DNA of 64,000 nucleotides. Source: Capsicum annuum (lineage: Eukaryota; Streptophyta; Magnoliopsida; Solanales; Solanaceae). The position numbers were made by a program, and so were the translations under genes. Under the pieces are notes generated by a model. It was not told where the DNA came from. It saw nothing but the letters and a program-made list of their open reading frames with translations, and did not search any database. This document shows, piece by piece, positions 1 through 64,000 of the stretch; the first letter of the stretch is position 1; each line of letters begins with the position of its first letter. The stretch lies in assembly GCF_002878395.1 (NCBI RefSeq), contig NC_061111.1, forward strand, positions 22,764,152-22,828,151, given 5' to 3'.

Positions 1-541
1 CATGGATGATCACTTGTGGTTCCTGCACTTGGGAAACAAAAGACTTGTTGTCTATCATTTTGTACTCCAGGAATTTTGCAGCGAAGAACTTTTTAGTTCT
101 GGCATCCTCTGTCTTGTACTTCCGTTCTAGCGCTCCCCATAACTCTTTTGCAGTCTTTGTTCCACTCTACATATTGTAAAGGTCATCTTGGAGACCACTC
201 AAGATATAATTCCTGCAAAGGAAATCTGAGTGTTTTCAAGCCTCCACAATCACAAAGCATTCTTTTTTAGAGGTTCCCTAGGGCACCTTCGGAGCTTCTT
301 CAACCACTCTGAGGTAGAAGAATATTTTCTGCTGCTATCTCTTGAAGTCAATACCCATGAACTTCCCAGGTTTCTCCATCAGTGCCATAGCTTGCAGAGC
401 ATTAGTATGACTTATTGTGGCAATACTAGTTACCGCCATAGTCGTTCCAACATCATGCAGTTGACTATCAGTCATCATTTTCCTGTCACCATAAGACAGT
501 ACCTTTAGTATATCGAAATACTTATTAAAAAATTGCAGCAA
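1..541 (-). pseudogene. Ty1/copia gag fragment (UBN2 type), runs off left edge
   Basis: Read on the minus strand, this encodes the N-terminal part of a Copia capsid polyprotein. The frame opens near 541 and contains MEKPGKFMGIDFKRW, then RNYILSGLQDDLYN, and further on ELWGALERKYKTED followed by KKFFAAKFLEYKM. This order (substrate-like W motif, L..LW..L..KY) is the usual layout of the UBN2/retrotran_gag family of plant Copia elements. The frame is not clean: the stretch around 180-335 needs at least one stop or frame change. The rest of the element (protease, integrase, RT, RNase H) would lie left of base 1. Family assignment is firm; whether the element is complete cannot be seen. Confidence 0.8.
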
Positions 542-1731
542 CTTTAAACACTTCTTGTTTCTAGTTTAATGATGAAGTTTTTTTGACTTCCAATTGCCAA
601 CCGAGTGATCTTTAACTTGTGATGAAGATTTTATGTCTTCAAATCACTAATTAAGTTCAAACGGAGTAGAATCTTAAAGCTTTAATCTCCAGAAAACAAG
701 CTATACAGATTCCAAAAAAGGTTATTCCTTAAGATTGTTATTTTTAATATTTTCGGGTACAAGAATCTGTATATATATGCAACAATAACTTCAACACAAG
801 CTCAAGTCTAAGACAATACCCCTTATGAAGTTCTTTAACACCTTCAACACAAGATTACGAATAATCTATCCAAGAAGTATGTTAATTTTCAGAAATGAGA
901 TGAAACAGAATTTTTTGAGTGTCCTTAAGGAATAATTTTTGTCACTGTACCGAGGTTATGGAATCTTCCTCCCAAGATAAAATGGACAAATAAACCAACT
1001 ATAGCGATACCTCAAACAATTGAAATCTCTTCGAACTCACTCAACGATTTGATTGATCACACGGAATGTTTTTGAAGACAAGAAGAGTTTTTATGTTCAA
1101 AAAAAAAATTGTACCTAAACCTGTGGATAAAAGCAGGTTTATATAGCTATCAGGTGCCTCTTCTGAAAGGTGGCAATGGTTCACTTAAAAGGTGTAACCT
1201 TTCTAGAAAATTATGTCTGTTCGTCCAAAGAATGCGTCTTTTTCGAACAGGCATACCATTTTATGAATCAGTGTGTCATTTTGTTGAAGGGTTGCATCCC
1301 TTCTGAAGCATCAATTCGCTTCTGCACTACATTTTGAAACAGTGTTTCCGCCACTGTATGCATGCATATAAATGGAGGATCAAAACACAGAAAAAATTGT
1401 TGCATTTTACTTTTGGTATTTTCGGATTAAATTTCTGTCAAATAAATTTTGTCCAAAAAGATAAATCTCATTGATCATTTGCCAAATCCAAATCCAAAGC
1501 CAAGCGAGCAACAATGACAACAGCAAGAGGCACCACCTTGTTCTTGCCTCACTATTCATATGGAGTAAGTGTTTCTTATTATAAACACTTCAAAGTTCCC
1601 TTCTCCCACCAATGTGGGAGAATTAGTGAACTTTCCCTTAAAGAGTACATTTTCCATTTAGCATCTCTCTTTCTCTCCACTATTTTCCCTTCATTTTCCA
1701 TTCACATTTTTCATATATATTGAACCCAACA
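542..1731 (-). repeat. Probable 5' LTR and leader of the left-edge Copia element
   Basis: Upstream of the gag fragment on the minus strand there is about 1.2 kb without coding potential. Its far end reads TGTTGGGTTCAATATATATG on the minus strand (starting at 1731), a typical LTR start, and 1732 onward is LRR-RLK intron-like sequence. The inner LTR boundary and the primer-binding site were not located, so the split between LTR and leader is unknown. The second LTR is outside the window. Confidence 0.5.
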
Positions 1732-1913
1732 ATTATTAGCTATCAAGTTATTCCATCCAAGAAATATATCTTGAACCTTTGACATGTTCCACATATGTCT
1801 TGGTAAATTTCCTATCAAAATATAGTATCACAAAAAAAAGAGACCATCAATTAAAGAAGAGAAATTACTAAAAGGAAATGAGAAGCTAGTACAACTTAAT
1901 TAATTAATTACCT

Positions 1914-2602
1914 GTGAATTTGTTATAAGACAAGGACAGAGCTTCAAGTTGGGTGCATTTATCTAAACCACTGGGAAGTTCAACCGTTAATTGATTATTT
2001 GCCATTGATATACACTACAACAATGGAAGAGCACTGCATATCTCATTTGGCAAAGTCCCGCTTAATTCATAATTCCGGGCCAAATCGATGAGCGTTAAGG
2101 ATGACATGTTGAAAATGGACAATGGAACATTTCCATATAGATCATTTTCGGAAGATCAACAACTTCAAGCCTCGAGAGAAATCCAATGCTTTGTGGGATT
2201 TGACCAGTGAGATTATTCATTTGCAAAGACAAGTACTTTAAATGCCTCAGACGCCCGATTTCCTCAGTGATTTCACCAGTAAACATGTTGTTCCCAATTT
2301 TCAAGAAACTAAGGAAGGAGAGGTTCCCTATTTCTTTTGGAATCGGCCCTCGTAATTTTAAGGCTTTTGAGATTTAGTGAGACGACTCGTTGATGTCTTG
2401 TGCTGCAAGAAACACCAATCCAACTGCAAACTTCAGTCCCTTTTGTCCAGTTTTTGGACAGAGTTTCATCAGGATCGTTGGTTATTTGTGCTTTGAAAGC
2501 TAAAGGAGCATATTCGTCAGTAGATATGTTCCTAACTGAAGCAGAAATATCGATACAGTAGATTAATAAAAGGAAACCAATCATCATAGCCCTTGCCACC
2601 AT
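1914..2602 (-). pseudogene. LRR receptor kinase relic, first exon only
   Basis: The minus strand starts with ATG at 2602 and encodes a hydrophobic signal peptide (MVARAMMIGFLLLIYC), then an LRR N-terminal cap (TLSKNWTKGTEVCSWIGVSC) and LRRs such as LKYLSLQMNNLTGQIPQSIG. It closely resembles the start of the larger copy at 37181 (MVARTMII..., SKNWTKGTNICNWIGISC). A frameshift lies near 2340-2370, another near 2150, and an in-frame stop near 2025. The exon ends at SLSYNKFTG followed by GTAATT, the same splice position as in the other two copies. No later exon or kinase domain follows; the Copia LTR at 1731 sits in what would be the intron. It is a truncated, dead member of the local LRR-RLK family. 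Confidence 0.85.
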
Positions 2603-2742
2603 TTGTATTAAGAACCAAAATTATTTTGATAAAATGCAAAAGAAGAAGAGAAGTTCTTGATTTGCATTTCTTCCTTTCAAGTCCAACATTTTATAATGGG
2701 CATCGTTTGTATACATTTGTCTTTTGTGGAGCTAAAGAAGAG

Positions 2743-2925
2743 TCTTGGAGTACCAAGCAAAGTTGTTGCCATGTAATCAGAAGGTCACAGGTTCAAGTCG
2801 TGGAAACAACCTATGGCAGAAATGCAAGGACTGCATACAATAGACCCTTATGGTCCAGACGCTCCCCCGACCCCGTGCATAGTGGGAGCTTTAATGCACC
2901 GGCTGCCCTTCTTGTCTTTAGTGGA
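2743..2925 (+). mobile_element. tRNA-derived SINE (Solanaceae type)
   Basis: The stretch starts around TTGGAGTACCAAGCAAAGTT (A-box-like) and contains a B-box-like GGTTCAAGTCG near 2790. It goes on with ACAATAGACCCTTATGGTCC and GGAGCTTTAATGCACCGGC, matching from memory the body and 3' part of abundant Solanaceae SINEs. Limits are approximate; no clear poly-A/T tail or TSD was fixed. Confidence 0.7.
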
Positions 2926-3476
2926 GTGCAGTTCAAAAAACTTAAAGATAAAAATGTATTTATGGGATATATAAAGTCAATAAGAAAGTCTCTTTATTAT
3001 GTAGGCCATATGTATTTCAATTCAATATGTTTCTACTAAGATCGGAAGATATAGAGGGCATTAAAGATAGACAACGATATAGCAAATTAATGGTTTTTGT
3101 CTAAAGCCATGATGATACCAACGGATTATTTGTGTAGTTGTAAGTAACAATCCCATAATTAAGCTGACTACGAATTCTGAACTCTACATAAAGTCTATTG
3201 TTTGGTTAATAATTGAAGATTGGTTTTGTAAGAAAAGAGAAGTTCAAGTTGGCAGTGACCTTTTGCGATATTACAGAACAGACTAAATGCATGCATTCAA
3301 TCTTAAGAGTAAATCAAGACCGGTATCGGTCTTTAGAGGATATGTCAATGTCTTTGCAGTCTGTCTTAAATAATAACTTGTATAACAAAAGCTCAAGGAA
3401 GACAAGAATGCATTGCATATAGTTCTGCAATAGTCAAAACTATGGCTGAAAATAAAAATGGTAGAGTTAGTTGTCA
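2926..3476. other. Intergenic, no feature seen
   Basis: AT-rich sequence between the SINE and the Copia-C target site. Only short frames without recognisable motifs occur. The last bases (ATTAT, 3477-3481) are one copy of the Copia-C target-site duplication. Confidence 0.6.
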
Positions 3477-3481
3477 ATTAT

Positions 3482-3797
3482 TGTTAATGTTGAAATCGAA
3501 CCAGATTTGAACGACCAAAATGTAAACAAACCCTAATCTGATATGAGAGAATGAGAGAGAAGAGAGAGAAAGAAATTGATTCTTATTCCATCTGAGTCTT
3601 CTAGAACTGGGTCCACTATTATTTATACTTATGGTAGTGGACCGGGTTATTGAATTGTGTACAGACATACAAGGCCCAATATGATATAACAAGTGTTTGA
3701 CCCAAATCAATTACTAAATGCAAAATTATACATCAGTCAGTGTAAGAATTAAAATATATACATTTGTATGTATCTTCGGGTCTACGTAACTCCAATA
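3482..3797 (-). repeat. Copia-C 3' LTR
   Basis: Matches 25324-25640 with scattered substitutions. Its outer end reads TGTTAATGTTG on the plus strand; the inner end is TCCAATA, where the other copy has TCCAACA, so the terminal CA is mutated here. A run of Cs (3798-3810), G-rich on the coding strand, adjoins it and fits the polypurine tract. Confidence 0.9.
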
Positions 3798-3810
3798 CCC
3801 CCCCCCCCCC

Positions 3811-4098
3811 AAGCTGGAGGGTGAGAACAAACCAAGCTTGCTGATAATATGGTGATGAGATGGACCTAGGAGTGGCTTGGTAAAGATATCAACCAACTGG
3901 TCAGCAGAAGCAACAAAATGAAAAGAGATTAAGCCGGAGTGAATACAATCACGAACGTAGTGGAAGTCGATCTCTATGTGCTTGGTGTGCCTATGGAAAA
4001 CAGGGTTCTGACCTATGTGAAGAGCTGCTTGACTATCACAATACACAGGAAAAGGATTAGTAATATCAACACCAAAATCAGCTAACAGACGTACCAAA
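3811..4098 (-). pseudogene. Copia-C RNase H, C-terminal part
   Basis: The minus strand encodes PVYCDSQAALHIGQNPVFHRHTKHIEIDFHYVRD and ADQLVDIFTKPL, written here as separate motifs: the CDSQAA active-site region, NPVFHRHTKHIEID, and the QL.DIFTKPL block that closes Copia pol. The N-terminal half of the same domain is at 20840-21173, on the far side of Gypsy-A. The two parts meet at the CAGGA target site. Confidence 0.9.
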
Positions 4099-4103
4099 CA
4101 GGA

Positions 4104-4770
4104 TGATACCAAATGGTATCTACAAGAGCACAAAACAGTCCACAAACTCACAAAACAGTCCACACGTACAAGACTTCAAACGGAAACAACAAACACACAA
4201 ACTTGAAAGATAAGGAGATAGATAACTTGACACAAAGAGAATATAAAATATAGCAACTAAAGAGTGTATCAAACTCTAAAACCTCTACAAATCACATTAA
4301 CAAGCACCAAGTTCATACAGGAACACAAGAAAACTCCGTTCACTCAAGCACTCTAGTTTCTAGCCATCTCACAACACAATTGGAACCTTTCACTTGTGAA
4401 GCTTAAAATGTTTGGTGGTCTACTCTCTTCTTGAGAGGAAATATGGTGTTCAATGTTACAAATTGATTTTAAAATGAGCTCGCTAAAGAGAACAAGACTA
4501 AAGAAACACCTTAAATAGTCTTTACAAAAAATGAGGGTAATAAAACCCTTTTGCCCTTAATAAAGGGCTGGCGGGTGTGGAGTGTTTGGGGAAGCCTTGG
4601 GGTGTCTTTTGGGCCCCTAAGTTCATCCCCCACATGTCAATACGTACACCCCCTTGGGTGAGTTCGCAACAAGCCCAACCGCATCCATTTTCATAAACGC
4701 GCCTTGAAGCCTTTGTAGTTCCCGAGCTAGACTTCTAGTAAATGGTCTCAATCCCGCGACACTCGTATCA
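4104..4770 (-). repeat. Gypsy-A 3' LTR with 10-base terminal extension
   Basis: Aligns with 20168-20834. The canonical LTR probably ends at 4114 (minus strand ...GATACCA). The next 10 bases (4104-4113, minus strand TTTGGTATCA) equal the start of the primer-binding site found beyond the other LTR. The CAGGA duplication directly abuts the extension. Confidence 0.8.
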
Positions 4771-4784
4771 TCCTCTCCGTCTTG

Positions 4785-6105
4785 AGAGGAGTTTGACCTC
4801 AAACTCATGGGTTCTTCATAGTCAATGGTATCAACCCATGAGATATAACACATGTTGAATGTGTTATGCACTTGGTATTCCGATGGAAAGTCGATCTTGT
4901 GAGCATTATCGTTGATTCTTTCAAGAACTTGGAATGGACCGTCACCTCTTGGCAACAACTTGCCCTTTCTTTAGTTGGTAAAACGGTCCTTGCGTAGGTG
5001 TACCCACACCCAATCTCCCAGCTCAAGTACAAGACGCCTTCTCCCTTTGTTGACTCATTTCGCCACATCTTTCTTCTTATTCTCAAACCGCATCCTTACC
5101 TTCTCATGCAAGATTTTCATGGCTTCGGCACTCTTGTTTCCATCTAAGCTAATAAAAATATCACTTGGCAAAGGAGTTAGATCCAAGGGGGTTAAGGGAT
5201 TAAAGTCGTAGACACATTCAAAGGGTGTAATGCCCGTACTCGAATGGATCACCCTATTGTAAGAAAAATTCTATGAGAGGTAGGTGATCTTCCCAAGATG
5301 TCAACTTACCTTTAACCATGAAACGTAGCATGAAACCCAAGGTTCGATTTACTACTTCCGTTTGGCCATCGGCTTGTAGGTGGCAAGACGTAGAAAACAA
5401 CAATTTAGTATCGAGCCTACCCCATATTGACTTCCAAAATTGACTAACGAACTTAGAATTCTTATCAACTACAATGGTTCTTGGGATACCGTGTAACTCA
5501 ACAACATTTTCAATAAACAAAGAAGCTACACTAGCCGCATCTTCACTATTTTTGCAAGGAATAAAGTGTGCCCTTTTAGAGAAACAATCAACGACAACAA
5601 AAATGCTATCCCGACCCCTTTGAGTCCGTGGCATCCCCAACACAAAATCCATAAAAATATCAAACCATGGGTGTGATGGAGTGGGAAGTAGGGTGTATAA
5701 CCCATGAGGAAGGAGCCTCGACTTAGGACTCCTACAATCCATGCATTGGCCGTAAATTTTGACAATATTTTTGCGCATCCTTGGCCAATAGAATTGCTCC
5801 TCCAATATTTTGAGGGTCTTATCAATTCCAAAGTGACCCATGAGACCGTCGTCGTGTGCCTTCCTCACAAACAACTCTCTCCAAGAGCTAGAAAGTACAC
5901 ACAATCATCTCCCCCGAAATAAGAACCCATCAAATACGGCATAAGGACTAGAATCCGAGGGCCTCCTTTCCCTACCCACGGCTTCACCTTCCCTAAAGAT
6001 AGGAGCGAATTAACGGTACTCGGGATACAAAGACTTGAGGCTCTCAAACCTCATTAACTTAGAAGATAAAGTGGACACAAGAACATACTTCCTAGACAAT
6101 GCATC
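4785..6105 (-). pseudogene. Gypsy-A integrase
   Basis: The minus strand shows an H-H-C-C zinc region ([15 protein letters not shown] ... CMDC), the core MDFVLGMPRTQRGRDSIFVV, and [17 protein letters not shown], then a C-terminal part with PLTPLDLTPLPSD and GDGPFQVLERINDNA. The reading frame continues past the internal element end into the LTR (to 4623), encoding RPFTRSLARELQRLQ. At least three frame changes are visible (near 5250, 5085 and 4960). The N-terminal edge was cut by the Gypsy-B insertion at 6110. Confidence 0.9.
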
Positions 6106-6110
6106 GGCTA

Positions 6111-8133
6111 TGTAACGCCCCAAAAAATGGGTCTTGGAGCGTCACACGGTGCTTGAGGCTACGAGTAGCCCCAAGCTAACCCTTTGAGCCATTTTCATTC
6201 AGTTCAACACAAATCAATGGGGTTTCCATAAATAACCCTCAAATATCAACAGAGTAATCATCATCCAAGAATAAAAAAATTTCAGAAAGATAACAAAATA
6301 TGACTTATTAGTCAACTCCCAACATCTATTCTAGTCTGACAAGCCTCTAAGAAAATAAATAAAACTAGCGAGCCATTGAGACATGCCCCAACTGACTCAT
6401 ACTCAGTTATCAAATGTAAATAATTCCGTGAAACCAACATCAGACATCACATCCTCGGAACATGAGGACTCACCACAATAGAGGATGTAGAACAGCATCT
6501 TCGAAGAATCACTGTCTAACCTGGAACTGAGCACCTGAACCTACATTCCGAGAAACTGCAGCCTATATCCGAAGATGTGGGTCAGTACCATAGAAAGGAA
6601 CCGAGTATATGGGGGTGTATGCAGTTGTATAAACATCATTATCACAAATATTTATTAGAAATATGCAGGATGTATGAAAGACTCATATAGCCCGAAGAAA
6701 ATCATCATAATCATGAGAGGATGAAATAAGTACAATAACACATGTGAGTCATCATATAATTTGTCAATCACTTTCAGTTCATCAAGAATATCAATTCTCA
6801 TAATGTAAATATCATTTAAATCTTTCAAAAGAATAACTTTCACAATTCCATTTTCAAATCACTTCACCATTCACCATAGACACAAACAAACACACACACA
6901 CTGGGAGATCCTATAACCGACATAAACCATGTGAGCTACATGGAGTCCAACGTACGAGAGCCGTCCTATCCTTTCCATCAGAGTAGGACTATCGGTATCA
7001 AATTCACACAAACTAGTGATCACTATATAAACCAGCCTCAGGTTCACTCCTACAGGGGCACGTAGTTCTAGGGAAGTAAGGTCGCTTTATATCTCCCACT
7101 CGGTGCTAAAGATTTCTCCCGGACTTAGCTCAGATTATTTCAAAGACAATCTACAGTAAAACAATTTCAGTAATATATAAATATACATCGGGAGCCATCA
7201 TGCTTTCCATCTATCAAAATCAACCACGTTGTGGATTTCTTTAACACTCGAGTTCAAAACAACTCCATTAAGATCAAAAGGTCAAATCATTCAAAATATC
7301 TCAAATATTCAATATCAACGTGCTTATAACACACACTTTCTCAAAAAAAACATAATTTCCAATGGGGATTCACGACCCAAATATCAAAATCATGATAAAT
7401 ATCTTTCAAGATTCATGCTTTATATCTCCACACATGTAAATTCATCTTTCAAAATCATAAATATCAAGATTTCATAATAATCATCATAAGATATGGGTTC
7501 ATGCTTCAAATTCGTAAAAAATCAAATAAAAATCATACCTTTGTAAAGAAAATTACTTTTTGGCACAAGAACGAAAGAGAGTTCTTGTTGAAAAACCCCA
7601 CATACCTTGAATGAAACAAATTGAATGAAACAAATTTCATTAGAAAGAGGACTCTCATATCTTTCCGTTGATATATAGTATCTCACCAAGATCATTGTGT
7701 ACGAGGATTTATAATCATTTGAAGTAGATCGACCATAACTTTTTACTTCGATAGACAAATTGGATGAAAGCAATTTCATTGGAAAGAGGACTCGCAGATC
7801 TTTCCGTTGATATATAGTAGATCACCCATATAATTATGTACAAGGAGTTATGATCGTTTAAAGATGGAGAAAAATACGTCAGGCCTCAGTACTTTTTCTT
7901 GCACGTTTTACTGTTCACTACTATTTATGGTTCAATCGGAATGTTCATAACTCGTCGCTCGGGTGTCCGTTTTGGATGATCCACATATTGTTGGAAAGCT
8001 TATTCGATACTCTGCGCAATGATGGGTCATAATCTAAGACATTTTGCATGAAAAATTTATAATTCACTCTAGAAGATAGAACCCAACACGTTTACGCACA
8101 AAATTTTAACGAAAAATTTCTTGGGGTATTACA
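6111..8133 (-). repeat. Gypsy-B 3' LTR (2.02 kb)
   Basis: Aligns with 13165-15463 but is about 276 bases shorter. Most of the difference lies around 7590-7650, where the other copy has an extra segment (14560-14930) and this copy shows a short repeat of TTGAATGAAACAAA. A CA-repeat lies near 6890. Confidence 0.92.
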
Positions 8134-8329
8134 TCATCCCCCCTTGGAAACATTCGTCCATGAATGACGCTAGACATGCCAAGATTAGATAGGGAATAGA
8201 GCATACAGCTGAAACCATTCGTTAGACTCTTCACCAATGCAACATAGAATGCATAAATTCTAGAAACTACAGCTGAACACATAATAAATGACAGCTGAAC
8301 TGCTGAAACTTTTACAAAAAGTGCATGAT

Positions 8330-9650
8330 TTAGGAAAGAAAGGTACCTTCGGCTTGATCGGAGTTCGCGAAAAATAGGTGCGGGTACTTGGATCTCATAT
8401 CCGCCTCAACTTCCCAAGTTGCACCCTCAACAGTTTGGTTTCACCACAACACCTTGACCAAGGGAACTTCTTTGTTCCTTAGTCTTCGGACACTAAAATC
8501 AAGAATCTCAACAGGAATCTCATCAAAAGAAAGATTTTCTTGAATGTCAGCACTCACAGAGGAATCCACTACGACAGCATCGCTAATATGCTTTCTAAGC
8601 ATGGAGACACGGAATATTGGATGAACAGAGGACAACTCAGAAGGCAACTCGACTTCATAAGCTACCTTTCCAACACAGCTAGGAATTTTGTAAGGACCAA
8701 CATAACGAGGACTAAGTTTCCCCTTCTTTTCGAATCTCTTCACCCCCCTAATGGGTGAAATTTTCAGATACACTAGGTCACCAACTTCAAACTCAAGGTC
8801 TCTCCTTCTAACATCCGCATGTGACTTCTGACGACTCTGCACAGTTTTCAACCTTTCCCTAATCAACTTAACTTTTTCCATAGCCTCAAATACCGAATCA
8901 GGACCACTCACAGCTGCTTCACCCACCTCGAACCAACCTATGGGTGATCTACACTTCCCCCCATATAATGCTTCAAACGGAGCCATGCTAATACTAGAGT
9001 GGAAACTGTTATTGTAAGCAAACTCTATCAACGGTAAGTGATCATCCCAATTTCCCATAAACTCAAGTGCACAAGATCTCAACATATCTTCTAAGGTCTG
9101 GATGGTCCGCTCAACCTGGCCATCGGTCTGCGGATGAAAAGCAAAACTCAAAAGCACTTGGGTACAAAGACCCTTCTAAAAAGCTTTCCAAAATTGTGAA
9201 GTGAACTGAGTACCCCTATCCGAAATGATAGACAAGGGAACTACATGCAGCCTGACTAGCTCTCGGATACACAATCTAGCGTAATCCTCAGCAGTATATG
9301 AAGTATGAACAGGCAAGAAATAAGCAGACTTAGTCAACCTATCAACCACAACCCAAATGGAATTATGATGGCGTCGGGAAGGAGGTAAACTAATCACGAA
9401 GTCCATATTTATCTCTTCCCACGTCTAGGTGGGAATACTAAACTCTTGCTTCATACCACCAGGTCTTTGGTGTTCAACCTTAACCTGTTGGCATATTGCA
9501 CACTTAGCTACAAATGCTGCTATATCTTTCTTCATGCCACTTCACTAATAGATTTTCCGCAAGTCTCGGTACATCTTGGTGGCACCAGGATGAATAGAAT
9601 ATCGCGCCCCATGCGCTTCAGCGATAATCCTCTGTCTCAGATCATCAACA
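8330..9650 (-). pseudogene. Gypsy-B integrase with C-terminal chromodomain
   Basis: The minus strand encodes the integrase core (MDFVISLPPSRRHHNSIWVV, then IISDRGTQFTSQFWKAF), FHPQTDGQVERTIQTLEDMLR and the GPYKI...ELPSELSSVHPIFRVSMLRK block. After this comes a chromodomain: VEILDFSVRRLRNKEVPLVKVLW, then an in-frame TGA near 8442, then VEGATWEVEADMRSKYPHLF to a stop at 8330. Chromodomains bind modified histone H3 and direct integration to heterochromatin. The stop falls inside this domain, and another break separates 9157 from 9176. The chromodomain assignment rests on position and the W.....W spacing typical of Tekay elements. Confidence 0.9.
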
Positions 9651-9670
9651 TTCGGGATGCACAATCTACC

Positions 9671-10640
9671 CTATAATCTCAACACACCATCTTCCCCTTT
9701 GGAGAAAACCTCTACTTTTTGGTCCTTGACTGACTCCTTTAGTCTGACCAAACTAGCATCTAAGTATTGTTTTTCCTTCACTTCCGAAACCAAGGAGGAT
9801 TCAGAACTAATCTGAACCCCTATACTACCTTCAGCAGAGTCAAACAACCTAACCCCCAATCAAGCCAAACGATGTACATCACGAGCCAACTCTTTCTTAC
9901 CTTCTACCACATGCGAAACACTACCCATGGACACTCTACTTAAGGCATCCACCACAACATTGGCCTTGCCCGGATGGTACAGCACACTCATATCATAGTC
10001 CTTTAACAATTCTAACCATCGCCTCTGGCTAAGATTCAATTCTCTCTGGGTAAACATATACTGCAGACTCTTATGATCAGTGAAAACATCAACATGGACA
10101 CCATACAAATAGTGTCTCCAGATTTTCAAAGCAAACACAACAGCAGCCAACTCAAGGTCATGGGTGGGGTAATTTTTCTCATGGGGTTTCAACTGTCTAG
10201 AAGCATAAGCTATCACCTTACCCTTCTGCATCAATACGTAACCCAACCCAACTCTTGAAGCATCACAGTACACCACAAAACCATCAATACCATTAGGCAA
10301 AGTCAAAATAGGAGCTGAAGTGAGTCGAGTCTTCAACTCCTGAAAACTCTTCTCACAAGATTCAAACCACAAGAACTTCACTTTCTTTTGGGTCAACTGA
10401 GTCATAGGAGATGCTATAGAGGAGAAACCCTCAACAAAACGGCGTTAATAGCCAGCTAAACCCAAGAAACTTCAGATATCAGTCGGAGAAATAGGTCTAG
10501 GCCAATTTCTAACAGCTTCGATCTTTTGGGGATCAACTCTAATACCCTCAGAAGAAATGGTATGACCCAAAAAAGCAACTAACCTTAGCCAGAACTCACA
10601 CTTACTGAACTTGGCAAACAACTTGTAATCTCTAAGGGTT
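9671..10640 (-). pseudogene. Gypsy-B RNase H region
   Basis: The minus strand shows the RNase H signature pieces [59 protein letters not shown] and [14 protein letters not shown]. The last normally reads VADALSR. The connection to the RT (10405-10640) and to the integrase (9671-9859) is interrupted by stops. Confidence 0.9.
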
Positions 10641-11548
10641 TACAAGATAGTTCGGAGATGATCAGAATGTTCATCCTTACTACGGGAGTACACCAGTATA
10701 TCATCAAAGAACACTATGACAAACATATCCAAATATGATCTGAACACTAAATTCATGAGGTCTATGAAAGCTGCTGGGGCATTAGTTAACCCGAAAGACA
10801 TAACAAGAAACTTAAAATGGCCATAATGAGTTTGGAAAGCGGTTTTTGAGATGTCACACTCCCTAACTTTGAGTTGATGATAGCCGAAACGAAGGTCTAT
10901 ATTTAAGAAATAACTTGCACCTTGCAATTGGTCAAACAAATCATCTATTCTCGGAAGGGGGTACTTATTTTTTATGGTGACTTTATTCAGTTGGCGGTAA
11001 TCAATGCACATACGAAAAGAGCCATCTTTCTTTCTCACAAACAACACAGGAGCACGCCAAGGAGAAACACTGGGCCTTATGAAACCCTTATCTAGTAGAC
11101 CTTTGAGTTGGTCTTTCAACTCCTTAAGTTCTGCAGGGGCCATACGATAAGGAGGAATAGAAATAGGCTGAGTATCAAAAAGAAGATCAATCCCAAACTC
11201 TATCTCTCTATTAGGAGGTATCCTTAGGAGATCATCCGAAAAGATATCAGAAAACTCATTGATGATGTTAACAGACTGGAGAGTTGGAGTCTCAGACTTA
11301 GTATCTTTGACTTTAACCAAATGGTAAATACACCCCTTGGAAATAAGCTTTCTAGCTTTGAGGTAAGAGATAAAATGACTCTTGAGTAACACAGAACTCC
11401 CAGACCACTCAAACACGGATGCACCTAGAAACTGAAACTTGACCACTAGGGTCCGACAATCAATAGAGACAAAAGAAGAATACAGCCAATTCATATCCAG
11501 AATCACATCAAAATCTACCATGTCTAACTCAATCAGATCAGCCAACAA
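10640..11548 (-). pseudogene. Gypsy-B reverse transcriptase
   Basis: A continuous minus-strand frame covers the end of the protease linker and most of the [61 protein letters not shown] and the catalytic box [10 protein letters not shown]. Both catalytic aspartates are present; the preceding residue is F instead of the usual I. The frame is open for about 300 codons, so this part is well preserved compared with the rest of the element. Confidence 0.92.
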
Positions 11549-11550
11549 GA

Positions 11551-11797
11551 CTATGAAGAACTGTAACAGGACACTTTTTGGGCAACAATCGAAGCACCCA
11601 CTGGGGTAGAAACTAGGATAGGCTCAGGAATAATCTCAACACTCATTTCAAAATTCACAACAATCAAAGGAGTAACATATGAGAAACTGGATCCTGGATC
11701 CAACAAAGCATACACATCAAACTTAAATATACGAAGCATACCAGTAACAACATCGGGACAGTCCTTCTGTTCCTGGCGGGATGGTAAAGCATAGAAT
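11551..11797 (-). pseudogene. Gypsy-B aspartic protease
   Basis: The minus strand encodes YALLDPGSSFSYVTPLI, the D-P-G-S-S form of the protease active site common in Del/Tekay elements (family usually D.GA/S.HSF). It is separated from RT by a stop at about 11550. Confidence 0.75.
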
Positions 11798-12951
11798 CTA
11801 TTCTGCCGCTACCCGCCAGCAAGCTGAGGCTGGGCGAGTCGCTGGAACTGGAGCACTAACAATCTGAGTCTGGGTCTGAGGGCGATAGTCACGACGCCCT
11901 TGTCCATCCTGTGGACAATCTCTAACTCTGTGACCCATGTCACCACACCATAAACAACCCCTCTTCTCACCCCAACACTCACCCGAATGAGCCCTACCAC
12001 ACTTAGGACATAGGGGGCAATTTGTCTTACTGCCAGTACTGTACTGGGACCTGGATGCATATGACCTGGTACTTTGCTCCTGCCTACTTCTAGGCATGAG
12101 AGCACTAGCAGATAACAGTGCTGGCAAAAATGAATGATCCTGATACTGAGGGCGAGTCCCTCCCTATGATCTAGTCTGACCATGTCCGTGCTGCTCAAAC
12201 CTAGCTCTCTTATTCTCTCTTATTCTATCTCTCTCTTTAATCTTGTCTGCCTCAATCTATTGGGCATGAGTCGTCAACCTAGAAAGATTCATCTCACTAT
12301 TCAGCATAGCAAACCTACACTCCTTAACCACATAACTAGACACTACAGTCATAAACTTACTCATACTATCCCAATTATCAGCCACTAAGTCAGGAGCATA
12401 CTTGGCCAACTGACTAAACTTTAGACAGTACTCCCTAACAGTCATAGAGCCCTGTCACAGGTTCATAAACTCCTCCACCTTTGCCTCTCTTATCTCCAAA
12501 GGGAAAAACTTATCCAGGAATGCATCCTGGAACTCTTGCCAAGTTGTAGGGATAGCTCCCTCACCTCTACTTTTCCTCCAAGTAACAACCCAGTCATAAG
12601 CAAGGTCTTTCAACCTATACGCAGCCAACTCCATACTATGTTCCTCAGATACATGTATCACCTGAGTAATCTTCCGCACCTCCTCTAAAAATAATTATGG
12701 ATCCTCATCAGACTTAGACCCATAGAATTCTGGTGGATTCATCCGCATGAAGCACAGATCCTAGCAGCAGCTGAATTACCTCCCTGCTGATGTAGAGCCA
12801 AGGTCGGGTTGGCCTGAATATTTGCAATAATAGCTTAGGCCAGCGCCAGAAAGGCTGCCCAAAATTCAGCATGAGACATATTTTTATTTAATGGGTCAGC
12901 GGGTTGAGGTTGCTGACCATCATTATTTCTTCTCGCTCATCGTGGAGGCAT
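11798..12951 (-). pseudogene. Gypsy-B gag with zinc knuckle
   Basis: The minus strand begins at ATG 12951 (MPPR, then an in-frame stop and ARRNNDGQQPQPADPLN). It continues with the capsid region (RLKDLAYDWVVTW, TTWQEFQDAFLDKFFP, MTVREYCLKFSQLAKYAP). Near 11900-12030 it has two cysteine clusters, CPKCGRAHSGECW and CLWCGDMGHRVRDCP; the latter is a complete CX2CX4HX4C zinc knuckle for RNA binding. Several stops and frame changes break it. Confidence 0.9.
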
Positions 12952-13142
12952 ATTTCTGAAAGAGGAGAGGACGAATCAATAGCAGAGAGAGACACTTTAA
13001 GCATGATAGACTTCTGAAAGAAATAATCATACTTTTTCCTAAAACGACTTGTAGCCTCTTGCTCATAGATGTGGCGCGCTACACACCGATAATCAAGACT
13101 TTACTTAACCCGGCTTGTCAGAATCCCTAGGACACCTTAAAA

Positions 13143-13160
13143 CCTTAGGCTCTGATACCA
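13143..13160 (-). other. Gypsy-B primer-binding site (tRNA-iMet)
   Basis: The minus strand reads TGGTATCAGAGCCTAAGG a few bases inside the 5' LTR (which ends at 13165). Its first 12 bases are the standard plant initiator-tRNA-Met complement. Confidence 0.9.
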
Positions 13161-13164
13161 AGTT

Positions 13165-15463
13165 TGTAACGCCCCGGAAAACGGGTCCCAGAGCGTCACA
13201 CGGTGCTTGAGGCTACGAGTAGCCCCAAGCTAACCCTTTGAGCCATTTTCATTCAGTTCAACACAAATCAACGGGGTTTCCATAAATAACCCTCAAATAT
13301 CAACAGAGTAATCATCATCCAAGAATAAAAGAATTTCAGAAAGATAACAAAATATGACTTATTAGTCAACTCCCAACATCTATACTAGTCTGACAAGCCT
13401 CTAAGAAAATCAATAAAACCAGCGAGCCATTGAGACATGCCCTAACTGACTCATACTCAGTAATCAAATGTAAACAATTCCGCGAAACCAACATCAGACA
13501 TCACGTCCTCGGAACATGAGGACTCACCACAACAGAGGATGTAGAACAGCGTACCCAAAGAATCACTGTCGAACCTGGAACTGAGCACCTGAACCTACAT
13601 TCCGAGAAACTGCAGTCCATATCCGAAGATGTGGGTCAGTACCATGGAAAGGAACCAAGTATATGGGGGTGTATGTAATTGTATAAACATCATCATCATA
13701 AATATTTATAAGAAATATGCAGGATGTATGAAAGACTCACATAGCTCGAAGAAAATCATCATAATCATGAGAGGATGAAATAAGTACAATAACACATGTG
13801 AGTCATCATATAATTTGTCAATCACTTCCAGTTCATCAAGAATATCAATTCTCATAATGTAAATATCATTTAAATCTTTCAAAAGAATAACTTTCATAAT
13901 TCCACTTTCAAATCACTTCACCATTCACCATAGACACAAGCAAACACACACACACTGAGAGATCCTATAACCGACATAAACTATGTGAGCTACATGGAGT
14001 CCAACGTACAACCCACGTTGGGGAGAGCCTTCCTATCCTTGCCATTGGAGTAGGAGTATCAATATTAGATCCACATAAACTAGTGATCACTATATAAATC
14101 AGTCTCAGGCTCACTCCTACAGGGGCACGTAGTTCTAGGGAAGTAAGGTCAACCACATTGTGGATTTCAACCACATTGTGGATTTCTTTCACACTCGAGT
14201 TCAAAACAACTCCATTAAGATCAAAAGGTCAAATCATTCAAAATATCTCAAATATTCAATATTAACGTGCTTATAACACACACTTTCTCAAAAAAACACA
14301 ATTTCCAATGGGGATTCACGACCCAAATATCAAAATCATGATAAATATCATTCAAGATTCATGCTTTATATCTCCACACATGTAAATTCATCTTTCAAAA
14401 TCATAAACATCAAGATTTCATAATAATCATCATAAGATATGGGTTTATGCTTCAAATTCGTAAAAAAATCAAATAAAAATCATGCCTTTGTAAAGAAAAT
14501 TACTTTTGGGCACAAGAACGAAAGAGAGTTCTTGTTGTAAAACCCCACATACCTTGAATGATGAACTTTAGATAGATACTCATTTTTGAGATGTTAATCG
14601 TGTCTTTGAATGATGGTTCTTGGAATTCTTGAACTAGAAACTTGGAATCTTGAATAAATTTGTAGAATTAATGGTGAACTTTGGAGGTTCTTGAAGTTGG
14701 ATATAGGAGCTTAGGGTTTTCTTTTTGAGGGAGTTTGATGAAATATAACATATAATGCTTCTAATAGGCTTTAATATAGGGTCTGCACGGATTTTGGGTG
14801 AGGGAGAATGACCAAAACGTCCCTAAAAATAAAAAAAAATCTCGAATCTGTCCTTTGGTGGACTATTTTGATAGTCTAAAGTAGATCGACCATAACGTTT
14901 TACTCTGATATTCAAATTGGATGAAACCAATTTCATTAGAAAGAGGACTCTCATATATTTCCGTTGATATATAGTATCTCACCCACATCATTGTGTATGA
15001 GGATTTATAATCATTTGAAGTTGACCCAAAAATTTACTTTTGATAGGCTGAAGTAGATCGACCATAACTTTTTGCTCCGATAGACAAATTGGATGAAAGA
15101 AATTTCATTGGAAAGAGGACTCGCAGAGCTTTCCTTTGATATATAGTAGATCACCCATATCATTAGGTACAAGGAGTTATGATCATTTAAAGTTGGATTA
15201 AAAATACGCCAGGCCTCAGTACTTTTTCCTGCACATTTTACTGTTCACTACTATTCACGATTCAATTGGAATGTTCATAACTCGTGACTCGGGTGTCCGT
15301 TTTGGATGATCCACATATCGTTGGAAATATTATTCGATACTCTACGCAATGGTGGGTCATAATCTAAGACATTTCACACGGAAAATTTATATTTTATTCT
15401 AGAAGATAGAACCCAACACGTTTACGCACAAAATTTTAACGAAAAATTTCCCAGGGTATTACA
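13165..15463 (-). repeat. Gypsy-B 5' LTR (2.3 kb)
   Basis: Starts TGTAACGCCCC and ends GGTATTACA on the plus strand, matching 6111-8133 over most of its length with scattered substitutions, plus an extra internal segment around 14560-14930. Confidence 0.92.
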
Positions 15464-15468
15464 GGCTA

Positions 15469-17019
15469 CCACATTATCCTTCCTCTTTTTGTATTGAATC
15501 ACATAGGGAAAGGTTTCAAGAAATTCAATCCATTTGGCATGTCGTTTGTTAAGTTTTTCTTGTGCCCAAAGGTGCTTCAAGGATTTATGATCCGTTCGGA
15601 TTACGAACTCATTGGGCCAAAGATAGTGTTGCCAATTTCCTAATGCTCTAACCAAGGCATACAACTCCAAATCATACGTAGAGTAGTTTAGAGTTGCTCC
15701 TTTGAGCTTTTCACTAAAATAAGCAATGGGCTTTAAAGCTTGCATCAAAACAGCCCCAATGCCTACCTTACTACCATCGCATTCAACTTCAAGGATCTTA
15801 TCAAAGTTAGGTAATTGCAACAACGATGCCAAAATGAGCATATCTTTCAAGGTATTAAAGGCCTTAGATTGTTCTTCACCCCACTGGAAAGGTTGGTCCT
15901 TTCGGATGATTTCGGTCAAGGGGGCGGAAATAGTACTAAATTCTTTGACGAACCTCCTATAAAAACTTGCCAACCCGTGGAAGCTCCGAACTTCACCCAC
16001 GGCTTTTGGGGTTGGCCAATCATTAATGGCAGTTATCTTGGATTTGTCTACCTCCACTCCCCTCGAGCTCATAACAAATCCCAAAAATACAACTTTATCT
16101 ATACCAAAGGAGCATTTTTCAATATTAGAATACAACTTTTCTTTCCTAAGAACATCAAAAACACTCCTTAGATGCAAGACATGTTCACTAAGAGACTTAC
16201 TGTAAACTAAAACATCATCAAAGTACACGACCATAAATTTTCCAATAAACGGCTTCATTACATGATTCATTATCCGCATAAAGGTACAAGGAGCAGTGGT
16301 AAGACCAAATGGCATGACCATCCACTCATATAGACCAAATTTGGTCTTGAATGTGGTCTTCCATTCATCACCCAGTTGCATACGAATTTGGTGATATTCG
16401 CTCCTAAGATCAACCTTAGAAAACACACAAGAGCCATTTAGTTCATCAAGCATATCATCTAGCCTAGGAATAGGGTGACGATACTTTATCATAATTTTAT
16501 TTATGGCTCGACAGTCCACGTACATTTGCCACATCCCATCCTTCTTTGGCACAAGTAACACCGGGACCGCGCACGGACTCATGCTTTCCTTAATGTATCC
16601 TTTGTTAAGGAGGTCCTCAAATTGCCATTGGAGTTCCTTCATATATATGGGGTTACTCCAATAAGCTGGCTTGTTCGATAATTTCAACCCCGGAACAAAG
16701 TCAATTTGGTGCATAATTCATCAAAGTGGATGAAGTACTTGCGGCAACTCCTTGGAAATATATCATCAAATTCCTGCAAAACATTAGAAATAAAATATGG
16801 GATAAGAGAAGTGGATGGGTTAGCATTCAAAACATGAGCCAAAAGTAGCATAGGAGTAGTATCATCATACTCTCTGGAAATGTCGCCCTTGTGAGCCAAC
16901 ATTACCATCGAATCCCTACCTCTCAATGTCAAAACTCCCTCTTCACCCTCACTCCTCCCACTCTCAGGTTCCTCCCCCCTACCCATGGGTTCTTTCTCTT
17001 TTTTTCCCTTTCCTTGCAA
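15469..17019 (-). pseudogene. Gypsy-A reverse transcriptase and RNase H
   Basis: A 430-codon minus-strand frame carries [35 protein letters not shown], the catalytic box [47 protein letters not shown], then RNase [34 protein letters not shown] and [20 protein letters not shown]. It breaks off at KKRKDNVVA (15469), where the family continues with the ADALSR motif; that is the exact site of the Gypsy-B insertion. Upstream (16714-17019) a frame change separates the linker. The RT core itself is nearly intact. Confidence 0.93.
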
Positions 17020-17059
17020 ACTCTTTATTTGTCAATGTGCCTCACACACTTGTGATGGT

Positions 17060-17580
17060 TATAGTGGTTGGAAGTTGTACTAACGACCCTTGAACTCAAA
17101 GGAATAATAGTTGGTTCAGCCATTATGCATGGTCGACCTATCATATTGCCATGGCTGACCCAACAAAAGATTACAATCTTGTATAGGAATGATGTCGCAA
17201 AGCACCTTATCTTTATAATTTCTAACTTTGAACCGAATCACCACTTGACGAGTCACCTTCAACTCTCCACAATCATTCAACCATTAGAGCCTATACGAAC
17301 TTGCATGTGGAGTAGTTGGCAATTTCAAGTGATCCACTATCGAGGCACTAGCTACATTAGCACAACTCCTGCTACCAATAATCAAGGAGCACACACTCCC
17401 CTTAATGAAGCACTTGGTGCGAAAGAGGTTTTCCCATTGGCTAGGATCATCCAACGCTTTGCTAATCATAACTCTCCGTACCACATAGTTAGGTACTTCA
17501 AGTTCACTTTCTTGAGGCCAAACCTCCTCTTCATCATCATCACTATGCCTCTCGGTCTCCCCTCACTCTCCATCTTGCGA
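17060..17580 (-). pseudogene. Gypsy-A protease region, active site lost
   Basis: The minus strand encodes MISKALDDPSQWENLFRTKC and CSLIIGSRSCANVAS. The sister element Gypsy-F has CTLVIDSGSCANIVS at the same place, so the D-S-G catalytic triplet reads G-S-R here. Several frameshifts follow (17068-17280). Confidence 0.8.
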
Positions 17581-17583
17581 GAC

Positions 17584-18880
17584 TTATTCATTTTTAACCG
17601 TTTTAAGCCCGAATTCTTCCCCCAAGAAATATAATTTTCCTTTCCTTAATATCATATTTCTCCAATTAGGATACTCACTAACCTTGTGTCCCCATCCGTA
17701 GCATTTAAAGCATTGGAATCCCTTGATGTTGGAAGAGACATTCGGCTTGCCCTCAAACCATGGAGGAAGTAGTTGAGCACTCTTGCTCATGGGTGGGGTA
17801 TTGGCTGGTTGTTTCTTGAATTTGTTCCACCCCGAAGACGACGAAACAATTTCTTTCCCCTTGGTCCAACCCGAGGACCCTTGGTGGGATTTGGTTTTGT
17901 ATGCCGACCTTTCCTTGTTCTCGGATTTAATCTCTAAAGCCGCTTGAAAGATTCCTTCAATATTTTCAAACTTATGAAGCGTCATGTGTATCGAGATTTC
18001 CTTATTTAGGCCGATCTTGAACCGGATGATGTTGTTACTCACTTGCTCTCCTCTATGATCAAGTTTCAAGATGAGTTGTTGAAAATCATCATAGTAAGCT
18101 GCTATACTTTTGTTTCCTTGCTTCAAGTTGTACAATTTTGCAAGGAGTTCATGTTGATATCTTTTGGGAAGGTACCTTTGCCTTATAAGATACCTTAATC
18201 GAAACCAAGGAGGGGGTTTCCCCTCAATCAATACGTTGCCAAAACATTTACATACTCCAACCACATGGTAGCATATCCCTCAAAATGAGCAATGGCGTAG
18301 CAGCTCTTCTTCTCCTCCATGAGATCATTCACTTGAAATACTCTCTCGCATGCGAATTTCTATGCGAGAAACTTTTCGGGATCACTTTCTCCCTTAAAGA
18401 TCGGAAGCCCCATTTTTATGGTGTTGAGGCCAATATCCTTTTCCCGAACACCTTGGCCGCCCCTACCTTTAAGCCCCCAGTTCTCCCTAGTTTCTACCCT
18501 TCTACCTCTCATCCCATCTTCCATCAAATAAGGATCATCATACATTCCATACCCTCCCCTTCAGCTCTCCCTCACAAATCCCTCTTCTTGCATTAGCGGG
18601 TTTTGGACATTTGGAATTTGGTATGGCGGATTGGTATTTAGTGGTGGAGGTCTTTGGACTGGCTGATTTTGGTTTGGAGGAGTCGGATTTAAGGGTGGTA
18701 TTTGGGTTCCAAGTCCGTCACGTGGGACTTTGTGATGTAGAGAATGGCTAGGTCCTTCAAGGCCTCGGCCTTGTGAATAATAGTTGGCTTGAGTTATGGC
18801 ATTTGGTGGGTGCATTCTTGGGTGTGTGGCTTCGTGGGTAATGGTTGGGGATGTGTTTTGAGGAGTTGAGGGTTGAGAAA
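17584..18880 (-). pseudogene. Gypsy-A gag
   Basis: The minus strand shows the capsid parts (KPPPWFRLRYLIRQRYLPKR, YYDDFQQLILKLDHRGEQVS, GIFQAALEI) and a zinc knuckle remnant CFKCYGWGHKVSEY. The final cysteine of CX2CX4HX4C is replaced by Y; Gypsy-F has CFKCQGWGHKAKEC. The N-terminal proline-rich part (18560-18815: PLNPTPPNQNQPVQRPPPLN) is in another frame. Confidence 0.88.
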
Positions 18881-20167
18881 TCCGTTAGCATTCTACCCTT
18901 TTCATTCAACCACTAATAGAGGACACTTCTACCCCTAACTTATCAATACACACATTCCTACATCCCGAGACAAAGATTCAAGATTAGCCACAAGAGCATT
19001 CAAAACATTTTGGTCCATGGTTTGTGCATTGGAAATTTTGACTTCCATGTGTAATGGTTCCATTTGCTAATGTACCTACAAAATGAACAAACGTTAGTTC
19101 AAAATACACTCACACAATCTTCACACTCGGCTTCCTCACTTGGTTCTTCAAGTGTTGTAAGCCGGCTATCAACTTGTGAGAACTTGGGAATGAGTCAACT
19201 CTTGAGTTGGAGTGGATTTTGGTTTGAATACTAGAAAAAAAATTGTACGCACTTGAACCAAAAACAACTATGAATTTTAAACGAGAAAATCACCACAAAG
19301 AACGTTGACACGAAGATGTACTCAAAAACTAGTTCACAACTTAGTACATTCTTACTTAGTTGCCAACTAGTGTAGGAGTCACTAGAATGGAAACTAGTAG
19401 AGATAAGAAAAGAAACTTGGAAGGTCCTACGACTTGAGTTTTTTTGTTGATATGGCTCTCACTTTTTTTTCCTTTTGACCGTTTCAATTTGTTGTTGAAA
19501 TGGAGTATGATTTTATTTTCAAGACTTAAGGGGTTCAATCTTGTGTGTTGATGAGGATTTTTAGTTTTGGAGTACCAAGACAAGGCCTTGGACTCTTTTT
19601 CCAAAGGTCAAAAAGGTGTCAATAAACTTTTCACCAACTTGCACCAAAATGGCAAAGCACCTTTTTGTTTTGGCTTTGTCCTTTTCCTCTTTTGGTCCTT
19701 CTTGAAAAAGGTTTTAACACTCTTTTGGTAAAGGAGCTTTTGGGGGTCTTTGGCTGATTTGCCTCTTTGGTATTTTCTTGAAACTATTTCCAAGACAAAC
19801 ACAAGATCTAACCTCTCTCTTCCTCTTTTCAAATCAAACACCCCTTTTGTTAAATATTCACCTCAAGAACATTATGAAGAACAATAAGAACACTTGTGAA
19901 CAACAACAACATTCACACTGTCCAACCCTTCAACAACACTAAAAAAAGCTTCAAATCTTGGGCCTTAGACTCAAGTGTTCTAGGGGGACAACAAGCTAAC
20001 ACACGAAACTACTAAGACAAGTAAAAATAACACCTAAATCTAGACACTTCTCGGCCAACACAAGTCACCAGATAACACTTTTTTTTTTGCCTTTTCATTT
20101 TTTTTTGGACTTTTTCAACTAGAAGGGCCCAACATTGGTGGTGTAAGAACACGAACAGCCTTTGATC
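18881..20167 (-). other. Gypsy-A untranslated leader and primer-binding site
   Basis: Non-coding stretch between gag and the 5' LTR of Gypsy-A. Next to the LTR the minus strand reads TTTGGTATCAGATCAAAGGC, the equivalent of Gypsy-F's TTTGGTATCAAAGATCAAGG. It starts with the TGGTATCA of an initiator-Met primer site, although its later bases deviate. Short open frames here (19356-19841) have no family resemblance. Confidence 0.7.
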
Positions 20168-20834
20168 TGATACCAAACGGTATCTACAAGAGCACAAAAC
20201 AGTTCACAAACTCACAAAATAGTCCACACGTACAAGACATCAAACGGAAACAACAAATACACAAACTTGAAAGATAAGGAGATAGATAACTTGACACAAA
20301 TAGAATATAAAATGTAGCAACTAAAGAGTGTATCAAACTCTAAAACCTCTACAAATCACATTAACAAGCACCAAGTTGTTATGGGAACACAAGAGGAACT
20401 CCATTCACTCAAGCACTCTCATTTCTAGCTGTCTCACAACACAAGTGGAACCTTTCACTTGTGAAGCTTAAGATGTTAGTGGTCTACTCTCTTCTTGAGA
20501 GGAAATATGGTGTTCAATGTTACAAAGTGATTTTAAAATGAGCTCGCTAAAGAGAACAAGACTAAAGAAACACCTTAAATAGTCTTTACAAAAAAGGATG
20601 GTAAAAAGACCTTTTTGCCCTTAATGAAGGGGTGGTGGGTTTGGAGTGTTTGGGGAAGCCTTGGGGTGTCTTTTGGGCCCCTAAGGTCATCCCCCACATG
20701 TCAAGACATATACCCCCTTGGGCGAGTTTGCAACAAGCTCAACCGCATCTATTTTCATAAACGCACCTTGAAGCCTTTGTAGTTCCCGAGCTTGACTTCT
20801 AGTAAATGGTCTCAAGCCCATGACACCCGTATCA
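20168..20834 (-). repeat. Gypsy-A 5' LTR
   Basis: Aligns with 4104-4770. The true LTR end is probably 20178, where CG replaces the expected TG; 20168-20177 is then the start of the primer-binding site. The outer end GTATCA at 20834 adjoins CAGGA. Confidence 0.85.
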
Positions 20835-20839
20835 CAGGA

Positions 20840-21173
20840 TAATTTAGCTACAACTTTGCGTAAAGTACGATACTCAGCCTTAGCATATGAAAGAGATATA
20901 GTGGGCTATTTCTTACTCCTCCACAAAACAGGAGAGCCACCTAAAGTGATGAAAAACCTAGTAACTGACCGACGTGAATTAGCACACGCCGCACAATCAG
21001 AAACAGAAAAAGCCAATAATAAGAAATCCATAGAATTATTGAACAAAAAAACAAGATCAAGGGCATTGAGTAAGTATCTCAAGATGAATGTCAGCCGTAA
21101 GATAAGGTACTTGGGGAGCCTGTAAGAACTGACTTAAATGTTGAACAACATATGAAATGTCATACCTAGTATG
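20840..21173 (-). pseudogene. Copia-C RNase H, N-terminal part
   Basis: On the minus strand the region reads through LGGSPVLWRSKKQPTISLSY and AKAEYRTLRKVVAKL, the W.SKKQ..S.S.AEAEY block of Copia RNase H. It ends at the Gypsy-A target site; its continuation is 3811-4098. An in-frame disruption lies near 21120-21175. Confidence 0.88.
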
Positions 21174-22050
21174 CTAAAGAAAATTCAGCTTGCCAACAAG
21201 GCACCGAAATGTGGAAGGATCAGTGAGAGGGGTACCCATATCAGTAATAAGCTTCAAAAAAGCATCCAGTGGTGCAAACATAGGAGAAAACTGATCACGA
21301 TGAAACTCAGCCAGTAAATCAAATGCAAACTTATGTTGTGTCATAAGGTAACCTTGAGAATGAGGAGAAATTTCTAAGCCCAAAAAATAATGGACCAAAA
21401 CAAGATCGTTTCTCTTAAATTGATTGTCCAGAAATAGATTTAAAGCATCCAACTCAGATACATCATCCCCAGCAAGTAGGATATCATCAACATAAACAGC
21501 CAGCACAGTAAGAGAATCACCAACTCTCTTAGTAAAAAAGGATTAATCATTCTTACTGGAAGTATAACCATAAAGGGATAAGGCATCAGACAACTTTGAA
21601 AACCACTATCTGGAGGCATGTTTGAGGCCATAGAGGGACTTCCTTAACTTGCAAACCAAAGGAGCAGAAATAAGAATGGAAGAAGATAATGTCAAGCCAA
21701 GAGGAGGCTTCATATACACTTCCTCGTGGAGGTCACCATGAAGAAATGCATTATTGACATCAAGTTGTTAAATAGTCCTATTTCTTTTAACAGTAATGGA
21801 CAAAAGGACTTTAATAGTGGTGAACTTCACAACAGGACAGAATTTCTCAGTGTAATCAATGCCCTCCTTTTGTATGTCACCTCTAATGACCAACCTAACC
21901 TTGTATCTTTCCATAGAACCATCAGACTTATGCTTAATCTTATAAACCCACTTACCAAAAATTGGTTTCTTATGATCAGGTAGAGGGACCAAATCCTAAG
22001 TATGATTAGCTTCAAGAGCATGGAATTCCTAAAGTGTAGCATCTTGACAA
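21174..22050 (-). pseudogene. Copia-C reverse transcriptase
   Basis: The minus strand encodes KPIFGKWVYKIKHKSDGSME and the RYKVRLVIRGDIQ block at 21768-21992, and further on MLAVYVDDILLAGDDVSEL, the Copia catalytic YVDD box, followed by VHYFLGLEISPHSQGYLMTQ. Both halves are recognisable Copia RT. The middle (21500-21770) is broken by stops and a frame change. Confidence 0.92.
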
Positions 22051-23440
22051 GCAGGGTGATAAACAGCCTGTTGATATGACTGAGGTTTAAGTGTGGGGGG
22101 TTTCACTGAGGACACCTTGGAGATAGAGGTGCAGATATAGTCAGATAAGTAGGCAGGGGTAGAGTGGGTTCTAGAGGACCTTCTAGTAGGAAGATCAAGG
22201 GAAATAGTAGGTGGTGGTGGGTTAGGTGAAGATAAAATAAAAGAAAGAGGAACAGAAACAAAATAAGAAGGAGAAGAGATATCTAAATTAGGAGAAGCAA
22301 GAGGAGAAGAAGGAATAGCATAGAAAGGGGAATAAGGGAAAAGATGTTCATGAAAAATGACATCACCGGAAAAGAAAATGGAATGAGTTGTGAGGTTGAG
22401 TAGTTTGTATCCTTTCTTCAAGGGTAACCAATGAAAACACATGCTAATGATTTAGGTTGAAATTTATCTCTTCCAATAGTAGAAGAATGAACATAACACA
22501 AACAGCCAAAAGATTTGAGATGATCATAAGTTGGAGGAAATCCATGAAGTTTTTCTTATGGAGAAATATTATCTAAAACAAAAGAAGGGAGTTTGTTAAT
22601 GAGATAAGTGGCATTTAAAACACTATCACCCCAGTACTTAATTGGTAGGTTGTATTGAAAAAGTAAGGCTCTATATGTTTCAAGTAAGTGTTTATATTTC
22701 CTTTCCACAACACCATTTTGTTGTGGTGTGTGAGGGATAGTTGATTGGTAGAGGATTCCATGTACTGAAAAGAAAAAGGCAACTTCAACACTGCTACCTA
22801 ATTCATAAGCATTGTTAAATCTAAAAGACTTAACAGAAGCATTAAATTGAACTTTCACCATGGACACAAAGGCTTTGAGAATGGATAAAGTATTGCCCTT
22901 ACAGGATATAAGGTGTAACTCTAGTAAAGTCATCAACCAGAGTAAGAAAATATCTAAAACCATTGTATGTTCTAGTGTGATAGGACCCCAGATGTCTATA
23001 CGTACTAGTTGAAAAGGGGCTGTGGTATGAATATTACTAAGTGGAAAGGAAAGTTTGTATTGTCTTGCTTTAGGACAAATATCACAAGGAAAAGATTGTT
23101 GAAAAAAAAGTTTAGAATGTAAGAATGGTAAAAGTTTCATTTTCTGATAAGGCATATGACCCAATCTTTGGTGCCAGAATAAGTCTAGTCTATTATTATT
23201 ATTATGAAGAGAATTACAAGGAGGACTAACAGTGTTATTACAAGAAGGACTAACAATGTTATCACAAGAATGATACACAGTACTACGGGGAGGGGAGATA
23301 GGAAAAGAAGTGAAACTGGAACATGATGATTGAGTCATGCCAGCATAGTAGTAGTATAAACCATCTGATACTTTACTAATTTCCAGTGGCCTCTTCAGAG
23401 AAGGGCCCTGCAAATGACAAGCAGAAGTGAAAAACACTGC
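22051..23440 (-). pseudogene. Copia-C integrase and linker
   Basis: The minus strand has the GAG-pre-integrase HHCC region (LFWHQRLGHMPYQKM ... CDICPKARQYKLSF), the core (RIDIWGPI, TIPHTPQQNGVVERKYKHLLE) and the C-terminal YWGDSVLNATYLINKLPS. In the 22029-22442 linker, KKGYKLLNLTTHSIFFSGDV leads to RT. The integrase core contains at least one frame error around the second catalytic aspartate (near 22870-22990). Confidence 0.92.
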
Positions 23441-23448
23441 TAAGCAAT

Positions 23449-23802
23449 TTAACTGAGTAATAAGTTGGAATATAGAAAGCAAATTAAAATGAAAAAGGGG
23501 ACCAAAAAGACATTAGGCAAGATGATGTCATCTCTCAAGTGGAGAGAACCAGTGGATACCACCTTGACCTTATACCCATTTGGTAATGTGATAAGGAATG
23601 AAATAGAAAGGGGTTGCATATTATGTAACAAGTGTTTGTGAGGGGTCATATGATTGGAAGCACCTAAGTCCAGAATCCAAGGATTCATACCTAAGTTGCA
23701 GGATCTATGCACACTATAACCATTAGAAGTAAAAATAAAACTATTTGACAAACCTATAAAAATTGGCAAAATCGGAAGAATCACCAGTAGCAGATTGGTC
23801 AT
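23449..23802 (-). pseudogene. Copia-C protease
   Basis: The minus strand encodes NPWILDLGASNHMTPHKHLL, the Copia protease site; the usual D-S-G-A is D-L-G-A here, so the conserved residue after the catalytic aspartate is changed. LPNGYKVKVVSTGSLHL follows, as in the family. Confidence 0.85.
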
Positions 23803-23838
23803 GATCCAAAGAAGAGACCTGAGCTTGTTGAAACAAAC

Positions 23839-24908
23839 TCATAAGGTGATTGTATTATTCTTTAGTGAAACTGTGAGGAGATTCCTGAGGAAATAAGACA
23901 GTAGATGTGGAGGCACCACTGGATTGATTTGAGTTTGAAGAATGCACCATCTGTACACAAGGTGCAGCTGGTCTCTTGTTCGTTGTGAACTTGAAATCAG
24001 CTTGGAATCCATGGAGTCTATAGCATGTCTCAATAGTGTGCCTAGGTTTTTGCAATACTTGCATGTCATGGGCACATTTTGATTCTTGGAGTTGAAGGAA
24101 ACCTTTTGGTTATAAGGTCTACTTTTATATGAAGGTGTGTGTGGTGAGGCATGAAAGGAAACTGAATCACTGGATAAATTTAGGATTCCAGATTGGGTTT
24201 TCTTTTGGCTTTCATCCTGCTGCAGGAGTCCATACACTTTGCTGATTGATGGCAGAGATGTCATCATTAGTGTATTACTCCTTACAGTATTGTAGGTCTC
24301 ATTCAGACCACTAAGGAATTGAAAAAAGTGTTGGTCTTGGATGAATTTGCTCAGGGCTCCACAGGTACACTCAGGGCCAACATATGAGGCATTGAGTTCA
24401 TCCCTAAGGCCTCTCATTTTGGTAAAATGGGTAGAGATACTAGAATACCCTTGAACTGTGGCATTGATTTCCTTTGGATATGTATGTACCTAGACCCATT
24501 TGATTGACCAAATCTATCACTTATGTATTTCTACACCTCTCTAGAACTGGATAGACACATCACACTAATAGCTATTTTCCTAGTCATGAAATTGATAATC
24601 CAAGCTTTGACTATGTGGTCACATCTTTCCCAAAATGGAAAATATAGATTATTAAGGTCAGGTCTAGGGTATTTACCAGTCACAATCCCTAATTTGTTTT
24701 TGGCAGATAGGGAAGTGATCATGTTGTTTCTCCAAATAGCATAACCATATCCATTGAAAATTATAGGGACTAGCTGAGAGCTAGGACTCTCAGAAGGGTG
24801 TACATAATATGGATGTGAGGGATCCAGAGTGAATTCTTCAAAACCACCATTTGTGGTTGAGTTGGAACTATTATCAGTATGTTGAGTACCACTAGTAGGA
24901 TTCGCCAT
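23839..24908 (-). pseudogene. Copia-C gag
   Basis: The minus strand starts at ATG 24908 (MANPTSGTQHTDNSS) and contains HPYYVHPSESPSSQLVPIIF and YAIWRNNMITSLSAKNKLG, the N-terminal DUF4219/UBN-like part of Retrofit/Ale-type gag. After a break near 24500 it continues with FLSGLNETYNTVRSNTLMM and a zinc-knuckle start CKYCKNLGT. Two overlapping frames around 23855-24064 show a frameshift in the knuckle. Confidence 0.9.
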
Positions 24909-25307
24909 ATCAAACATAGATCTGCAACCAAACTACAGCAGAATATGCAAGCTACAATGATACACCAGTTATAATAGCCAACGATATATGAATATTGAAG
25001 TGAATCAGATCCTCACAACACAGTTATGATATTGGAGTAATAAATGAATTTCATAACAGATGAACACAATATGCAGAGAATATACTTCAAATTCAGCAAA
25101 AATATTCGTGAACACGAGCAATATACCAGTTTTTGGGACGTAATCGGCGATATGGAGAGAATTTATCGGTTTTCTTCTTAAACATAAAGAAGTATAGGCC
25201 TTGCTCGTCATAGATCGAACCTGAACGAACTTCTGCTTCCACGAATCTCCAAGAAACTCCATGTGAGGGTAATATCGGACGAAAGCTCGCTTCAAGATCT
25301 ATCAGAA

Positions 25308-25323
25308 AACCTACTTTGATACT
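25308..25323 (-). other. Copia-C primer-binding site
   Basis: Directly inside the 5' LTR the minus strand reads TAGTATCAAAGTAGG, a variant of the TGGTATCAGAGC initiator-Met site. Confidence 0.65.
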
Positions 25324-25640
25324 ATGTTAATATTGAAATTGAACCAGATTTGAACGATCAAAATGTAAACAAACCCTAATCTGATATGAGAGAATGAGAG
25401 AGAAGAGAGAAAAAGAAAACGATTTTTATTCTATCTGAATCTTCTAGAATCGGGTCCACTATTATTTATACTTATGATAGTGGACCGGGTTATTGAATTG
25501 TATATAGATATGCAAGGCCCAATATGATATAACAAGTGTTTGGCCCAAATCAATTACTAAATGCAAAATTATACATCAGTCAGTGTAAGGAATGAAATAT
25601 ATACATTTTTATGTATCTTTGTATCTACGTAACTCCAACA
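25324..25640 (-). repeat. Copia-C 5' LTR
   Basis: TGTTAATATTG ... ACTCCAACA on the plus strand, matching 3482-3797; followed by the ATTAT target duplication. Confidence 0.92.
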
Positions 25641-25645
25641 ATTAT

Positions 25646-25929
25646 ATACCAAACGCTTTTACCCAATATGATATTGGTCTATTTGCAATTCCAAATATCT
25701 CTCTCATTAAATAAAAATAAATATTTGTGCATTTTGAACAAATCTGAATCTTTGAAATGTGGGTATTTGTTATTTCTATGAACATATAAGCAGCTAAGAA
25801 TATATTACAAAATGCATAATTTGTAGAGACAGAAGTTAAAATGAAATTCAGGAATTTGAGACCAAAACACTGAAATCTGGTGGACACTGCAACTACGGAG
25901 TAAGTACTTACCATAGACCTTCATGGTGC
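25646..25929. other. Intergenic, no feature seen
   Basis: AT-rich sequence between the Copia-C target site and the 55-bp tandem repeats. A short minus-strand frame (25642-25914) has no recognisable family features. Confidence 0.5.
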
Positions 25930-26135
25930 GACTCTTCCCCAGATTCCATGCACAATGAAAGGTTAGTTCACCGCGATGTAGTGCAGCTATTCCTTGGATC
26001 CCATGTACAACGAGAGCTTAGTGCACCGCAATGTAGTTTGACCTTTCCATGGACTCCTTGCGTAGTAGGAGGTTAGTGCACCATAATGTAGTCCAGCTCT
26101 TCCTGGATCCCACATATAGAGAGACAGCTTCGTGA
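25930..26135 (+). repeat. 55-bp tandem repeat, SINE-tail-like
   Basis: Nearly four diverged units begin at 25930, 25985, 26040 and 26096. Each has a variant of CTTCC..GGATCCCATG and three of them a variant of AGCTTAGTGCACCGCAATG. These resemble the 3' part of the SINE at 2743-2925 (GGAGCTTTAATGCACCGGC). Confidence 0.75.
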
Positions 26136-26529
26136 CAGCAAGCTCGCTCCAACTTATATTTTCCTTTCATGTTAATTCTGTCCTCTTTTCTTCCTCAAAT
26201 CATTTCCCTCATTTACCGTCGTTCTCTGAATTGTTTCAATTCTCTAACGTTTATGGTCGAACATATTCAACCTGATTAACTTACAAATTTACACTTGCCA
26301 AAGAAATTCCAAAAGGAGTATAATCATTTCAAAAAAGGGTCAAATTTGTCATGGTAGGTAGACTCGTCATTGAGTATAATTTTTTGAACGAAAAAGGTTC
26401 AAAAATGGCCTGAATGTATTAAAAATAGTTTTAAAATATCCTCTAGTTAAGGAAACTTACCTAAATGTACCATATTTAGAAAATATTTACCATTTATAGC
26501 TATTAAAAATTGCATTTCATGCACTACAT
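26136..26529. other. Intergenic, no feature seen
   Basis: AT-rich; no coding frame or repeat recognised up to the start of LRR-RLK homology at about 26530. Confidence 0.5.
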
Positions 26530-28490
26530 GGCATCATTAGTCCTTAGAAGCTTTGGATTTAGAGGTTCAATGATAGAAGTCATCGTTTTCATCCCAAACT
26601 ATACACGAAAAGTCTAGGTGACACCTAAACTATCGTAGTAACCTATTACACACCTAAACTATAAAAAAAAGTGAAACCATTACCTCCCCGCGACACCCAT
26701 TCTAAGGCGCATTGCTTACACTTGTTTTAGGTGTGTCCTGTCTTTTAAATAACAAAAATAAATGGCTAAAAACATTAAAAATACAGCACTTTTAATTTCC
26801 AATAGATCTATTGAACCCTAATTCCTATTTAAGCCAATTTGAGGCTCCAAACTAAGAACCCTAATTTTCAAATTTGACTTTCAAAATCAAAATTAAAGAT
26901 CATTTGTTTGAAGAATTTGTAACTAAATGTTAATAAAAAATAATTTTTTTATTTTTTTAATTGAAAAAATATTAATAAAATTAATTTTTTTTATTTATTC
27001 ATTTTAATATGTGAGTCCCACCTTCTTCAATTGCTTGTTCTTCACCAAAATGACCATTAAAACACTTCATCATTTCATCAAACTCAAATCTTCACCACAA
27101 TAATTTTAAGAATCCACCATAAATTTCATTATCGGAATCACAGTACAACCATTAGTGTCACAAACAACCACTATAAAATTCAACATCCATTACTAAAACT
27201 GTGATCGGAATCACAATATCACCATTGTTAACATTCAAAGTTACAAAAACCACCACAAATTCGCACCTGCAACACTACTAAATTCTAATGACGCCTTACA
27301 ATTGGCAATGAAACTTCCCCGTTCCCTTTTGTCTTCATCTTCCCGCATCTGCCACCGCAAAATTTCATCTTTCAACACATAAGTCACTTCTCCAAAAAAT
27401 ACAAATAGTTGATACACTACAAGATTCACATAAGGATAAAACAAAACCCCAGATTCACTAACCACAACAATCAAGATCACTATATCAATGATAACAGAAT
27501 GAGACTGTTCACAATTACTGGATGGCATTTTCTTGTTCAAAAAGGGACTAGTTGAATTCTTGATTTTTGGGTCTTTCGGAGGAATTGAGGTATGTAAACA
27601 GATCATTTGGGTTAAAAAGTTCAAGATTGTACCTGAGAATATAAAAAGATTCAGTCTTGAATGAGATTTTTAGAAAATCAGTTCGATTAATCTTCACAAA
27701 TTCAATGAAGATATTGGTAATTGTCGGTAGATATTGGAATATTAATGGATAGTCAAATTGAGAAATTTGAAGTAATTTGGAAGGAAGAAAAGTGATAAAT
27801 GAGAATAAGCTTATGAAAATCTGGTATAAATTGAATTTACGATCAGCTATATGGAGATTGAAGTGTGTTAAATTCCTTCACATGAATGGTGGACTTCATA
27901 CACTCCAAATTTATGTTTTTTTTCTTCTATTTGGGTCGGATCGGGTTAGAATGAGTTAAAATAGATGGATCGGGTTAGATTTATTTAATAAAATAGAATA
28001 ATTAAATTAGACACATGGCACCACCATAGGGTGAATACACTCCACTCATTGAACTTGGGCATGGGTATCGCGGGGAGGTAATAAAATTACTTTTTTATAG
28101 TTTAGATGTGTAATAGGTCACTACAATAATTTAAGTGTGACCTAGTCTTTTCATATATAATTTGAGGTGAAAACGAGGAGTTTTCCCGAGGTTCAATTGC
28201 AAAAGAAATTGGGAACCTCTCCCCTTTTGATCTTTCTGAAAATGATTTATTTGGAAATGGAACAGTGTTCATTTTCAATGTGTTTTCCAACTCTGGGAAT
28301 TTATAGCTCATTGATTTGGGACAAAACAGGATTAGTGGACTGGGAACTTGCCAAGGGGATTACGTACTAGGCTTCCAAATCTGAAAGGTGTATTACTCTC
28401 AAGAAATCAATTAGTAGGCCAAATCCCAAGTAGGTTGAATCAATGCACAAAACTTCTTTACCTTGTCATATAATCAGATCACAGGTACTC
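26530..28490 (+). pseudogene. LRR receptor kinase relic, split by a Mutator-like element
   Basis: Homology to the copy at 37181 starts abruptly at 26530 (GGCATCATTAGTCCTTAGAA) and runs to GAGGTTCAAT. It resumes at 28188 after the 1.6-kb insert and continues to 28490. The second part matches the larger copy around 37450-37865, but the stretch equivalent to 37460-37620 is missing. Recognisable pieces on the plus strand include LIDLGQNRISG, RLPNLKGVLLSRNQLVGQIP and SRLNQCTKLLYL, with frame changes between them. It ends at the same splice donor (CACAG then GTACTC) as the other copies. No kinase part follows; beyond 28750 there are only transposon sequences. Confidence 0.85.
26572..28187. mobile_element. 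Non-autonomous Mutator-like element
   Basis: The 10-base duplication GAGGTTCAAT flanks it (26562-26571 and 28188-28197). Terminal inverted repeats of about 120 bases are visible: left 26583-26700 (ATCGTTTTCATCCC, ...GAAAAGTCTAGGTGACACC, ...ACCTATTACACA, ...CTCCCCGCG) and the mirror on the right (28060-28180). A 9-11 base TSD with long TIRs is typical of MULEs. No transposase was recognised inside; the interior is AT-rich with only short frames. The empty site can be read from the 37181 copy. Confidence 0.88.
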
Positions 28491-28752
28491 TTCCGTTTTA
28501 GATTATTGGTCGTAATTTTTAAAAGTCGTCGTTTCAAACTACTTCATTCATCATCTTTACTTGTTTAGATAGTTGTCCAATTTTACTTATCTAATTTGAG
28601 AAATCAAAAGATAATTAATTTATTACTGTCACCATTTCATTTTACTTGACACATTTATTAAAAAAGATAATTAATAACGTGATTACTTTATCATAATACC
28701 TCTATTAAATGATGTTCACATTTTAATTTGAGGGAAAAGCAATTAATATTAA
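28491..28752 (+). other. Intron remnant of the LRR-RLK relic, MITE-like
   Basis: Corresponds in position to the intron 37867-38114 of the larger copy and begins the same way (GTACTCTTCCGTTTTAG versus GTACTCTCTCCGTCTC). Both contain CCGT.T.A.AT..T..GTC-type sequence typical of short plant MITEs. The matching right half of such a sequence (CAAGTAAAATGAAATGAAGG) lies at 31368-31392, on the other side of the Tourist-like insertion. Confidence 0.5.
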
Positions 28753-28974
28753 GGGTGTGTTTGGTAGGAAGGAAAATATTTTCCAGAAAATATTTTTTAA
28801 TTTTCTCATATTTGGTTGGATTAAAGGTTTTAGAAAATGTTTTCCAAATCAACTCATTTTCCTCAATTTTAAGGAAAATGACTTCCCCTCAAAAAGTAAG
28901 AAAAACATTTTTCAAAACTCTCTTTCAACCTCACTCTTAAGTTGAAATATTTATACAACTCTCAAAATCATTCA

Positions 28975-29590
28975 TCCCTACTCCGACCCTCTGGCAATCC
29001 CCTACCCCACCCCCACCCCGCCCCTACCACCCCTATTAAAAAAATATTTTAAATTTTTTTCTTACCTCATCCCCTACCCAAAATCCAAACCCCTACTCCC
29101 TTCCAAAAAAAAAAAAAAAAAAAATTTAAAAAAAAATTCAAACTTTTTTCTTACCTCCCCGACCCCGCTACCATCCTCCTCCCCCCACCCCCCACCCCCA
29201 CTTAAAAAATTTAATTTTTTAAAATTAATTTTTTAACAAAATTTAATTTTTTCCTTACCCCATCGTCACTCTCTTACCCCCCCCCCCCCCCCCCCCCCCC
29301 CCCCCACCCCCACCCCCTAATACTCCTCATTCAAAAAAAATATTTCAAATTTTTTTCTTACTCCACTCTTTCTCCCCTTAACCCCTTCCCCCCCACCCCT
29401 ACTAACCCCCAACCCCCCAAAAAAATTAATTTATTTTTTAAAAAATCCAAATTATTTTCTTACCCCACCCTTATTACCTATTTTGATAACCTCAACCCCC
29501 ATCTACCAACCCCCTCTCCAAAAAAGATTAATACTTTTAATTTATTTTTTAGAAAAAATTTTAAACTTTTTTCTTATCTCACCCTTTTTA
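28975..29590. repeat. Degenerate C-rich/A-rich tandem array
   Basis: About six irregular units of roughly 85-120 bases alternate C-runs (CCCCTACCCCACCCCCACCC type) with AAATTTTTTTCTTACC-type segments. It includes a 29-base C homopolymer at 29277-29305. The array is part of the Tourist-like element. Confidence 0.7.
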
Positions 29591-30280
29591 TCCTATTTGT
29601 TCTCATTGTTTTTGTTAAATATACATAAATACTTTTAGAAAACATATAGTTATCCAATTTGCATAACGATCACACGAATATAAATAACTTATTTTTCTAG
29701 AAAAATATTTTTCCTCCTTCATATCGAATGCACCCTAAAAAAATATTTTTTGAGATCAAAAATTATTTTTCTAAAAAATATATTTTTACGCTTTAGTAAA
29801 CACAAGAATGTATTTTTTGAAAATATTTTTTCATTCACCAACCAAACACTATAAAATATTTTTCAAAAAATATTTTTCATCCACCAACCAAACATAGAAA
29901 AACAAAACGAACAAATAGGTGGTCTTTCCGGAAATGTTAAACAAAAGTTTTCCCCTCGCATCTCGGTCACTTTTACTTTTTCGTTATTTTGTAATCCCCA
30001 GGGTATGATACCTTATAGCTTCACAGTTACAAGTCATTTTCTCATTACTTTGGGTCTCCTCCCTACTTTATACCGGATACCCGCGGATTTCTCAATACAA
30101 ATACCAAGATAGACGAGAGAAGGCTAGCCGTCCTTATCTTTCTTTTTTACGCCTTCGACCCTCAAAGCAATACGGTATGCTGCTTCTATGCTGTCCGTCA
30201 AACACAAATGCAATTCGTGCTTAGAAAAAGTCAGCTCGAATATTGCCCTCTTGTCTCCCTTCTTCACTCTACATCGTAGA

Positions 30281-30307
30281 GACAGGAGGTCAAAAAACTC
30301 CTCTATG
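30281..30307 (+). repeat. 27-base inverted repeat, left arm
   Basis: Begins GACAGGAGGTCAAAAAACTC; its exact reverse complement is 30590-30616, 282 bases further on. Confidence 0.9.
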
Positions 30308-30589
30308 AGAAACCATCCAGGGAATTTTGGCCGGATCTAATACATATGGAGGTGTAGTAGACATCGACAAGAAATTGACCATTTCCGCTGCCTGCCTAAA
30401 GGCTGATTGGTAGTTCTTAGGTTCTCTGTAAGTAGAGTGATTGCAAAAACCTAGGTATGTTTATTGTTCCTAATAATAATAGAAGGTTTGAGAAGTTCGT
30501 CAGTTTAAAGATTCATTTCTACCAGGTGACGGACTAATAAGTTTAAGAATCTGAGACAAGGTTGTTTTTGAAATGGCTATGAGAGAGTA

Positions 30590-30616
30590 CATAGAGGAGT
30601 TTTTTGACCTCCTGTC
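30590..30616 (-). repeat. 27-base inverted repeat, right arm
   Basis: Exact reverse complement of 30281-30307. Confidence 0.9.
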
Positions 30617-31282
30617 TCCCTTCCAGCCCAGTAGCTTCCTTGCTGAACACTAAAGCCCCTAAAATCGTTAACCTCATGAAACTAGGTAATCTCATGGTAA
30701 GGACAGGTCTTACTAACTTAGACCTCTTATCCTTCTCATACTACTTTAGGGGTAGATCTATTAGGACTGGTATCTTCCCTGCATCCGATCGACTCATACC
30801 TCCCAGCGGAAAGCATGGGATCAAAAAAGGCAGAATTGAGAATCTCAAAAAAATCTCTTTCTTTCTTTTTTAGATTGCCGCTTTCATGTGACCACGAATG
30901 GCTCTTGTTCTCAGACCGGGAATCCTATCTTCCGGTATGACTGGGGTCGAAAGCCCTACATTCTGTTTCAATTCGGATGGGCTTCCCCTATTGTCTGGCC
31001 TTAACCATTGCATTGGCTGTGAAGGCCTTCATTACTGGGTGAGTCGAATCCCAGATGATGCCTTGTTCGGGCTCATTCGTCCTCTCCTCCCCACTTTGAT
31101 GGAATCATTTTTTTGCCGCATGGGGAGGTTTGTAGTCGTTTCACTCCTTTAGTCGATATGAAGTTCGTTTCACTACGTATAGAATACGAACTATCCGAAC
31201 AAAGACCGGCTTCTTGCCGGTGTGATAAGAAAGCAACTTGTTTTCCAAGAAAACATTTTTCTTCATACCAAACACACCCTAA

Positions 31283-32284
31283 GGGTAAAAAAAGGAAAAA
31301 GAAAATATTTTTTCTTGATATGTCAAAAATGACAAGTAAAAGCAGAAATACAATTAGGAAATTTGTGACAAGTAAAATGAAATGAAGGGAGTATTTTGTA
31401 TCTATTTTACCAATAACAAAAACATATCCAGTGTAATCCCACAAAGTGAGATGTTGGGAAGGTACGGTGTTCACTGAATGATTGTTTCCGATAAATACTC
31501 GATTTGTGTGTATTTCATCTTTGTTATTAAATATTATTTATTTCATTATTTACATGACTTTTAATTAATAGGTCGATGTAGTAGAAAATTTTTACTGTGT
31601 GAGACACATTTACTACGTGGACATTAGTTATATGAGTCTCCACTATTTTTTTAACACTTGGATTATAGGGCCCACTTTTCAATTTAAACTATCAAGGAGA
31701 GAACATACAAGAATTGTGGGACCCACTATAATATCAATTCTCCTTTTCTTCTTCTCTCCTTGCTGCCTTCTTCCAATATTTTTTCTCATTTTCTTCTTTC
31801 ATCAATGTTACTAGGCAGACTATAATTCTTTAAATTATTTTATAGTTTCACATTTCAGCTTTTAATCCCTTCGTCATTTGATCAAAATTAAACAAATTGA
31901 TATATTTTTAGTTATATTTGATTTAATATTAATATTTTATAAAATAATAATCTTTGAGTTCACTAATTTTATAATTATTTGTATGAAATAGGAAATGTAT
32001 CAATTTTTATAAATTATTTTAAAACAGTTTACATAATGTTCCATCAGAATTTTATTACTTTAATTTTATTTTCATGGACTAATAAGTTTAGGCTTAAATA
32101 CATTTTAAAAAGAAATACATGAATCACAATAAGTATATATGTATATATACATAGATATATATACATACATACATATAGAGAGAGAGAGATTAAAAGTGTG
32201 AAGAACCTTAGAAATGTTGTTTGAATTTTTTGCCCTTCACTAAAAGTCTTTGTTTTAGACAAAATTATTTTTTTACTATTTTTT
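31283..32284. other. Intergenic, AT-rich; one SINE remnant
   Basis: No gene recognised. 31286-31395 is the right half of a short MITE interrupted by the Tourist-like element. 31430-31505 (GTAATCCCACAAAGTGAGAT ... TGTTTCCGATAAA) is a diverged piece of the same SINE family as 32285-32410. Confidence 0.5.
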
Positions 32285-32410
32285 CTAATCCCACTGTATT
32301 CCCACAAGGTGGGATTTGAGGAGAGTAAGCGTACGCAGTCCATACCACTACCTCAGATGAAGCAGAAAGACTGTTTTCGATAGACCCCCAACTCAGGACA
32401 GATAACAGTA
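32285..32410. mobile_element. SINE-like repeat (Solanaceae)
   Basis: CCCACAAGGTGGGATTTGAG, GAGAGTAAGCGTACGCAGTC, and TGTTTTCGATAGACCC followed by AACTCAGGACA match, from memory, a very common short repeat of Solanaceae genomes usually classed as a SINE. Limits and orientation are approximate. Confidence 0.65.
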
Positions 32411-32941
32411 TAATAAAAAAAACAAACAGACAACATAAAACACTCAACAAACAAGAAAACTTTTTTCATTAGTTTAAGAATTTTAAATCAACTAAATTTG
32501 ATTTTAAGAAGATTTGAAAGATCTAGAAATAAATATAAAAGCGTTAGAATAAGAAAAATTTAAGAAGTACCAAATTTTAAAAAGTTTTAAGTACGTAATA
32601 AGAATGTAATCGATGATTGATTTGACTTTAAAACTAAAGAAAGATTTTAAATATAAAAAAAAAAAAAATTGTATCACAAATACGGTTCAAATTGATGCAT
32701 CTCTCTTAACCTCTGACAGCAAGGAAAAGAGGTTCTGCATTTGAAACGATGATCCATCAACCACTTGGAACTTCTGGTGGTAAAATATATATGTGCTTAT
32801 ACTAAAATATATATTTATGTTTATATTATTATATTAAAGTGTGAAGGATCTTTGAAAAGTGATTTGAACTATACGCTTCATTAAAAATCTTTACAATAGA
32901 TAAAATCATTTAATTTTAAATAATACACTACATGGGTATAA
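32411..32941. other. Intergenic, no feature seen
   Basis: AT-rich; short frames only. Confidence 0.5.
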
Positions 32942-33969
32942 TACATCAAAACCCCCCTGCACTTGTTAGCAAAACTTACTTTAGACCCTAAACTAATCGA
33001 GCAATTATTTATCCCCCTTATGAACTTTAAAGTGTATTATTTTGCCCCCTTAACAACTGACGTGGCAAAAAAAAATAAAGGTATGTTTTAGTGGAAAAAA
33101 ATATTAAAAAAATTTAGTGGGGCCCACTTTAATATTTTTAAACATTATTTTTTTCCCCTTCTTCCTCACACCCCACCACCCCGATTTCTTCTTCTTCCTT
33201 TATTTTTTTCACTTCTATTCACCAAAATCTTCAATCAACTACACCATAATAAAATATATAAATTATACAACAAATAAACTTTCCTATAAAGATCAAGAAT
33301 CAACAAATTAAATCCCAAAAATACATAAAAATTAATTCTTTAAGGTATCGTTCTCCAAGAATTTGCTAAATTTCAACACCCAAAAAATTCAAAGAGCATT
33401 AAATCATAGAAAAAAGAAATTTATTTAAATTTTTAACCATTATTTTTTTTTCCTTCGAAATTTTCAAATCTCAGAAATCACTACACTTAAAAAACATGAG
33501 AAAGAAGATATCAATAGCATCACGACTAACTTGTTCAAATGTTTATTGATTTATCACAGTGAAACTATAGTTTCTTCACAAATCAAAATATTGGAACTAT
33601 ATTTATCAACTTTATTCCTTCAACCAAGTTTACAAGCTAATTATAACCATGAAATTGAGTAGGAAAACAAATTCTACAAATTTTTAACCTTATTCAATTT
33701 AACCAAAAAATCTGATCGATGAACTTCCCCACAGCATAGGCGACGGAATTCTTCGCCAGAAAACGCTGAAATCAACGATTAGAATCAGTCGCAGCAGTCC
33801 ACCGTCGTTGTCGCTGTTCCGGCGACGGAGGTCAGTTGTTCATGGGAGGAGGAAGAAGAAGAAAGATGAATGAAGTTTGTGGAGCGGAAGTTAGTTGTTG
33901 TTCATGGGAGGAGAAAGAAAAAGGAGGAGGAATGGGCGGGGGAGAGGGTGGGGGTGAGGGGGGCTGTTT

Positions 33970-34026
33970 GAAGAAGAAGAAGAAGAAGAAGAAGAAGAAG
34001 AAGAAGAAGAAGAAGAAGAAGAAGGA
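33970..34026 (+). repeat. (GAA)n microsatellite
   Basis: About 18 uninterrupted GAA/AAG units, flanked by imperfect GGAGGAGGA, inside the long-TIR element. Confidence 0.95.
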
Positions 34027-34086
34027 GGAGGAGAAATTGTGGGATGGGGTTGGGGGGCGGGGGGCTGAAGAAGAAGGAGGAAAAGG

Positions 34087-34089
<3 letters not shown>

Positions 34090-34136
<47 letters not shown>
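34090..34136 (+). repeat. (TA)n microsatellite
   Basis: About 23 uninterrupted TA units inside the long-TIR element. A second TA run (34412-34454) adjoins its right end. Confidence 0.95.
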
Positions 34137-34138
<2 letters not shown>

Positions 34139-34409
34139 CTTTTTAAAAAAAATATATAAAAATAGTATGTGTGTGGAGTTACTTTTTTAGAAAAAAAAAT
34201 TATAATTTCTTATGTGGCAATGACATGGCACTGATGTGGCATTGACGTGGCTCAAATTGGAGCGTGTGTACTTCACTCTCCGCAGTGAAAATGGTATAAT
34301 TTTTTTAGGAGGGTAAAAAATTCACTTTAATGTTATTAAGGGGGGTATAGAATTGTCTGATTAGTTTTGGATTTAAAGTAAATTTTTTGACCACAAGTTC
34401 AGGGGTGTT

Positions 34410-34415
<6 letters not shown>

Positions 34416-34456
<41 letters not shown>

Positions 34457-35805
34457 AGATTTTTTGCTTAGATATCTTTATACTTTTTTATAAAATCTAT
34501 TCACCTAATTAAAGTTTATAGATATTAAGACATTAATCATAATTCAAAATAATTATAGCCGTCATAATAAAAAAAAGGCTGCCCATGATTACAAGTTACC
34601 AACTAATGAAATTTCGTTTCTAATGACAGGAGAAAAGGAGATAAATATCCTTACTAACAAATTTTTAAAAACAAATTAAAACTACAATCAATCTAATAAT
34701 GTATAAAATATTTTTAAAATTTAATTTAAATAATTAAAATTAACTAAATTGATTTGTTTTTTATTTTTGATTTTAATCAAAATCAATCCAATTCAAAGTA
34801 TGAATAATATCACTTAACTTTAAAAAAAAAAAAATCTACTTAAAACTCATATACCGATCACAAAAAAATCGATTAGAACTAACTGAACAAAAAAAAATGC
34901 CAAATAATTAGGTCCGCTAATCAAAATTTTCAAAAAGCATTCTCCAAATTTAAACTTTTGAATTCGAAAATATTCTAAATTATGTCACAAATATGATACA
35001 TGTTACATTCCGTAAAATCTCTTTAAAAGACATAATAAAATAGAAAAATAAAATATTTTGGAAAAGGATTGGAAAATAAAAGATTACGAAAAAAGAGATA
35101 AATGTAATAGAAAAAGACATGATTTTTTTACTTGTAAGTAGAATCCACTAAAGTTCACTTGTCAATAAGAGAATTCCTCATACAAATATCGTATTTTATA
35201 GAATGTGTCAAGTCAAATATGACTAGGTAAATATGAACAACGGGACTAGTATTTGTCATTTAAAAAGTATGAAAAAAATTAAATTTTTTTTTTTCATTTA
35301 TATGGCACTTTGTGTTTCCTAAGACTCAAATTGACTATTTTTAAGTTAAACTAAATTAAATCGTAGGACTAAAATTTAAATATTAAAATATTTTTTAAAA
35401 AATAAAAATACTCTTAACATATTGAAAATGGTTTAAAATGTCTCCCTTAATCAAAATTGCCCTTTTAACTTTTTCTTTAGCTTTGAAAATGTCCTCCGAT
35501 CCTTTTAACAAAATCATGACATGACATTAGTGGATCTTCTAATTAAACAATTGACATTAGTTTATGGAAAACAATCATAATCAGTTAATTTTTAAATAAT
35601 TATCCATTATTACAAATACATGATACGCTATAATAATTTATATCTTTAGCCACCTTTCAAAAGTGTGACCTAAACCATCTCTAAGACGTAGAGATGTAGC
35701 TAATCTTTCTCAAGATTCTTATAGATAATATAGTTCATTGATAATATTCTTTCTCCTTGAGATTACAGTTCTTGCCCCCCCCCCCCCCCCCCGCTCCAAA
35801 CACAC
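34416..35805. other. Intergenic, AT-rich
   Basis: No gene recognised. It holds the TA run to 34454 and a C18 homopolymer at 35775-35792. Confidence 0.5.
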
Positions 35806-35813
35806 CCCACCAT

Positions 35814-36428
35814 TAGGGGTGGGCATGATATGGTATATACCGAATTATCATATCGAACCGAAATTTTTGATACCGTGGTTTTTGGTATTATGGTATTTGG
35901 TATGGTATATGGTATACATTTTAAAATTTTTCGGTATATGGTATGGTATACGGTATTTACAAATGACATACCGAATAAAGTATATATAGGTACATAAGTA
36001 ACTTATATATATATATATATATACACAAAAAAAAAAAAAAAAAAACTTAGCATTAATATAAAAATATTTAGACTTTGAAACTTTCGCTACTCTATCTTGA
36101 TTGAAATGTCTTTTTGGTGTAATTGACTAATAAAAGGAATTATTTGTACTTCTTTTACAATATTTCTACATGTGTAATGCATTTTTATGATACAATTAAG
36201 ACGTGCTTTTGAAAATTCGAAGTAATAATACTCTAGTATACGAGTATATATTGTCAAAGTTAAACAAACCATGGTTACCGATTACCATACCGCAAAATAC
36301 CAAAACCAAACGTCAAAATACCGAACCATACCGAATTACTATGGTATGGTAATGGTATAATATTTTTAAAAATCGAATACCTAAATTACCGTACCAAAGT
36401 TTCAAATACCATACCATGCCCACCCCTA
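35814..36428. mobile_element. hAT-type MITE
   Basis: Perfect 14-base terminal inverted repeats (TAGGGGTGGGCATG ... CATGCCCACCCCTA) flanked by an exact 8-base duplication, CCCACCAT (35806-35813 and 36429-36436). Both subterminal regions are packed with GGTATGGTAT/ATACCATACC-type motifs in inverted orientation. An 8-base TSD and this TIR are typical of hAT elements. At 615 bases it carries no transposase. Confidence 0.93.
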
Positions 36429-36436
36429 CCCACCAT

Positions 36437-37180
36437 AGTGATGCCATGCAATTTACTAATTCAATTTTGTGATTACACAATTCTCGTCAAATTAAGAAAG
36501 AGTCTTGATATTCTCTTGTCAAACTGACATACTTTCATATTTCTTAAGAGAAGCAAGAAACACAATTAATCAGATGGCATTTGAAATTTATGATTTCTTA
36601 CATCGACCTCAAGTTAATATATGATAATAACTAGCTAGGTTCACAACTAAATACTAGTAGTAGACATTTAATTATCGAATTCTTTAATACATAAATAAAA
36701 GATTCGGACATGAACAAAAACTACCAGATTCTGTAAACTCATAGATAACATGTTAGATTCGCCAATTTGACAGTAACACCTAACATTCTTTGGTCAAGCA
36801 TTCATTAGGGGGAGGTTATATACATTAAGAGGATGACTTTATAGTGTTAGAGACTTAAAATACAACATACATTTTGGTCGTTATTTTATTCTTTAATCTT
36901 GAATCCTGCAAAAAAAAAAAAAATGAAAAGAATGTCTCAAGCATATTACGTATATATGTAGATCATTGACACAAAACTCTCGATAACTAGATTAATTCTA
37001 TGTTCAAAGTTAACTAGCGGTAAACTAAGCTAATATATGATATCCTCATTGCCATTAATTATTAATTAGACAACGATAGAAGTATGCATACACATGTATA
37101 TATAGAATGGTATTTGAAAAGGAAAACTTAAGCACTTCCTAATTACTTCCCCACATAAATAGCTAGAGAAGTTGTACAAA
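36437..37180 (+). promoter_or_regulatory. Upstream region of the LRR-RLK pseudogene
   Basis: About 740 non-coding bases before the ATG. TATATATAGAATGG (37096-37109) is a possible TATA element about 80 bases before the start codon. No further motif can be supported. Confidence 0.35.
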
Positions 37181-39820
37181 ATGGTTGCAAGGACTATGAT
37201 TATAGCATTCCTAGTTTTGTTAACGTACTTCTTAGATACTAATGCAGCAAATATTTCAACTGATGAAGCTGCAATTTTAGCTTTCAAAGCTCATATAACT
37301 TCAGAGTCGAATGGAATATTGTCAAAAAACTGGACAAAAGGGACTAACATTTGCAATTGGATAGGCATATCTTGCAGTAAAAGGCATCAAAGAGTGACAT
37401 CATTAGTCCTTAAAAGCTTTGGATTTAGAGGTTCAATAGCTAAAGAAATTGGTAACCTCTCATTCCTTAGCTTTTTGGACATTGGAAACAACAGTTTCCA
37501 TGGACAAATCCCAGATGAAATCGGGCGTTTGAGGCGTTTAAAATATGTCTTTGCAAATGAATAATCTTACTGGTCAAATCCCACAAAGCCTTGGATCATT
37601 TCTCACTAGGCTTCAAATTCTTGATCTTTCTGGAAATGATCTATTTGGAGTTGTTCCATTTTCCATTTTCAATGTGTCTTCCTTAAAGCTCATTGATTTG
37701 GGACGAAATCGGATTAGTGGGGATCTGCCAAGGGGATTTTGTACTAGGCTTCCAAATCTGCAAGGTTTATTACTCGCAACAAATCAATTAGTAGGCCAAA
37801 TCCCAAGTGGGCTGAATCAATGCACACAACTTCTTTATCTTTCCTTGTCATATAATCAGTCACAGGTACTCTCTCCGTCTCAAATCATCTGTCATAATTT
37901 CTTAAAATAGTTATTTCAAATTACTCCATCTGTTCATGTTACTCGTCCAGAGAGTGGCCAACTTTACTTCTCCTGTTTGAAAAACCAAGAGATATTTTAC
38001 CATTTTGAAAAATGTCACATAAATTGCGACAAAGAAGTACATGATTAAGAATCATTTAATCCTTTTACAATGTTATGGGGCTATTTGATAATGTTCATAT
38101 GTATTATTAACAGGAGGTTTGCCAAGAGACATGTGGAATTTGACAAAGCTTCAAGATTTATATATTGCTCGGAATAACCTTACAGGTAATAATAATATTG
38201 AGCAGTCAGAATAAAGGTAACCAATTTGTAAATGACCTGCTTAGATTTTTGGAATGAATTTGCAAGAATAATACCGAATGAAATCGAGAACCTATCGTCA
38301 ATTCGAAGATTAAATCTTCGAAGAAACGAGTTAGTTGGAACACGGCCATCAACTCTTAGGGAATTCGTCAACTTTGGTGATGATAGACATTGGTGAGAAC
38401 CAAATCCATGGTAATATTCCTCAAGAACTAGGACATCTCTCTAGTCTTGAAGAATTATATCTTGGATCCAACATGTTAGCAGGTGAAATTCCGATTGGAA
38501 TTTTCAACATTTCATCGCTAAAAGTAATAGCACTTACTGCAAATAGTCTGTCTGGCAAACTTACTTCATACTTGGCTAATAGCCTTCCAAATCTTGAGGG
38601 ACTTTATCTTGGGATTAATCAGTTTAGTGGTACACTTCCTAGCTCCATATCAAATGCTACTAAGCTCAACTTTCTTGATCTTGGAAGGAACATGTTTAGT
38701 GGAAATGTACCAATTGATCTGGGAATAACTCTCCAGCAGATTCAAAGCATCAACTTGCAAAGGAATCACTTTACAAATGATCCCTCATCTACGGGTGAAT
38801 TAAGTTTTCTAAATTCCCTCTCATATTGCAAGTTCTTGAAAACTATAATGATTGGAGACAACCAATTTAGGGGCATTCTTCCGAAATCATCCTTGACTAA
38901 CTTGTCATTGTCTCTTGAGAGTTTCATCGCCTATGACTGTGGAATCAGGGGGGAAATCCCAGTTGAAATCAGTAACTTGACTAACTTGTCGTGGTTAACA
39001 CTGGGAGCCAATGAGTTAATTGGTTCAATTCCTCAAGAATTGGGGAAGTTGAACAAGATGCAAACTTTGAGAATGTACTACAGCCAATTAGATGGGATCA
39101 TACCTGAAAACTTATGCAATATCAAAGAATTGTACTTCTTGGACTTGAGAAGAAATCGACTAACAGGGAAAGTACTAGGGTGTTTGGGAAATATTTCTTC
39201 ATTAAGAAATATATATTTAGATTCCAATGCTTTAAGTTCAGATATTCCATTAAATTTTTGGAGTAATAAGGATATCTCAATTGTAAGTTTGTCGTTTAAT
39301 CAGTTAAATGGTCCTTCGGAGTTGGAGATTGGAAATATGAGGGGTCTACGTGAGTTATATCTATCAGGAAATGAGTTGTTTGGTCAAATTCCAAGCACCG
39401 TTGGACAACTCCAGAATTTGGTTAACCTTTCATTAGATATGAATAGGTTAGATGGTGCTATACCTAAGACATTCGAATATTTGGTCAGCTTGGAATACTT
39501 CGATTTGTCACATAACAATTTATCAGGCCAAATTCCAATGTCATTGACAAAGCTTAAGCATCTCATCTATCTGAATGTCTCTTTCAATGAACTATCTGGT
39601 GAAATTCCAGATGGAGGTCCTTTTGGTAATTTCACAGCTGAATCGTTCATAGGCAATGGATAGTTATGTGGACCATCTAGATTCCACGTCAAGGCGTGCA
39701 AAAACCAGAGCGATATGGGAAGAAACGGGAAGAAAACAGTACTAAAATTTGTTCTTGGACCAGCTGTAGCTGGAGCCGTGGTTATAGCCATTTTATGCAT
39801 TATTTGGTGGTTGAAATATT
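37181..39820 (+). pseudogene. LRR-RLK pseudogene: ectodomain and membrane span
   Basis: Visible in order: signal peptide (about residues 1-22); LRRNT cap (AAILAFKAHITSESNGILSK, then WTKGTNICNWIGISC); about 20 LRRs of the LxxLxLxxNxLxGxIP type (e.g. LFLDIGNNSFHGQIPDEIG, LYLSGNELFGQIPSTVGQLQ); the C-terminal cap around FIGNG, the stop, then LCGPSRFHVKAC; and the membrane segment FVLGPAVAGAVVIAILCIIW. The intron at 37867-38114 carries MITE-like sequence. The relics at 1914-2602 and 26530-28490 share its splice position, which shows the intron predates the duplication of the three copies. Confidence 0.9.
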
Positions 39821-39859
39821 GAAAACGGAAAAACCAACTTAGTCCTTTATGGTCCGATT

Positions 39860-40205
39860 GGTATGGTCAATTATCACACAAGAGGTTTTCTTACTATGAA
39901 ATTGTTAACAGGGACTAACAACTTTGAAGAATCGAATTTGATTGGAAAGGGAAGCCTTGGTATGGTTTATAAGGGGACATTTACAAATGAGACAGTAGTA
40001 GCCGTGAAGGTTTTCAATGCACAGGTGCAAGATGCATTCAAAAGGTTTGATTTGGAGTGTAAGGTTTTGCATAACATTCGACATAGGAATCTTGTTAAGG
40101 TGATAAGTAGTTGTGCAAATCTTGATTTCAAGGCACTGGTGCTAGAGTATATGCCTAATAGAATCTTGATTATTGGCTTTACTCTCACAATAATTTCTTG
40201 GATTT
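39860..40205 (+). pseudogene. LRR-RLK pseudogene: kinase N-lobe
   Basis: Shows the glycine loop IGKGSLGMVYKGTF, the VAVKVF lysine, FDLECKVL with the helix-C glutamate, and LVKVISSCANLDFKALVLEYMPN. A single-base loss right after MPN shifts the frame and gives a stop (40206) just at the Gypsy-F target site. The ATP-site residues themselves are preserved. Confidence 0.9.
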
Positions 40206-40210
40206 AATCC

Positions 40211-40942
40211 TGATACAAAAGATCAAACTTACAATAAGGAATCAAGAGAACAATAAGAACAACATCACTAGAGAATCAAAGGCCCCACTCGGCTTTTCTA
40301 GGTTTTCAAGGCAACAACGACAATATTCAACAAAATAGATAAATAACACAAGATTGCAATAACTATAGTGAATCGAAAGAGCCCCACACGGCTTCACTAT
40401 ATCAAGATACAAACAACAAGATTGCAAAATGATGGATAGTAACTTGACACAAAATAACCTAGAATCTAAGAACCCTAACATGAAGATTAGGACCCTAAGA
40501 CTAAAAGATATTTACACCAAATTCTTACTTGAATCAAGAGGAACTCATGAACCTCAAGACCCCCAAGTTTCTAGCCAAAGAACAACAAAAGCGTTACTAC
40601 ACTTTGTTGTCTAGTTTTGGGTTCACTCTCAAGAACAAGAGAGAAGTTCTCAAAATATTACAAGACTTGTGTTTCTTCCATAATAAAAATGAACTAAGTC
40701 CAAGAAATAACCCTATTATTGTCTATTTATAGTACTCCACAAAATGAATGGAAAATGACCATTCTAGCCTTGGTCTTGGGTGGCTTTGGAGTGTAATAAA
40801 CTTATACTTCAAAGCCCCTCTTCACACTTCAAAACATGAAATCCCTTAGATGAATTAATTACACACTCACACACGGCCATTTGCATGAACATGGCTTACT
40901 TGGCTACGTGTGAATGGTCTTGAGCTAGTTGCACTTGTATCA
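40211..40942 (-). repeat. Gypsy-F 3' LTR
   Basis: 732 bases; matches 46990-47733. It lacks about 20 bases near 40890 that the other LTR has around 47665-47690, and has about 9 extra bases near 40255. Confidence 0.93.
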
Positions 40943-42200
40943 TCCTCTCCATCTTGAAGGGAATTTGTCCTCAAATTCGATGGATGTTCATCCTCAACCG
41001 TGGCAATAGGAGAGAGGTCACATATGTTGAAGGTGTTGTGCACTTGATATTCCGGAGGAAGGTCAATTTTGTAGGCATTATCATTGATTCTTTCAAGTAC
41101 TTGAAAGGGACCATCACCCCTCGGCATCAACTTGGTTTTCCTTTGTGAAGGAAACCAGTCTTTTCTAAGGTGCACCCAAACCCAATCACCACCCAATTCA
41201 AGAATAAGCTTTCTTCTCCCCTTGTTTGCTTTCTTAGCAATCTCTTGATTTTTCTTCTCAAGCTTTTGCCGCACTTTCTCATGCAATTTCTTCATAGCTT
41301 CGGCCTTCTTGCTTCCATCTAAGCTAATCATAAGATCACTTGGCAAAGGAGTTAAATCCAAAGGGGTGAGGGGGTTGATGTCGTATACACACTCAAAGGG
41401 AGTCATTCCCGTACTTGAGTGTATAACCCGATTGAATGCAAATTCCACCAAAGGTAGGTGGTCCTCCCATGAAGTCATTTTGCCTTTAACCATTGATCGT
41501 AACATAGAACCCAAAGTCCTATTTACAACCTCGGTTTGGCCATCGGTTTGTGGGTGGCAAGATTAGAGAATAGCAATCTAGTGCCAAGCCTACCCCATAT
41601 TGACTTCCAAAAGTGACTAAGGAACTTAGAGTCCCTATCACTTACAATGGTCCTTGGAACACCATGCAATTTGACAACATTTTCAACAAATAAAGAAGCC
41701 ACACTTGACGCATCTTCACTTTTTGAACAAGGAATAAAGTGTGCCATCTTAGAAAACCGATCAACCACAACAAAAATGTTATCCCTACCTCGTCTAGTCC
41801 TCGGCAATCCTAACACAAAATCCATAGATATATCAGGCCAAGGACGTAAAGGAGTGGGAAGCAAGGTATATAACCCGTGAGGGAGGAGCCGAAACTTGGC
41901 TCCCTTACAATCTACACATTGGCCGCAAATCCTAGCCACATCCTTGTGCATTCTAGGCTAATAGAATTGCTCCTCCAATATCCCGAGGGTCTTGTCAATC
42001 CCAAAATGACCCATTAGACCGCCATCGTGTGCTTCCCTTACAAACAACTCTCTCCAAGAGCTAGAAGGTATACACAATCGTCTACCTTTAAACAAGTAAC
42101 CATCAAACTTGGCATAAGGATTTGAACCCCTATCCGAAACCCACTTGTCCCTACCCAATTCTTCCCATTCCCTAAAGATAGAATCAAAGTGAGGATCCTC
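40867..42200 (-). pseudogene. Gypsy-F integrase
   Basis: The minus strand shows HHCC ([18 protein letters not shown], then CGQCVDC), the core [36 protein letters not shown], and the C-terminal region PLTPLDLTPLPSDLMISLDG and GDGPFQVLERINDNAYKI. Breaks: an in-frame stop in the zinc region (near 41955) and a frame change near 41520, in the stretch holding the third catalytic residue. The final codons (SSRPFTRSQVSH) lie inside the LTR, as in Gypsy-A. Confidence 0.92.
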
Positions 42201-43601
42201 GGGATACAATGCCTTTAGGCTCTCAAAACCCATTAACTTTGAAGACAAAGTGGACACGAGTACATATTTTCTAGACAAGGCATCGGCAACCACATTGTCC
42301 TTACCCTTCTTGTATTGAATAACATAAGGGAAGGTTTCTAGAAACTCAATCCATTTGGCGTGCCGTTTGTTAAGCTTGTCTTGTGCCCGTAAGTGTTTCA
42401 AGGACTCATGGTCCGTCCGGATCACAAATTCCTTGAACCACAAGTAGTGTTGCCAATTGCCCAATGCTCTAATCAAGGAATACAACTCTAAATCATACGT
42501 GGAGTAGTTTAGAGTAGCACCCTTGAGCTTTTCACTAAAATAAGCAACGGGTTTTAAGTCTTGCATCAAAACAGCTCCTATGCCTACTTTACTAGCATCG
42601 CATTCAACTTCGAACGTCTTATCAAAGTTGGCCAATTATAACAAAGGAGCGAAAATGAGCATAGTTTTCAAAGCTTCAAAAGCCTTAGCTTGCTCTTCAC
42701 CCCACTTGAAGGGTTGCTCTTTCCGAATGACCTCGGTCAAGGGGGCGGCTATGGTGCTAAATCCTTTGACAAACCTTCTATAAAAACTAGCCAACCCTTG
42801 GAAGCTTCTTACTTCACCAACGGTTTGTGGGATTGGCCAATTTTTTATAGCGTCTATCTTGGATTCATCCACTTCGACCCCTCTTGAACCAACAACAAAA
42901 CCCAAGAAAACAACTTCATTAACACTAAAGGAACACTTTTCAAGATTGGCATACAACTTTTCTTTTCTAAGCACATCAAAGACACTTTGTAAATGCAATA
43001 CATGCTCATCTATGGACTTTCTATATACCAAGACATCATCAAAATAAACAATAACAAACTTTCCAACAAAAGGCTTCATCACATGATTCATTAGCCGCAT
43101 GAAAGTACTTGGAGCGTTGGTTAGGCCGAATGGCATAACCATCCATTCATAGAAACCAAATTTGGTCTTGAAGGCGATTTTCCATTCATCACCGGGTTGC
43201 ATACAAATTTGGTGATAACCACTCCAAAGATCTACCTTGGAAAATATACAAGAACCATTCATCTCATCAAGCATGTCATCTAATCTAGAAATAGGGTGAC
43301 GATATTTTACCGTAATCTTGTTGATGGCTCGACAGTCCACACACATACGCCAAGTTCTACCCTTCTTTGGTACTAATAATAACGGAACCGCACATGGACT
43401 CATGCTCTCTTTGATGTAACCTTTGTTGAGAAGTTCAACTTGTCGTTGTAGTTCTTTGGTGTCCGTAGGGTTGCTTCTATAAGCCGGTTTGTTTGGCAAT
43501 TGTGAGCCCGACACAAAGCCAATTTTATGCTCAATACCCCGAAGTGGGGGCAACCCTTGCAGAAGTTCTTTGGGAAAAACATCTTCATAATCCTGCAACA
43601 C
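42201..43601 (-). pseudogene. Gypsy-F reverse transcriptase and RNase H
   Basis: The minus strand encodes [35 protein letters not shown], the catalytic box [31 protein letters not shown], then RNase [54 protein letters not shown] and [15 protein letters not shown]. One in-frame stop (about 42636) separates RT from RNase H. The catalytic residues of both are present. Confidence 0.93.
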
Positions 43602-44440
43602 GGGAAATCAAAGGAGAAATAGAAGAATTAGTGAGGTTAGTGTTAAAACAATGTGCCAAAAGAAGCATGGGTGTGTCCTCATCATGATCCACGAAGAGCT
43701 TCTTCTTTCTAACCAACATCACCATAGTTTCTTTTCCATTTGATATTGAGGCAGCCCCGGATACCCCCACTACCCCTCCTACCGGTTCCCCCTTCTTTTC
43801 TTTATTTTCGTATTTCTTCCCCTTTTCTTTCAATTCTTTCATCCTTTGATGCAACTCATTCACTTGTGAAGGCAAAAGTGGATGAAGTGTGACCTTTCGG
43901 CCATCCTTCTCAAGTGTATATCGATTAGACCTCCCATCATGTTTGGTAGACCTATCATATTGCCAAGGTCTACCTAACAACAAGTGACACGCTTGCATTG
44001 GTATTACGTCACAAAGCACTTCGTCATGGTAGTTTCCTACCTTAAACCGTATCACACATTGCCTCATGACTTTCAATTCACCACATTCATTTAACCATTG
44101 CAACTTATAAGGGCTAGTATGAAGTGTAGTGGGCAATTTCAAGAAGTTCACCATAGCAACACTAACAATATTTGCACAACTACCACTATCTATCACCAAA
44201 GTGCACACACTACCCTTCACAAGGCACTTAGTATGGAATAGATTCTCCCTTTGGCTAGGGTCATCTATTGCCTTACTAATCATGGCACGCCTCACTACAA
44301 AGTTCAGAAGAACACACTCTCCTTCTTGCGGATAAACATCTTCCCCATCATCATGATCATGTGGCTCACCCTCCGTTTCCTCTCCATCTTGAGGCTCGGC
44401 CTTATTTTCCTCTCTTTCAACACCCACTTCTTCACCAAGG
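43585..44440 (-). pseudogene. Gypsy-F protease region
   Basis: The minus-strand frame 43585-44646 carries CTLVIDSGSCANIVSVAMVN, a normal D-S-G aspartic-protease site, then VIPMQACHLLLGRPWQYDRS, the flap-side block seen in this gypsy family. The frame overlaps gag, which ends in the other frame. Confidence 0.85.
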
Positions 44441-45893
44441 AAATACAATCTACCTTCCCTTAGGATTACATTGCGTCGGTTAGGGCATTCTTTGGCTTTA
44501 TGCCCCCAACCTTGGCACTTGAAGCATTGGAACCCTTTAGGATTAGGATACTTGTGAACTTCTTGCCTCGAAGGAATTTTGGGGACTGTTTTGGGCTCGG
44601 GCAGCCTAGTAATGACGAGATGGTGCTTATTTTTGGGCCAACCCAAAGAGGATTAACCATATCCTTGCCCCTTGGCCAACCCAAGGTCGATTGTCCCTTT
44701 GCTTTGAACGATGACCTCTCTTTAAGTTCCCTTTCCATCTCAAGAGCCGCTTGGAAAATACCTTCGACGGTATCAAACTTATGAAGTGTCAAATGAGTGG
44801 AGATCTCTTTGTTCAACCCACACTTGAACCGAATGATGTCATGACTAATTTGTTCTCCACGATGATCAAGCTTCAACATGAGTTGTTGAAACTCATCATA
44901 ATATGCCATCACACTTCAATTCCCTTGTCGCAAATTGTACAACCTAGCAATCAACTCATGACGATAATTTTTGGGAAGATACCATTGCCTCATTAGATAC
45001 CTCAACTGAAACCATGGTGGTGGTTGTCCATCAATCAACTCATTACCAAACCTTTTGACGTATTCCCACCATGTGTTAGCATAACCTTCAAAGTGAGCTA
45101 TGGCGTCACAACTCTTCTTCTCTTCTGAGATATCATTCACTTGAAACACTTTATCGCACGCCGATTCCCAAGCAAGATAAACCTCGGGGTCACTTTCACC
45201 CTTAAAGATAGGTAGGCTCAATTTGATGTTATTGATGCCTACGTCTCTCTCTTGGTGTCGGTTTTCCCTTTCTCCATACCCTCGGTATCTTCTTGGATCC
45301 ACACGTCCCCCTCTCATCTCCTCTTCCCTCATGTAAGCCTCATCAAAGGCTCCATACCCTTCATAATTCGCTCTACCATATTCCTCAAAGTGGACGGGAC
45401 AGTTTTGAACGTTTGGGACTTGATTTGGAGGAATTGTATTTTGTAGAGGTAGTGGTATTTGGTTTAGTGGAGCTCGGAAGGGAGAGTTTGGATTTAGTGG
45501 AGGTATTGGACACCCAAGTCCTTCTTGCGGAACTTGAGGAGTTTGGGAATGGGTTGGTCTATTGGAGTCTCGGGTTAGGGGGTTATGGGTCGTTTGGCTT
45601 GCGGCATTTAGTGGAGCTAGTGAAGGATTTGGCAATTGTGGCCATGTTTAGGGAGTAACGGTGGCGGAGGAATTTCTATCATGTCCACTTGAGGAAACAT
45701 GTCGAGGGGTAGAAGGGTAAGAGTTTCTTTGACCCTCCACTTATTCTAACCTCCCACTAATAGTCGTTACTTCTCCCCTTATGGCTCCCACTTCCGTACT
45801 CAACCTTTCAAGAGTTCGGATCATAGCCTCAGGAGTGACCCTCATATTCTCCATTTCATTAGAATCCACGGTTTGAGACGTGGTTCCCTCCAT
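44441..45893 (-). pseudogene. Gypsy-F gag
   Basis: Starts near ATG 45893 (MEGTTSQTVDSNEMENMRVT). After a frame break near 45640-45740 it shows LSLPIFKGESDPEVYLAWE, CDAIAHFEGYANTWWEYVKR and QPPPWFQLRYLMRQWYLPKN. Then, after a stop near 44914, come YYDEFQQLMLKLDHRGEQIS and a complete zinc knuckle CFKCQGWGHKAKECP (in the frame that continues into protease). Confidence 0.9.
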
Positions 45894-46969
45894 TGTCAAG
45901 GTATCACCTACACAAGCAATAAACAAGTTAGTTTAAAACCTCTTCTCACTCACACTCTCTTGGTCCACTCACACTCAAGCTCCACAAGTGTTGTAGATTG
46001 GCTAGTAACCCGTGAATCTTTAAGGTATGAGTATGCTCTTGTCCGAAATGGATTCTTGTTTGAAACTCAAAGAATTCTCATCGGACTAGAGCCAAGAGTT
46101 ACAACGTATTCAAATGATAAAAGCACACAAACAAACGTTGACACGAACACAAAGCTTCAAAGGGCTAATTGACAAGCTAGTAGGAATGTACTAGTTTGTT
46201 AATTAGTTCTCAAGTCAATTAGATGAAACTAGGAAACAATAATTAGAAACTAGAACATCCAAATTTGAGCTTAATTATCATGTGAAAAGTAACTAGGGTG
46301 ACGTGGTAGCATGTCATTGGCCACGGGTCCACATACGTTGTTCATCAACTTGAAGCCTTGGTCCCTTTATATCATGTGTAATGGATGACTAGTTATTGTT
46401 TATATCATGTGTAATGGATGACTAGTTATTGGGAGGGAAACATAAAGTTTTGTAACTTTTTTTTTTTTCAACTTTTTCAAACTCAAAAGGTGATGTTTGA
46501 TCTTACTAGTTCCACAAGACAAGGTTCCTTGCTTTAAGGGAAAAGTGGTTGTCAAGTCTAGAAAGGTGATGTTGGTAAGTCTTCTCACAAACAACTTTTT
46601 CAATTTTGTCTTGCAACCTTTTTGGATCTATTGCTCTTTTAAGACATAGGATGATGAGAAACTTTTAAGATGAACACAACATCAACACCTTCAAGAACAA
46701 AACAACAATACACCACAATGGCACTCCAACATCCAACACAAGTCAAACTCAAGGACACTTCAAGTTTTCACCACAACAAGTCTCTTCTTATTAAGCTCAA
46801 CTTTAGATTTAGACACTTTTTTGTGTTGATGGGGAAGAGACCAACACAAGAAACAAACTAAACAAGTAAAATCTTATGTAGATCTACAACCAATTTTCGA
46901 CCAAAATGTTCAAGAACACACTTTTTGGTAAGAGCTTCCCAAGATTGGTTTTGTAAGAACAAAACCAAG
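45894..46969 (-). other. Gypsy-F untranslated leader
   Basis: Non-coding leader between gag and the primer-binding site. It contains a short direct duplication (TATCATGTGTAATGGATGAC) near 46370-46430. Confidence 0.6.
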
Positions 46970-46987
46970 CCTTGATCTTTGATACCA
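46970..46987 (-). other. Gypsy-F primer-binding site
   Basis: The minus strand reads TGGTATCAAAGATCAAGG two bases inside the 5' LTR; it is close to the initiator-Met complement TGGTATCAGAGC at its start. Confidence 0.75.
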
Positions 46988-46989
46988 AA

Positions 46990-47733
46990 TGATACAAAAG
47001 ATCAAACTTACAACAAGGAATCAAGAGAACAACATCACTAGAGAATCAAAGGCCCCACTCGGCTTCTCTAGGTTTTCAAGGCAACAACGACAATATTCAA
47101 CAAGATAGATAAATAACACAAGATTGCAATAACTATAGTGAATCGAAAGAGCCCCACACGGCTTCACTATATCAATATACAAACAACAAGATTACAAAAT
47201 GATAGATAGTAACTTGACACAAAATATCCTAGAATCTGAGAACCCTAACATGAAGATTAGGACCCTAAGACTAAAAGATATTTACACCAAATTCTTACTT
47301 GAATCAAGAGGAACTCATGAACCTCAAGACCCCCAAGTTTCTAGCCAAAGAACAACAAAAGTGTTACTACACTTTGTTGTCTAGTTTTGGGTTCACTCTC
47401 AAGAACAAGAGAGAGAAGTTCTCAAAATATTACAAGACTTGTGTTTCTTCCATAATAAAAATGAACTAAGTCCAACAAATAGCCTTATTATTGTCTATTT
47501 ATAGTACTCCACAAAGTGAATGGAAAATGACCATTCTAGCCTTGGTGTTGGGTGGCTTTGGAGTGTAATAAACTTACACTTCAAAGCCCTCTTCACACTT
47601 CAAAACATGAAATCCCTTAGATGAATTAATTACACACTCACACACGGCCATTTGCATGAACATGGCTTGGAGTTTTTGTAATTCCCGAGCTTGGCTACGT
47701 GTGAATGGTCTTGAGCTAGTTGCACTTGTATCA
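46990..47733 (-). repeat. Gypsy-F 5' LTR
   Basis: 744 bases, TGATACAAAAG ... CTTGTATCA on the plus strand; followed by AATCC. Confidence 0.93.
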
Positions 47734-47738
47734 AATCC

Positions 47739-48784
47739 AAAGGCTGAAAATTATGGTTGATGTGGCTTGTGCCTTAGAGTATCTACACCAAGGCCATTCA
47801 CTTGTCGTGGTCCATTGTGACTTAAAACCAAGTAACATACTTTTGGATAGAGACATGGTTGCCAGAGTAAGTGACTTTGGTATATCTAAACTCTTGACAA
47901 CGCATGATCCAGTGGCACTGACGAAGACCTTGGGCACCATTGGCTACATGGCACCAGGTTACTTCTCTATTAACTAATTTCTTCAACTTGTACTGTATGT
48001 GTATCTATATATATTTGTATCACAGGCAGATCCAAGATTTAAATTTGATGCTTTCAACCTTCAGGTTCTCAATGAATAAACTAGTTTTAGAGAATACAAG
48101 TTTCTCCTTGTGGAAGCGAATTTGCTGTCACCGTGACTTATGTTACCGAAAGTTGAGAATCCTCATAATACAGAAAATCCCCCAATTTCCACAGACTAAA
48201 ATTCTTCTAGATGCAAAGAGTATTTTTTCGTTCTAATGAGCCCTAACCACTTCTCTCTTAATGAAGAAGAGCATGTTCTTCAACATCCATAATTGTGTTT
48301 TTATAAGCAATCAATTAGGTTAACTAATAAACCTCAATAAGTGGACCAGGCCCAACAAAATGGCATAAATACATTTACTTTAAATGCGTTTGCTTTTACC
48401 TCTTGATGGCTAATTTGATGAATAAAATGTTAAAATGTTGCAGAGTACGGGTCAGAAGGGATAGTGTCAACAATGGGGGATGTTTACAGCTACGGCATTT
48501 TATTGATGGAAACCTTCACAAGAAAGAAGCCAGTAGCTGATGAATTTGTTGGAGAGCTTACCTTGAAGAGATGGGTTGTGGAATCACATCCTCATAGGGT
48601 CATGGACATTGTGGACGCCAATTTATTTTCAAGAGATGAACATTTGATAGCTATTGAAGGTTGTTTGAGATCGGTATTGGAAGTAGCTCTTGAATGTACT
48701 GTGGACTTGCCCCAAGACCGAATTACCATGGATAATGTCCGCGTAAGGCTCAACAAGATCCAAACTCAATTTTTCGGCCAGTAG
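47739..48784 (+). pseudogene. LRR-RLK pseudogene: kinase C-lobe (two exons)
   Basis: Exon 47739-47957 encodes LKIMVDVACALEYLHQGHSL, the catalytic loop VVHCDLKPSNILLD, VSDFGISKLL and the activation segment to GTIGYMAP. Intron 47958-48443 (GT..AG) splits the PE codon. Exon 48444-48784 encodes YGSEGIVSTMGDVYSYGILL, METFTRKKPVADEFVGE and a C-terminus ending TQFFGQ with TAG at 48782. The catalytic loop has Cys before the Asp (HCD), so the kinase is of the non-RD class typical of innate-immunity receptors. This part has no stop or frameshift. Confidence 0.93.
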
Positions 48785-49256
48785 AGTAAAATCTTACTTC
48801 TAAAGAGAGATGCTTCAAATCAGTCATGGAATTAGCAATTGAATGTGTGACTCAAGAGTATTCTAGCTCCATTTCTGCAAAATGTTGCGACAAACTAAAT
48901 GGTAGCGCTGAAATCTGTAGTGGAATTGTCACATCTTTTCTTCACAGGCACAAATAGTTGGGGCTAGTACGTAGAACTTTAAGAGATTGGTTTCATTTCA
49001 ATTATTTTAGAAAGTTCGTTCTGTGTTTATTCTTTTTATAACTCTTTACGTAGGTATCATTTTTCTTCTTGTTCTTTTTTTCTTCCAAAGCATTAATCAA
49101 GAACCTGCCCCGTAGAAGATATATCATTGTCTCATTGGCTTTTCACCTTAGAAGATCACATGTCATAGTAAAGATAAGGGAAAAAATCATATATATAATA
49201 CCATTTTACCATGGCCATCAAAATACTAGCATCTCAAATTGCAAGAAAAAAGTTCC
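48785..49256. other. Downstream region of the LRR-RLK pseudogene
   Basis: No gene recognised between the kinase stop codon and the Copia-D target site. Confidence 0.5.
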
Positions 49257-49261
49257 ACAAT

Positions 49262-49522
49262 TGTTGAAGTATTGAGTTATTTACTGTTATTTTTCTTTTT
49301 AGTTTAGTAATTTTATTTTTGAAATTTAGTTATTTAAGTTGATATAGAATAGGATTTATTAGTATCCTAGTTGAAGGTATAATAGAATTTTATTAGTTTC
49401 CTAGTCAAAAATAGAATATGAGTATTTTTGTCTATTTATATTCTCAAATGTGAATGAATAAATAAGTAGAATATTTTTTTATCCTTAAACTTTTCTTCTT
49501 CTCTGTGTTCTGTAGAAGAACA
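49262..49522 (+). repeat. Copia-D 5' LTR
   Basis: TGTTGAAG ... GTAGAAGAACA; followed by AT and TGGTATCAGAG (primer-binding site, 49525-49535). Confidence 0.93.
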
Positions 49523-49593
49523 ATTGGTATCAGAGTCAATTTCTTGAGGGAAGACCCCCCCAAAAAAAATCCTGCGTAAAAGTCAACATTGTT

Positions 49594-50430
49594 ATGGCTT
49601 CCAATAATTTCTCAATTCCTTCAACCCAAATTTTTTCCGGTGAGAATTATTCAATTTGGCTTATCAAGATGAGAACATACTTGCGAGCATATGATCTGTA
49701 GCAAGTGGTATAGGTTGGAGGAGAGGTAAATCATTTGCCAGATAATCCAACTATGGCGCAAATTAAGAATCACAGAAAACAGGTTGCAAAAAACTTTAAA
49801 GCTCTCTCTTGCATACAATTAGCACTTTCGAAAGTAATTTTCGCTAGAGTTATGGCGAGTGAGACTGCAAAGAAGGCTTGGGACAAGTTGAAAGAAGAAT
49901 TTCACGGAAGTGACAAGATTAGGCAAATAAAAGTGATAAATCTGAGAAGAGAGTTCGAAATTCTAGAATGAAGGATTCAGAAACTATAGAAGAATTCTCC
50001 AACAAGTTGATGAAGGTTGTAAACCAAATCAGACTTATGGGAGAAGAGCTTACAGATTCAAGAATCGTGGAAAAGGTTCTTGTGAGTTTGCCGAAAAGAT
50101 TTGAAGAAAAGATCTCCTCACTCAAAGATTCGACGGATCTCAGAAAATTGTCACCTTTAGAACTCGCTCTTCAAGCTCAAGAGCAAAGAAGATCCTTGAG
50201 GCTAAAAGAAGCTACTGAAACTGCTCTTCAAGCCAAGTTCAAAGGGAAGATGCAGTTGCAAAAGGAAGGTAAAATCCTAGAAACTTCTACTAATTCTAGT
50301 AGAAAAAATCAAGGCGATTCTCGCAATGGAGTCAAGAAGAAATAAAACTTCCCCCCATGCAAGTATTGCAGAAAAACCAATCATAAAGAGGATGACTGTT
50401 GGTTTAAGGGGAAGAAACCATCTCTCCAGT
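49594..50430 (+). pseudogene. Copia-D gag
   Basis: Begins at ATG 49594 (MASNNFSIPSTQIFSGENYS). An early stop occurs after RAYDL (49699). It continues with [40 protein letters not shown], then a frameshift at about 49970 and ETIEEFSNKLMKVVNQIRLM, SRIVEKVLVSLPKRFEEKIS and a zinc knuckle CKYCRKTNHKEDDC near 50358-50400. This is ordinary UBN2-type Copia gag with three breaks. Confidence 0.92.
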
Positions 50431-50569
50431 GTAGATAGTGCAATAACTTGGTCATATTGAAAAGTTTTGCAGAGTGAAGAAGGAGAACAACCAACAAACT
50501 CAAAAAGCCAACGTTTCAAAAGTTGAAGAACGGGAGAAGTTTGTGTTTACGGTGATGGCAGCAACAAGA

Positions 50570-50962
50570 TTGAATGATGAAAACACATGGTTTCTGGACA
50601 GTGGTTGCACTCAACACATGACCAGCAAATGAGAATATTTTACGAAGTTGGAATCTGCCAAAGGTATTGTCAAGTTGACCGATAAAACTACGTTGAAGAT
50701 TGTTGGTAAAGGAACTGTGGCAATTAAAGCTCCCAAAGGTAATACATTTATTCAAGATGTTTTATTGGTACTTGATCTTGATCAAAATCTATTGAGTATT
50801 GGTCAAATGCTAGAACAAGATTATATGTTACTGTTTAAAGACAAAAAATGTATTGTTTCTGATTCTAGCGGCCAAGAAGTGACAGTTGAAATGATAAAAA
50901 TAAGTTTTCCTTTGAATTGGAAATCAAATTCTGAGCAAGTTTGTAGAAGTAGTCAATGTGAG
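50570..50962 (+). pseudogene. Copia-D protease and integrase start
   Basis: NTWFLDSGCTQHMTSK is the Copia protease active site (D-S-G); a stop follows it. LVLDLDQNLLSIGQMLEQDY and KKCIVSDSSGQEV correspond to the segment before the integrase zinc finger. The frame then runs, without shift, into the HSP90-like segment. No integrase core, RT or RNase H follows. Confidence 0.9.
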
Positions 50963-51135
50963 TAGGTTATTTTGACCACCAAGCACAACGATGACAAACA
51001 GTATATCTGGGAATCATCGGAATCACAAGCAGGTGGTTCATTCACTGTTACGAGGGATGTAAATGCTGAGCAATTAGGCAGAGGAATAAAGATAACTCTC
51101 TTCCTCAAGGAAGACCAGCTGGAGTATTTAGAAGA
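50960..51135 (+). pseudogene. Captured HSP90 N-terminal-domain fragment
   Basis: [40 protein letters not shown] and [17 protein letters not shown] match, from family knowledge, the end of the ATP-binding N domain of cytosolic HSP90 (TTKHNDDEQY, GRGTKI.L.LKEDQ.EYLEE). It is in frame with the preceding protease segment apart from one TAG (50963). It stops matching right after EYLEE. A two-residue insertion (SE) is present in the WESQAGG region. Confidence 0.9.
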
Positions 51136-51665
51136 ACTGAAAGCTTTTATAGAAGAGAAAAATCTTAAGATGGATTATTTGGAGCAGAAGATGGCTTATG
51201 TTGAACAAGAAATTAAATAGTTAAAATATAGTTGTATGATGCTGGAGTCCTCAAATACTGCTTGTACACGTGCTAATGAAATAATGATTGACCATACTGA
51301 TGATGGACACCTGAAGCATGAGATGATTTTCCTAACTGGAGGATATGATGGTGTATCATGGTTATCAGCATTGGACTCGTATTTACCTTCATTCGATGTG
51401 TTAAATTCACTTAAACCAATGAATTCAGTTCGTGTATATGCCTCGGTTGCAAAGCTGAGTGAAGAATTTTATGTATTTGTTGGTGGAACTGGAAGCTTGT
51501 GGTATGACACAGTTGAATCGTACAACCCAGCTAATGATGAATAAACTATGTGCCTTTGTTTGAAAGAGAAACGGGGTAGCTTAGTTGGTGCAACTTTGAA
51601 GGACAAAATATTTGCAATTGGTGGTGGAAATGGGATTGAATGCTTTTCAGAGGTTATTCATCATA
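51130..51665 (+). pseudogene. Captured coiled-coil/Kelch-repeat protein fragment
   Basis: From [19 protein letters not shown] a heptad-rich coiled coil leads into IFLTGGYDGVSWLSALDSYL, SVRVYASVAKLSEEFYVFVG, GTGSLWYDTVESYNPANDE and LVGATLKDKIFAIGGGNGIE. These are Kelch blades (GG, Y..V..YNP..D) as in plant DCD/Kelch-type proteins with a preceding coiled coil. The frame is the same as that of the flanking segments, broken by TAG at 51218 and TAA at 51542. It stops within a blade after ECFSEV. Confidence 0.88.
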
Positions 51666-51880
51666 TTTTTGCTGAGAAACCAGCTGTCTGCAAAGCATAT
51701 TTAAATTTTGTTCCTGGAAAGATGTCAGGAAAATAATTCTAGACTGAATATTCAAGGGTTGAATACCTCCACAGTACAAAAAATTTTGTTGCAACTTTTG
51801 CCAAGGCTTCTGAAGATGAGGAGCTTATAGTTTTCTTGAAACAAGATGCTATGTTAGCATCTAAAGCTCGAAAAAAGAAG
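51666..51880 (+). pseudogene. Captured TFIIH p62/TFB1-type BSD-domain fragment
   Basis: KPAVCKAYLNFVPGKMSGK, then two stops (51734, 51740), then [19 protein letters not shown] and [20 protein letters not shown]. By recall this is the BSD domain and following region of the plant TFIIH core subunit p62/TFB1, whose hallmark is VP.KMSEK-FW-KY followed by AEYLHSTKN; the FW position coincides with the second stop. Same reading frame as its neighbours. Assignment is from memory of the family and is less certain than HSP90. Confidence 0.65.
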
Positions 51881-52132
51881 AACAACATTCTCAAGGTGAT
51901 TAGGAAGAACCTTGTGAAGAAATGTATTGAGATGTTCAGTGAAATTGATGAGAACAAGGAGGACTATAGCAAGTTCTATGAAGCTTTCTCAAAGAACTTG
52001 AAGTTGGGCATTCACGAAGACAGCCAGAACAAAGTCAAATTGGCTGACCTCCTTCGTTACCATTCCACCAAAAGTGGTGATGAGATGACCAGCCTGAAGG
52101 ATTATGTCACTAGGATGAAGGAGGGCCTGAAA
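51881..52132 (+). pseudogene. Captured HSP90 middle-domain fragment
   Basis: [60 protein letters not shown] and [20 protein letters not shown] are the highly conserved HSP90 middle-domain block. No stop interrupts this segment. Between this and the first HSP90 fragment, the natural protein has about 200 further residues that are absent here; Kelch and BSD segments stand in their place. After MKEG, a short unassigned stretch ([20 protein letters not shown]) leads to the LTR. Confidence 0.92.
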
Positions 52133-52197
52133 GACATCTCAGATTTGAAACTCTTCATGAACAACTTGGAGTTACCAGCAAATATCTCAAGGAGGAG

Positions 52198-52459
52198 TGT
52201 TGAAGTATTGAGTTATTTGTTGTTATTTTTCTTTTTAGTTTAGTAATTTTATTTTTGAAATTCAGTTATTTAAGTTGATATAGAATAGGATTTATTAGTA
52301 TCCTAATTGAAGGTAGAATAAGATTTTATTAGTTTCCTAGTCAGAAATAGAATAGGAGTATTTTTGTCTATTTATATTCTCAGATGTGAATGAATAAGTA
52401 AGTAGAACATTTTTTTATCCTCAAACGTTTTCTTCTTCTCGGTGTTCTGTAGAACAACA
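52198..52459 (+). repeat. Copia-D 3' LTR
   Basis: Matches 49262-49522 with few differences. The chimeric reading frame runs about 45 bases into it before a stop at 52241. Confidence 0.93.
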
Positions 52460-53024
52460 GTAACAATCAAATCTTAATAGATGGAAACTTTTTCAAAGAT
52501 AAATTAATTTAATGCTAAAATAAACTAATCTAATGTGGTTAAAGCAAAATTTGCTTGAAGTAACTTAAAGAAGGTGGCAGATTGCTTTTACCTGTAAATC
52601 TGGAACATTGAGGAAGCCAAAACCTGCCATAACCAGCATGATCAATAAAAGATTTTAACGAAGCCAAGCCAATTCAGCCTATAAGTGAGCAGCCTCTTAT
52701 GGGACTTGAGTTTTGATTTTGAGCAGTGTAAAAGCCTCCTGATTAGACTCCTCCTTACTGCCTGCATCAGAGATGGTCAAATACATGGTAGTAATTGTTC
52801 CATGCCGAGGAATTTTATCTCATAGTCATACGTAATTATTCTTCTTTTTTAAACATGTCAAGATCAATTTGCATTGGCATTGTTACTGCCACTGCAACCG
52901 AACCCAATAGTGAAACAACAACTACTTGTTTGCTGCTACTTCAATTCTATCGTGGCGATCAATCCGATATTGGTGGTGGCTTCGTCACAAACACCACCCA
53001 AATAAACCAACTCAGCCTCCTCAC
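52460..53024. other. Intergenic, no assigned gene
   Basis: No recognisable gene. A minus-strand stretch at 52595-52700 ending in CAG/GTAAAAG could be an exon edge but matches nothing I know. Confidence 0.4.
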
Positions 53025-53204
53025 GTGGCTCCATCTCCGGTTGATAATGCAGTTCCGCCATTGCACATGGCTTCACCAACTCGTGTGGCTCCATCCCTAG
53101 TTGATGACGTAGTTTCCCCACCGCACATGGCTCCATCATCATCGTCTTTGGCCCCAACACCATCACCAGTTGATAATGCAGTTCCGTCATTGCACGCGAC
53201 TTCT
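53025..53204 (+). repeat. 60-bp tandem repeat, three units, in-frame
   Basis: Units start at 53025, 53085 and 53145 with GTGGCTCCATCTCCGGTTGA-like sequence. Because the period is divisible by three they encode a 20-residue repeat, VAPSPVDNAVPPLHMASPTR and variants, within an open stretch 52926-53369. I do not recognise the protein; it may be a relic. Confidence 0.8.
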
Positions 53205-53746
53205 TGCATCAAGATAGACGATTGCGTATCAGATTTGATTATTTTGGTTTTCAAGCATAAAATTTTATCATCCACACAATGCTGCAACGTCACTTCAACA
53301 ATTTCAGAAGAATTCTTTTACAGAGGGTTCATGTACTCCGAGAGGGTACCATTTCTAAAAACACTATAAATGAACTAGGCACCTCTAGGGTCTGGCGTCA
53401 ACAATGGATGCTTTAGCATTCCCTAAAATGATTTCAATAATGACTATTTCAAGAAAGAGGACAAAGCACACTGAATAGTGAATTTGAATTTTTCAAAGTA
53501 TTAGCAGAGAAGATAAGAAAGATACTTCAGAAAACCTTTCAAAACTCCACAGTACATATGCAAGCATCCTACAATGTACTCACAAAATCTTCAAGTTCAT
53601 CAAAATTTTGTTGATTCTGCTCTATATGGGACTGTAGATTTGTGTCACTTTAAATGTTCTTTATCACTTGAGTTTTGGATTACAAACTGAAAACATGAAA
53701 CATTGAGTTGAATTCAGAATAATTTCTAGTATCTAAAATTTTCACA
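53205..53746. other. 3' flank of CYCLOPS
   Basis: Downstream of the CYCLOPS stop codon on the minus strand; presumably holds its 3' UTR. No polyadenylation signal could be assigned with confidence. Confidence 0.4.
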
Positions 53747-56700
53747 TTAAGAGATGATCCTCTCGATTTCTCCAAGAAGGCATTCTTTCTCCTTGACCAA
53801 ATCCTCATTCTGCTTCTGCAGCTCTTCAATTTGTGTAGTCTGTTCAGAATCCTTTCTGAGATTATGCAAAAACTCGATTAGTCACTAATCCATGATTGCT
53901 TGACAATTTCATTGTCATTGCAACTATATTAAAGTGCTGAGATGAGGTGAAAATGCAAGAATAATTACATATTTGATTAGAAAACAGGAAAAAGAATGGA
54001 TTCGAGCAGGATCTCATTGTACTTTCACCACCCTCAGTAAAGCATTTCTTTGTAAATACTTGATTTATGAGTAACTGAGCTAATTTCCTCTACATCTTTT
54101 TTGTTAGAGAATGCGTAAGTGCTGCAACAGTCTTATTTCTAAGTTATCTGTATGGAAGTTGTTATCTGTAAGCAGTTATTTGGTTTCTATCTTATCTGTA
54201 GTTGTTATCCTTATTCTTTTAGGAGTTGGTTACTTAGTTTCAGTTAGGATTGTAACTTATAAATAAGTATTAAATATGCAATAAAGCTATAGTTTTTGCT
54301 TTCATCAGCATCTCTCTGTTAATTTATCAAACTCATGTTCCACTTGTTCATCAACAAGTAAAATTAGTTTCTTATGTTCTTCACTCTCTAGAAACTTACA
54401 ATTGATATCAAAGCACTTATTTCTTGAGGGATCTGTGGGTGTTTCATCAAAGTAATAACTGAAACACGGCAAGTTTATGAAGCATGGAAACAGAATCAAG
54501 TTTTTCAACTATGGCACCACCTATTTTTAATGGTGATAACTATCAGATTTGGGTTGTAAGGATGGAGACTTATCTAGATGCCATGGATACGTGGGAGGCA
54601 ATTGAAGAACACTATGAAATTCCTCCATTGCCTGACAATCCAACTATGGCCCAGATCAAGAACCATAAAGACAAGAAAACCAGAAAATCAAAGGCAAAAG
54701 CCTGTCTATTTTCAGTAGTATCTTCTTCAATTTTCACTCGAATTATGTCTCTAAAGTCAGCCAAAGACATACGGGATTATCTCAAGTCAGAATATGAAGG
54801 GGATGAGAGTCAGAGGTATGCAAGTTTTGAATCTTATAAGAGATTTCAAGATGCAGAAGATGAAAGAAACTGAAACCATAAAAGATTACTCTGAAAGGCT
54901 TCTGAACATAGCAAATAGAGTAAGATTGCTTGGTTCCATGTTTAATGATTCTCGTATTGTTGAAAAAATTCTGGTAACTGTGCCGGAAAGATTTGAAGCA
55001 ACCATAACTACTTTGAAAAATACCAAGGATCTGTCCAAGATCACCTTGGCAGAGTTGTTGAATGCTTTCCAGGCTCAAGAACAATGAAAGGTCATGAGAG
55101 ATGAAGGAAATACCGAGGGAGCATTGTTTGCCAAGCCTCAAGATGGAGGCAAAAATAAAAAGAAGAAGAACAAGAAGAACGATGAAAACGCTCCAGCAGG
55201 TACTGCAATAGGAAAAACTGGAAACAAAAAGAAAAGTTTTCCTCCATGTAAGCATTGTAACAAGAAAGGCCATCCACCATACAAGTGTTGGAGAAGGCCT
55301 GATGCTAAGTGTAGTAAATGCAATCAACTTGGGCATGAAGCGGTCATTTGCAAGAACAATAATCAGCAACAAGAAGCAGATACTCAAATCATTGATGGAG
55401 AAAAGGAAGATCAACTCTTTGTTGCTACATGTTTTTCAAGTAAATCATCAAGTGAGTGTTGGTTGACTGATAGTGGATGTACTAATCACATGACAAACGA
55501 CAAGGATCTCTTCAAGGAATTAAAGCCTATGACCATTACTAAAGTCAGAATAGATAACGGTGAATATATTCCTACACAAGGAAAAGGAACGGTTGCTATT
55601 CCAAGTCACTCAGGTACATAAACAATTTATGAAGTGCTTTATGTACCTGACATAGATCAGAACTTGTTTAGTGTTGGTCAACTGATGGAAATCGGCTTCA
55701 AATTAAATTTTGAAGATAAACATTGCTTGATCAAGGATGCATCAGATCAAGAAATGTTCAAAGTAAGAATGAGAGGTAAAAGTTTCTCATTAGATCCATT
55801 TGAGAAGAAGCATTTGGTTTTTTCAGTCAAAGAAAATGTTGCAGAAATATGGCACAAGAGAATCGGACATTATCACTATGAAGGGTTGCTTAAAATGCAA
55901 AAGGCAGAAATAGTCGAGGACCTACCTGTTTTAGAAGTGAATTCTTCAAATTGCCTTGCGTGTCAATATGGGAAACAAAGCAAACTTCCATTTCCAAAGA
56001 CAACTTGGAGAGCGTCAAAGAAATTGCAACTAATTCATACCGATATAGCAGGACCTCAAAGGACTCCCTCACTAAAAGGTAGTCTTTACTATATCATTTT
56101 TGTTGATGATCTAACTCGCATGTGTTGGATTTACTTTCTCAAGCATAAGTTAGAGGCTGCTAATGTCTTTCGGAAGTTCAAAGCAAAAGTAGAAAATAAA
56201 GCTGCTTGTAAAATTCAGTCCATACGAACAGATAATGGAAAGGAATACACGTCTCAACAATTTAACATTTTATGTGAGGAAGCAGGTATTCATCATCATC
56301 TCCGTATACTCCTCAACAAAATGGAGTAAGTCAAAGAAGGAATAGATACATAATGGAGATGACCAAATGCATGTTGCACGAGAAGAACTTGCCAAAGAAA
56401 TTTTGGGCAAAAGCAGCAAATACATCAGTTTTTCTCCAAACTAGGTTTCTCACAAAGGCAGTGAAAGGTCGAACTCCTTTTGAAGCTTGGTATGGGTTCA
56501 AACCATCATTAAACTTCCTTAAAGTGTTTGGTTGTCTCTGTTTTTCCTATGTTTCTCAAGTTAAACGCGACAAGCTAGATAAGAAATTTGTTCCAGGCAT
56601 TTTTATTGGATACAGTGCAGTTTCAAAGGCATATAAAGTCTTCCAACCGCAAACTGAAAATATAATCTTTAGTAGAGATGTGTATTTTATGGAGAATGAA

Positions 56701-59700
56701 GAATGGTGTTAGGAAGACTCAAAGAAATCTGTCCTGAACTCTTTGGACTCAGCACAAAAGTTTCCTGCCAAAGTTCCTGAAAAGCAAATATCACTCTCAT
56801 CGCAAGATGAAGTGGTGGATCATTCACCGATTAAAGGTACTCGACTACTCACTGATATATATCAGAGATGTAATGTGGCAGTATGTGAACCTGCTGGGTA
56901 CATTGAAGCCAAGAATGATGAAAATTGGGTGACTGCAATGAAAGAGGAGTTGTTTATGATTGAGAAGAACATGACTTGGGAGCTTGTTGATCAACCTAAA
57001 GACAGAAAAGTAATTGGGCTGAAATGGGTCTTCAGAACAAAGTTAAATGTCGATGGTTCAGTCAACAAGCATAAAGCAAGGCTTGTCGTTAAGGGATATG
57101 CTCAAATTTTTTGTGTGGATTATTTTGATACATTCGCACCAGTGGCTAGGCTTGACACGATCAGGTTACTTCTTGCTCTTGCTGCACAATTGGGCTGGAA
57201 AATGTATTAGATGGATGTCAAATCGGCATTTCTTAATGGTTTTCTCCAGGAAGAAATTTATGTTGAGCAACCCGAAGGCTTTATGACGAAAGGAAAAGAG
57301 GACAAAGTTTACAGGCTAAGAAAGGCGCTTTATGGACTTAAACAAGCACCAAGGGCCTGGTATGGTCGAATAGATGATCATTTGCTTGGGTTAGGCTTTG
57401 AAAAGAGTCTATCAGAATCTACTCTTTATGTTAAACATAATGGCATTGATATTCTTGTCGTGTCTATATATGTTGATGAGGTACTAGTTACAGGGAGCAA
57501 TACAAAGCATATTGAGGATTTCAAGCAAGAAATGATGCAAGCCTTCGAGATGACTGATCTTGGCCTAATGTCCTATTTTCTTGGAATGGAAATCAAATAG
57601 GGACAGAATGAAGTTTTCATTTTTCAGAAGAAATATGCTAAGGAAATTCTGAAGAAGTTCAACATGAAAGATTGCAAGGAGATGAGTACTCCTATGAACC
57701 AAAAAGAGAAACTAAGCAAGAATGATGGAGCAGAGAAAGTGGAGGAAACGTACTTCAGAGGCTTAGTCGGTTGTTTGATGTATCTCACAGCTACAAGACC
57801 CGATATTTTGTATGTTGTAAGCATTTTATCGAGGTTTATGCATTGTGCTAGTGAGCTGCATCTAAAAGCAGCAAAAAGAGTAATCAGATTCATCAGAGGA
57901 ACCATTAATTATGGTGTCAAGTTTCAGAAAAATCCAAATCCGAAACTACTTGGGTATTCTGATAGTGATTGGGCTGGATCAGTAGATGACATGAAGAGCA
58001 ATCTGGAGCTTGGCTCCGAAATATTTTTGTGGTGCTCAAAGAAGCAAGATATTGTGGCTAAATCCACTGCAGAGGCAGAATTTGTGGCGGCAAGCAGCAG
58101 CGAATCAAGCTTTGTGGTTGAGGAAAATATTTGTTGATCTGCATATGAATCAAACAAAAGGAACTGAAGTATTTGTGGACAACCAATCTGTGATAGCAAT
58201 TTCTCACAATCCTGTATTTCATGCCAAAACAAAACAGTTCAATATCAAGCTTTGCTTCTTGAGGGAAGTGCAAAAAATGGGTGATGTGATTCTGCTTTAT
58301 TGCAAAACCGAGGATCAGCTGGCTGATATCTTCACCAAACCTTTACCAGGAAGCAAATTCCAACTTCTCAGGAAAAAACTTGGAGTTTGCAGCTCTTAAA
58401 GTAAGGAAGAGTGTTAGAAAAATGCATAAGTGCTGCAACAGTCTTATTTCTAAGTTATCTGTATAGAAGTTGTTATCTGTAGGCAGTTATTTGGTTTCTA
58501 TCTTATCTGTAATTGTTATCCTTATCCTTTTAGGAGTTGGTTACTTAGTTTCAGTTAGGATTGTAACTTATAAATAAATTTCAAATCTGTAATAAAGCTA
58601 TAGTTTTTGCTTTCATCAACATCTCTCTGTTAATTTATCAAACTCATGTTCCACTGGTTCATCAACTAATAAAATCAGTTTCTTATGTTCTTCACTCTCT
58701 GGAAACTTACGGTTTTTTTTGTCCTACCCTTGAAGGATTAGCGGAGTTGGGATTATTAAACCACCTAAGCCAACAAGCCTAGGACATGGGCTTTGAGAAA
58801 GGTTACGCAACACTTAGTAGAACACGTTCCACATCTTTGAGAAGCTTCTGCATTTTTATAGCAGGAAACTGTTTTCAATTGGTAAAAGCAGTATTGACAA
58901 TTGACACCAGTCAAAATTTCTTGGTTCCAATGTTATGATCTCATTCTTTCCCTCCTTTTTCAACTTTAAAAGAATAGTTATTGCAGGTTTTGATATCATA
59001 CAGTGTTAACTGATTCAATAGGAGGTAAAGAGAAAGCATTAAATTCCATATATCACAGGTCTATACCATTTATTGATCCTTGCATCTTCACTATATCACA
59101 GATGTGGAGAAATCTCAAAGTTGTTTCACTTAATTGATAGCTATATAGTAGTAAACAAGCATGGAAACATGGACAGATTTTATTGCTAAATGAAAAATAT
59201 TTTTTCCACCAAACTGATGTTGAACCACAAAAACTATACACATGATAAAGTTGTCAAATGTTTCTGAACTTCCATTCCTAAGTTTTTGTGTTTGAACATA
59301 CCTATTCATAAACGCCAAATTAAGTTTAAGTGAGCGGACTTCCTTCTCCAAATTCTCACAGCGCTTCATAAGGGATTGCATATCTGAAGGAATTGCTGTT
59401 GTTAAATTTCTCTCTTTGGCTTCTGCCATTCTGCATCGATATTGAGAACAGTAAGCTTACGAAATGGATCATATTCTATGAGAAAATTTTAAGTGGTATA
59501 CACCTGAGGAACCACACAAATGGGCTTAAATCTAAACTTTGAGCTATTCTAGAAACCAAGCAAGTAGCTAAATAATAGCCCTTCTCTTTAAGGAGAAGGT
59601 TCGTCTCATTAACAAAAACAAAGATGTACAAAATCTAATCATCACACAATTATGGTTGCGAACAAAAGAGAGATAAATTGGTAGGATATTCCCGAGTTAG

Positions 59701-62700
59701 TCACAGGCAGTTATAAACTGGCATCAGCTTTAGTTCTACTCTGGAAGCTCAACAATCTTTAACATTTTGTTTATAGAGCCAGGGAAAACTCAGCGTTATC
59801 ATATTTGAACACATTTACCGTAATCACAACCGATAATAAGTTTATGATATCCATTAATTAGCATACCAAAGTGAACTATCAGCACAGATACCCAATTTAG
59901 GCTGCATTTTCAGCTCATACTTGAGTTGGATGGAGACACAAGTTGGACACATTTAGGTTACAAAAGCTGGCAAATTCATGCTCGAGTCAGATACCAAAAA
60001 GTTGATTTCAAATGCTATATAAGCTCAGTCACACAACATAGATAGAACAGGAAAGATAACAAATATAGAGAACTAAGAGAACAAAAAAGAGACATCACAT
60101 CTTGTGGACTAATCAAATTTTTGACCTGACAGAAAAAGGCCATGCAAACACGAGGTCAACAGTTTCAAGCAGCCTAAACTCTGAGTAGGCCATCAAGCTA
60201 AAGCATCAGAATTAACTGCAAAAATTTTGCAAGTGTATGCAGTGAAAACCATACATTTGGTGTTCCATCTAGAGAGGCAATATCACACAGTGCAGGCCTT
60301 CCAGAATATCAAGGTTTAAATAACATCTCATGCTTTTCGAAATCTCATTTCTTATTTCTGCTTCATATCATTTCAGGAAAATAAAACTGGAATAAGTCAC
60401 ATGCGGATGCAGAACACGTGCTATCTACATAAAATTTCTGCATCCAATAGTCATACCAACCACAGAAAGGAATAATCACTAAGAAATAATGTAGCCTAAA
60501 AAGAATAAGATTCATGCAAGCTCTCATGATAGTTGTACATACTTCCGAGACCTCTCCACTCTTCGCTTCTTCTTAGGATCTCCATTTTCCGCTGCATTTT
60601 TCATGCCGGTTAGAAGTGAACAGCATGAAAGCAATTAAGTAACAGCATGCATGTCATATAATATAGCATCTGAGTACGATTAGGCCATAGAGCTTTTGCT
60701 CGAACAGAATTACATAGATTGAAAGAGCATAAATCTAGTTATATTGAGGTTTATGAGAATGAAAATGGATTACTAGCAAATTTGGGCTACTCAAGATATT
60801 TACAAGAGACTGCCTTGACACTGGAGCACATTTTTTTTCATTAAATAAGACAGTTTCAATCTCATGGTAAAAATGGACATTTCATGTTTACTTTGCTGTC
60901 TCTATTGAGAATTCCTTGATCTTTAAAAATGTTAGAAAAAGTATAACAAACATCTTATTCCTTAAAAATGTTAGCAAAAAAATATAACAAACATCTTATT
61001 CCCTGTATTCCCTGAACAAGAAAGAACCCTAAGGTCAATACTTGTAGATTTGATTCTTTATTTTTTCAAGTTTCACTCCATTGATTGCATGATTCATTTT
61101 GTAACCTTTCTAAAAATATGGAATTAATCGGAACCAACTTTGGCAGTATTGCAGTACCAACCTTTAAATATATTCCATAAGTTCTTCCGATATGCTAATT
61201 ATTTTGTTGATTTTCACCTAAGAAGTGGTCTAACCTAAGCTACTTAAGAGTTTCAGGATAGGAAGACATAATTTATCCCTAAAGAGAGTGGGGAAGGGAG
61301 AGAGAGAGTCTGCATTAATGCAATAGGAAGTAACAGGAACGCCACCATGTTGTCTGAAAAAAAACAAGAGCGACGATGGTACATTTATAATTTTAAATAG
61401 ACACGGAAGTGGAAAAAAATGCAAAGATGTGATGTTTTATTAATTGCAGTTAAATGTCTTTCTTACCTGATTGCACTGATGTCAAAGATTCATGTCGAAC
61501 TAGACCACCTTTCTGTGATGTCTGAACAAATTGGAGAAATTATCATCAGCCTTAACAATCTCACTATTTTAATTTGAACATGGGTAATGCTGTTTCCAAT
61601 TCCAAGGACATGAGTAGAGAATACCTTTTGGTTGTCCTTCACGTTATCATATATTCGTTCTCTAATATCTGCAGTTCAATGGTAAATGACTATATTAACA
61701 AACCTGTGTGCAAAGCATGCTAAGTTTGGAGAAACAACCATCTCAAATAAGTGCACTATGTGAAATAGAAATTTCCAATTAGTATCATTCTTAGTTTGAA
61801 AATTCAAGAATCATCTCTCTTTGAAGACGACCTTGTTTGCGAATTTGCTAAGACGGGCAAGTTGCAAATAGAAAGCAGCATAGATAATTCGATACAGACA
61901 GCTTATTTATCTTATTTACCTCTGGCAGTTGAACCATTTTCTGAGCTCCTTGCATATCCAACTTGATTTCTAGAGCCCTCGTACACATTTAAAGCTTGAC
62001 TTGCATTGCTCAGACCATCATATGCATCAAAACCAATTGAGATTATTGGTGCAGCAACAGAAGATTCACTTTGAGAAGGTTCCTGTGACACCATGTCCAT
62101 CTGGATTGGATTTGAGGGAGCCATAATACTTTCTAAAATGACATCTAATGACCCTTGAACTGTTTGTAGAATCCCTGTATCGATGACTTGAACAATGGAT
62201 GCATCCTGATATGTCCCTTGACTTTCAGAAATATGACACCCTGGATGTTGATTCATGCCCGAGTTACAAAAGACTTCTTGATTTCCATAACTTCCCAGCA
62301 TATTCTCCTCGATGGCTACTCTAGCAGTATGATAGTTCGTTAATTTCTTCCGTTCTAAGGTACCCTTTAGCATGCTTACAACAGAAGAAATATTATCTGG
62401 ACCATCCATTTGTTGTGCTTCAAATGTTGATGAAGATGAATTTGATGGAGATATAAAAGTATTGTGTTGGTTGGTAATTTCACACATTGACATGTTAGTG
62501 TACCCTGTGGGATCAGAAACTTCTTCTTTAAAGTTATTTACAGCATTTCCGGGGATATTATGCAAGGCTTCACGAGCTAGTGTAGACTGTGAGTGCTGCA
62601 TAGCTGCATACCTCCTCCTACAGAAATTTATAGGGATAACCAAATATCACAAGAAGTGATCAGCATCCAGAAATAACAATATCGATGAAGTTACATGAAC

Positions 62701-63904
62701 AGGAATACATAAAGGATGCAATATGAATGATACCTTAACTCAGAGGAGCGACTTCTCGTCATGGGCTGAGAACTATGGAACCAGGTCTGCAAGAAAGCTC
62801 TGTATGAGATATCAAGAGAAACTGTGTGAAAAGATATCAGCAATTATAGAACAAACCTTGGCTAAAAACAGATTGCTAGCTTGCATTTCTCTAGCCGTTA
62901 CGTCCCTAATGACAAAAGAAAAATGGTTATTACCCCCAAAAGTTTCAGAATGACTAATAATATGAGACAAATCGCTTGAAATATCTAGATTAGTTGAGCA
63001 ATAACCTCAAGCCAGATAAGCCTAAGGAAGCAAGAAAGCACATTGCAATAGCCCCAAAAACTGCAATTCTTTTCTTTTTTTGAACATTCATTTTGGAATT
63101 TACCAACACCGATCATAACTAAATCATACATGCCGAAAGAGGTAAACGGTAGTAACACCTGGTTGAATGTTGGTTTAGGTTGCTAGATGATTCATTGGCA
63201 ATAGATATATTTTCTGGATCTAGAGTGTCAGCCACTTTTCTTTTCTGAATTCCTCCATTCTGCTGGCTAGATAGACCAGCAAGTTCACTGGAGATCCTAC
63301 ATTTTAAAACGAAAGAATGTCATAAAAGCTGAAAAATTAATGCAACTCTCTGGTAACGTAGGTTATCACAATTACTTCATGTAGAACCACGTAAAATTGG
63401 ATTCAGAAGTTTATAAGTGAAAAGAAATCATAGATTGGATTCAGAAGTTTATAAGTGAAAAGAAATCATAGCTATTCTGATAAGTTAACTTCCTTTGCAT
63501 AACAGGAAAAAAGAGCTGAGCCTTTTTCCTTTTGTCTTAAACTTAGTATTCACACAATTTTCCTAGGCAAAAGGAGAATCAGCGCCAAACAGAGAGTTGT
63601 ATTGTATCAAGAAAAGATGAATGGTCTTCATGAAAGATTTTTCTTCTCAAAGACAAAAGGCATCTCGTAGCTCATCCTCACTGTCGTCACTTTCTCTAAT
63701 CCTTAAGAAGCTTTAAAGTGTTTTACATATTGCAGCCATTGTATTATGCACAAATGTATCTTAATAAGAGAAAGACCTCTAAGAATACTCCAGCAACAAG
63801 TAAAATGTTAAAAATGATCGTCTTGTTGAAATTCATTCCAAAAACACTAACCTTCGTGACGTCTGTTGAGCACGATGAGCCATCGGTGTTTCACTGCCGT
63901 TATT
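53747..63904 (-). CDS. CYCLOPS: CYCLOPS/IPD3, common-symbiosis transcriptional activator (10 exons, 5' end outside window)
   Basis: CYCLOPS/IPD3 is the nuclear DNA-binding activator phosphorylated by the calcium/calmodulin kinase CCaMK; it switches on arbuscular-mycorrhiza (and, in legumes, nodulation) genes. Minus-strand exons with matching phases and GT..AG borders: 63852-63904, 63159-63296, 62857-62905, 62734-62786, 61920-62617, 61625-61668, 61467-61512, 60543-60591, 59302-59430, 53747-53855. Landmarks: [68 protein letters not shown]; the basic patch [11 protein letters not shown] (nuclear signal); and the C-terminal coiled coil [20 protein letters not shown] followed by [20 protein letters not shown]. 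These give about 455 codons; the legume protein is about 518, so roughly 60 N-terminal residues lie beyond 64000. No stop or frameshift is seen. The last intron (53856-59301) holds Copia-E. Confidence 0.93.
54102..54400 (+). repeat. Copia-E 5' LTR
   Basis: 299 bases, TGTTAGAGAATG ... GAAACTTACA. Confidence 0.95.
54484..55430 (+). pseudogene. Copia-E gag
   Basis: ATG 54484 opens [20 protein letters not shown] and [20 protein letters not shown], then [21 protein letters not shown] frameshift near 54800-54860 leads to [20 protein letters not shown] and [24 protein letters not shown] at 55085 follows FQAQEQ. Then a lysine-rich stretch ([10 protein letters not shown]) and two zinc knuckles, [14 protein letters not shown] and [14 protein letters not shown]. 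Otherwise a full-length UBN2-type gag. Confidence 0.93.
55431..56712 (+). pseudogene. Copia-E protease and integrase
   Basis: Protease: [20 protein letters not shown] (D-S-G intact) with a stop at about 55619. Integrase: [20 protein letters not shown] to [15 protein letters not shown] (HHCC), core [20 protein letters not shown] and [16 protein letters not shown] frameshift at about 56300-56350 disrupts the region of the third catalytic residue. The C-terminal part [20 protein letters not shown] is intact up to a TAG at 56710. Confidence 0.93.
56713..57930 (+). pseudogene. Copia-E reverse transcriptase, catalytic YVDD altered to YVDE
   Basis: [60 protein letters not shown], a TAG at 57208, [40 protein letters not shown], then [18 protein letters not shown]. 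The catalytic box reads Y-V-D-E instead of Y-V-D-D. A TAG at 57598 follows FLGMEIK, and the thumb continues with [13 protein letters not shown] and [20 protein letters not shown]. Confidence 0.94.
57931..58400 (+). pseudogene. Copia-E RNase H
   Basis: [20 protein letters not shown] and [20 protein letters not shown] are followed by a frameshift near 58090-58110. Then [60 protein letters not shown] and a normal end at 58399 (KLGVCSS). Confidence 0.94.
58412..58711 (+). repeat. Copia-E 3' LTR
   Basis: 300 bases; matches 54102-54400 at about nine of ten positions or better by eye. The last base is G where the other LTR has A, so the terminal CA is lost. Confidence 0.93.
59431..60542 (-). other. 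CYCLOPS intron
   Basis: Intron between the basic-patch exon (60543-60591) and the coiled-coil exon (59302-59430). AT-rich; no inserted element recognised. Confidence 0.85.
60592..61466 (-). other. CYCLOPS intron
   Basis: Intron between exons 61467-61512 and 60543-60591. A short direct duplication around AAAAATGTTAG..AAAA(G/A)TATAACAAACATCTTATTCC lies near 60925-61005 (two copies about 45 bases apart). Confidence 0.85.
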
Positions 63905-64000
63905 CTGAGGAGCAATTAGTAACGAATTAGCCAAGATACAAAAAAACAAGCAGGCAAATACAGAACTGCTATACATGCTTTATAGCTACCAAAAATGTTA

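Follow-up and report, generated by a model that had tools for sequence, protein, structure and literature searches.

A decayed Copia element of a multicopy Capsicum family carrying in-frame HSP90, DCD-Kelch and TFB1 fragments, likely gained serially by template switching

Introduction

A window of Capsicum annuum DNA (the whole stretch that was analysed, 64 kb in length) contains at 49262-52459 what was predicted, from the letters alone, to be a Copia element in which gag and protease are followed by pieces of HSP90, a Kelch protein, a BSD-type protein and HSP90 again, all in one reading frame. The question raised by this locus is how fragments of several host genes came to be joined in frame inside a retrotransposon.

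In the available text of PMC13317346 maize Bs1 is described as a plant LTR element with three host gene segments and a hybrid frame, and it is mentioned likewise in the available text of PMC7264820. Pepper LTR elements, mostly non-autonomous, capture spliced mRNA, mainly of NLRs, and two or three genes inside one element have been noted, according to the accessible part of PMC5664825; the main text of that paper mentions neither HSP90 nor heat shock. BARE-2 and Veju are chimeric LTR elements that are ascribed, in the portion of PMC13317346 at hand, to switching between co-packaged RNAs.

Results and discussion

The features of the element, with residue numbers taken from the C. annuum proteins P0085 (HSP90), P0015 (DCD-Kelch) and P0186 (TFB1), are as follows.

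49262..49522, + strand: 5′ LTR with TG...CA ends, 94% identical to the 3′ LTR
49525..49535, + strand: primer-binding-site-like TGGTATCAGAG, read from the sequence
49594..50446, + strand: decayed Copia gag, its frame changing two or more times and broken by several stops; Retrotran_gag_2 in two frames
50447..50965, + strand: zinc-knuckle gag end and Pol_BBD stub; PF22936, E 1.3e-13 over 50633-50962
50966..51136, + strand: piece of the HSP90 N domain (residues 140-193 of P0085) into which three residues are inserted
51137..51655, + strand: DCD-Kelch piece, about residues 323-490 of P0015, two internal stops
51656..51877, + strand: TFB1 (TFIIH p62) piece, about residues 207-280 of P0186, two internal stops
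51878..52138, + strand: HSP90 middle-domain piece, ending at residue 467 of P0085
52139..52197, + strand: element 3′ end, common to relatives, with a purine tract (52189-52197) at its end
52198..52459, + strand: 3′ LTR, 94% identical to the 5′ LTR
51284..51501 joined to 51775..52243, + strand: P0011, a public gene model named 'Heat shock protein 82 [Capsicum annuum]', exact match

The two predicted LTRs were confirmed: 246 of 261 aligned bases are identical, with one gap (K2P 0.060), and a BLAST search with the 5′ LTR found no third copy in the 64-kb window. We take TGGTATCAGAG at 49525-49535 to fit the initiator tRNA-Met. ACAAT at 49257-49261 adjoins the 5′ LTR and a second ACAAT lies at 52463-52467, three bases past the 3′ LTR; the pair is either a displaced target duplication or chance, and a clean target-site duplication is absent.

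Retrotran_gag_2 (PF14223) matched twice (E 5e-12 and 2.1e-13), each time in its own frame, and Pol_BBD sits in a third. The gag has thus been frameshifted at least twice, so that the gag of the original prediction is present but not intact, and what had been called protease corresponds to the Pol_BBD stub. The features of a Copia element that were found are the paired LTRs with TG...CA ends, a Copia gag and a Copia-type Pol_BBD (Pfam). No Pfam match to integrase, reverse transcriptase or RNase H was obtained in the nine ORF pieces between the LTRs, and the window element is not an autonomous Copia. At its other end, relatives carry an identical peptide ahead of the LTR, as in 52139-52197 of the window copy; these 59 bases are probably the element's own 3′ end. 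The HSP90 tail described earlier holds for the PF00183 piece and does not extend into this stretch.

The predicted order of the host pieces stood, each matching its C. annuum parent at 83-93%. The HSP90 N-domain piece (PDB 4x9l, E 7.2e-24) is 88-93% to P0085 and the middle-domain piece (PF00183, E 8.4e-37) is 86%; the latter is without some 47 residues (337-383) that other copies retain. For the Kelch and BSD pieces host matches had been sought and were found, at 87% to P0015 (Kelch_1 at 21.0 bits, the cut-off being 20.1) and 83% to P0186. The BSD match of the window TFB1 piece is under the cut-off (E 0.27); the piece was identified from its match to P0186 and from relatives that pass this cut-off (P0092, P0122 and P0124), of which P0124 also gave PDB matches to GTF2H1/TFB1. 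Profile, PDB and parent-protein matches led us to reject chance similarity. The LTRs thus enclose fragments of two or more unrelated host genes.

One frame spans 50447-52243, and the host chimera shares it with the preceding Pol_BBD stub. Over 50648-52243, where a single frame had been claimed, five stops (50963, 51218, 51542, 51734 and 51740) precede the terminal one and there are no frameshifts; a hybrid reading frame is present, but in the window copy it is closed by stops. The intron called in P0011 jumps three of these stops and the end of the model falls inside the LTR. Judged by its sequence, P0011 is a retrotransposon piece with a doubtful intron, and an ordinary Capsicum HSP90 gene was rejected as its identity.

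The surroundings of the element were also inspected. A second, full-size Copia of another family lies at 54110-58710 (LTRs 54110-54399 and 58421-58710, 94%), with gag, an integrase core (rve) and an RNase H end in a frame broken by stops. Upstream, an LRR receptor-kinase gene is present in pieces over 38335-48784, its LRR part (38335-39660) and kinase end (48434-48781) separated by a Gypsy-type element on the minus strand (about 40867-45647). A 59-base repeat occurs three times at 53020-53207, the units being 68-76% alike.

Relatives of the chimera

Protein searches were made with three queries, the host part of the window copy, its relative P0092 and residues 140-550 of the relative P0122; they covered proteins of 0.55-1.75 times the query length, longer relatives falling outside, and relatives were chosen by eye from 120 matches per search and then verified by sequence. 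This gave at least 34 chimeric clusters (17 with the host part, 15 more with P0092 and two more with the P0122 segment), all of them, among the matches listed, from Capsicum (annuum, chinense, baccatum and chacoense). On this sequence evidence the chimera is, among the matches listed, a multicopy Capsicum family. P0027 and P0030 were set aside, as they look like rearranged HSP90 with no Copia, Kelch or TFB1 parts. No Pfam match to integrase, reverse transcriptase or RNase H was found in the 34 clusters among the matches listed. A survey of titles and abstracts, outside which most subscription journals lie, found no published description of the family.

The relatives fall into two classes. In the Kelch class HSP90 runs to residue 193 and is followed by Kelch (322-490), TFB1 (206-280) and HSP90 again, resuming at 333. 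Where Kelch is lacking, HSP90 extends to about residue 237 and is followed by TFB1 62-280 and HSP90, again resuming at 333, and the copies often close with a Copia RNase H end; the HSP90 and TFB1 pieces of this Kelch-less class are longer and unbroken. Among the matches listed, the join from BBD to HSP90 was found in 7/34 clusters, HSP90 to TFB1 (Kelch-less class) in 4/34 by alignment and 8/34 by pattern, HSP90 to Kelch in 4/34, Kelch to TFB1 in 8/34 by alignment and 7/34 by pattern, and TFB1 to HSP90, in both classes, in 21/34 by alignment and 27/34 by a looser pattern; gene models excise stretches as introns or start late, so that an absent join says little. None of these joins occurs in the five controls, which were the parental proteins of the three genes and two other HSP90s. 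Both classes also include copies with the Copia RNase H end (13/34 by pattern among the matches listed). Just past the TFB1 to HSP90 join a derived R-to-W change is present in 20 of the 34, again in both classes, and the parental R in one, P0010, among the matches listed. Eight of 34 share the HSP90 deletion among the matches listed, the pattern having matched ten, of which P0092 and P0124 do not have the deletion.

Six of the 34 clusters among the matches listed, the window copy included, read from the chimera into the same LTR. As these six sit on contigs of six different lengths, the chimera has spread as part of the element. The captured pieces are framed by LTRs; terminal inverted repeats (TIRs) or Helitron ends would be expected of a Pack-MULE or Helitron capture. 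A fusion protein made by the window copy is putative; the longer fusions are predicted in gene models of other copies alone, and the introns of some of these models are doubtful.

Further host sequence appears in some relatives. P0136 (C. baccatum) has the BBD to HSP90 join, then a RING/PRT1-like stretch, HSP90 from 338 and the RNase H end. In this stretch the RING matches are near the cut-offs and a PRT1 zinc finger match was obtained (PDB 8zgb, E 1.4e-9); the PRT1-like piece lies in the HSP90 frame and is, from its sequence, probably a further capture. In P0130 (C. chinense) HSP90 runs at about residue 480 into MON1/FUZ longin domains, and the MON1 part may come from a neighbouring gene that was merged into the model.

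Four other candidates for capture were set aside as, judged by eye, probably gene models that run into neighbouring genes. They are CAX in P0195/P0215 (named from the source's name and PF01699), CBS in P0010 (named from Pfam), and sequences in P0007/P0028 and P0033 that we assume to be HD-Zip-like and epoxide-hydrolase-like, respectively. P0195 and P0215 (C. annuum and C. chinense) are vacuolar cation/proton exchanger models fused with a Kelch-less element copy, and this insertion may be common to the two species. In P0007 and P0028 (C. annuum and C. baccatum models) the element copy runs into the same presumably HD-Zip sequence, and the insertion may be older than the species split.

Order of capture

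TFB1 with HSP90 on both flanks was seen, among the matches listed, only in the Kelch-less class, which has thus probably kept the original insertion. The Kelch class is then probably, from the structures of the copies, the same arrangement with its inner part replaced. The likely order, on this comparison, is that HSP90 came first, TFB1 was set into HSP90, and Kelch was then placed over the inner join. In agreement, of 16 sequences compared among the matches listed, 15 have Kelch nearer its parent than TFB1 is to its own, the exception being P0011, the window copy with its doubtful intron. Two comparisons count against the order: Kelch is nearer its parent than the HSP90 middle-domain piece in only 12 of the 16 among the matches listed, and in the window the HSP90 N-domain piece (93%) is closer to its parent than Kelch is.

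A parent-rooted tree was built from 31 of 35 sequences, P0005, P0006, P0011 and P0137 having been dropped as too short. Most Kelch-less copies fall inside the Kelch copies, against the proposed order, with low support (0.46-0.78). P0130, Kelch-less in structure, stands beside the parents (0.91), and P0028 is labelled Kelch-less in the tree only since its model starts after Kelch. The copies are related, the parental rates differ and exchange between copies is likely; the order is therefore based on structure and not on the tree.

Proposed mechanism and alternatives

We consider it likely, with good though not full confidence, that the window element is a decayed Copia of a multicopy Capsicum family whose host fragments were gained serially by template switching. 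Reverse transcriptase would have switched between element RNA and host mRNAs, the source of the HSP90, DCD-Kelch and TFB1 fragments, and these would now occupy the place expected for integrase and reverse transcriptase. First, HSP90, from about residue 140 up to 480 or beyond, would have taken the place of most of pol, of which the RNase H end remained. HSP90 238-333 would then have been replaced by TFB1 62-280, and HSP90 194-237 together with TFB1 62-206 by Kelch 323-490. An in-frame HSP90 deletion and loss of the RNase H end would finally have given the window subtype. Movement of such copies would need an autonomous Copia in trans. The window copy would have inserted some 2.3 million years ago and then decayed, a rough date from 261 bases and the rate of 1.3e-8 per site and year given in the available part of PMC5664825.

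At the five comparable joins, two to three residues are common to both parents at the switch point; against random cuts the P values are 0.012, 0.010, 0.010, 0.001 and 0.011. For the fifth join the RNase H end was taken from the second Copia of the window, which is of another family. Such shared residues fit template switching, and microhomology-mediated DNA repair would look alike. The pieces could, then, have entered one copy at the DNA level, by such repair, by nesting of processed copies or by recombination with host genes, and been amplified afterwards. Every piece is in sense orientation and, as would be expected of cDNA, continuous at protein level, and at least two successive replacements inside coding sequence would fit an RNA-level process better. 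We therefore regard DNA-level entry as unlikely.

The kept frame bears on a second alternative, namely that selection acts, or acted until recently, on a gag fusion serving as a protein of the element or of the host, and that the frame was kept because it is functional. The frame is kept at all joins, and for the four joins and the HSP90 deletion of the window copy this would occur by chance once in 243, though the kept frame is partly why the case was noticed and protein searches favour open frames. Many relatives are annotated as proteins, but the gag is frameshifted and the P0011 model needs its doubtful intron. At 0.030 substitutions per site, 1.1-1.7 stops would be expected among the 410 host codons of the window copy, and four are present; this copy shows no constraint and is dead. 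Frameshifts in gag and none in the host part are a contrast within one copy, too small a sample. Selection for the fusion thus seems to us very improbable.

That several switches in a single round made the whole chain at once, a possibility also raised in the original prediction, fits the lack of an HSP90-only copy among the matches listed, but the TFB1 to HSP90 join is common to Kelch-less relatives with longer, uninterrupted HSP90 and TFB1 and no Kelch, so that replacement in two or more steps, by TFB1 and then by Kelch, is more likely, the companion proposal of HSP90 first with its interior later replaced is favoured, and a single round has the slightest chance of the three.

Serial gain by template switching could be taken further. 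It is conceivable, though we rather doubt it, that this is a serially capturing Copia lineage in which an HSP90 landing pad was overwritten repeatedly and the frame was kept as a gag fusion was needed; equally tentatively, such a lineage would have taken up PRT1, and perhaps MON1, on side branches, besides TFB1 and then Kelch. As a speculation, a heat-activated Copia and abundant HSP90 mRNA may have met in heat-stressed cells.

Conclusions

The original prediction had called such capture unusual, which is not borne out, since maize Bs1, in the available text of PMC13317346, is a precedent for in-frame capture of several genes. Both are plant LTR elements with several host genes and a hybrid frame (same source). 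The pepper chimera is unlike Bs1, as far as that text describes it, in its host genes, in that relatives keep intermediate steps and in that captures overwrite one another. It also differs from the pepper NLR retroduplicates, which are mainly whole genes in the accessible part of PMC5664825, in joining fragments of unrelated genes in the gag/BBD frame, and from BARE-2 and Veju, which in the available text of PMC13317346 carry DNA of other elements or of unknown origin, in carrying host coding sequence. The kind of capture is already known from Bs1; the series of steps in pepper is unusually complete.

For annotation, this means that retrotransposon pieces stand behind a number of pepper models named 'heat shock protein 82/83/90-1' or 'RNA polymerase II transcription factor B subunit 1-3'. 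The living relatives form a layered record of the stepwise building of a multi-gene chimera by an LTR element. The frame kept over all joins makes testable the need for an uninterrupted gag fusion in a non-autonomous element. Serial capture, if true, would parallel in plants the serial capture of oncogenes, and its intermediates would still be present in four pepper species.
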